Origin: Candidatus Heimdallarchaeota archaeon
GTDB lineage: Archaea > Asgardarchaeota > Heimdallarchaeia > Hodarchaeales > Hodarchaeaceae
Length of the DNA: 38,833 nt
Assembly: GCA_020348965.1 (NCBI GenBank)
Contig: CP070760.1
Coordinates: 2,258,526 to 2,297,358 of the forward strand
Direction of reading: 5' to 3'
Under the pieces are notes generated by a model. That model searched no databases, was not told where the DNA came from, and saw nothing but the letters and a program-made list of their open reading frames with translations. A program made the position numbers and the translations under genes. Shown here piece by piece: positions 1 to 38,833 of the stretch (positions are counted from its first letter, which is position 1; each line of letters opens with the position of its first letter).

Positions 1-4
1 GTTA

Positions 5-349
5 GTGACTGAAAAAAAGCCTATCGGCTATAAATGGCTGAGTTGTGGAAAAATTCACTATCCGAAGCACGGTCGATGTTTACAGTGTAAGTATCAGGAA
101 TTCGAGGAGGTTGAACTTCCATCTGAAGGTTCTCTCGTTACCTATACGATGTTGAAGGCTCCTCCAACAGGGATAGACAAGTTTTCTCTCTACTTAGGGA
201 TTATCGATCTTGGAACAGTTCGATACACCGGTCAATTGGAGGTAGAATCTGATAAAATCACCCTAGGGATGAAACTTAAGTCTACGTGGACGAAAGTTCG
301 TGAAATCGATGGGAAACCGAAGTATGGTTTTGTCTGGATTCCTACTTAG
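5..349 (+). CDS. DUF35-type zinc-ribbon/OB-fold protein (acyl-CoA/thiolase partner-like)
   Basis: A 114-residue protein with the layout of DUF35 proteins: an N-terminal rubredoxin-like knuckle and then a small beta-barrel OB fold. In archaea such proteins usually partner thiolases or HMG-CoA synthase and are thought to help channel acyl-CoA; that role is family knowledge, not shown here. Three cysteines are visible (C14, C25, C28). The usual first CxxC pair has only one Cys, so zinc binding may be weakened or use another ligand such as the nearby His. The OB part includes GSLVTYTML and a C-terminal YGFVWIP strand typical of the family. The GTG start lies at the window edge and no upstream context is visible, so an upstream thiolase cannot be checked and the frame could extend further 5'. 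Confidence 0.8.
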   Translation: MTEKKPIGYKWLSCGKIHYPKHGRCLQCKYQEFEEVELPSEGSLVTYTMLKAPPTGIDKFSLYLGIIDLGTVRYTGQLEVESDKITLGMKLKSTWTKVREIDGKPKYGFVWIPT

Positions 350-455
350 AAAATTCTCTCTGGCTCTTCTCGTCAATTACTGTTCATCATTTTTTCACCC
401 ATGGCATCTAGAATAGATTGATTTATCGCATAATCAAGAGTCAATAGAGGGAACT

Positions 456-1115
456 TTATTTCTTCTTCGAGCTTTCTCTGATCACAATCAAAATTGAAGA
501 TGCAAACACTATCAAAATTCCAGTAATTGATATTATCACCACAATTGGAGGTAAACTAAGAAGAGGATTTGTGATTTTACCCTGTGCAATTGTTTCCCAT
601 CCAATGGTTTGATCAGTTTCATAAGCTCGAAAATTTCCCATCATTTCCCCTTTATTATCATCTATTGACTGTTCAGAGTAATATACAATATATTCAAGTT
701 GACCAAGAAACGATCCACCACGATCTAATGAAAACTCATCTGCAGAAGGGATAGCTAATTGGATTATTGTCTGAATTCTGGATCCTATATACGAGAGATC
801 GCCAATGTTGCATATTAGATCACTTTTAACCATAATAGAGTTATTTGTAAACCGAAGACGGGCGGATAAAGAATAGAATTTACTTTGATCTGAGGAGAAT
901 TCGATGGCTTCAAAAGTCATCAGATAAGAATATACACTGTCAACTTCTAAATTCGCGGAGGATGGTGAAATTTCAATTTTCAATTTAGCGCCATTTGATT
1001 GAATCCAGATTTTTGAATATGTCGAGTTTGGTAGAGAATGTACCTGAAAATATTGTAGAAGAAGAAATATTAGTACTGCAACAGGTATTAATTTTCGTTT
1101 TTTCAATCTTGACAT
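456..1115 (-). CDS. Hypothetical membrane-anchored extracytoplasmic protein
   Basis: A 219-residue protein with an N-terminal signal-anchor (basic MSRLKKRK followed by a hydrophobic stretch to about residue 25). A beta-rich, Ser/Asn-rich middle of about 155 residues follows, then a C-terminal transmembrane segment (about 190-212) and the basic tail RESSKKK. The predicted topology places the middle domain outside the cell with a short cytosolic tail. I do not recognise a family. The gene lies 16 bases downstream of the 152-residue gene on the same strand, so the two probably form an operon. The function is unknown. Confidence 0.7.
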   Translation of the reverse strand: MSRLKKRKLIPVAVLIFLLLQYFQVHSLPNSTYSKIWIQSNGAKLKIEISPSSANLEVDSVYSYLMTFEAIEFSSDQSKFYSLSARLRFTNNSIMVKSDLICNIGDLSYIGSRIQTIIQLAIPSADEFSLDRGGSFLGQLEYIVYYSEQSIDDNKGEMMGNFRAYETDQTIGWETIAQGKITNPLLSLPPIVVIISITGILIVFASSILIVIRESSKKK

Positions 1116-1131
1116 TACCTAGACTCCGAAA

Positions 1132-1590
1132 TTAAATTTGAGAAAGAAATTCATAATAAGATTGACTTTTAATCCGAATTTGCTTTAATTGCTCATTTGT
1201 AAGTCGTTGACTGGAGTACAGAGATGAGGAGGAAAAAATCTCTCCAAATGTTCTAGCAATCTCTTCCTCCTTCATAAGTATGAACTCTGTCAATTTTTCT
1301 GCTGACTGATGAAAAATAACCAAATACGCAGTTCCAATTCCGATGATTTGAAAAGCTTTTGTCAGCGCAAAGATCTCTACTTCATCCCAAGTTAAAGGCA
1401 GAAAATTCCATTCAACATCTTCAAGGTTGTCTTTAATTGCCAGTATTTCTAGAAGGAGATCCCATGTTTGGATTTCCGAGTGCCAAGTCGATCCTGACCA
1501 GAGAATGTTCGGCCTTTTTGTTGTGCGTGTGTCATGCTGGATAATCCCGAAAAAAAGTCCCAAATTGGTAACTGGTGTAATTGATGTCAT
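1132..1590 (-). CDS. Hypothetical protein, possibly longin/roadblock-like
   Basis: A 152-residue soluble protein with no signal peptide. The N-terminus (LGLFFGIIQHDTR) followed by mixed alpha/beta sequence and a long charged C-terminal helix (about 100-125) is loosely reminiscent of the small longin/roadblock-type domains common in Asgard archaea. This is only a resemblance in pattern and I would not assign a function from it. It starts at ATG and is the first gene of a probable two-gene unit with the membrane-anchored protein 16 bases downstream. Confidence 0.6.
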   Translation of the reverse strand: MTSITPVTNLGLFFGIIQHDTRTTKRPNILWSGSTWHSEIQTWDLLLEILAIKDNLEDVEWNFLPLTWDEVEIFALTKAFQIIGIGTAYLVIFHQSAEKLTEFILMKEEEIARTFGEIFSSSSLYSSQRLTNEQLKQIRIKSQSYYEFLSQI

Positions 1591-1788
1591 TTTTAACTTA
1601 CTAATCCACGAATTTCTTAATTTGTGAGAGAAAAGGACTTTTTACGTATTAGCATGAGATTTAGAGGCGTATTTTCACAGTCAGTTGAATTTATGTGTGA
1701 TCCTTCAAAAAGCTATATATTTATTCGTTGGGATTTTTTCAAAACCTCTCGTCCTTTGGGATAACAATCAGTAAATGTAATTCGATAG

Positions 1789-1796
1789 TTTAAAAA
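1789..1796 (+). promoter_or_regulatory. TATA-like box for the Ntn hydrolase gene
   Basis: TTTAAAAA lies about 30 bases ahead of the ATG at 1823. With the usual archaeal TATA-to-start-site distance of about 25 bases, transcription would begin almost at the ATG, suggesting a leaderless mRNA. This favours ATG 1823 over the in-frame GTG at 1814. Confidence 0.4.
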
Positions 1797-1822
1797 TTGA
1801 AAAGATTTGAGTAGTGATTGAA

Positions 1823-4405
1823 ATGTCTTCCACACGGGATTTATACAAACAGGGAGGAGTTTTAATTGTGTCAATAATAGGAATTTTACTTCTTATCATA
1901 GTACTCTCCACACCAATTATGGGAATGTTCGCTCTGGGACCGATTGTGTCTCCAGGGGGAATTTTTGGAGCTGCAACTGGATCTTCTTATCCTTCAGGAT
2001 CAATAACACTTGAGGGAATTGATGCACCCGTCACAATTATCCGTGATAACTGGGGAGTTCCCCATATTTACGCTGATACCCAAAAAGATGCAGCATTTGC
2101 ATTAGGCTATTGTCACGCAACCGATAGGATGTTTCAGATGGAGATGACCGTTCGAACTGGCATGGGGTTGATGTCTGAAGTCAGGGGAAACGATTCTTTA
2201 GGTGATGATATCTATTATCTTACTCTCGGGATTGCCTCTGCCGCTCAAGAAATGGTAGACACTTTCGAAACTGAACGGAAAACTGACCCACAACTAGATA
2301 CAATGCTGGACATACTAGACGCTTATTGTGATGGCGTGAACTATGAGATTAATAACAGAATAAACACACATACCTTGCCAATAGAGTTTCAATTGTTGAA
2401 TTTCGAACCAACACCATGGACTCCCCTTAAAACCTTTGTATATAACCGTCTCATGAGTCTCATGCTAACCTATTCAACTTTTGATTTAGAGGCGACTATT
2501 TTAAGGGATGAGTTGTTCAACAAAGACCTCTATGCAATGGAAGAATTGTTTCCCCTCAACCAGACATTCTACCAGGTTCCGATTGTGCCCACATATGGTA
2601 CTTATGATAATTATTCGTTGCCTTTGCAAGTTACAGAAAAGATTAAAGCTGATATTCAAAGAGGAGATAGTGAAACTCGTCGCTCATTGATTCAGAAGAT
2701 TTTAGATCGTACACCTGAAAGTTTAGATTTTTTCCAGCAATCATGGATTGGATCGAATAACTGGGTGGCAAATGGTACTAAAACAGTATCAGGTAAGCCT
2801 ATCCTCGCTAATGATATGCACCTTAGCATTGACCTTCCGCACATTTGGTACGAGGCTCATCTCGTGGCAAAAAATGATAGTTGGAATATATACGGTTATA
2901 CCTTAGCAGGTACCCCTGTGGTTGTAGTGGGCTTTAACACTCATATAGCGTGGGGTTTTACTAATGTAGGACCAGATGGGGTCGACTGGTTTGAATATGT
3001 TTGGGATGGAGACAAATATTGGAATGGCTCAGGATGGGCTCTCCCAATTGAAGAAAATGTCACTATACCCGTGAAAGGCTTGGGAGACCATAATGTAACA
3101 ATTAGATATACCAGCGATGGAGTGATTATGGATGAAAAGGGGAAATCTATGATCGCAATGAAATGGACTGCCACCGAAAGTCCAACTTATGAAATTAAAG
3201 CACTGTACGGAGCAAACAATGCCACGAATTGGGCTGAGTTTAATCAATCAATGCAATGGTTCCATGATCCCCCTCAGAATGTGGTGTTTGCAGATTCCGA
3301 AGGGACAATTGCTTTGAGACCAACTGGTAGATTTGTTAAGAGGAACTTTACAGAAGGATTACTTGCTCGGTTTGTACAAAACGGTTCTGATCCATCTGTC
3401 AATAAGGACTGGGAGTACATTCCTTTCAATGAACTCCCGTATTCAGTTAATCCTGATCAATGTTATCTAGCATCTGCGAATCAAAAATCCACTGGTCCTG
3501 ATTATCAATATTATCTAAGTAGTACTCAAGCAGCAGGTTATCGGGGGAGAAGTATCAACCGCCACTTGAGTGAAGCTCCGGATGGCTCAATTGATGTTGA
3601 TTTAATGAAAGACGCTCAATGTGGTCCAATGGGTATTCTTGACATTAGTGCTGAGTCCTTTACTCCTTTCTTTATTGAAGCTGTTGACCAAGCTGGAGTT
3701 CAATTATCAGAAACCGCAGAAGCAGCCCTAACAGAACTAAAATCGTGGGTTGATAGTGAGGATCGCTTTCTTATGAACAAGACTCTGGTAGGTCCAACAA
3801 TTTTTTATGAAACTTTTTCACACTTCAAGAACTATACGTGGTTTGATGAGTATGAAGCCGCTGGAATAGATGTAACAAGACCTCAAGACAATACTTTAGA
3901 ATATCTTGTCCGAGAATTTCCAAATTCCACTTGGTTTGATGATATCTCGACTCCCTCGCCAATAATTGAAGAACGAGATGACATAATCGTTAAAGCATTC
4001 ATTAAAGCAGTTGAGGAGTTAGAAAAGGAATTCGGATCGAGCGTTGATGAGTGGCTATGGGGTGATTACCACCAAATCTACTTCAATCACTTAGCTGGTA
4101 TCCCCTCATTTGGTAAAGGAGCCCATCCCCATGATGGGTCTGGTTACACTCTCCTAGCTGCAGGTGGCCGACCTGTAGGTTCAGGTCCCAGTGAGCGGAT
4201 GGTGGTTGATTTCGGTAACATCTCTAATAGTTGGAGCGTTATTCCTGCTGGAGTAAGTGGAAACCCAGCAAATCCCCATTATGCCGATCAAGCACTTGAC
4301 CTCTGGATGAATGGCGAATATCATCTGATGTTGATTCAGTATGACACAGTCGAATCTTTTGCTAAGGAAGATTTGGAGGCAACGCTTATTTTGAAACCAG
4401 AATGA
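1823..4405 (+). CDS. Membrane-anchored penicillin amidase-family (S45) Ntn hydrolase
   Basis: An 860-residue protein of the penicillin/cephalosporin/acyl-homoserine-lactone acylase family. These enzymes hydrolyse amide bonds of N-acyl substrates after autocatalytic cleavage into alpha and beta chains. It has an N-terminal transmembrane anchor (about residues 10-35). The alpha-chain signature follows (DNWGVPHIYA, then GYCHATDRMFQME). The cleavage/nucleophile motif is GSNNW, with the predicted catalytic Ser311 becoming the beta-chain N-terminus. The late conserved block is GVSGNPANPHYADQ. Length is in the usual range for the unprocessed precursor. The anchor implies activity outside the cell. 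The substrate cannot be deduced: peptides, acylated amino acids or signal molecules are all possible. A small polytopic gene follows 20 bases later, so co-transcription is likely. GTG at 1814 is an alternative start. Confidence 0.92.
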   Translation: MSSTRDLYKQGGVLIVSIIGILLLIIVLSTPIMGMFALGPIVSPGGIFGAATGSSYPSGSITLEGIDAPVTIIRDNWGVPHIYADTQKDAAFALGYCHATDRMFQMEMTVRTGMGLMSEVRGNDSLGDDIYYLTLGIASAAQEMVDTFETERKTDPQLDTMLDILDAYCDGVNYEINNRINTHTLPIEFQLLNFEPTPWTPLKTFVYNRLMSLMLTYSTFDLEATILRDELFNKDLYAMEELFPLNQTFYQVPIVPTYGTYDNYSLPLQVTEKIKADIQRGDSETRRSLIQKILDRTPESLDFFQQSWIGSNNWVANGTKTVSGKPILANDMHLSIDLPHIWYEAHLVAKNDSWNIYGYTLAGTPVVVVGFNTHIAWGFTNVGPDGVDWFEYVWDGDKYWNGSGWALPIEENVTIPVKGLGDHNVTIRYTSDGVIMDEKGKSMIAMKWTATESPTYEIKALYGANNATNWAEFNQSMQWFHDPPQNVVFADSEGTIALRPTGRFVKRNFTEGLLARFVQNGSDPSVNKDWEYIPFNELPYSVNPDQCYLASANQKSTGPDYQYYLSSTQAAGYRGRSINRHLSEAPDGSIDVDLMKDAQCGPMGILDISAESFTPFFIEAVDQAGVQLSETAEAALTELKSWVDSEDRFLMNKTLVGPTIFYETFSHFKNYTWFDEYEAAGIDVTRPQDNTLEYLVREFPNSTWFDDISTPSPIIEERDDIIVKAFIKAVEELEKEFGSSVDEWLWGDYHQIYFNHLAGIPSFGKGAHPHDGSGYTLLAAGGRPVGSGPSERMVVDFGNISNSWSVIPAGVSGNPANPHYADQALDLWMNGEYHLMLIQYDTVESFAKEDLEATLILKPE

Positions 4406-4425
4406 GAAGTAGGAGATGATATGAA

Positions 4426-4884
4426 ATGAGTGAAAAAGGAGTACTAGATTACGTAAAAACAATTCTTCAATACCGACGTGCTATTGCATTTGGACTGTCT
4501 TTGATAGTCACTACAATTATTGACCTGACTATTCCTACTACCTTACCGTTTTGGTTAAGTCCATTAATGTTGGGGATAATTGGTGGTTTTATTGTTGGAT
4601 CAGCGTCTGCTGGGTTATTCACAGGCCTTGGAACGTTAGTTGGACGATTTGTGTCCATCCTAATTATGATTCTGACAATGCCTGGTTTATTGAGAACATT
4701 GGATCTTTTTTTACTTGCAATTGGAGACGTTCTTGGCGCATCGTTACCTCCTGGTTCTTTAATTATAATTTTGTTGTCAGTCTTAATATGTGGTTTGTTT
4801 GGGCTGTTTGGAGGTATAACTGGTGGTTCAGTGACGGTATTAGTTCAATATTTTAGGGAATCTAGCGTCAAGGAAGAAGTTTAA
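4426..4884 (+). CDS. Small polytopic membrane protein
   Basis: A 152-residue, very hydrophobic protein with about four transmembrane segments (roughly 18-38, 42-62, 68-90 and 105-135). The helices are Gly-rich, including IGGFIVGSASAGLFTGLG and a late LFGLFGGITGGS stretch. An AGGAG ribosome-binding site precedes ATG 4426. It begins 20 bases after the Ntn hydrolase stop codon and probably belongs to the same transcript, which hints at a membrane partner or unrelated small integral protein. I do not recognise the family. Confidence 0.7.
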   Translation: MSEKGVLDYVKTILQYRRAIAFGLSLIVTTIIDLTIPTTLPFWLSPLMLGIIGGFIVGSASAGLFTGLGTLVGRFVSILIMILTMPGLLRTLDLFLLAIGDVLGASLPPGSLIIILLSVLICGLFGLFGGITGGSVTVLVQYFRESSVKEEV

Positions 4885-4890
4885 GAGGAA

Positions 4891-4912
4891 CTCGTTTTTC
4901 TCTTCTCTTTTC
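4891..4912 (+). terminator. Pyrimidine-rich tract, probable transcription terminator
   Basis: A run of T-rich sequence (several groups of 3-5 T interspersed with C) directly follows the small membrane protein gene. Archaeal RNA polymerase terminates at such U-tracts without a required hairpin. Confidence 0.35.
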
Positions 4913-4922
4913 TTACAAGAAA

Positions 4923-4933
4923 TTTATTTTAAA
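4923..4933 (+). promoter_or_regulatory. TATA-like box for the glutamine synthetase-family gene
   Basis: TTTATTTTAAA ends about 42 bases ahead of ATG 4975. The expected start site falls near 4953, giving a leader of about 20 bases. This supports ATG 4975 rather than the upstream TTG at 4948, which would lie before the predicted start site. Confidence 0.4.
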
Positions 4934-4974
4934 GCCACCACTAAGCTTTGAGTTGTGAGGGGATAATTAGTCAA

Positions 4975-6285
4975 ATGGCTTCAGCAAAAGATAAAATTAT
5001 TCGGGGTATGGAAAAAATTGGAGCTAAGTACATATTACTTCAGTTTACTGGTGCAGATGGACACCTTAAAGGAGTTGAGATGTCTAAGCGCTCTTTTTCT
5101 AAAGCAGATCATATTGGGGTAGATGGTTCTTCAATTGGCTTTCTTAGAACCAAACAGTCAGATATGATAATTGTACCTGATCCCACCACAGTAACATTGG
5201 TACCTTGGCAGGACAACACTGCTTGCGTTTTTTGTGATTTACGAAGTACTGACACTCATGAACAGATTTCTGCTGACCCACGAGGTATACTAGCTCAAGT
5301 GAACCAAGAGCTGATAGATGAGTTCAAGGCCGTCTATTTTGCTAGACCAGAGATGGAGTTTTATATTCTAACGCCTGATCTCAAACCTGTTGATTCTGCA
5401 ACTTACATGGGACTTCCACCGAGGGATAAAGGATATTTTTTGCGAAAAATGATTGTAGAAACATTAGATCAAGTAAATATTCCATTAAAAACGTTTCATT
5501 CGGAAGTAGGATCTAGTCAACATGAGATCGAGTTTGAAGCATTACCAGCTGTCCAAGCAGCTGACAGCGTACAATATTTCAAGCAAATTTCCAAGATGGT
5601 AGCTTTAAACCATACAGAGGGGTGGATAGTGACTTTTATGCCTAAACCGTTTGTTGAAGAAGCAGGAACAGGCATGCACATCCATCAGATGGTAAAAACC
5701 TCCTCTGAAGACTTGTTTAAAGGGAGAGGGACGGAATTAACAGAATTTGCGCTTCACTTCATTGCAGGTCAACTGAAACATGCCACTGAAATAACCGCAA
5801 TCACAAATCCAATTATAAATTCCTACAGACGATTAATTCCTAGAAAAGAAGCGCCTGTATATGTAACGTGGGGTATTGCTAATCGTACAGCTCTTATTCG
5901 CGTGCCTGGATACGAAATAGGGAGGTTAGAATACCGAGCAGCAGACGCTTCAGCAAACATCTATTTCCTTTTGGCACTGCTTCTAGCAGCTGGGATAGAA
6001 GGAGTTAAAAAGAAGCTGGAACCTCCTGAAGAAGCGGATTTTGATGCTGATGCGTTAACCCAAAAACAGCTTGAAGAGAAAGGAATAACATTGTTGCCAC
6101 GAACTTTATTTGATGCTTTACGAAAATTTCAGAGCAGTAAACTTGCTGAAAGGGTTCTTGGACCAGCACTCCATCAAGAATATTACCAAGCTCGAATGCA
6201 AGAATGGCAAGAGTTCACGGATGAGCATAGTTTTGAAAAACAAGAAGTTACAAATTGGGAAATGAGTCGTTATTTAGATTACTAA
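4975..6285 (+). CDS. glnA: Glutamine synthetase family protein (type I)
   Basis: A 436-residue member of the GSI family, which makes glutamine from glutamate, ammonia and ATP in the cytosol. Visible landmarks are VDGSSIGF (the Asp50-type latch), RPEMEFYIL (metal-binding Glu), EVGSSQHEIEF, GTGMHIHQ (His and Gly loop), NSYRRLIPRKEAPVY and NRTALIRVPGY. The final LEYRAADASAN holds the glutamate-contact Arg. The length matches archaeal GSI. No adenylylation loop is apparent. The EYRAAD and AGTGMHIHQM details differ slightly from textbook GlnA, so a gamma-glutamyl-amine ligase of the same fold is a possible alternative. The start is ATG 4975, 27 bases inside the longest frame. Confidence 0.88.
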   Translation: MASAKDKIIRGMEKIGAKYILLQFTGADGHLKGVEMSKRSFSKADHIGVDGSSIGFLRTKQSDMIIVPDPTTVTLVPWQDNTACVFCDLRSTDTHEQISADPRGILAQVNQELIDEFKAVYFARPEMEFYILTPDLKPVDSATYMGLPPRDKGYFLRKMIVETLDQVNIPLKTFHSEVGSSQHEIEFEALPAVQAADSVQYFKQISKMVALNHTEGWIVTFMPKPFVEEAGTGMHIHQMVKTSSEDLFKGRGTELTEFALHFIAGQLKHATEITAITNPIINSYRRLIPRKEAPVYVTWGIANRTALIRVPGYEIGRLEYRAADASANIYFLLALLLAAGIEGVKKKLEPPEEADFDADALTQKQLEEKGITLLPRTLFDALRKFQSSKLAERVLGPALHQEYYQARMQEWQEFTDEHSFEKQEVTNWEMSRYLDY

Positions 6286-6302
6286 TACAACAGAAACAAT
6301 AG

Positions 6303-6331
6303 ATTTTTCTTTTTTTTTTAGCTAAAAAAAG
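6303..6331. terminator. Bidirectional terminator between convergent genes
   Basis: A T-run on the plus strand is followed by an A-run through the perfect palindrome TTTTTTTAGCTAAAAAAA (6313-6330). Both the plus-strand glutamine synthetase gene and the minus-strand amidohydrolase gene end here, so each strand presents a U-tract after its stop codon. Confidence 0.6.
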
Positions 6332-6342
6332 ATATCTAATGA

Positions 6343-7626
6343 CTAGAAGAGCTCTTTTACTCTATCCTCAATTTCTTCTAAGATTTGTTCTTCGTTGAGC
6401 GTTAAAACCTCACGATTTAGCATGAGTAAATTTCCGTTCACAATTAAAGAATGAACGTCACTTCCATTAGCCGCATAAACGATATTTGAAATAATGTTAT
6501 AGGTAGGTCGAAGATGTGGTGAGTGAAAGTCCAAAGCTACAAGATCCGCTTGATTTCCAACTTTAATTAATGATTCTAGATGAAATTTTCGTCTGAAAGC
6601 CCAATTTGTATCCTCTAGTACATGTTCAGCAGGATAAAGGGCTGGATCCCATCGTGCAGCAGAAATAACATTCACAGCTTCTCGCATTTCTCTCCAGAGG
6701 TCTAATGTGTTGTTAGACGCAGCTCCATCTGTCCCGAGGGCAATTACGGCACCCGTGCTTCTTAATTCGGGTATAGGAGTCGTTCCTCCATAAGCTAATT
6801 TTTGGGAGGATACTGGGCACCATCCTACGGTAGCCTGATGTTTTCCAAGGATCTCAACCTCCCGTTGAGTAATCCAAGTACAATGAGCAAGAATTTCATT
6901 TGTTTCTTCCCGAAAGAAGCCAATTTGATCCAACCTTTCTACAGGGGGAACCCCATACTTATCCTCAGAATCCATAACTTCTTTTCGGGTTTCTGAAGCA
7001 TGAATCATAAGAGGGATTTGATGGGATTGAGCAAGATCTGCTGCTTTTAGAATTGTTTCCTCGGGTACCGTTACCTGACTATGCGGTGCAACGGAGGCTG
7101 TGAGTAGAGGAGAACCTTTTGCTAGATCGAGTGTACGCCCCAACTCTTCTAATTGAAATTCATAGCCGCCTTGATCAACAAAGGCACTGGGGAGGATTCC
7201 AGCGCCAAGCCACCCCCGAAGACCAGCTTCTACTAAGACTTTGCCAATAACACTTTCATGGAAATAAAAATCTGCAGCTCCTCCTGTTCCCCCCTTTATC
7301 ATTTCAAGAGCGGCAAGTTTTGTGCCTAACGCTATCCAATCTGCATCAAATTTTCCTTCTACTTTCCAGATGTCTTCCAACCATGCATATAAGGGTTTAT
7401 TATCCGAAAAACCCCGTAATAACGTCATTGGAAGATGAGTATGGCTATTAATCGGAGGAGGGAGAACAACAATAGACTTTCCATTAATTATATACTCTGG
7501 ATCAGGTATCTGAGCTTGTGATGAGATCTCACTTATGATATTATCTTCTATGACAATATTTGAACGATAAATTGATGCGACGTCAGGTTGTGGTATGATT
7601 AAAACATCTTGAAGTAATAAATCCAT
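6343..7626 (-). CDS. Amidohydrolase, S-adenosylhomocysteine/5'-methylthioadenosine deaminase-like
   Basis: A 427-residue metal-dependent amidohydrolase of the MtaD/SsnA/chlorohydrolase group. The mononuclear metal site is complete: HTH (H62, H64), H209 with the catalytic HASE Glu212, H248 in AHCTW, and D300 in GTDGAASNN. The motif SHTHLPMTLLRGFSD is typical of SAH/MTA/5'-deoxyadenosine deaminases. In archaea these feed SAH or 5'-deoxyadenosine into inosine-type salvage. Exact substrate cannot be fixed from sequence; guanine deaminase-like or triazine-type hydrolases share the same motifs. It is a single-gene unit, convergent with the glutamine synthetase gene. Confidence 0.88.
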   Translation of the reverse strand: MDLLLQDVLIIPQPDVASIYRSNIVIEDNIISEISSQAQIPDPEYIINGKSIVVLPPPINSHTHLPMTLLRGFSDNKPLYAWLEDIWKVEGKFDADWIALGTKLAALEMIKGGTGGAADFYFHESVIGKVLVEAGLRGWLGAGILPSAFVDQGGYEFQLEELGRTLDLAKGSPLLTASVAPHSQVTVPEETILKAADLAQSHQIPLMIHASETRKEVMDSEDKYGVPPVERLDQIGFFREETNEILAHCTWITQREVEILGKHQATVGWCPVSSQKLAYGGTTPIPELRSTGAVIALGTDGAASNNTLDLWREMREAVNVISAARWDPALYPAEHVLEDTNWAFRRKFHLESLIKVGNQADLVALDFHSPHLRPTYNIISNIVYAANGSDVHSLIVNGNLLMLNREVLTLNEEQILEEIEDRVKELF

Positions 7627-7663
7627 AGTTGTTACTTCCAGTATCTATGATGGAGAATTCAAC

Positions 7664-7674
7664 TTTATTTATAT
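7664..7674 (-). promoter_or_regulatory. TATA box of the amidohydrolase gene
   Basis: On the minus strand this reads ATATAAATAAA, about 40 bases ahead of the ATG at 7626. That spacing gives a short leader of roughly 10-15 bases. Confidence 0.5.
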
Positions 7675-7814
7675 GCGATTTCACTCCTTTATGAAAATTT
7701 TCCGAATATTTATTAGATATAGAAACTGTCCTTCTTGTGTGACGTGTATCATCGGAACAAGGAGGAATGTTCCACTTTAAAATGGTACACTAATATTTCG
7801 CCAGTGGTGATAAC

Positions 7815-9263
7815 ATGACTGATGTAGCCCTCCATGGCAAACTGATAGATTTAAAAGAAGCCGTTGTGGAAACTATCGAAGAAAAATGGCAAACTGACTC
7901 TTTAAAAAAGCAAATAGAGGTAGCGGGGTTGCGAAAGAAAGGTTTTATGATGCCTTTGGATGCGGAGAATACTACTCATAAGGATATACAACTTGTTAAA
8001 CAGTTTATGCCTGAAATCCAACTCCTAGGATGGGAACTTCGATCGGAACGCGCAAGTAAGGCTTGGGGCGGGGCGTATTTTAGGATTATAGAGCATACAG
8101 AGCAAGAAAAAAGTCAGAAGTGTATTCAATGGATTTATGTCTGGACTAAACAGCGGTTTTTTATCTCTTTCTGGATGACAGTCTTTCCTCTTTTCATGCT
8201 CGGGCTGATTGCAACCCTAATTTATTCTTATCTCTCATTTACAACTGCTTTAGTTTCTGTAGCACTTATCGGAAGCATCTTCTTCCTCTTGGGATTTCGA
8301 GAATTATTTGCCGCAATCAGAGGATTAGCAAAAGGAAAATGGTTTTTCAGTAATGGTCAACTTTCCTTAATTTTTGGAATTGTTTTTTGGTTTCTTTTAG
8401 CTGAAATATATTTGAGTAAAGAGAGTGGAAAGGAAGAACTAAGATCTGGAGCAGAATCTTGGCACGAACTTCCTGTAGGTCAAGAAATTATAGATGGTAT
8501 ATCAACAGCTCTCGGCTTAGAACGTGATATCAGAATATCTTGGGTTGCTGTGGTATTTTTCATTGCAACACTTGTTGCATTATTCTTTTGGAAATGGGAA
8601 CCTCCTGCATTCACACACGCAACGCATGATATGGATTGGGCTCCGTTCTTCATTTACATTAGTAAGGAACCCAAAACCACTGACTGGAAATTGGATAAAG
8701 TTCGATATGATTCATTCCATTACTATGCCGAAACTTTGACAGCTGATCAATTGAAGCGCAGAAACGCTTTGACTAAGGATCAGAGACCACGGTTTGAGAT
8801 TCCAAACTTCTGGCACAGTTTCAGACCTACTCAAGGACTTGATGATCGGATCAAAGTAGTTTTCGGTTTTCTCATTTTCATTATCACTCTAGCAGTTGGA
8901 GCAATTGCCTTTATTGGCCCCTCTGATACACTAATCGCCTCTGACATTGTCCGATTTGTATTTGTCCCATTACTGTTGATGTTTGGTGCCTATAATGTAT
9001 TTGCAAGCTGGCCAAAGTCTATCGTTGATAAAAAGATCGATTTGTCAGATCCTATATACCACTTGACAGACAACCGATTGCGAATATTTTGGAATCTACG
9101 AGGTACAGAACCAGCTCTAAAAGTTCGTTCCAAAATGCAAGACGCTTTTATGGACGACGAGGACTTTGGGACTTTTCGAGATGATCTTGAGCAGATTGTT
9201 TTCTACAACTTACTCCCCAAACTCAGAGAACTTGAACAGAAGGAGTTTTTCAAGGGATTGTAA
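7815..9263 (+). CDS. Polytopic membrane protein of unknown function
   Basis: A 482-residue protein with a cytosolic-looking N-terminal domain of about 110 residues. Six likely transmembrane helices follow (about 115-138, 141-163, 183-200, 241-259, 347-368 and 376-398). A soluble loop of about 85 residues between helices 4 and 5 contains THATHDMDW and several Trp/His residues, and a charged C-terminal domain of about 80 residues ends the protein. I do not recognise a family. The His/Asp cluster just after helix 4 could be functional, but this is speculation. GGTGA five bases ahead of ATG 7815 is a plausible ribosome-binding site. The gene stands alone between the divergent amidohydrolase and the downstream aminotransferase. 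Confidence 0.75.
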   Translation: MTDVALHGKLIDLKEAVVETIEEKWQTDSLKKQIEVAGLRKKGFMMPLDAENTTHKDIQLVKQFMPEIQLLGWELRSERASKAWGGAYFRIIEHTEQEKSQKCIQWIYVWTKQRFFISFWMTVFPLFMLGLIATLIYSYLSFTTALVSVALIGSIFFLLGFRELFAAIRGLAKGKWFFSNGQLSLIFGIVFWFLLAEIYLSKESGKEELRSGAESWHELPVGQEIIDGISTALGLERDIRISWVAVVFFIATLVALFFWKWEPPAFTHATHDMDWAPFFIYISKEPKTTDWKLDKVRYDSFHYYAETLTADQLKRRNALTKDQRPRFEIPNFWHSFRPTQGLDDRIKVVFGFLIFIITLAVGAIAFIGPSDTLIASDIVRFVFVPLLLMFGAYNVFASWPKSIVDKKIDLSDPIYHLTDNRLRIFWNLRGTEPALKVRSKMQDAFMDDEDFGTFRDDLEQIVFYNLLPKLRELEQKEFFKGL

Positions 9264-9362
9264 AAAGATAATTTCCTTTATCAAAAAATCTTTGAACATC
9301 TACAACATATCCTTTATGTTAAGATTCAATACCATTCTCATTTAGATGATTGAGGCTTCTTT

Positions 9363-10703
9363 ATGAATTTCCTTAAAGTAGAGATAGAGAAATTTACTCA
9401 AAAAAGACCAAATTCTCAGGAGCTCTGGAAAAGATCCATACAGGGAATACCAGGAGGAATCTCACATAACATCCGAAATTTGGGTCTTCCATCCATTGGA
9501 GCTTTTCCAGTATTCATTAAATCTGGGCATGATGCTTATTTAATTGACGTAGATAATTTTAAATATATCGATTACTGGCAAGGGCACTACTCGATGCTCC
9601 TCGGTCATAATCATCCTGGTGTTCAAGAGGTTATACTGAATAAATTAAAACTTGGATGGCATTTTGGGACTGTATCCGAAGATCAAGTTAATTTGGCAGA
9701 AATGCTCATTGAGGACAATCCAAGTGTGGAGGAGGTCAGGTTTAGTTCTAGTGGCACAGAATCAGCAATGTATGCCACTCGCTTAGCTCGTGCGTTCACA
9801 GGTAAGCCATTAATTGCAAAAGCGAAAATGGGTTGGCATGGTTATGCCGATACACTTTTGTACGATGTAAAAGCTCCTTTTCTCGGCAAAGAAGGTCCTG
9901 GGATTTTACCAGAAGACCAAGCTGGAATAATAACCTTTGAGGTGAATAACGAAACAACAAAGGATTTAATCCAAGATAATGCACATGAACTAGCAGCAGT
10001 GATAATTGAACCTGTATTGGGAGGTGGAGGAGGTTTTCCAGTTAAAATCGAGTTCCTAAAAATGTTAAGAGAAATGACAGAGAAACTGGACATTCTGCTA
10101 ATATTCGATGAAATAATTACTGGATATAGATTTTCCTATGGACTGTTTCAGAATCAATTAAGAATATTCCCAGATTTAACTACTATGGGCAAGATCGTTG
10201 GCGGTGGATTATGTATCGGAGTGGTAGGTGGGAGAGAGGAGATTATGGAACAAGCAAACCCGCAATTGAATAATCGCGTTTGGACAGGTGGAGGTACCTT
10301 TTCAGCACATCCCCTTAGTATGGCAGCTGGTTTGAAAACCCTAGAAATTTTGAAACAATCCAGTCACGATTATGATCGTACCAATGCAATCGGTACGAAA
10401 TTTATAACAGAGCTGAACGAGGTTTTTGGGGATGAGAACCTTAGCTTTGCAGTCACTGGCTATAAATCATATATTACAATCCATGCTTTATCCAAATATC
10501 TTGAAAATCCAGGCATGAATGAAATTATCCAATTCAACAGTAAGAAGCGTGAGGCTCTTCTACAATTGGCATTATTGAACAGAAACATTAGTGGAATGCA
10601 TGGGATCGGGGCTTTGTCCTTTGTACACACCACACAACACATTAATCAAACACAAGAAGCTGTTGAGGAGATCACACCTCCCATTTCAAAAACACAAATC
10701 TAA
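9363..10703 (+). CDS. Class III PLP-dependent aminotransferase (glutamate-1-semialdehyde aminomutase-like)
   Basis: A 446-residue fold-type I PLP enzyme of the HemL/ornithine-aminotransferase class. Key features are SSSGTESAMYATRLARAFTG (cofactor phosphate loop), IFDEIITGYR (D249 contacts the pyridine nitrogen) and TTMGKIVGGG with predicted Schiff-base Lys277. The overall pattern, including VWTGGGTFSAHPL, resembles glutamate-1-semialdehyde 2,1-aminomutase-like proteins. No tetrapyrrole genes are nearby, so a catabolic or amino-acid transaminase is equally possible. The C-terminal 15 residues are degenerate and polar. It starts at ATG. Confidence 0.85.
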   Translation: MNFLKVEIEKFTQKRPNSQELWKRSIQGIPGGISHNIRNLGLPSIGAFPVFIKSGHDAYLIDVDNFKYIDYWQGHYSMLLGHNHPGVQEVILNKLKLGWHFGTVSEDQVNLAEMLIEDNPSVEEVRFSSSGTESAMYATRLARAFTGKPLIAKAKMGWHGYADTLLYDVKAPFLGKEGPGILPEDQAGIITFEVNNETTKDLIQDNAHELAAVIIEPVLGGGGGFPVKIEFLKMLREMTEKLDILLIFDEIITGYRFSYGLFQNQLRIFPDLTTMGKIVGGGLCIGVVGGREEIMEQANPQLNNRVWTGGGTFSAHPLSMAAGLKTLEILKQSSHDYDRTNAIGTKFITELNEVFGDENLSFAVTGYKSYITIHALSKYLENPGMNEIIQFNSKKREALLQLALLNRNISGMHGIGALSFVHTTQHINQTQEAVEEITPPISKTQI

Positions 10704-10753
10704 CCAATTAAATTATATCTATTTCGAATTAATAATGTGTACAGGAAGAGAAT

Positions 10754-11137
10754 TCATAATAAATTTAGCTGTTTTACTATCAGAGAAACCAATTCGAACC
10801 TAGGAATAAGGATGATTTCTTTTTTGTCCGCCAGTCGTCTTGCGGCTTTAGAAAAACCCATTGATGACACAACTAATATTCGATGAATTTCAGGACAGGT
10901 CTGGAGAAGTTCTTTCGCCTTGTACACCTGACTAACTCCAACGATTCGTTTCCAATCACAGATAATGACTCCAATGTATTCTGATTTTGAACCCAATTGC
11001 GTCAACACAAAAGATAATCGGGAATCAGCCAACGGATGCTTTAATAATTGCATGGGATGGTGTGTTACGAACCCTATGGCTTCAAATACAATAATAGCAA
11101 GGTCATTGAGTGGTTTTGTAAGAAGCTCTTCAGACAT
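10754..11137 (-). CDS. Mrr-like (restriction-endonuclease-fold) protein, catalytic residues replaced, copy A
   Basis: A 127-residue protein whose C-terminal half matches the core of Mrr-type restriction-endonuclease folds: IGVIICDWKRIVGVSQVYKAKELL, then RILVVSSMGFSKAARRLA and a final IPRFELVSL. In active Mrr proteins the strand before WKR-P/T-VG carries ExK (for example VECKRWKR). Here those positions read I-I-C, so the catalytic Glu and Lys are missing. It is a clear paralogue of the gene 280 bases upstream on the same strand and likely a non-nucleolytic DNA-binding or regulatory protein. A GAGG motif 5-9 bases before ATG 11137 (minus strand) is a reasonable ribosome-binding site. Confidence 0.7.
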   Translation of the reverse strand: MSEELLTKPLNDLAIIVFEAIGFVTHHPMQLLKHPLADSRLSFVLTQLGSKSEYIGVIICDWKRIVGVSQVYKAKELLQTCPEIHRILVVSSMGFSKAARRLADKKEIILIPRFELVSLIVKQLNLL

Positions 11138-11418
11138 TTGTTGATCCTCAATCTATCTAGGTTTGTGTGAAACTAGCGATTGGAGTTTATAATTACCCGT
11201 AATACGTAAATAAGATAGTTCTTCAGAGTAAAATAAAATTAAGGCGACCTTAAACAGTAATTTTCCGAATCTTCCGACATAAAACCATGTCAATGAGTGT
11301 ATTTTTCCAGAGGGATTAATTACAGATCTAGGTTTGAAGAAGCACAAAAACCATTCATCATACCCCTTTGGTAAGCGTCTCCTCTAAAAATAAATGACTT
11401 AACCATATTTGTATTATA

Positions 11419-11832
11419 TTAGAATAGGAGCTCAACTCGTTTCTGGAATAGCGATACTAGCTCACCCCTCGAAATGAGTCCAATTCCCACCTTTTCTGCG
11501 AGTCGGGAAGCGGAGTAAGAAAATCCTAAAGAAGAAACGATTAATACACGATCCAGTTTAGGACAGGTTTGGAGAAGCTCCTCTGCTTTGTGGATCTGTC
11601 CAACTCCAACAGTCCTCTTCCAATCTCGAATAATAACTCCAATATACTCTGTTTTCGACTTTGAGCCTACACGTGTCAACACGAAAGATAAACGTGAGTC
11701 TGCCAGAGGATGTTTAAGAACTTGCATTGGATGGAGCGTAACGAATCCATCTAGGGCCTCAAATACAATTTTTACAAGATTAGTAAGGGATTCATTCATG
11801 AAGTCAATGACCATATTCCGTTCCCAACTCAT
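11419..11832 (-). CDS. Mrr-like (restriction-endonuclease-fold) protein, catalytic residues replaced, copy B
   Basis: Paralogue of the downstream copy. Shared blocks include HPMQ-LKHPLADSRLSFVLT, YIGVII-DWKR-VGV, KAEELLQTCP and VSS-GFS-A-RLA. The motif equivalent to Mrr ExK reads I-I-R, so nuclease activity is not expected from known chemistry. The open frame extends upstream to a TTG at 11904. However, a strong TATA-like element lies inside that extension (11881-11890), and copy A has no equivalent N-terminus, so I choose ATG 11832 (137 residues). ATG 11799 is another option. The gene is divergent from the GHMP kinase, with repeats in the space between them. Confidence 0.65.
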   Translation of the reverse strand: MSWERNMVIDFMNESLTNLVKIVFEALDGFVTLHPMQVLKHPLADSRLSFVLTRVGSKSKTEYIGVIIRDWKRTVGVGQIHKAEELLQTCPKLDRVLIVSSLGFSYSASRLAEKVGIGLISRGELVSLFQKRVELLF

Positions 11833-11880
11833 TGTTAAATTGGGGTAATTTCGTGACAGGTGATCTAATTTTCCCAATTC

Positions 11881-11890
11881 ATATAAATAT
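11881..11890 (-). promoter_or_regulatory. TATA-like box ahead of Mrr-like copy B
   Basis: ATATTTATAT on the minus strand lies about 50 bases ahead of ATG 11832, giving an expected start site near 11860. Its location argues against the TTG start at 11904. Confidence 0.4.
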
Positions 11891-11902
11891 TCTTCCGAAG
11901 AC

Positions 11903-11931
11903 AAGAAAGTAGGTACTAAGAAAGTAGTACT
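11903..11931. repeat. Imperfect tandem repeat, 15/14 bases
   Basis: AAGAAAGTAGGTACT (11903-11917) is followed immediately by AAGAAAGTAGTACT (11918-11931), differing by one G. It sits between Mrr-like copy B and the GHMP kinase, just upstream of the copy B promoter. Confidence 0.6.
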
Positions 11932-11965
11932 ACTAATAAGAAAACTAAGAAATTAATGAAATAAG

Positions 11966-12008
11966 CCGACTTAAATCATTATATGGTAAACACATCCGAC
12001 TTAAATCA
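11966..12008. repeat. Perfect 13-base direct repeat, candidate operator pair
   Basis: CCGACTTAAATCA occurs at 11966-11978 and again at 11996-12008, start-to-start distance 30 bases (about three helical turns). It is located in the 240-312 base divergent intergenic region between Mrr-like copy B (minus) and the GHMP kinase (plus). Phased direct repeats of this kind are typical binding sites for a protein on one DNA face; the binding protein is unknown. Confidence 0.6.
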
Positions 12009-12144
12009 GTGTTTTTTTAAATAATAAGAACAGAGGTGTATTTATTCTTAAAAAGATCAATTTATTTAAGAGAGGTAGAAAGTAGAAATAACTCACAAGA
12101 AATTAACAAGAGAAAGAAAAAATCCAGTACAAGTGATAAAATAA

Positions 12145-13200
12145 ATGAATCTGACCATCAAGGCTCCAGGACGAATTGTATTGTTCGGAGAACATCAAGA
12201 TTACTTGGAATTACCAGTTATTCCTGCTGCAGTAGATTTATTCATGAAAATTAAAGGGAAAAAGACTAATTCAGACCAATATTATATAAATCTACCAGAC
12301 ATACAAGATTCTCAGTCCTTTTTAGCTACTAATACTAAGTACCAACATGCGCGTGATTACTTGCGTTCTGGAGTGAAGGTTCTGCAAGAGAATGAAATAA
12401 TTCCTTCTGATAAGGGTATTTCTGCAGTAATAACGAGCGACATTCCAATGCAGGTAGGTTTATCTTCCTCTAGTGCATTATGCGTGATTTGGATAGCATT
12501 TCTGGCTGAAGTTTTTAATAATCCATTGAATCCAATGGAAATCACCAAATTTGCTCATCAATCAGAAGTACTGGAATTTAATGAGCCTGGGGGTATGCAA
12601 GATCACATGGCGATCGCTCATGGATATATCAATTTTGAAGAATTTGATCCGATAAGATGTACTCGTCTCCTTACTGAATTACCTGGGCTCGTTGTAGGGA
12701 ATTCTCTAGAGAGGAAAGATACTCTTAACACACTGGCAACTATTAAAAATGGAGTACGAAAGGGTCTTGAATTCATGGAAACATTAAAGGTACGAGATTT
12801 AACAATTGATGAAGTTCAAGAATTAGAACCAATCAAAGGACAATTAGATGAATTCACACTTAATGCTCTAAAAGCTGCTGTTACTAACTTTGAAATAACA
12901 AAACAAGCTCATATAGAACTTCAAAAATCGGCATGGGATGAGAATTATATTGGGAGTCTCATGAATAAACACCATGCTTCCCTTCGTGATTACTTAGGGG
13001 TGAGTACTCCTAAAATAGAGAAAATAATTGACGTTGCGATGAAAGCTGGTGCTTTAGGATGTAAAATTACAGGATCAGGCAATGGAGGATGCATGATTGC
13101 TCTATGTCCTGATCATGAAGATGATGTGAGCAAAGCTATTCAACGGGTGGGTGGACAAACTCATATTGCTAAGGTAGTTTCTGGTGTATCTAGATTTTGA
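12145..13200 (+). CDS. GHMP-family kinase, galactokinase-like
   Basis: A 351-residue GHMP kinase. Motif 1 is APGRIVLFGEHQDY (residues 7-20), close to the galactokinase signature GEHTDY. Motif 2 is VGLSSSSAL (104-112), the ATP phosphate loop. PGGMQDHMA (148-156) supplies the probable catalytic base Asp153. Motif 3 is KITGSGNGGCMI near residue 315. The GEH-DY plus PAAVD context favours a sugar kinase (galactokinase, glucuronokinase or similar) over mevalonate kinase, which normally has GEHAVVYG. It probably phosphorylates an anomeric sugar hydroxyl in the cytosol. The upstream region contains phased direct repeats that may regulate it. No other sugar-pathway genes are adjacent. Confidence 0.85.
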   Translation: MNLTIKAPGRIVLFGEHQDYLELPVIPAAVDLFMKIKGKKTNSDQYYINLPDIQDSQSFLATNTKYQHARDYLRSGVKVLQENEIIPSDKGISAVITSDIPMQVGLSSSSALCVIWIAFLAEVFNNPLNPMEITKFAHQSEVLEFNEPGGMQDHMAIAHGYINFEEFDPIRCTRLLTELPGLVVGNSLERKDTLNTLATIKNGVRKGLEFMETLKVRDLTIDEVQELEPIKGQLDEFTLNALKAAVTNFEITKQAHIELQKSAWDENYIGSLMNKHHASLRDYLGVSTPKIEKIIDVAMKAGALGCKITGSGNGGCMIALCPDHEDDVSKAIQRVGGQTHIAKVVSGVSRF

Positions 13201-13330
13201 CAAAGCTAACTACATAGACAATTAGCACGCAGGTTGAATAAGGAGTTAAATTTATATTACACTAAACGACAGTGGCTAATTGCCTCTCAATGTTTGACTG
13301 AAGCGCATAAAAATAGAGTTGGCCTCTCTA

Positions 13331-13786
13331 ATGATTGTTCAGCGAAGAAAATTCCCTTACAAGTGGATGTTAAGCATTATTTCGACTTTTGAAAAAGAAA
13401 ATTCATTATCACCCTCTCAGGTTGCAAGGAGTATTGGTTCATGTACATCAGACGCAAGAGAGGTCTTGCGGATGTTACAATATTTGACTTCTTTTGGAAA
13501 GATAATAATGGATTCAGAAGATAAATGGAAGATTGGGGATTCCCCTGAAGATACTGATTCTACCACTCAAAATTTCCGCTTAAAATATATTCAAGCACTA
13601 ACTGAGCTTATTCAAAATCTCAACAAAGAACCACAAAGTTCTGAATCGTTGGCTGAAAAAACGTCAAACAAAGTGACTGATGTTCAAGAGGCGCTTGTTT
13701 TTTCGAAATTAATTACCGAAAAGGGGTATTTTCAATCACAGGGAAGCGGATATTCTCAACAATGGAGTTTGAAAAGATCGAGTTAA
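13331..13786 (+). CDS. Tandem winged-helix DNA-binding protein
   Basis: A 151-residue protein with two helix-turn-helix-like units. The first, about residues 10-60 (LSPSQVARSIGSCTSDAREVLRML), ends with a beta-wing around WKIGDS. The second, about residues 80-150 (SSESLAEKTSNKVTDVQEALVF), ends with YSQQWSL. This resembles archaeal MarR/IclR-type or TFE/Rpc-type double winged helices, but no specific family is assigned. Its stop codon shares the TTAA at 13783-13786 with the stop of the convergent ATPase gene. TTG 13319 is an alternative start four codons upstream; ATG 13331 is preferred only by codon type. Confidence 0.65.
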   Translation: MIVQRRKFPYKWMLSIISTFEKENSLSPSQVARSIGSCTSDAREVLRMLQYLTSFGKIIMDSEDKWKIGDSPEDTDSTTQNFRLKYIQALTELIQNLNKEPQSSESLAEKTSNKVTDVQEALVFSKLITEKGYFQSQGSGYSQQWSLKRSS

Positions 13787-16089
13787 AGCAGATGGATATT
13801 CTTCCCATCAAATGAAATCATTCCACGGATAGCAAGCATTTTAAGAACTGGGACAATCTCACTTTCATTTCGATTTAGTAAAAGACAAAGTCTATCAGTT
13901 GTCATTGTCGGATTGAATTTCAGGATGGAAATAATAGCCTCGATTGCTTCCGATGATTCAGAAACACGTTCAGCAGTTGGTCGAGGGCCGCTTTCTTTGG
14001 TACTAAGATGACCAAAGATGGTCTGGAATATTATTATCCTATTAAGACATTCCTCGAAGACGAAGGTAAGAACTTCATTTCTGGAAATTATATGCGCTCC
14101 GATAGTCAGGTCTCCTGCTGAAGCCATTTCAATCAGTTTTTTGGTAGCCAGAAGTGCTTGGTTTGACATAAAGTCAACATAATACAACCCTCCGTGCTCA
14201 GTTAGTGATTCAGCAAGATCTAACGTCTTGGTAGCTGTACGCTGGAGAGACAATTCTTCATCCCGGAGTATGAATGCATACCTGATGTTCCCTCGTACAA
14301 GTTTTCTTAATCGCCGTAGACTTTGAAAAACGGTTGCAGAATGTTCAGAATTATTGATTTCAATACCTACAGATGTTGGGCCTCTTGGAGTCTGATAAGT
14401 GAATACAAGATCAAGGCCTTTAGTGTCTCTTTCAATAAGTTGACGATCAATACGGACATTCAGAATTGATAATCCGTAAAGAGGAGTATGACGTTCTATG
14501 GACGTATTTAGAATTTCATATAGTACTCCCTTTAGAAAGTCTCGTCGGACTGGATGTGGAAATGCAAAGATTTCCTGCTCATATTCTCGTGCGTATTGAG
14601 CCCATTTCTTCTCTAAAAAACTAATAATTTCACTTGATGTTGTTGTCACTTTTGGAGGGGGAACAGTAATTGTTTCAGGAACCTCTGCTGGTGGTGTGAA
14701 TGATGGTGTTGCAGGTGTGGGTTTTGGGGTCGTTTTATCAATATTTGGAAATAATTCAGCAAGGGCTTCTAATTCTTCGGGATGTAGGTCAATTATGGAT
14801 TTAGCGCTCTCTTCTGACAATTCGGAAGAAGCGACAATTTTGTCTGGGGTCATCGGAGGGATCCCAGCCACCGCCTCCTTTTGGATTTCTCCTGTAATAT
14901 CACTTGATGTCAATTTCCGAATTAATCCTCGATCCTTGAATTCATTTAACCGGTCTCTTAAGTGGCGTAAGAACAAACGGGGATTACCTTCTGTATTTTG
15001 AGAAGCAATTGAGATATAATCTTCTGCAAATGGATATGTTTGAAATGGTGGTGACACCCCAGAGTCTTTGAATAAAGTCTCAAGTCTTGATTTTGTTAGA
15101 AGAGTAGCATTTTCAGGGGTTAATCGTTCTAAACTGGTAATGTAATCTATCCGTTGTCTACTATATTCTGGGACCTCTTTGACAATCGATTCATTCCAGA
15201 CAACAGATTGGACCATTGCTAGTACAAGAAGGTGAGGACATTGATTGTACAAGTTTGTTAAACTATCAAAAAGGATCTGAATGCCACTATCTCTTTTAAA
15301 TCTAATGTAAATCGATTCTAATTGGTCAAAACTTAATAGAATAGGTTTACGGGCGAGAGCAGTAAGTGTTTGAATGATTGAGAGAGCTCTCCCCTCCGAA
15401 TTAATGGAATGGGGAACTCCCAACCTTTCAAGATCACTTTCGGAGATATCAATGCCTGATAACCACTTAAAGGCCGTCGGTCTGGTTGTGGGGTTTAACG
15501 TGTGAAATAGTACCTCGAGAAACTGGATATCAACATCTGGAGATCTGGCAAGATAGTTAATCGCTAATTTTCTAAGGTTCGTTGAGTAGAACTTTTCAGG
15601 CTTGAAATGGAAAATTTTCATGGGATCTGATCCGAAAGAGGAAGCTAGACTTTGGGCAATTGGATTGTCTGGCAAACCCTCACTTAAAGCTCGAGAGACC
15701 ATTTCACCTATAAAGCGTTCGAGGGGGCTATATTCATCACCTTCACCCTTTTTTCGGAGACTTATCATAATTTCTTGAAGGATATGTCCATAGATCCGCT
15801 GAATATCTCCTAAAGGACGAACGGAGATGAAAAGGAAGTCTTTCTCCTCAGCGATCCTTCTTAAACGTGCTAAAACATGAGTCTTTCCAGTTCCAGCATC
15901 TCCAAGGATCATACACATGCCAGACCTCCCTGTGGATCTTACTTCATCTAAAGTTTCGATAACCACACGAGTGGCCTTACGATTAATCTCCTCGACATCA
16001 ATGATTCCAACTTGCCATGGATCACCCACGCTCGTGCTTCGGAATGGGTTTGCTTTTCCTAAGATGATCGCATCGTATATTTCAGCCAA
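13783..16089 (-). CDS. P-loop ATPase fused to restriction-endonuclease-like domain and C-terminal winged helix
   Basis: A 768-residue protein with at least three parts. The N-terminal STAND/Cdc6-like ATPase has Walker A GDAGTGKT (63-70), Walker B LLSFDQLES (251-259, D255) and a Cdc6-like sensor-2 GNPRLFLRHL (368-377). A Pro/Thr-rich linker spans about 450-482. A C-terminal alpha/beta domain (about 485-660) contains KGLDLVF (D560) and VGIEINN (E577, N579). The spacing and strand pattern resemble the D...ExK core of PD-(D/E)xK nucleases, but with Asn instead of Lys. The last 65 residues look like a winged helix (TDRLCLLLNRNESEIVPVLKML). The NPF-W start and GDAGTGKTH recall uncharacterised bacterial and BREX-type ATPases. 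Function is unknown; DNA metabolism or defence is an inference. Confidence 0.8.
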   Translation of the reverse strand: MAEIYDAIILGKANPFRSTSVGDPWQVGIIDVEEINRKATRVVIETLDEVRSTGRSGMCMILGDAGTGKTHVLARLRRIAEEKDFLFISVRPLGDIQRIYGHILQEIMISLRKKGEGDEYSPLERFIGEMVSRALSEGLPDNPIAQSLASSFGSDPMKIFHFKPEKFYSTNLRKLAINYLARSPDVDIQFLEVLFHTLNPTTRPTAFKWLSGIDISESDLERLGVPHSINSEGRALSIIQTLTALARKPILLSFDQLESIYIRFKRDSGIQILFDSLTNLYNQCPHLLVLAMVQSVVWNESIVKEVPEYSRQRIDYITSLERLTPENATLLTKSRLETLFKDSGVSPPFQTYPFAEDYISIASQNTEGNPRLFLRHLRDRLNEFKDRGLIRKLTSSDITGEIQKEAVAGIPPMTPDKIVASSELSEESAKSIIDLHPEELEALAELFPNIDKTTPKPTPATPSFTPPAEVPETITVPPPKVTTTSSEIISFLEKKWAQYAREYEQEIFAFPHPVRRDFLKGVLYEILNTSIERHTPLYGLSILNVRIDRQLIERDTKGLDLVFTYQTPRGPTSVGIEINNSEHSATVFQSLRRLRKLVRGNIRYAFILRDEELSLQRTATKTLDLAESLTEHGGLYYVDFMSNQALLATKKLIEMASAGDLTIGAHIISRNEVLTFVFEECLNRIIIFQTIFGHLSTKESGPRPTAERVSESSEAIEAIISILKFNPTMTTDRLCLLLNRNESEIVPVLKMLAIRGMISFDGKNIHLL

Positions 16090-16137
16090 AATACAGCACT
16101 CACTCTATTTTTCAAATTATCAGGACAAGATTTTTCC

Positions 16138-16170
16138 TTAATAGGATTAATAAATGATTCAACCTATTAA
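16138..16170. promoter_or_regulatory. TATA-like box of the ATPase gene inside an 8-base inverted repeat
   Basis: Arms TTAATAGG (16138-16145) and CCTATTAA (16163-16170) are perfect inverted repeats with a 17-base spacer. The spacer holds the minus-strand TATA-like TTTATTAAT (16146-16154), about 57-65 bases ahead of the ATPase start codon at 16089. A dimeric regulator bound here would cover the promoter. Confidence 0.4.
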
Positions 16171-16247
16171 AGCCATGTATTAATAAAACAATATCTACAC
16201 GATACCATGTAAATTTGGTTCAGAAATTTATTCCACTAAGAGAGAGG

Positions 16248-16257
16248 ATTTAAAAGA
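16248..16257 (+). promoter_or_regulatory. TATA-like box of the beta-propeller gene
   Basis: ATTTAAAAGA lies about 40 bases ahead of ATG 16295. The expected start site near 16280 leaves a leader of about 15 bases. Confidence 0.45.
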
Positions 16258-16294
16258 CATAAAATCATTAGAGCTCGAACTAATAAAACTTTCA

Positions 16295-17623
16295 ATGGCA
16301 GTAACTACAATGTTTGATAATGGTTTATCACAAGAAGAGTCAGCCACGATTATGGTTAATATTGAAAAAGTCTCTTCTTTTAAAACACCTGCTCAGTGTT
16401 ACGGGCTCACAATAGGTCAGATCACGAGGAATATTCCTCAATTGGTTCTAAGTTGTTATGATGATCAATTATACATCCATGGCGCAGAGGGAACGAGACA
16501 TCATGTATTGGCTTGGTCAACCAAATTCACTAGTCTTGCTATTGGCGACATAACAGGAAAGAACCAGAGATCGCTGATCAGTGGAAGCCTGGACGGAGTG
16601 GTACGAGCCATAAATATGTCTGGTGAACTTGTATGGGAAGTTGAGCTTGGAAAACCAATCAAAAGTTTATCTTTGGGAGATTTTGATAGAGATAAGGCAT
16701 CGGAGATCTTAGTAGCTGTAGCTCAAGTGAATGCAGTTGTTTTACTAAGAAGTACCGGAGAAATTCTTTGGCGAAAAACGTTTCCATCTAAAATCGTTTC
16801 TGCCGCGATTGGGAGTCTTGGTGATGAAGAACAGATCAAAGCGATTGTAATGGAATCAGAAGGACGAATCCATATTCTAGACAAAGTTGGAACTGTAATA
16901 ACAACTATTAACATTGGTAGAAAGATTTCTCACGGTTCTATGTTACAAGCAGGAACATTCAGATTTATAGTAACGTCCTATAAGGATAATATCACTATTT
17001 GGAAATTATCAGATGAACTTAAAGAAATTACTGAGTATAAAGAGAAACAGAGAATTAGAGCAATGACAACTGGAAGACTATTTGATTCTGATAATGATGT
17101 TATTGTCATTCTGACTCGAGATGATCGCGTATCAGTATTAAGGCCAGTAACACATGTTTATGATGAAGAGGGAAAGCTATTATCAAAGGATGAATTCATA
17201 GAAGCTAGGATCGATCTTGATCTGTTACGACCAATTCTTTCCGAGCTTTTCAAAAGTTTCGGGACAAGTGGTATTCCTATTTTCCAGTTGCACAATGGCT
17301 ATATTACGAAAACAGGAGCAAGGATTTCTTATTCACGGTTTTATACTGATTTGCTTAAATTTCAGAGTAAAGGGCAATTGGGAGGGCGTATCGATCACTA
17401 TGGGACACCAGATATCGAAAAAGATGACTTATTAGTGCTTTCAGGTGAAAAATTCTTTTGTATGTCATGTCATCAACAATTACCAGTGTTTGAAGGACAT
17501 TATCAATGTAATCAGTGTTTTCGTTTTTTATGTAAGGAGTGCTATGCAACTCGCGAAACAATTCAGTTCATAGAATGTCCTTTTTGTGAAGCTGATGAAT
17601 CTCATATTCAATTTGTAGAATAA
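16295..17623 (+). CDS. Beta-propeller protein with C-terminal C4C4 (TFIIH p44-like) zinc finger
   Basis: A 442-residue cytosolic protein. Residues about 25-300 form repeated blades of FG-GAP/BBS/ITFG2-like type (LAIGDITGKNQRSLISGS, LSLGDFDRDKASEILVAV, IGSLGDEEQIKAIV), consistent with a beta-propeller. A roughly 80-residue linker follows. The C-terminus then holds eight cysteines at 389, 392, 405, 408, 413, 416, 428 and 431. Their spacing is C-x2-C-x12-C-x2-C-x4-C-x2-C-x11-C-x2-C, with YQC, FLC and CPFC contexts that closely resemble the RING-like C4C4 finger of eukaryotic p44/Ssl1. Cross-brace zinc binding is therefore expected. Propeller plus such a finger suggests a scaffold in a protein complex, possibly with ubiquitin or DNA-repair links, but neither partner is encoded nearby. 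Confidence 0.8.
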   Translation: MAVTTMFDNGLSQEESATIMVNIEKVSSFKTPAQCYGLTIGQITRNIPQLVLSCYDDQLYIHGAEGTRHHVLAWSTKFTSLAIGDITGKNQRSLISGSLDGVVRAINMSGELVWEVELGKPIKSLSLGDFDRDKASEILVAVAQVNAVVLLRSTGEILWRKTFPSKIVSAAIGSLGDEEQIKAIVMESEGRIHILDKVGTVITTINIGRKISHGSMLQAGTFRFIVTSYKDNITIWKLSDELKEITEYKEKQRIRAMTTGRLFDSDNDVIVILTRDDRVSVLRPVTHVYDEEGKLLSKDEFIEARIDLDLLRPILSELFKSFGTSGIPIFQLHNGYITKTGARISYSRFYTDLLKFQSKGQLGGRIDHYGTPDIEKDDLLVLSGEKFFCMSCHQQLPVFEGHYQCNQCFRFLCKECYATRETIQFIECPFCEADESHIQFVE

Positions 17624-17662
17624 GAAGTTTGTAGGACATTTCTCACGTTAGCGATTACAGTT

Positions 17663-19141
17663 TCATTCTTCCCAAAATGAGTCATCTAACTTCTCTTTTC
17701 CTTTTTTGGATTCATCCTTTAAAGCAAACAACATTCCTTTGAATGCTCGTGTCAGATCACCGACCTCATCATCTTGTTGCTCTAATTGACTGTCAATTTG
17801 TAGGTCTAATTCTCCAAGCAAGTCTTCTCTAACTTGATCAGTCGCCATTTTTGAAGCAATTTGAGTCAGATGAGTAATCGGCCTAATTATACGATTCGAA
17901 ATCCATATTCCTATTGTCAATGATATTATCACTGCTAAAACGATGATCAAAACTGCTTGAACAATTGTAGTGACTGTCTGAGCATCTATCCTCTGTTCCA
18001 GAACACCTACGGAAGCAACAGCTTCGCTAACTGGAACTACGATCAAACAGATATAGTCTCCTTTTCCCACAGGCGTATAAGCTAAATACCTGTCTTGATC
18101 GTCACGAGAATATTCAATGACACCAGTTGAACCTGCTGTTATGACTGTCATTTGGGCCTGAGTTAATGCAGAAAGACCATTCGAATTAACTTCGACTTCA
18201 TCAATTGTTGGAAGATCAACGAATTGAGTGGGGGCAGTCCACTCTGGATGAGCCACGATAAGCCCACTTTCTTGGATTAGAACTGCATATCCCGTTTGCA
18301 AAATGTCAATATCCAGAATTTTGTCTTTAATGCTCTCAATCGTAATATCAGCGAAAATACAGCCCATTAATGTTTTTTGAACATAAATTGCTTTTCCGAT
18401 CGTTATAAGTAATGCGCCATCTATTGGGTCAAAATATGGTGCGGTGAACACTATTTCCCCATTACCATTCCGAACATCCGTGTACCAATCCTCGGCTGTT
18501 GCGACAAACGGATCCGTAATTCGATCAGTATTAGTGCCACCGACAACGCTCCCAGGATAATTAATAAAAAGATTTGACCCCTCAAAGGCAATGTATAACC
18601 ATCTAATCTCTGGCGCATTTTCGTGAACTGCCTGGAATATATGATCCATGTTTGCAACCCTAGAAACCGTATCGTTAAGATTAGAATCGGCTGCGAGCAA
18701 CTGAAGGTAGTTTGTAGAGTTTGAGTTTGGAATATACCATGAGGCAACAGACCACGAAAGATAAACTCCATACTTAGCGTCAAGATATGTGTCGTTTGGG
18801 AATAACTCTAAATTTCGTTCAAATTCAAAAAAATAATCATAATACGATCTTCGATATTCAAAAGGAGAATCAGGTTCAAACAGGTTTTCACATTCTTCAG
18901 CCATTGCATTTACCATGGACTCGGCATTACTTAATTTTCGGTTAATTATTAGTGCATTCTGTTCTGCAGTTTGTATAATATTATCTTGGATTTGATCTTT
19001 AAATGCATTAGAGCTGCTATCAATGGTCGTTTGGCCTATAAGACCGATGAATACAATGGAAATTGCTCCAACAAGTACAAGTGAAATCAGACTAAAAGCT
19101 ACAAAACTAATTATTATATTCTGTCTAATACTTCTTGCCAT
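17663..19141 (-). CDS. dCache-HAMP membrane sensor lacking an output domain
   Basis: A 492-residue protein: N-terminal transmembrane helix (about 9-35), extracytoplasmic double-Cache ligand-binding region (to about 385), second transmembrane helix (about 393-417), HAMP domain (about 415-470, RIIRPITHLTQIA), and then only about 25 charged residues. No kinase, methyl-accepting or cyclase domain follows. The Cache core (AEDWYTDV, FTAPYFDP, IFADITIESI, YAVLIQESGLIVAHPEW) aligns with the neighbouring 921-residue receptor, so the two are paralogues. Its start lies two bases after the stop of that receptor gene, indicating translational coupling. It may act as the ligand-binding partner in a heterodimer. 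Confidence 0.85.
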   Translation of the reverse strand: MARSIRQNIIISFVAFSLISLVLVGAISIVFIGLIGQTTIDSSSNAFKDQIQDNIIQTAEQNALIINRKLSNAESMVNAMAEECENLFEPDSPFEYRRSYYDYFFEFERNLELFPNDTYLDAKYGVYLSWSVASWYIPNSNSTNYLQLLAADSNLNDTVSRVANMDHIFQAVHENAPEIRWLYIAFEGSNLFINYPGSVVGGTNTDRITDPFVATAEDWYTDVRNGNGEIVFTAPYFDPIDGALLITIGKAIYVQKTLMGCIFADITIESIKDKILDIDILQTGYAVLIQESGLIVAHPEWTAPTQFVDLPTIDEVEVNSNGLSALTQAQMTVITAGSTGVIEYSRDDQDRYLAYTPVGKGDYICLIVVPVSEAVASVGVLEQRIDAQTVTTIVQAVLIIVLAVIISLTIGIWISNRIIRPITHLTQIASKMATDQVREDLLGELDLQIDSQLEQQDDEVGDLTRAFKGMLFALKDESKKGKEKLDDSFWEE

Positions 19142-19143
19142 TT

Positions 19144-21909
19144 TTACCCCTCCTCTGGTAAGAAGGCCTCTACATCCACTTCGGCCATTGTCTCTGATAT
19201 TTTCTCAAACGCTTGCTCAATCGCATCTTCAATCCGCGTACGTGGATAGGAAACATCGATATACTTACCTCTGGGCGTTGTTTCACAAAGTTCCCGAAGA
19301 TAGTGTTCAATTTCTCGCACTTCTGGGCCAATACCAATGATTATCATGTTTATAGTTAGTAGGTTCTCGTCAATAAAATCAGGAATGGATGTTGGTCCAG
19401 TCTTGGCAAAGAGTCTGGTAAAGAAATCACTTCTAGAGAATCGTCGAACAGTGAACCTATGACTAGCATTATCCACGCCATCAGTTAGAGCAATAATCCA
19501 TTTTTGTTCATTTCCTTTCTCATTATTCAAGAAAATTAAGGCATCACCTAGCGCGTCGTAAAATGCAGTCGCACCTTGGGGATACTTTAGATTCTTAATC
19601 TTCTTAGTGATTACTCGTTCATTTTCCTCAACAGAAGTTAATGGGTGAATAGTATGCGACAGTGAATCGAAGATTACTATCCCTACTTTATCTTGAGGAT
19701 TAATCTGATCTTCTAATACTTTTAAAGCTCCTCTTCGGACAGATTTGATCTTTATACCATGCATGGATCCAGAATAGTCTATGATAAAAAGTGCCATCTT
19801 AGCGTTCACAATTTTTCTCCGGATGTTTTCAGTATTAATTCTGGCTTTATGGCTTTCAGTTGGCTTGTCGAGCTCTTCATAAACAGTTGCTAATCGATCA
19901 AGACAATTCAGGGCGAGTTGTACATCATCAATAGATTTGGCAAGTTCAAAGGATTTTTCGAGATAGTCTTGTGCCTCATTATACTGTTCACGAAGTATGT
20001 GAAATACAGCATATTTGATATAGCTGTTCGCAAGCCCACGATTATCATTATGTTTTTCGGATAGCCGGATTGCTTCTTTGTATAACCGTTCAGCTTCATT
20101 TAAATCCCCAAGTCGTTCATAGACAATACCAATATTTCCCAACCTAGTAATTAATCCACGCATATTCCCTATTTCTTCATCAATGGTTCGAGCATTACCC
20201 AAGATTTGTAATGCTAGATCATATTGTTTTGTCTCAAGGTATAATAAACCTAGATTGTTATACCGGGATGCAAGTCCAGATTTATCCCCTTGCTGTATGC
20301 CAATCTCAATAGCTTCCTCATAATTACTCTTTGCTCGATCAAATTCATCCCAAGCACGATAGATATTACCCAGATTATTTTTTGCAATAGCTGTTCCACG
20401 GAGGTTCTTTGTGGTTGTAAATAATTCGAGAGCCTTCCTATAGTTTTCATACGCTCTTTTCAGGTCTCCACGATAATAATCAGTGTTCCCGAATCTTAAA
20501 GAAGTCAAAATGTTGTCGAAAGCCGAATGTAGAGTTGCCACCTCTTTCCCCATAGCTTCCGTATTACCACGAAGATCCCTGGAGAGGTCCCCTTCGGAAA
20601 CAACATTGACGAGAGTCGTTAATTCCTTAACAGGTCGAACAATCCGACTACTTGTGATTGTAGCTACTCCTACCACCCCAGCAATTACTATACCTAAAAT
20701 AACAGCAAATAACAAGGTTTGTTGAAGAGAGAGGGTATTTATTTTGTTTTGAATAGAGATAGCTGAAGCGATAATATCTGATTCAGGAACAACTATTCCT
20801 AAAGAATACCTACTTGTATTGATAGGAACATAAGAGATATACCACATTTCACCATCTTTTGTAAAAGGTTCGACTCCTGAAGACCCCGACTTCATTTTAT
20901 TTACTATCTGTTGAAAGGATTGTCTTTCATTCGACCTTGAAAATTCCAGCTCTCCAATCGTTGCGGGTTCTTCCGCTTCTTGATCGAGTTCTGGATGCGC
21001 AATCACATTTCCATCCTTATCAAGGAGATACGCATAGTCATTTTCTAAGATCTTTAAACTCAAGATGTTATTTATGATTGAAGTTATCGTAATATCAGCA
21101 CTAACAACCCCAAATCGTGTACCATTAGAATAACGGACTGGTCTCCCAATGGATATGATTAACCCGACATCTGGATCAAAATATGGTGATGTGAATGCTA
21201 TAGAATCATCTGTAACTGCAGCAGCATTTTGATACCATTCTTCAACATGGGGATCATAATCTAATCCCTGATAAGCAGTTCCTTCATAATATTCGTAATC
21301 AAGGCACCACGACATATCAGCATATGGATAATTTTTGAAAAGATGTCCTTCACCCTCAAAACCGGCATAAATCCATACATAATTGGAGTTTGCTTCATGT
21401 AAAGCCTTAAACATGTTGTCCATATTTGACGATAAATCAAGTATATTTTGCATGAAGGGGCTGAGGTCGAATGGATCAGCGGCACCCCTCATATGCTCAC
21501 GAGGCAAATAATAACAACTAACCTCATAAGAGATATCAAAACCATAAGATGGATCATATCTCAACTCTGGAATAGTTAATCCACTTTGAGCCAATTCTTG
21601 AGCATCATTCCAATAATATGAGTGAGTTGGTGTAATATTGATGTTCCCATTGAAAATACCTTCTGTATATAATTCTAGCATTGTTATCTCATTACCAAAC
21701 TGATTGAAAGTCTCATCTATGAATACTGCTTCGTCATAAGATACTCTTGCAAGGTTCTCAAGCTGATCATTCGTCAGTGCTTCAGACGAATCTCGCGCAT
21801 TTGCATCTGATAAAATTAAGAGTTCAACACCATTAACTACTGCTAAAATAAGAACAGGAGTAGTTAATAGCAATAGAAATGTGATTAGAATTCTATTTCT
21901 TAGGTTCAT
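19144..21909 (-). CDS. Membrane receptor: dCache-TM-HAMP-TPR-VWA
   Basis: A 921-residue protein numbered from ATG 21909. TM1 spans about 7-33 and the extracytoplasmic double Cache domain about 40-390 (EEWYQNAA, FTSPYFDP, VSADITITSI, AYLLDKDGNVIAHPE). TM2 is at about 397-419 and HAMP at about 420-473 (RIVRPVKELTTLV). About five to six TPRs follow (474-695, for example AIAKNNLGNIYRAWDEFDRA), and a C-terminal von Willebrand A domain occupies 702-895. The MIDAS metal site is complete: D711-x-S713-x-S715, T781 and D810. The topology puts TPR and VWA in the cytosol, so ligand binding outside would be relayed to a metal-dependent protein-interaction module. A TTG five codons upstream is an alternative start. 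It is first in an operon with the outputless paralogue. Confidence 0.88.
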   Translation of the reverse strand: MNLRNRILITFLLLLTTPVLILAVVNGVELLILSDANARDSSEALTNDQLENLARVSYDEAVFIDETFNQFGNEITMLELYTEGIFNGNINITPTHSYYWNDAQELAQSGLTIPELRYDPSYGFDISYEVSCYYLPREHMRGAADPFDLSPFMQNILDLSSNMDNMFKALHEANSNYVWIYAGFEGEGHLFKNYPYADMSWCLDYEYYEGTAYQGLDYDPHVEEWYQNAAAVTDDSIAFTSPYFDPDVGLIISIGRPVRYSNGTRFGVVSADITITSIINNILSLKILENDYAYLLDKDGNVIAHPELDQEAEEPATIGELEFSRSNERQSFQQIVNKMKSGSSGVEPFTKDGEMWYISYVPINTSRYSLGIVVPESDIIASAISIQNKINTLSLQQTLLFAVILGIVIAGVVGVATITSSRIVRPVKELTTLVNVVSEGDLSRDLRGNTEAMGKEVATLHSAFDNILTSLRFGNTDYYRGDLKRAYENYRKALELFTTTKNLRGTAIAKNNLGNIYRAWDEFDRAKSNYEEAIEIGIQQGDKSGLASRYNNLGLLYLETKQYDLALQILGNARTIDEEIGNMRGLITRLGNIGIVYERLGDLNEAERLYKEAIRLSEKHNDNRGLANSYIKYAVFHILREQYNEAQDYLEKSFELAKSIDDVQLALNCLDRLATVYEELDKPTESHKARINTENIRRKIVNAKMALFIIDYSGSMHGIKIKSVRRGALKVLEDQINPQDKVGIVIFDSLSHTIHPLTSVEENERVITKKIKNLKYPQGATAFYDALGDALIFLNNEKGNEQKWIIALTDGVDNASHRFTVRRFSRSDFFTRLFAKTGPTSIPDFIDENLLTINMIIIGIGPEVREIEHYLRELCETTPRGKYIDVSYPRTRIEDAIEQAFEKISETMAEVDVEAFLPEEG

Positions 21910-21953
21910 TAGTGTCCAATCCAATGAGGTTTATCCTGTATCATAAGAGTCCC

Positions 21954-21963
21954 CTATTTAAAT
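21954..21963 (-). promoter_or_regulatory. TATA-like box of the receptor operon
   Basis: ATTTAAATAG on the minus strand is about 45-50 bases ahead of ATG 21909, a normal archaeal spacing with a leader of about 20-25 bases. It would drive both receptor genes. Confidence 0.45.
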
Positions 21964-22063
21964 CCTTGTTACCAAGAACTTATTCTGCATTGATTTTGGT
22001 TGTGGTTCGTTAAAGGTGAACCTTATGAAGGGTTTTCACACTAATTAACAAAGAGGTTTTTCT

Positions 22064-22073
22064 CTATTAAAAG
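22064..22073 (+). promoter_or_regulatory. TATA-like box of the arginine decarboxylase gene
   Basis: CTATTAAAAG lies about 31-40 bases ahead of ATG 22104. The expected start site near 22094 gives a leader of about ten bases. Confidence 0.45.
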
Positions 22074-22103
22074 TGTCAGAAGACCCGATCGGAATTAAGA
22101 GCA

Positions 22104-24035
22104 ATGGAAAATGGGCAAAATCCTTGGACAATTGAAGATTCAAAAAGAGTTTATGGGATTGGAGATGATTTTAGAGAATATCATTTCCTTGACATTGATG
22201 AAAACGGATTCTTAAGTCTCCAAATAAATAACCATAGTATTACAATCAAAGAAGTTCTCCAAATCCTATATCAGCGTTTAGATCAACTTAATGTTGGGAA
22301 TCTAGATCAAACTCCATCAGTGACCTTACGTTTTCCTCAGCTCGTTACTTTTCAAATAAATAAGATTTTCAAGGCTTTTAAAGTTTCAATGAAAGATTTG
22401 AACTATAATGGAGTATTTTCTGCTGTCTATCCGATCAAAGTTAATCAACAACGTCATGCGATTGAAGCAGTGCTACATGATCGAGAAAAAAATTACGGCC
22501 TGGAGGTAGGAACCAAAGCAGAGTTTTTGATAGCCTTATCTGCTTTAAAAGAACGAAAAGAACATTTAATTATGCTTAATGGTGTTAAGGATGTTGACTT
22601 TCTAGAATTAGCAGTTAAAAAATCAGAGGAAGGTTACAACCTTATTATTTCAATTGAATCATTACGAGAATTAAAGACCCTGCTAGAAATTACACCAGAT
22701 TTAGGGAATCTAAAGCTCTGTCTTCGAATCAAACCGTACATCCCTTCAAGTGGACATTGGTCTTTTTCAGCTGGAAGAAACTCCAAATTTGGGCTTTCTA
22801 TTGGAGAATTCGAAGAAGTCGTGGAGTACTTAGAGACAACTGGAAAAAAACGACTCATTCATGCAATTCATAGTCATATAGGATCGCAGATAACTTCATT
22901 AAAAGATTTCAAAGAACTAAGTAAGTATCTATGTAATTTTTACAACTATCTTCATGAAAAAGGATTTGTAAATCTCACTACAATTGATTTTGGTGGGGGA
23001 TTACCAATTGATTATGAAGGATTAGTGACAAGAAGTCAACCTGATACTTTTGTAGAATATGCTAGAAATATTGTTGAAGGGATCGAAGAGGTGATTACTC
23101 CTGAAAAGCATCCCAATATTCTAATTGAAGCAGGAAGGGCCATCACGGCGCTATCCTCTATGGTTATTGTCCAAATCTTAGAAGTAAAGAACGTTTTTCC
23201 AAAAGAAAGTCAATCATTAGAAAATGTTTACAAAAACTGGGAGAGGAAAATAGAAAGAATCTCAACATTTAATACATGGAGCGAGCTATGGACTGAATAT
23301 TTAGGTCTTGATGCTAGAGATAGGACATTGGCGGGAGATATTGCAACATTAAAACAACATGAGTTTTTAATAGGACGGATTAGAAAAAAATTTCGAGAAA
23401 GAATTGCCTCAATTTTTACAGAGGAGAAATTCAATCAATTTCTGTTTGATGAACATCTTAGGGATTTATTGACAAAAGCACAGACCTTAGCTATCTGTAA
23501 CTTTTCTGTATTCAACTCTGTTTGTGATTATGTATTAGTGAACCAGTATTTTCCGATATTTCCCATCGAAAATTTGAATAACAAACCAGAAACGATTGTT
23601 CGGATGGTTGATATTACTTGCGATTCTGATGGCGAGATCTCCTCATTCAAAACTAAGACTGATTCTGAGAATGTCTTTACCAAAGATGGATTTCCATTGT
23701 TACTAAAAAATGCAAATATTATTTTGAAAGGTATCCCTGTTCCAGCTTTACGCGACCTTAATGAGAGCTACTTCGCGATCGCACTGACTGGAGCTTATCA
23801 GGATATAATTGAGTTTGATCATAATCTTCTTGGGGATTTACCTGATGCCGAGGTTCGTGTGAATGATGACGGGGAATGGGAAATTAATTGGATGGCGCCA
23901 CCAGAATCAAGTACGCTACTAATTGAAAAGGTTGGATACAGTTTAATTGAGGAAGACACAAAAATTGGTCAAACCTCCTATGCAAAAGACACTTGGAATC
24001 GTCCAAAAGGAACTATCGATAGAGATAAGGAGTAG
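22104..24035 (+). CDS. speA: Biosynthetic (PLP-dependent) arginine decarboxylase
   Basis: A 643-residue fold-type III PLP decarboxylase that converts arginine to agmatine, the first step of polyamine synthesis. Landmarks are the N-terminal WTIEDSKRVYGIG, YPIKVNQQRH with Schiff-base Lys112, GLEVGTKAEF, HSHIGSQI, DFGGGLPIDYEG and the C-terminal VDITCDSDGEI, which supplies the active-site Cys506. Length and motif order match bacterial SpeA (about 630-660 residues), including the insertion between the barrel and C-terminal domain. Many archaea instead use pyruvoyl arginine decarboxylases, so this may be a bacterial-type acquisition. No agmatinase or aminopropyltransferase gene is adjacent. It is convergent with the class V aminotransferase gene, 32 bases away. 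Confidence 0.93.
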   Translation: MENGQNPWTIEDSKRVYGIGDDFREYHFLDIDENGFLSLQINNHSITIKEVLQILYQRLDQLNVGNLDQTPSVTLRFPQLVTFQINKIFKAFKVSMKDLNYNGVFSAVYPIKVNQQRHAIEAVLHDREKNYGLEVGTKAEFLIALSALKERKEHLIMLNGVKDVDFLELAVKKSEEGYNLIISIESLRELKTLLEITPDLGNLKLCLRIKPYIPSSGHWSFSAGRNSKFGLSIGEFEEVVEYLETTGKKRLIHAIHSHIGSQITSLKDFKELSKYLCNFYNYLHEKGFVNLTTIDFGGGLPIDYEGLVTRSQPDTFVEYARNIVEGIEEVITPEKHPNILIEAGRAITALSSMVIVQILEVKNVFPKESQSLENVYKNWERKIERISTFNTWSELWTEYLGLDARDRTLAGDIATLKQHEFLIGRIRKKFRERIASIFTEEKFNQFLFDEHLRDLLTKAQTLAICNFSVFNSVCDYVLVNQYFPIFPIENLNNKPETIVRMVDITCDSDGEISSFKTKTDSENVFTKDGFPLLLKNANIILKGIPVPALRDLNESYFAIALTGAYQDIIEFDHNLLGDLPDAEVRVNDDGEWEINWMAPPESSTLLIEKVGYSLIEEDTKIGQTSYAKDTWNRPKGTIDRDKE

Positions 24036-24067
24036 GTCTTTGTTATTTTTCTCTTAAGTGAGATGGG

Positions 24068-25189
24068 TTAAGAAATCAATTCATCTATTGTCTTTAGGTA
24101 TGTTTTTAACTCATCCAGGGTTCGATCTCCCATATGGGCAATTCTGAAGTTTTTCTCCTTAAATTTCCCATAACCAGTCGCAAATAAATATCCCCTTGTC
24201 ATTAAATCGGATTTCAGTTGAGGTACATTTATTCCCGAGCTATTTACACATGTTACAGTATTAGAGGCAACAGCCTCATCAGCAAAGAGTGTCATCCCTT
24301 TATTTTTCACCCATTTTCGTGTGTAATTCCCCATCTCGGTGTGGCGAGACCAACGATTCTCAATTCCTTCTTCATCAACGATTTTATGAAGTTGATATTG
24401 AAGAGCATAATATATGGGAGTTACAGGAGTGGCTGGTTGCATTCCATTCCGATCGTGGTATTTTTTAAGATAAAGAAAATCGAAGTACCATCCTCTATTT
24501 GGAACAGTTTTAGCCATCTTTAATGCTTCATCTGAAACTGAGGCAACAGCCAGACCAGGAGGAAGAGCCATGCATTTCTGCAATCCAAAAAGGTATACAT
24601 CAATTTCCCAGTCATCTACACGTGTTTCTACTCCCCCTGCTGATGAAACAGCATCTACGAGTAATAAGCAACCGTGATCTTTTATGATTTTGAACAGATC
24701 TTTAATTGGAGTTGTGACTCCTGTAGATGTCTCATTTTGAGTGATACAGACAGCATCATATTCTTTTTCGTCTAATTTTTCAGTCAATTCATGGGGTGTT
24801 ACAGCTTTACCCCAATCGACATTTAAAGTATCAGCTTCCTTCCCATTCATTTGTGTTATTGCGTACCACCGTTCTGCGAAGGCTCCATTAAGAACATTGA
24901 GAACACCTTTTTTATGGACACAGTTTCGTATAGCGGCTTCCATAAGCCCAGTTGAAGACGATGTAGACATTATGATTTGATTGTCTGTGAATAACATTTT
25001 CTGTAAGTAAGAAGCGACGTCTTGATGTAGATTTCCCATCGTATCACTACGATGGGCGATCATTGGTAAAGCTAATTTTTCACGACATTCCTTCGACACA
25101 TTTACAGGCCCAGGGATGAAAAGATCTAAAAAATCTTCTTCGCCAATCATGATAGGAGACTCCTGATAGTCAAAAATCTCTCTGTACAT
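24068..25189 (-). CDS. Class V aminotransferase (serine-pyruvate/alanine-glyoxylate type)
   Basis: A 373-residue PLP fold-type I enzyme. The opening LFIPGPVNVS and IAHRSDTMGNLH are the hallmark of alanine:glyoxylate/serine:pyruvate aminotransferases. STSSSTGLMEAAIRN forms the phosphate loop. LLLVDAVSSAGG supplies D179, and FGLQKCMALPPGLA supplies Schiff-base Lys205. A C-terminal small domain includes RIAHMGDRTLDEL. The probable reaction is transfer of an amino group between serine, alanine or aspartate and glyoxylate or pyruvate in the cytosol; the exact donor cannot be told. Met14 is a possible later start. Confidence 0.9.
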   Translation of the reverse strand: MYREIFDYQESPIMIGEEDFLDLFIPGPVNVSKECREKLALPMIAHRSDTMGNLHQDVASYLQKMLFTDNQIIMSTSSSTGLMEAAIRNCVHKKGVLNVLNGAFAERWYAITQMNGKEADTLNVDWGKAVTPHELTEKLDEKEYDAVCITQNETSTGVTTPIKDLFKIIKDHGCLLLVDAVSSAGGVETRVDDWEIDVYLFGLQKCMALPPGLAVASVSDEALKMAKTVPNRGWYFDFLYLKKYHDRNGMQPATPVTPIYYALQYQLHKIVDEEGIENRWSRHTEMGNYTRKWVKNKGMTLFADEAVASNTVTCVNSSGINVPQLKSDLMTRGYLFATGYGKFKEKNFRIAHMGDRTLDELKTYLKTIDELIS

Positions 25190-25294
25190 ATCTAATAAAA
25201 GATTTATCGAAAAGAACTTAATAGCGGGAATCAGACGTAATGGATTATAGGAACAAAATTGATCTGCATGATTTACGGTGACTTCAAAATAAGG

Positions 25295-25302
25295 TTTTAT
25301 AA
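25295..25302 (+). promoter_or_regulatory. TATA-like box of the subtilase gene
   Basis: TTTTATAA is about 37-44 bases ahead of ATG 25339, giving an expected start near 25325. It supports ATG 25339 over TTG 25330 as translation start. Confidence 0.4.
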
Positions 25303-25338
25303 CTAGGGAATGATTGTCCTTTCAATGAATTGGACATT

Positions 25339-28300
25339 ATGCTTATCCAGAAATTACATCTGTTTTCAATAGGTATACTAGCTATCATAATAATTCCACC
25401 TTTTTCCACTCCTCTCCATGGATCTCCAAGCTTTACTACTTCCGAAACACCACCAATATCTCCACAGCTTAATACACATGACTCATCAAAAGTCAATTCA
25501 TTATTTTCATTTGATCCGACTGAAAAAACACATCTAACTCAACTTTTAAACAAATATGATCCAGATTATCTCCACTTTTTTGATAATTTTCCGATGGGTT
25601 ATGTAACCTTTTCACAACACACATTATCTCTATTGCCGCCAGATCTTTATTCTCGTTTACATATTTCTAAAAAGAGGGAAGTTCTTCCATCTATTGACCA
25701 GCTGCGACCTCAATTAGTGACTCGTGGGGAAACTGCTTCAGCTTTACCTGCAAGTATAATTCGTGCTGAGGACTTATGGGAAAAAGGAATTGATGGTTCA
25801 GGTGTAAAAATTGCGGTGATAGATTCTGGAATTGATGGAACCCCCTCTCATGCTGCTTTTACAGATCGGATTAAAATGGAAAAATCGTTTGTTAAAACAA
25901 AGTTTGGTTATGATACCGAAGAAGACGCCAGAGATTATCATGGTCATGGTACACATGTGGCAGGAATTGCCGCTGGAGGTGAGATCATGAAATATCCTGG
26001 GATTGCTTATGGAGCTGATCTATATAACCTTAAGGCTGCAGGTATGAGTGGTTACTCCACACAGGAGTCTCTTATTGCTGCTATCGATGAAGCGATTAAT
26101 CTAAACGTTGATATCATTTCTATATCACTTGGATTTAGTACGTCATATCCCTGGAGTTCAGAGGATGAATTGTCAATTGCAGTTGATACTGCAGTCGACG
26201 CTGGAATAATCGTGGTTGTGGCCGCTGGTAACGAAGGATCGGAAGGAGAATTTTCTTCTATAAGTTCCCCTGCTTCAGCACGGAAGGCTATTACAGTTGG
26301 AGCAACAAATGAAAGCTATGATGTTGCTTCGTTTTCAAGTCGAGGCCCCTCATTCGGTTATAAAGTCGATCCTGATGTTGTTGCGCCAGGAGTACAAATA
26401 GTCGCTCCTTTGGCCTCTGGGTGTGTAATAGAAAGAGCTTATGAAGCTATAGTAAATGTCGAATTAGAAGATTATATTATTTTTTCGGGGACTAGCATGG
26501 CAGCCCCAGTTGTTGCTGGTGCAGTTGCATTATTAAAACAACAATTTCCTTTAGCTTCTCCTTCAGCTATTAGGGCAGCACTACAAGAATCTGCAATCAA
26601 CATGGGCGAGTCCGTATACCTTCAAGGGAGCGGGCTTGTAGATGTTTCGGCTGCATTTACTTTACTTCAAACAACTCAGAAAGATGATAGCTTTGAAATT
26701 ATCACCTCCCTTCCTAAGGCAAGTGGAAATATTGAATTTGCGGACACACTAACCTTTCCTGGTGATAGAGCTCAAATTAATATTCCTCTTATAACAGGAA
26801 TGGGAGGAACAATCATCTTTGAGATTTCTGATCCCATAAAAGCTTTTGTAACTACTGATAAAGAAGCAGATATCCATTTATCTCAGGCTGGATATTATGA
26901 AAAATCCTTAAACTTCAGTATTCCTTTCAATATCGCTCATGGTACCTATAGAGGTAATTTTAGTTATAAATTCTCTGGAACTAGCTATTCGATACCCATA
27001 ATTATTACTGTCAAGCACCCTCAAGCTAAGATTTATTGGGATACACATTATACTGGAAAAGACGACTCTCCCTTCTTCAACTACAGATCCTTAGATAATT
27101 ACAGTACCTCTATTCTACATTTCGATCTGAATGAGTATGAGACAGCCCTAACTTGGGAAAATTTATCTCAAAATGATATTCTGGTTCTTACCGATCTAGA
27201 ATTTCCGATAAGTAGTAGGGAATTCCAATTTTTATCCGATTTTCATGATCATAATGGATCTATTCTTCTTGTAACATCTGGTTTTCCTTACTATAATCCA
27301 TACCCATATATTAAGCTCTCAGAAGTTCTTGACATTCCAATAGATTTTAGTAATCGTATTGATCTTATCAATTACACTGATGATGGTAGGAGTCGGAGTA
27401 TCATTCCCTTGGTTAATAAAACTTCCGAGATACGTTGGGACTCGGAAAACCCTCTGTTCAAAGGAGTTGATAAACTTCCTCTCGACACAGGAACAGGGAT
27501 TAAAGTCAATCAAAGTAGTCCCCATATTAAATATCTTGTACAAGATAAGAGTTCTTACTCAGTTCTTGCAGCCTATGAACCTCCAAACAAAGGCAAAATT
27601 CTGTTTTTAGGAAGTGACCTTTGGTTACATCACTCTTATCTCTCAACGGTTGATGGTCAGGCTTTTATAAACAATATTTTCACTTGGTTAAAACCTGAAT
27701 ACAATCTAACAATTAATTCACGAATTTCTCAATTTCCTCGCAAGTTAGACCTGTCGGTATATTACTCTAGTCAGTTCTCTCTGTTACTAAGTATCACTTT
27801 CTCGAATGGTACATCTATAGAGACTTTCCTTCATTATAATACCACATTAGAACATCATTACCTGGAACTACCATTAGGAACCCAACCAAGTCAAGATATT
27901 GATATTGGAATAAAGGACAGTAATTCCTTACTTAAGACCTTTAGTCTATTATCATTACCTTCAAATGCTTATCCCAACGTAAGTGAGATACAGGTAGATT
28001 TTCTTGCAACTTCTAATGTTTCGATTCCATCTTGGGCTGATGAATCTTCTGATTCAGTGATAGATCAAGGAATAGATTTTTCAATAATCCATTCTCCATC
28101 AAGTTTAATTTACTCTGTCCTAATGATTTCTAGCCAGCTCGAAGAAACACTAACTGTGTTAGTTCCCCCCATTGACAGCATGTCAGAAATTGTAAGTGAA
28201 ACGAACTTCCTTGTGGACTCACTTACTCAGCAATCGATATCTTGGGAGGTACCTACTAGTTTTTCTACAGGTTATTATTCTTATGAAATCTATGTGTGGT

Positions 28301-29049
28301 TTGAGATAAGTGACAATGTATTTCTTTTGTTGGAGACGGATCAAGGATTTTTCTTCATATCTGACCCTGAACCAACTCTTGATGTACAGAGTAAGATTCG
28401 AGGAAAAACCTTGGATGTTTACAGGGGAATTGAGACTTCTGAAGACGTACCTACTTGGAATCCAGGGGAAACAGTTGAATTGAGATTAATTGGTAAAGAT
28501 ACCAATTCGGATGAATTTGAGGTATATGTCCAGCTAATCCATTATTATTTATGGTTTGCAGATTCTATTGTCTTAGATTTTTTTGATATACCATCTTCTA
28601 CCTCTAATAAAAGTGAAAACATTGGAGCTTTTTCAGTACCCACTCATCCGATTCCTTTGCCTGAAGATGAGGAATATTATGTAGAGATTACAGACGAGCT
28701 ATTTGTCCTCTTAATTTTCGTAAGAGATAAGCAGGGAAATTATAATATTGAGGTTATTTACTTTTTCATAGGATTTTCAAGTTATTTCGATCCAGTAATC
28801 CTTGTTTTTTCAGCTGTACTGGGGATGGTTGTCATATCTGGCGTCGCCATTTTCTTGAGCAGAAGACGACGCTCAAAAACCAGCTATTACTCGGAATCTT
28901 TCAATTATCGTCTCGCTGCTCTTGAAAGGCCGAGTTTCGAATGGAAACAATGCCAAAATTGTGGGACGAGAATTGTACGAGAAGCGTTGTTTTGTAGTTC
29001 ATGTGGAACCCCACTACCCTCTGAAAAGCAGGACGAAAAATTTACCTGA
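25339..29049 (+). CDS. Cell-surface subtilisin-like (S8) protease with C-terminal TM and cytosolic zinc ribbon
   Basis: A 1236-residue protein. A signal peptide (about 1-28) and a propeptide-like region precede the S8 catalytic domain (about 140-420). The triad is complete: D162 (AVIDSGIDG), H203 (GHGTHVAG) and S386 (SGTSMAAP), with oxyanion Asn298 (AAGNEGS). After the protease come about 700 residues of beta-rich extracellular sequence, with a DUF4350/GATase-like stretch (NDILVLTDLEFP, GSILLVTSG) near 615-650. A transmembrane helix follows at about 1152-1174, then the stop-transfer cluster SRRRRS. The last 60 residues should be cytosolic and carry a zinc ribbon, C1205-x2-C1208-x10-C1219-x2-C1222. 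The protease therefore faces outside while a metal-binding tail faces inside. Confidence 0.9.
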   Translation: MLIQKLHLFSIGILAIIIIPPFSTPLHGSPSFTTSETPPISPQLNTHDSSKVNSLFSFDPTEKTHLTQLLNKYDPDYLHFFDNFPMGYVTFSQHTLSLLPPDLYSRLHISKKREVLPSIDQLRPQLVTRGETASALPASIIRAEDLWEKGIDGSGVKIAVIDSGIDGTPSHAAFTDRIKMEKSFVKTKFGYDTEEDARDYHGHGTHVAGIAAGGEIMKYPGIAYGADLYNLKAAGMSGYSTQESLIAAIDEAINLNVDIISISLGFSTSYPWSSEDELSIAVDTAVDAGIIVVVAAGNEGSEGEFSSISSPASARKAITVGATNESYDVASFSSRGPSFGYKVDPDVVAPGVQIVAPLASGCVIERAYEAIVNVELEDYIIFSGTSMAAPVVAGAVALLKQQFPLASPSAIRAALQESAINMGESVYLQGSGLVDVSAAFTLLQTTQKDDSFEIITSLPKASGNIEFADTLTFPGDRAQINIPLITGMGGTIIFEISDPIKAFVTTDKEADIHLSQAGYYEKSLNFSIPFNIAHGTYRGNFSYKFSGTSYSIPIIITVKHPQAKIYWDTHYTGKDDSPFFNYRSLDNYSTSILHFDLNEYETALTWENLSQNDILVLTDLEFPISSREFQFLSDFHDHNGSILLVTSGFPYYNPYPYIKLSEVLDIPIDFSNRIDLINYTDDGRSRSIIPLVNKTSEIRWDSENPLFKGVDKLPLDTGTGIKVNQSSPHIKYLVQDKSSYSVLAAYEPPNKGKILFLGSDLWLHHSYLSTVDGQAFINNIFTWLKPEYNLTINSRISQFPRKLDLSVYYSSQFSLLLSITFSNGTSIETFLHYNTTLEHHYLELPLGTQPSQDIDIGIKDSNSLLKTFSLLSLPSNAYPNVSEIQVDFLATSNVSIPSWADESSDSVIDQGIDFSIIHSPSSLIYSVLMISSQLEETLTVLVPPIDSMSEIVSETNFLVDSLTQQSISWEVPTSFSTGYYSYEIYVWFEISDNVFLLLETDQGFFFISDPEPTLDVQSKIRGKTLDVYRGIETSEDVPTWNPGETVELRLIGKDTNSDEFEVYVQLIHYYLWFADSIVLDFFDIPSSTSNKSENIGAFSVPTHPIPLPEDEEYYVEITDELFVLLIFVRDKQGNYNIEVIYFFIGFSSYFDPVILVFSAVLGMVVISGVAIFLSRRRRSKTSYYSESFNYRLAALERPSFEWKQCQNCGTRIVREALFCSSCGTPLPSEKQDEKFT

Positions 29050-29126
29050 TCAATATAATATAGAGATAAAGGCTTTCCTGAAAAATTTGGTTACTTTCTT
29101 AGTAATAATAGAGGAATAGTTACATC

Positions 29127-29134
29127 TATATAAA
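29127..29134 (+). promoter_or_regulatory. TATA-like box of the FtsX-type permease gene
   Basis: TATATAAA, a near-ideal archaeal TATA element, is about 110 bases ahead of ATG 29245. The expected start site, about 29155-29160, coincides with the palindrome AGATAATTATCT (29159-29170). The implied leader is about 85 bases. Confidence 0.4.
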
Positions 29135-29244
29135 CTATTAAGAACTGCCCTAACCATTAGATAATTATCTTTATCTTATTCCAACGGTTACTCGTAGAAT
29201 TGCGCTTATTCTATCATTTCTATCTGATAATTATGTGAATCCCA

Positions 29245-32013
29245 ATGCTCAAGTTAGCATTACGAAATGTCACGCGATCAAAGTGGCGTACTTTCCTGTT
29301 AATATTAGGAATCACCCTCACTGTTGCTCTCGAAACAGGAATTGTGGTCACTATTGATACCATTTATGATGACTTTATATTTGATCATAGGAACCATAAT
29401 TATACTGATATAACAGTGAATCCTAAAAATCCTTACAATTGGTTGAATTTAACTACCATTAGAGATTTAACGAGTGAAATAAAGAGTATTTCAGGAGTGA
29501 GACATGCTTCAGAGGTCTATTACATTGCAGCTGATCGTCTTTTTAAAGAAGCTGAGTTTTTTTCTAATGTACTAATTTATGGTATTAATCATAGGTCACA
29601 TCCAGACTTGAAGAGCCTTAATTTAACTGAAGGTTATCGGGAAGTCATTGGAAAATCAATCCTTATTTCGGACAGCATCAAAAACGCAGTGGGTGGCACC
29701 TTTGGACGGAATTTCACCATGAAACCCATTCCAGACCTTGGATTCAAAGGGGCCAATTTGACTATTGGTGGAATTTATTCAGACCCTACTAACTTTGGGA
29801 ACAAAGATGGTTTCACTTTCATATTTGTTGATATTGAGACGATTCGCACTCTTTTTGAGGAAGAAATGATTAATCGAGCTTTAACCTGCGAGATTGATAT
29901 ATCTGTTAATAACCTTGCCAACATTAAGAAAGTGTCAGAAAATATTGAAGATACTATTCGTGATTCTGGTGAGTATTTAGTCTTTGTAGAAAAAGATATC
30001 TCCGAATTACAGGCTATTGGAATTCGTACGTATTCTGTTGCCATGAATCTTGTGATAATTGCTTCATTACTTGTGGAATTCCTATTTACGACAAATTTTC
30101 TGACAATTGCCATTCGAGAACGTCAAAAAGAATATGGCATTCTACAAAGTGTGGGGATTAGCTCAAAGCAACTCATTCTTACTATTACTTATGAGATCTT
30201 AATTTATTCAATCCTGGGTATTATTGCTGGAATCTATGTAGGTGTTGAATTTTCAAATCTCCTTGTAGGTATAGTAGATCAATTTTACGTTAGCCTCGAA
30301 TTTCAAACAATTATTATTAATCCCCCCTCCATTATAGCTATCTCCATTTCAGGAATTGCCGTTGCTTTAATAGCTGGATTATATCCTATATATTTAGCAC
30401 TGAATGTGCCTATTATTCAGAATATTCACACAAGAATGCGAACTGGGAGAATTGTCGAATATGTTGAGAATTGGAGATATTTAGTTTTTGCTGGAATAAT
30501 CCTAACTGCAATAGGATTTTCTTTTGCATTCTTTGTTGGTCCAACCCAGTTTCTAGAGTTTTCGTTAATCTCGAGTCACTTCTTAGTGATCATTTTGTTA
30601 TTCCTAGGTGCATTATTAATTGAAGCTGGAATACTTATTTTTCTACCAAAAGTGGGAGGAAAATTCCTTATTATGTTCAACGATGTTTCACGACAGTTAT
30701 CAATGCGAAATGTAGCCCGAGAATTCCATAAATCACTTTTTACAGTCATGACTGCTACTGTTGCACTAGCCTTCATTATCATGGTTGGAGTTGTCTCTGC
30801 CTCTGTGATAACTAGCGTTCCACAATATTACCAGAGTCAATGGGGTGCTATTGATTTAGTTGTTGAAACCAGCGACACTAATCCTTTTCCCACAAATTTT
30901 ACAGAAGAACTAAATATGAATCCACGCATCAAGAGCTCAGCCTACATTCAAGAAACACGTACAGAGATTGGAGAAGAAAATGGGTATGTTTATGGTGTTG
31001 ACCCACAGCAGTATGCTTTCTTTGGAGAACCTGTTTTTGAATCAATAGTAGAGAACCTAACAGAAGGATTAGATGATCACTCGGATATTAATGTATTAGT
31101 TTCAGATAATCTCTACCGAACCTTGAATGTATCACTAGGAGAAGAAGTATCAGTAAAGGTAGGAACCAATAATTCAGTTAATGTTACGATAGTCGCTGTT
31201 GTTAAAGGAAACGCCTTTTTAGGTAGTGGAAGATACATTTATCTGGCCTCAATTTATTATGGACAGCTTTTCAATTCTACTACCGCTAAATGGTTCATTT
31301 GTGACGTTTTTGACGATATAAAAATTTATGAAGCCCAAACTAATATCACAAAAAGTTATCCGGAATTAAAAGATGTTATCGGTATCCAATATTATCGTAA
31401 CGTGATAAGGAATAGTCTGATCTTCCAAGCGACTCTTTTTCAAGTCCTCTTCCTTGAATCGTTCATTTTAGCAGGGATAGCTCAATTTGTAAGTATTCTA
31501 ATTTCAACTCTTCGAATGGAGAGAGAAATGGGAATTATGCGAAGTATGGGGTTATCAAAGAGAGGGGTTTTCGGTGTTTTCATGGCTGAATCGTTTGCAC
31601 TGGGATTCTCTGCATTAATTTTTGGAGTGGCTGACGGATTATTTGGAGCAGCTCTTATTATCTGGTATATCTCGTTTAGCATTCCAGTTGATCTATTAGC
31701 CAACTTACAACATATTATATTATGGTTAGTAGTTTCGCTACTTTTCTCAATAGCCAGTACTATCATTCCTTCTTATAAGTCAAGTCAAAAAGAAGTTGTA
31801 GCAACCATTGCAGCAAGGCCAATTCGAACGTTTAAGGAAAAGAAAACGGTCAAACTTGAACTCCTAACGTTCATTGATAAAGAAAGAGTATTGGTTCCAG
31901 AGTTCATTAGCATTTTTTTCAAAGTTTTAGTTGTAGCATATTATATTTTCATCTTATTTTTAGCCTTCCTAATAATTAGAGGGATCTTTTTAGGAGGAGG
32001 AATTTCTCTTTGA
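29245..32013 (+). CDS. Large FtsX/MacB-type ABC permease
   Basis: A 922-residue membrane protein with the double-FtsX layout of LolCE/MacB-like permeases. TM1 is near 14-34 (MLKLALRNVTRSKWRTFLLILG, the typical start). A MacB-periplasmic-like ectodomain runs to about 260. The first FtsX block (about 265-395) includes REKQKEYGILQSVGI-like FAIRERQKEYGILQS. A second N-terminal-type segment lies near 485-525 (SMRNVAREFHKSLFTVMTA), with a second ectodomain to about 735. The second FtsX block (about 740-870) includes RMEREMGIMRSMGLSKRG, and a final TM is near 890-915. Such proteins normally work with a cytosolic ABC ATPase in lipoprotein or substrate extrusion or mechanotransmission. No ATPase of that class lies next to it; the Dpp-type ATPases downstream belong to another family. 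Confidence 0.88.
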   Translation: MLKLALRNVTRSKWRTFLLILGITLTVALETGIVVTIDTIYDDFIFDHRNHNYTDITVNPKNPYNWLNLTTIRDLTSEIKSISGVRHASEVYYIAADRLFKEAEFFSNVLIYGINHRSHPDLKSLNLTEGYREVIGKSILISDSIKNAVGGTFGRNFTMKPIPDLGFKGANLTIGGIYSDPTNFGNKDGFTFIFVDIETIRTLFEEEMINRALTCEIDISVNNLANIKKVSENIEDTIRDSGEYLVFVEKDISELQAIGIRTYSVAMNLVIIASLLVEFLFTTNFLTIAIRERQKEYGILQSVGISSKQLILTITYEILIYSILGIIAGIYVGVEFSNLLVGIVDQFYVSLEFQTIIINPPSIIAISISGIAVALIAGLYPIYLALNVPIIQNIHTRMRTGRIVEYVENWRYLVFAGIILTAIGFSFAFFVGPTQFLEFSLISSHFLVIILLFLGALLIEAGILIFLPKVGGKFLIMFNDVSRQLSMRNVAREFHKSLFTVMTATVALAFIIMVGVVSASVITSVPQYYQSQWGAIDLVVETSDTNPFPTNFTEELNMNPRIKSSAYIQETRTEIGEENGYVYGVDPQQYAFFGEPVFESIVENLTEGLDDHSDINVLVSDNLYRTLNVSLGEEVSVKVGTNNSVNVTIVAVVKGNAFLGSGRYIYLASIYYGQLFNSTTAKWFICDVFDDIKIYEAQTNITKSYPELKDVIGIQYYRNVIRNSLIFQATLFQVLFLESFILAGIAQFVSILISTLRMEREMGIMRSMGLSKRGVFGVFMAESFALGFSALIFGVADGLFGAALIIWYISFSIPVDLLANLQHIILWLVVSLLFSIASTIIPSYKSSQKEVVATIAARPIRTFKEKKTVKLELLTFIDKERVLVPEFISIFFKVLVVAYYIFILFLAFLIIRGIFLGGGISL

Positions 32014-32525
32014 AGTAAGGAGGAATCAGAGTTTGACCTTCAATATTGTTGTTTAACTAGGCTGAATGACTTGTGATTTAATCTACAGTCTCTAATACTG
32101 ATGTTTAGGCTTGGACCATAGGTGATATTCTTGTAGCTAAGATATAACGTCCTCATGTTTAGAACTGTTTTACTTTACACTTTCTAATCTTTCTCTAAGG
32201 GTTATTTGTTTCTTTCATTATTTTTGAAGAATTATTCTCCGAACTTCAGTAGAACATTTTATTTTCTGTTGGCGAAAACCATCAACACTTAGCATCAAAA
32301 ACAACTTTTTTATTTTCTTCTCAAAAAATTGTACAAGCCAACATTATTAATTAATAAGCAGAAGGCTAGAATTGTCAAAGGAATTAAACCAAGAGAACTT
32401 GGTAGAGGTTCTTGGTATTGAATTTTCTGTCTTTAAGACCCAGAATTAAGTGGTCAACAGCCTGATTATAAATTTGTAATTGAATGTTCATTGAGGAATT
32501 GAAAGTCTAAATAGATGGGATAGAT
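32014..32525 (+). other. 512-base gene-free region ahead of the transporter operon
   Basis: No open frame of useful length is present on either strand and stop codons are frequent in all frames. The only structure I see is an AT-only 14-base palindrome (TTATTAATTAATAA, 32344-32357) and the TATA-like box near 32466. I see no tRNA or recognisable riboswitch. The unusual length for this compact window suggests a regulatory region or a small unrecognised RNA. Confidence 0.5.
32466..32473 (+). promoter_or_regulatory. TATA-like box of the oligopeptide-type transporter operon
   Basis: TTATAAAT lies 53-60 bases ahead of ATG 32526. The expected start site is near 32497, with a leader of about 30 bases. 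It would drive the five downstream plus-strand genes. Confidence 0.45.
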
Positions 32526-33638
32526 ATGAAATATAAAGAATATGTTGTTAAAAGATTAATCTTACTGATTCCGGTCATGTTTGGGGTTAGCTTGCTGAGT
32601 TTTGTTTTAAGTAACGCTGTTGGTGATCCAATTGCATCTTACGTTGGCCAGAGTGATGACAAGATATCTGAGGAACGAATGGCACAACTACGACATCAGC
32701 TCGGCTTGGATCAACCATGGTATGTACAATATAGCCGTTATCTTGGGCGCTTGTTACAGGGTGACTTAGGTGAATCAGCATCGTACAACCCTCCATTGCC
32801 TGTTCTAGAAGTGATTGTAATACGGTTTCCCGCCACAGCCGAACTTTCAGTTTTCTCTTTGATCATTGCTATTTTAGTCGGAATACCTCTAGGCATTATT
32901 TCAGCCATAAAAAAAGATAAAGTTCCAGATCATATGTCCCGAATTGCTGCGTTATCAGGGGTCTCAATGCCTATTTTCTGGCTTGGGTTGATGCTTCAAG
33001 TTGTCCTTTTCAATGTTAATAATGTCTTAGACAACTCTGCAATCGGTTTTCAGTTTCCTTATCATGAGAGGTGGACTAGGAATGATTATCCCCAACCCAC
33101 TTCTATTTTGTTTGGAATGGTGCCAGCTTCTGGTTTTATGTTGTTAGATAGCATTCTCTTTCTCCCAGCGGATTTTCCTATACTCGATTCGGTTAATACC
33201 AGTTTTTTAATGTTTATTGATGTTCTACTTCACTTATTTCCTCCTGCTTTCTGTTTATCTTGGTTACAAATGGCCTTGTTCACAAGAATGACTAGAATGT
33301 CAATGCTTGAGACAATGCGTCAAGATTACATTTTATTAGCAAAATCAAAGGGATTAACGGAGAGAATAATAATCTACAGACATGCCCTTAGAAATGCCAT
33401 CATTCCCACTCTAACCGTTGCTGGACTGTCATTAGCTGGATTACTAACAGGAACAGTTCTTACTGAGACTGTCTTTAGCTGGCCAGGGCTAGGAAGGTGG
33501 GCTGTCAATGCTGTGGCAAATTTAGATCTTGCAGCTATCCAAGGATTCGTATTAGTTGCAGCTATACTCTATGTATTAAGTAACTTAGGCGTCGATCTTC
33601 TATATGGATTTATTGACCCTCGGATTAGATATGATTAG
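32526..33638 (+). CDS. Dipeptide/oligopeptide ABC transporter permease (DppB/OppB-like)
   Basis: A 370-residue integral membrane subunit. The N-terminus (KRLILLIPVMFGVSLLSFVLSN...GDP) and the LRHQLGLDQPWYVQYSRYLGRLLQGDLG block are diagnostic of the DppB family. The EAA coupling loop is at about 263-290 (MRQDYILLAKSKGLTERIIIYRHALRNAIIP), and TETVFSWPGLGRWAV follows. The C-terminus GFIDPRIRY is canonical. The extracytoplasmic loop between about 163 and 230 is longer than in typical bacterial DppB by roughly 40-60 residues. It starts the operon and pairs with the DppC-like permease 40-64 bases downstream. The family imports peptides or related solutes; the substrate here is unknown. Confidence 0.92.
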   Translation: MKYKEYVVKRLILLIPVMFGVSLLSFVLSNAVGDPIASYVGQSDDKISEERMAQLRHQLGLDQPWYVQYSRYLGRLLQGDLGESASYNPPLPVLEVIVIRFPATAELSVFSLIIAILVGIPLGIISAIKKDKVPDHMSRIAALSGVSMPIFWLGLMLQVVLFNVNNVLDNSAIGFQFPYHERWTRNDYPQPTSILFGMVPASGFMLLDSILFLPADFPILDSVNTSFLMFIDVLLHLFPPAFCLSWLQMALFTRMTRMSMLETMRQDYILLAKSKGLTERIIIYRHALRNAIIPTLTVAGLSLAGLLTGTVLTETVFSWPGLGRWAVNAVANLDLAAIQGFVLVAAILYVLSNLGVDLLYGFIDPRIRYD

Positions 33639-33690
33639 ATATTTAATTGAATAAAAAAATTGGAAAAACTCATTTAATTTGTCAAAACTT

Positions 33691-33696
33691 GGAGGT
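33691..33696 (+). promoter_or_regulatory. Strong Shine-Dalgarno sequence deciding the DppC-like start
   Basis: GGAGGT is exactly six bases ahead of TTG 33703, whereas nothing comparable precedes the in-frame TTG at 33679. This element itself lies within the longer frame and argues for the shorter protein. Confidence 0.6.
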
Positions 33697-33702
33697 TTAA
33701 GA

Positions 33703-35700
33703 TTGCAGAGCGGATTTGAATATGATGTAGATATTTACGATGAAGAAATTCCTTCAGAGGTCTTTAGTTTTAAAGAGTCTTTGAGAGCACGGTTTAGGGA
33801 ACTCAGACATAGTGTTTCTCTTTTGAAGAGGAGTCCTCTTTTCATTTTTGGTTTTTTCACAATAATGTTTTTAGTTGCCTTAGCAGTATTTGCTCCCTTT
33901 ATTACAAACTTTGGTCCCTCGGAATTTGCCATTGATGACATATTGCATGTCAATTATATAAAACAACCTCCTGGGTGGAGAGATAAAGTAACAAAACAGA
34001 TAGCATGGTCTGAAATAAATGATTTATCGACAGATTTTGGTATTGATCCCAACTTAGCTGTCCGCAGTTGTATTGTAGATTTAAACAATGATAGTTTAGA
34101 AGATATACTAGTGGGAACTAACTCAAGTCAACTTTTATTTTACGAGAATATTGGATCTGATGACCCAGTAAATCCAAATAAATGGACTTTAAGCAGTACC
34201 CTCACATTTCCAACAATTCCTGAAAATATAACAGGGTTGGTAAGTCCTGCAGCCGGTGATATTAATAATGATAGTGTTACTGATGTAGTGATTGGCGGTA
34301 ATGATGGGAAAATCTACCAAACCTTGAACAATGGTACTCCAGGCTCTCCAGAATGGACAGATTTTTCGCTTATGTATGACATAGATGGTGAAGAACTCAG
34401 ATATGCAGGTCAAGCCCATCCTACATTAGTAGACTATAATCATGATAATCAAACTGATTTAGTAATAGGGTCTAGTGATTATGCAATCGATGTCTATCTT
34501 TGGGAGTACGATGTCTTTCAAAGGGCATGGGGATTTGAGTTACAATCTAATATGCCCAAGGACATTAAGAACAGAAAACTTAGTTTAGATGGAAGTTACG
34601 GGTCTGGAGGAGAGTGGGTCGATACCCCATTAGGAAGTGGGTCTGTAAGAGTAAACTTTATACATATCAAACCTGATAGCGTCAAATACTGGGATATTGC
34701 GGTTATTTTCGATTCAGGTGATTATGAGTTCTTTACAGCAACTGACATCGTCTCAAATCCAAATTATGTGATGCTCGATAAATCAAAACCCTCTGCTAGA
34801 TTCGATTTTCCTATAGTGGAAGCAGAAATATCTTTTGACTTCCTGTTTTATGATTATATTATTGACGTTAGTGCAGGTAATATCACGTTTGAAACTGAAG
34901 TCAATCAATCTGAATTTATTGAAGGTGGGGAGAACCAAACTGAGATAATCAAATTAAGTAGATTATTGGAGTTTAAACCAGGAGGAACTGTTGTCTACTC
35001 TTTCCAATTCCTCGAAGAGGATGGTAGAGTCCACTATTTTGGAACAGATCAGCAGGGAGGGGATATCTATAGTAGATGTATCTGGGCGCTTCAGACAGAT
35101 CTTATTTTAGCCATCTGGGTTGTTGCAATTGCAGTTGTTATAGGTACTATTATTGGTGCTATTGCTGGTTATTTCGGTGGATGGATTGATCAATTGATTA
35201 TGCGAATAACTGATGTATTCTTTGCTTTTCCTGGATTAATACTAGCAATGGCTATTGCAGCTGCCCTCGGGAGAAGCATGTTTAATCTATCGATAGCTCT
35301 GATCGCCGTATGGTGGGCTGGATATGCCCGAATTGCTCGTGGCCAAGTCATATCCGAGAAGAGTCGATTATATGTGGAAGCAGCTAGAGCCGTTGGTTTA
35401 GGGAATAGTCGAATAATCTTCCGACACGTATTACCAAATAGTATCTACCCATTATTGGTTGCTGCTACATTAGATCTTGGAGGTGTGGTACTCACCGCGG
35501 CTGGGTTGAGTTTTATCGGTTTCGGTGCAAACCCAGGTGATGCTGAACTGGGTAGAATGATCGCTGATGGAAGAGACTACTTCATCAAATCACCCTGGCT
35601 TGTCTTTTTCCCTGGTTTCTTTATATTCTTAATTGTACTTGCCTTTAATCTGATTGGCGATGGAATCAGAGATGTCATGGATCCGAAGCTTCGTCGGTGA
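33703..35700 (+). CDS. DppC/OppC-like permease with large FG-GAP-containing ectodomain
   Basis: A 665-residue permease, about twice the family norm of roughly 300. A cytosolic N-terminus and TM1 (about 44-70) are followed by about 370 inserted extracytoplasmic residues before the canonical FGTDQQGGDIYSR motif (446-458) and a complete DppC core. The core includes the EAA loop YVEAARAVGLGNSRIIFRHVLPNSIYP and a C-terminus VMDPKLRR. The insert contains three Ca-loop-like FG-GAP motifs at 126-134 (DLNNDSLED), 186-194 (DINNDSVTD) and 244-252 (DYNHDNQTD), then a second beta-rich unit. In GTDxxGRD the Arg is Gly here. GGAGGT (33691-33696) sits six bases before TTG 33703, so I choose that start over TTG 33679. 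Confidence 0.9.
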   Translation: MQSGFEYDVDIYDEEIPSEVFSFKESLRARFRELRHSVSLLKRSPLFIFGFFTIMFLVALAVFAPFITNFGPSEFAIDDILHVNYIKQPPGWRDKVTKQIAWSEINDLSTDFGIDPNLAVRSCIVDLNNDSLEDILVGTNSSQLLFYENIGSDDPVNPNKWTLSSTLTFPTIPENITGLVSPAAGDINNDSVTDVVIGGNDGKIYQTLNNGTPGSPEWTDFSLMYDIDGEELRYAGQAHPTLVDYNHDNQTDLVIGSSDYAIDVYLWEYDVFQRAWGFELQSNMPKDIKNRKLSLDGSYGSGGEWVDTPLGSGSVRVNFIHIKPDSVKYWDIAVIFDSGDYEFFTATDIVSNPNYVMLDKSKPSARFDFPIVEAEISFDFLFYDYIIDVSAGNITFETEVNQSEFIEGGENQTEIIKLSRLLEFKPGGTVVYSFQFLEEDGRVHYFGTDQQGGDIYSRCIWALQTDLILAIWVVAIAVVIGTIIGAIAGYFGGWIDQLIMRITDVFFAFPGLILAMAIAAALGRSMFNLSIALIAVWWAGYARIARGQVISEKSRLYVEAARAVGLGNSRIIFRHVLPNSIYPLLVAATLDLGGVVLTAAGLSFIGFGANPGDAELGRMIADGRDYFIKSPWLVFFPGFFIFLIVLAFNLIGDGIRDVMDPKLRR

Positions 35701-35742
35701 ATTGTATTATCAAATCAGTGATATTGAGGAGAACTGAGATAT

Positions 35743-36858
35743 ATGACTAGCGTTATAGACCAAGACCAAGAAAAGATCTTAAAAATCAGAGGATTACGAG
35801 TTCATTTCTACACTTTTGAAGGTGTTGTTAAGGCTCTTGATGGAATAACCTTTGATGTGTTTAAAGGAGAAAGTCTGGGACTAGTTGGAGAAACTGGTTG
35901 TGGGAAATCTGTTACTGTTAGATCAATTATGAGATTAATCGAAGAACCTGGAAAAATCGTCGAAGGGGAAATCGACTATCATGGGAAGGATATTTTAACA
36001 ATGAAAGATAAAGAAGTTCGTAGAATCCGTGGAAAGAAGATTGCTATGATATTTCAGGATCCTATGACTTTTCTTAATCCTGTCCTTCGAGTTGGTGATC
36101 AGGTATCAGAAGTTTTTCTTTTACATCAGGAAATTCCTGAAGCCAAGAGGTCAGATGGTAAAATCGATAAAAAGAAGCTGAAGGGACTATTACGTACAAA
36201 AGTCACTGACATCTTTAAAATTGTCCGACTACCAGATGTCGAAGAATTATATGACCGGTATCCCCATGAACTCTCAGGTGGTATGCGCCAACGAGTTATG
36301 ATTGCCATGGCTATTGCAAGTAACCCAGACATCATGATTGCTGACGAAGCAACTACGGCCCTGGATGTTACTATTCAAGCACAGATCCTCGATCTTCTTA
36401 ATGACCTTAAGGATGAACTGCGTACAACTTTGATTTTCGTTACACATAATTTAGGCATTATTGCGAATATGTGTGATCGGGTGATCGTATTGTATGGTGG
36501 TCAGATAGTAGAAGTTGCTGAAACAGTAGAACTATTCCAAAAATCAATTCATCCATATACAAGAGGACTTTTAAAAGCTATCCCGTTGATCCATCGTCCT
36601 AAACGAGAATTGGATGCTATAAGTGGTGTGGTTCCAAATTTAGTTACCCCTCCAGAAGGATGTAGATTTCATCCACGTTGTTATATGGCTGCTGAAAACC
36701 CAGAAATAAAAGAACGACTGTGCGTTAAAGAAAGACCAGATCCCTATGAATATTTTCCTGGACATTTCGTTGCTTGCCATGTCCGAAGATTAGAAAGAGT
36801 AGATGAAGATGCAGGTCTAAAACCAGAGACTGTCTATGAGAAAATTGAAACCCAATAA
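35743..36858 (+). CDS. Dipeptide/oligopeptide ABC transporter ATPase (DppD/OppD-like)
   Basis: A 371-residue nucleotide-binding subunit. Walker A GETGCGKS is at 49-56, the Q-loop at Q105 (IFQDPMTFLNP), the signature LSGGM at 177-181 and Walker B IMIADEAT at 197-204. The H-loop His235 lies in FVTHNLG. The C-terminal oligo_HPY region has four Cys (307, 313, 327, 345), in the arrangement known to hold a 4Fe-4S cluster in some DppD proteins. A short lysine-rich insertion (about 135-150, DGKIDKKKLKG) extends the helical subdomain. It hydrolyses ATP to drive transport as a heterodimer with the following DppF-like subunit. The usual Pro of the Walker B DEPT is Ala, which is common in this subfamily. 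Confidence 0.93.
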   Translation: MTSVIDQDQEKILKIRGLRVHFYTFEGVVKALDGITFDVFKGESLGLVGETGCGKSVTVRSIMRLIEEPGKIVEGEIDYHGKDILTMKDKEVRRIRGKKIAMIFQDPMTFLNPVLRVGDQVSEVFLLHQEIPEAKRSDGKIDKKKLKGLLRTKVTDIFKIVRLPDVEELYDRYPHELSGGMRQRVMIAMAIASNPDIMIADEATTALDVTIQAQILDLLNDLKDELRTTLIFVTHNLGIIANMCDRVIVLYGGQIVEVAETVELFQKSIHPYTRGLLKAIPLIHRPKRELDAISGVVPNLVTPPEGCRFHPRCYMAAENPEIKERLCVKERPDPYEYFPGHFVACHVRRLERVDEDAGLKPETVYEKIETQ

Positions 36859-36899
36859 TTTCAAGAGATATTACTAGTTAAAATGAAAGGTGTTCTTAA

Positions 36900-38195
36900 G
36901 TGGCTCAAGCCGATGTAGAAGAAAGTTCAGTTGAACTTAAAGAAGAAGTAGAAACTCCCGACGAAGATAACCTGATAAAAGTGCGAAACCTCGTAAAATT
37001 CTTTCCAATTACTGGCGGACTCTTAAGTAAAGTAATTGGATACGTTCATGCTGTTGACCACATTTCTTTTGACGTTCCCAAGGGAAAGACAATTGGGGTT
37101 GTCGGGGAATCTGGATGTGGGAAAACTACGCTTGGACGAACTATCTTGCGACTAGTCGAACCTACATCAGGTGAAATCTATTTTGACAATCATGATATAC
37201 CAAACTTACCTTCTAACCAAATGAGGCATCTACGAAGGCGAATGCAGATCGTTTTCCAAGATCCTTATGCAAGTTTAAATCCACGAATGATGGTCAAAGA
37301 TATCTTATCAGAACCCCAAATGGTTCATAGGAGGATTATCCAGCGAAAATTCTCAATCCCTGCATTTGTTTTTCTGCTTATTACTTTCCTAGGTTTTATT
37401 GTTTCACTTATCATTAATCAATTTGGGAGTGCTATTGACCTTTCATTACCAGGGGTTTGGTCCTTTTCAATTCCACTTCCGTCCTTCTCACCATCTGACC
37501 TTGATTTTCTGAACTCGTCTTTATTCCCTGTTGTTATTTACTCGTCTTTTGCCTTATTTTTACTCTTTCTTTTTCTAGCTTACTCTGTACGGAAGGGTCC
37601 ATCACAAAATCAGATAAATGCCTATATTCTTCGTATTCTTCGAGAAGTTGGCCTTGACAAAGAGCACTTAAACCGTTTTCCTCATGAATTTAGCGGTGGA
37701 CAGAGACAACGAATATGTATTGCACGAGCTCTTGTTTTAAATCCAGATTTCTTAGTCCTTGATGAACCAACTGCTTCCGTTGATGTTTCAGTCCAGGCAA
37801 GAGTTCTTAATTTACTAAAAGGATTGCAAAAGAAGAGAAATTTGACCTATATGTTCATAAGTCACGACCTCTCTGTAGTGACTCACATGAGTGATATAGT
37901 TATGGTGATGTATCTCGGAAAAATTATGGAAATTGGACCGAAGAACATTTTTACTTTGGCTGCATCCAAGGTACATCCTTATACGTCAGCCCTTGGTGGA
38001 GCACTTCCTGTTCCTGACCCTACCTATTCAAAAAAGGCAATTATTCTTAAAGGAGATGTACCTAGTCCAGCGAATCCTCCTCCTGGGTGTGTTTTCCATA
38101 CTAGATGTCCTGAAGCGCAAAAGATTTGCACTACAGATGAACCAGAGTTAAAACATAAAGAACATGGCCACTACATTGCGTGTCATTTCAGATAA
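36900..38195 (+). CDS. DppF/OppF-like ATPase with transmembrane hairpin inserted in the helical subdomain
   Basis: A 431-residue ABC ATPase. Walker A GESGCGKT is at 69-76, the Q-loop at Q120 (VFQDPYASLNPRM), the signature FSGGQRQR at 264-271, Walker B FLVLDEPT at 284-291 and the H-loop at His322. An oligo_HPY tail has Cys 397, 403, 410 and 428. All catalytic motifs are intact. Between the Q-loop and signature, about 80-100 extra residues (about 145-240) include two strongly hydrophobic segments (153-173 and 209-229). They are separated by a Ser/Pro-rich loop of about 35 residues, so the helical subdomain is apparently tethered by a membrane hairpin. I know of no typical DppF with this. GTG 36900 is preceded by AAGGTG. 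Confidence 0.9.
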   Translation: MAQADVEESSVELKEEVETPDEDNLIKVRNLVKFFPITGGLLSKVIGYVHAVDHISFDVPKGKTIGVVGESGCGKTTLGRTILRLVEPTSGEIYFDNHDIPNLPSNQMRHLRRRMQIVFQDPYASLNPRMMVKDILSEPQMVHRRIIQRKFSIPAFVFLLITFLGFIVSLIINQFGSAIDLSLPGVWSFSIPLPSFSPSDLDFLNSSLFPVVIYSSFALFLLFLFLAYSVRKGPSQNQINAYILRILREVGLDKEHLNRFPHEFSGGQRQRICIARALVLNPDFLVLDEPTASVDVSVQARVLNLLKGLQKKRNLTYMFISHDLSVVTHMSDIVMVMYLGKIMEIGPKNIFTLAASKVHPYTSALGGALPVPDPTYSKKAIILKGDVPSPANPPPGCVFHTRCPEAQKICTTDEPELKHKEHGHYIACHFR

Positions 38196-38207
38196 ATGGA
38201 GTGAAAC

Positions 38208-38459
38208 ATTATTACCGAAAAAAAATCAACAGTTAAGGAAAACTTAGAAGATAGTCTTGCTGCTATTCCATCACAGCCACACCACATATCCCTTTTTTCG
38301 ACTCCAGAGAAAAGTGATTTAGAAGGGGTCTCACTGGAGTTCAAAGATTGGATCGCCTTATTTATTGCGTTAATCCAAACTGTATTCCTCCCTCTTTTAA
38401 TAATAATGGGAATTTTTATCCTACTAGCCATTATTTTTAGAATAATCGTTCTTTTTTAG
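38208..38459 (+). CDS. Small tail-anchored membrane protein of the transporter operon, apparent ATT start
   Basis: An uninterrupted 83-residue frame with no ATG/GTG/TTG before the codon at 38406. It has a polar charged first half (TEKKSTVKENLEDSL) and a C-terminal hydrophobic segment of about 36 residues (WIALFIALIQTVF...RIIVLF) that ends the protein, as in tail-anchored or single-pass proteins. GGAG at 38198-38201 lies six bases before ATT 38208, with a second ATT at 38211, 12-15 bases after the DppF-like stop. The composition and position support a real gene that standard start-codon rules miss. A one-base sequencing or assembly error after ATG 38196 is the main alternative. Confidence 0.6.
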   Translation: MITEKKSTVKENLEDSLAAIPSQPHHISLFSTPEKSDLEGVSLEFKDWIALFIALIQTVFLPLLIIMGIFILLAIIFRIIVLF

Positions 38460-38467
38460 ATAGACGA

Positions 38468-38480
38468 TTTCCCTTTTTTT
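38468..38480 (+). terminator. T-run terminator at the end of the transporter operon
   Basis: A TTT-CCC-TTTTTTT tract begins about ten bases after the stop codon of the last operon gene. An imperfect inverted repeat follows at about 38499-38519. Confidence 0.45.
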
Positions 38481-38685
38481 ACACTCGCCTTGCAATACTT
38501 TCTTTTGAAGAAAAGAAGGGGGAACTCAATCCGCCAACTTTATTCAGAAGATTTAATAAAATGGAGAATCCAATTTGGTGCAATCATCTATAGGAAATAA
38601 TTACCTTAATTCCCACTTTTAGAAGCGATTGCGGTCACACATATGTTTTTGAGGAAAACAATATATTACTATTTTTCTAAGAAAA

Positions 38686-38699
38686 TATAAAAAAAAGAG
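38686..38699 (-). terminator. T-run terminator of the minus-strand surface protein gene
   Basis: On the minus strand the sequence reads CCTCTTTTTTTTATAT starting about 20 bases after the stop codon at 38720. It is a typical archaeal U-tract. Confidence 0.5.
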
Positions 38700-38719
38700 G
38701 GGGGGAGGGGAAGATTCTA

Positions 38720-38833
38720 TTATCTTCGTCTCTTTAGAGCAATTACACCGAGGACTAAGCTAGCGAAGAATAGCGAAACAATGGTAAATCCAGGCGCTGG
38801 TTCTTCTGTGGTAGTGGTGGTGGTGGTAGTAGT
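38720..38833 (-). CDS. C-terminus of a surface protein with Thr-rich linker and PGF-type TM sorting tail (partial)
   Basis: Only the last 37 residues are in the window. They comprise nine consecutive Thr, EEPAPGF, a hydrophobic segment of about 18 residues (TIVSLFFASLVLGVIAL), and the basic end KRRR followed by a stop. This tripartite Thr-rich spacer, PGF motif, helix and Arg tail is the layout of archaeal PGF-CTERM-type and similar lineage-specific sorting or anchoring signals on S-layer or secreted proteins. The 5' part lies outside the window. It could be a transporter solute-binding protein, given the neighbouring operon without one, but nothing visible proves that. Confidence 0.75.
   Translation of the reverse strand, partial: TTTTTTTTTEEPAPGFTIVSLFFASLVLGVIALKRRR

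Follow-up and report, generated by a model that had tools for sequence, protein, structure and literature searches.

Locus and operon organisation

We analysed a window of 38,833 nucleotides from the MAG of a Hodarchaeales archaeon, an archaeal assembly of 3.16 Mb. A Dpp operon with the gene order dppB-dppC-dppD-dppF lies towards the end of the window (Table 1), and a 100-N scaffold gap begins at the window's last base, leaving 638 nt between the end of dppF and the end of the contig. This gene order, together with oligo_HPY C-termini carrying four Cys, is that of a DppBCDF importer, and as read from its sequence the locus is a Dpp/Opp-type peptide importer composed of DppB, DppC, DppD and DppF.

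Table 1 Features of the Dpp operon and of the DppC insert in the window.
Feature	Position	Strand	Basis or remark
Dpp operon, order dppB-dppC-dppD-dppF	32526–38195	+	
dppB, permease, 370 aa	32526–33638	+	BPD_transp_1 1e-37
dppC with FG-GAP ectodomain, 665 aa	33703–35700	+	probable TTG start
DppC TM1 region, residues ~39–72	33817–33918	+	hydropathy, OppC_N match
TM1–TM2 insert of DppC (predicted extracellular), ~370–376 residues, five FG-GAP-type repeats	33913–35040	+	
Repeat 1, loop DLNNDSLED 34078–34104	34006–34182	+	
Repeat 2, loop DINNDSVTD 34258–34284	34183–34353	+	hhalign to repeat 1 E 1.9e-7
Repeat 3, loop DYNHDNQTD 34432–34458	34354–34527	+	hhalign to repeats 1 and 2 E ~1e-8
Repeat 4, degenerate loop HIKPDSVKYWD, conserved FDSG turn	34528–34761	+	marginal similarity to other repeats, best E 0.005
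Repeat 5	34762–35040	+	profile match to repeat 1, E 1e-4
DppC transporter core, TM2–TM6, from GTDQQGGD (35041–35064)	35041–35697	+	
dppD, ATPase, C-terminal 4-Cys motif	35743–36858	+	ABC_tran 2.2e-27, oligo_HPY 1.1e-18
dppF, ATPase, 431 aa	36900–38195	+	ABC_tran 1.5e-33, oligo_HPY 3.4e-14

Upstream of the operon, the window encodes a large secreted subtilase of 1239 aa (25330–29049, +), in which a C-terminal TM segment is followed by a zinc ribbon, and an FtsX/MacB-like protein (29245–32013, +). The latter is also found near the Dpp operon in four MAGs of the same genus (G001, G010, G002 and G011; 54–56% identity), and it is possibly linked to the operon in function. Further upstream (16295–17623, +) lies a gene for a beta-propeller protein with matches to Beta-prop_ACSF4, PQQ_2 and BBS2_Mid and a Cys-rich, RING-like C terminus, without an apparent leader or TM segment.

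The window's DppF is itself unusual, carrying at residues ~138–245, after the Q-loop (VFQDP 118) and ahead of the signature (FSGG 264), a hydrophobic insert that consists of two strongly hydrophobic TM-like segments (149–179 and 204–231). Its orthologues in G001, G002, G011 and G012, the last from another Hodarchaeales genus, are 345–357 aa long and lack these segments; to our knowledge, it would be highly unusual for an ATPase domain to contain a membrane hairpin. Paralogous DppFs of 523 aa and 526 aa in two further genomes, G004 and G007 (L055 153–1724 and L056 359–1939, both on the minus strand), contain some four TM-like segments placed after Walker A and before the Q-loop, a different site from that in the window's DppF.

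The dppC gene and its permease core

The dppC reading frame is free of stops from 33679 to 35700 and opens at a TTG at 33679; the TTG at 33703 is the likelier start, because it is preceded by GGAGG at ~33690. Searching the product with hmmscan gave four Pfam matches, all above the Pfam cut-offs: OppC_N (3.2e-6) at the N terminus, FG-GAP (3.6e-10, in three stretches) and FG-GAP_3 (8.2e-10) in the middle, and BPD_transp_1 (1.4e-34) at the C terminus. Over its whole length, the core (residues 440–664) aligns with E. coli DppC (8z1v_B, 2.6e-52), and the protein has the features of the DppC/OppC family, namely OppC_N and BPD_transp_1, a GTDxxGxD motif ahead of TM2 and an EAA coupling region, with YVEAARAVGLGNSRIIFRHVLPN present. 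It departs from the family in lacking a short outward loop between TM1 and TM2, a feature that is usual for DppC/OppC without being strictly defining.

An array of FG-GAP-type repeats between TM1 and TM2

The loop before GTD comprises 370 residues in the window's DppC and 327–348 in four full orthologues, compared with 11–27 in 19 ordinary Asgard DppCs, confirming the original prediction of an insert of ~370 residues between TM1 and GTDQQGGD. The three FG-GAP-like DxNxDxxxD loops predicted within it are likewise borne out: the insert scores 39.9 bits against PF01839 (cut-off 22.1) and 39.6 against PF13517 (cut-off 26.9), and it contains three perfect D-x-N-x-D-x-x-x-D loops, whereas the chance of at least three, estimated by shuffling the residues of the insert 50,000 times, was P = 1e-4 (mean 0.06 loops).

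Aligned with its orthologues, the insert resolves into five units of ~57–80 residues in their compact forms, most of which begin near W-(T/S)-x-F. The second beta-rich unit of the original prediction is therefore best interpreted as two further, degenerate repeats (4 and 5) that would continue one array, since repeat 5 matches repeat 1 and its loop is intact in the orthologues L078 and L079 (DFNQDNMSD and DFNHDNISD, respectively). In the window, this fifth loop has been lost through an insertion of ~30 residues (about 34867–34959).

Membrane side, fold and calcium

A K/R-rich stretch, marking the cytoplasmic side, directly precedes TM1 of DppC. The insert holds 9 N-X-S/T sequons against 3.35 expected (P 0.003), and all five full-length orthologues show enrichment of their inserts (7–10 observed against 2.7–3.7, P 0.0003–0.013) that does not reach significance in the rest of the protein. 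Taken with the established topology of DppC (PMC12136057), these sequence features place the insert outside the cell.

AlphaFold modelling with eight sequences produced confident beta meanders for repeats 1–3 only (ectodomain residues 41–210), with pLDDT of 60–92 per ten-residue block in these repeats and below 50 elsewhere, an overall value of 53 and a pTM of 0.53; the model of full-length DppC, with a mean pLDDT of 42.6, was too poor to position the ectodomain relative to the membrane. A Foldseek search with the partial ectodomain model returned KICSTOR chains as the best PDB matches (E 2e-4) and integrin alphaV, PVL lectin and CRTAC1 as weaker ones; apart from the KICSTOR chains, the recognisable matches are mostly propellers. 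Since TM-scores were ~0.3 on a low-confidence model, these matches do not establish a propeller fold, and a sequence search of the PDB with the ectodomain profile gave nothing at E ≤ 0.1. The predicted propeller-like fold of the repeats is thus suggested by the models, with confident modelling limited to repeats 1–3. Given its family, the ectodomain is probably a small beta-propeller, and we infer from the DxNxDxxxD loops that it binds calcium.

Distribution and origin of the FG-GAP permease

We found the FG-GAP DppC in five other Hodarchaeales MAGs, namely the four congeneric ones and G012, in which the gene is split over two contigs. The recurrence of the same architecture in these MAGs, which span two genera, rules out an assembly chimera. 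In a search of 228 Asgard genomes with an ectodomain profile, the permeases of this clade, whether complete or split, were retrieved at E ≤ 3e-26, while the best match in a genome outside it reached 3.5e-15 and the loci inspected there encode secreted proteins with FG-GAP repeats instead of permeases. When 84,980 species were scanned with one conserved peptide pattern, a search that is not exhaustive, seven ectodomain loci emerged, all in MAGs of the already known set. Mapping the insert across genomes, as the original prediction had proposed, hence assigns it to a single Hodarchaeales clade of six genomes and two genera, and a general feature of archaeal DppC proteins is rejected for this type of insert by the confinement of permease matches to that clade within the genomes searched.

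A phylogeny built from 40 permease cores groups the FG-GAP permeases into a single clade (support 100/99). The sister of this clade (100/100), from another Asgard family, has a 61% identical permease with a loop of 15–22 residues, which indicates that the FG-GAP domain was gained in the FG-GAP clade. The sister permeases L016–L019, which have no insert, carry ~130 extra N-terminal residues with 2–3 predicted extra TM segments before the usual TM1.

Two genomes, G002 and G011, additionally encode free-standing copies of the ectodomain (L082 2370–3629 and L083 3591–4769), which are 51–61% identical to the DppC domain of these genomes, begin with a hydrophobic leader and end in a membrane anchor, suggesting that the ectodomain is an autonomous module. 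On the contig of L082, the free-standing FG-GAP protein is bordered by a pair of small secreted proteins that match no Pfam family (L045). The papers searched gave no description of this FG-GAP permease, with those on FG-GAP domains, ABC transporters and archaea judged by their titles. The clade-restricted architecture is a real novelty of domain combination, as judged within Asgard archaea, and is assembled from known parts.

Other large inserts in Asgard DppC proteins

Other Asgard DppCs, belonging to other permease clades, carry inserts of 184–432 residues in the same TM1–TM2 loop (L047, L048, L049, L050–L053, L054, L055–L058, L059 and L005). None gave an FG-GAP match where tested, and the L059 insert showed a weak match to CBM_4_9. 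Profile comparison revealed no significant similarity to the FG-GAP insert (probability ≤ 10%), which speaks against their being diverged forms of it, and none between the groups of these inserts. The expectation that an insert of this kind would be uncommon among archaeal DppCs therefore holds for the FG-GAP type, which is confined to one clade, and fails for large inserts as such, which are frequent in Asgard archaea. From these sequences, the loop seems to be a recurrent insertion site, and very remote homology among the inserts is possible. Elsewhere in the window's genome, a DppB-type permease (L071 8185–10572, −; 795 aa), lengthened at its N terminus by a long multi-TM stretch, adjoins a DppC with a 197-residue insert.

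Several mutually dissimilar inserts at one place are what would be expected if the TM1–TM2 loop of DppC simply tolerates insertions and the FG-GAP insert were a near-neutral or purely structural elaboration. Such a reading also agrees with the faster evolution of the ectodomain, which is about 30–44% identical to that of the window among orthologues, compared with 78–87% for the core. However, the domain has been kept in six genomes of two genera with its repeats recognisable, and free-standing copies have been retained in two of them; we consider this explanation improbable, and the least likely of those weighed here.

Binding proteins beside the operon

The original prediction offered the permease itself as a built-in receptor, and one version of this idea is that the ectodomain acts as a peptide receptor replacing or supplementing a soluble binding protein, as in GlnPQ or OpuA. 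The domain adjoins the translocation mouth, and no gene for a substrate-binding protein (SBP) is visible within the window; this absence means little, because the contig stops so soon after dppF. If the domain had replaced the SBP, SBP genes would be expected to be missing, yet four relatives carry an SBP_bac_5 gene beside the operon: that of G012 shares its strand with dppB and the FG-GAP dppC and lies just upstream of them; that of G001 adjoins the operon and is convergent with it; and those of G002 and G011 are each part of a convergent SBP-dppB′ pair. The SBPs of G002 and G011 are 35–37% identical to that of G001, so the operon-side SBP differs between lineages, and the window's genome encodes elsewhere a homologue 51% identical to the G001 SBP.

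The insert itself showed no match to SBP families at E ≤ 10 with hmmscan, which excludes it as an SBP, and the window's DppC is not a permease–SBP fusion of the GlnPQ/OpuA type. The alignment of DppB with E. coli DppB (8z1v_A, 2.8e-74) is full-length and includes the scoop region, which follows TM1 and precedes the next helix; this region is retained, although the E41–R42 pair is not conserved. In E. coli, the scoop region of DppB enters and contacts DppA, and DppA caps DppB and DppC, whose TM1–TM2 regions face the periplasm (PMC12136057). The SBP genes kept in four relatives and the retained DppB scoop weaken the built-in receptor, which we now regard as quite unlikely.

Proposed role of the ectodomain

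Because DppA caps DppB and DppC at that face (PMC12136057), a domain placed between TM1 and TM2 would adjoin a docked SBP. We propose that DppBCDF operates together with a membrane-anchored SBP_bac_5 binding protein encoded by a separate gene, and that a VCBS/FG-GAP domain was inserted into the outward TM1–TM2 loop of DppC in one Hodarchaeales lineage. In that position, at the side of the translocation mouth, the ectodomain would be an accessory docking platform that retains a partner protein; the first candidate for this partner is the cognate SBP, by analogy with the contact of MalF-P2 with MalE. That the ectodomain is such a platform in an SBP-dependent importer is a tentative reading, plausible but somewhat short of probable, and the one we favour over surface attachment, a built-in receptor and near-neutral elaboration. 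Against it stand the low identity of the ectodomains to that of the window (~30–44%) and the loss of the fifth loop in the window's copy, owing to which a conserved docking interface is not evident. The lack of an SBP gene in the window, short as the contig is beyond dppF, and the divergence of the operon-side SBPs between lineages also count against it.

Surface attachment is a less likely possibility, in which the FG-GAP repeats would bind S-layer glycans or another extracellular polymer or protein and so hold the importer where peptides are released. Integrins, which are of FG-GAP type, are adhesion receptors, and potential glycosylation sites are abundant in the insert. The membrane-anchored free copies of the domain and the secreted subtilase encoded upstream in the window would fit the same picture, but no subtilase gene was found beside the Dpp operon in the loci of the sampled relatives. 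Sugar binding is known from Tachylectin-2 and PVL lectin of the VCBS supercluster (PMC8023676), although residues of a ligand pocket are not identifiable in the present low-confidence model of the ectodomain.

A broader proposal, which we consider rather unlikely, is that a calcium-dependent, integrin-type module of the permease recognises a ligand of its own (a peptide-bearing polymer, a protein or a glycan) and couples surface capture to transport, the TM1–TM2 loop being a general Asgard slot for receptor or docking domains. The specificity of type I peptide importers is thought to come from free or anchored binding proteins, and a permease with its own calcium-loop ectodomain would represent an additional means by which peptide uptake is localised or tuned. 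Hodarchaeales are known mainly from MAGs; the DppC ectodomain would bear on how they feed on proteins, and a loop that repeatedly receives different large domains would be doing so in the archaea nearest to eukaryotes.

Comparison with known systems

In its TM2–TM6 core, the window's DppC resembles E. coli DppC (PDB 8z1v; PMC12136057) and the DppC/OppC chains of M. tuberculosis (8wd9, 8j5q), but these chains of known structure are 287–302 aa long, with a short TM1–TM2 region and no FG-GAP domain. The DppCs L047, L049, L050, L058 and L059 share with it an insert in the same extracellular loop, of an apparently unrelated type. In its Pfam match and its DxNxDxxxD loops, the insert is like the FG-GAP/VCBS proteins integrin alpha, PVL lectin, CRTAC1 and the propeller subunits of KICSTOR; it differs from integrin alpha, with seven repeats, in having five and in sitting in a permease loop.

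GlnPQ and OpuA, like the window's DppC, hold a receptor-sized extracellular domain covalently within the permease, but their fused domains are SBPs, whereas that of DppC is an FG-GAP domain with a separate SBP encoded in relatives. A parallel to the proposed docking role is MalF-P2 of the maltose importer, also an extra outward domain in a permease loop of a type I importer, for which works cited in PMC3150292 provide a precedent of SBP contact by a permease domain. MalF-P2 differs from the ectodomain both in the kind of domain and in the loop that carries it, and its contact with the SBP, established there, is a candidate function for the ectodomain of the window's DppC.
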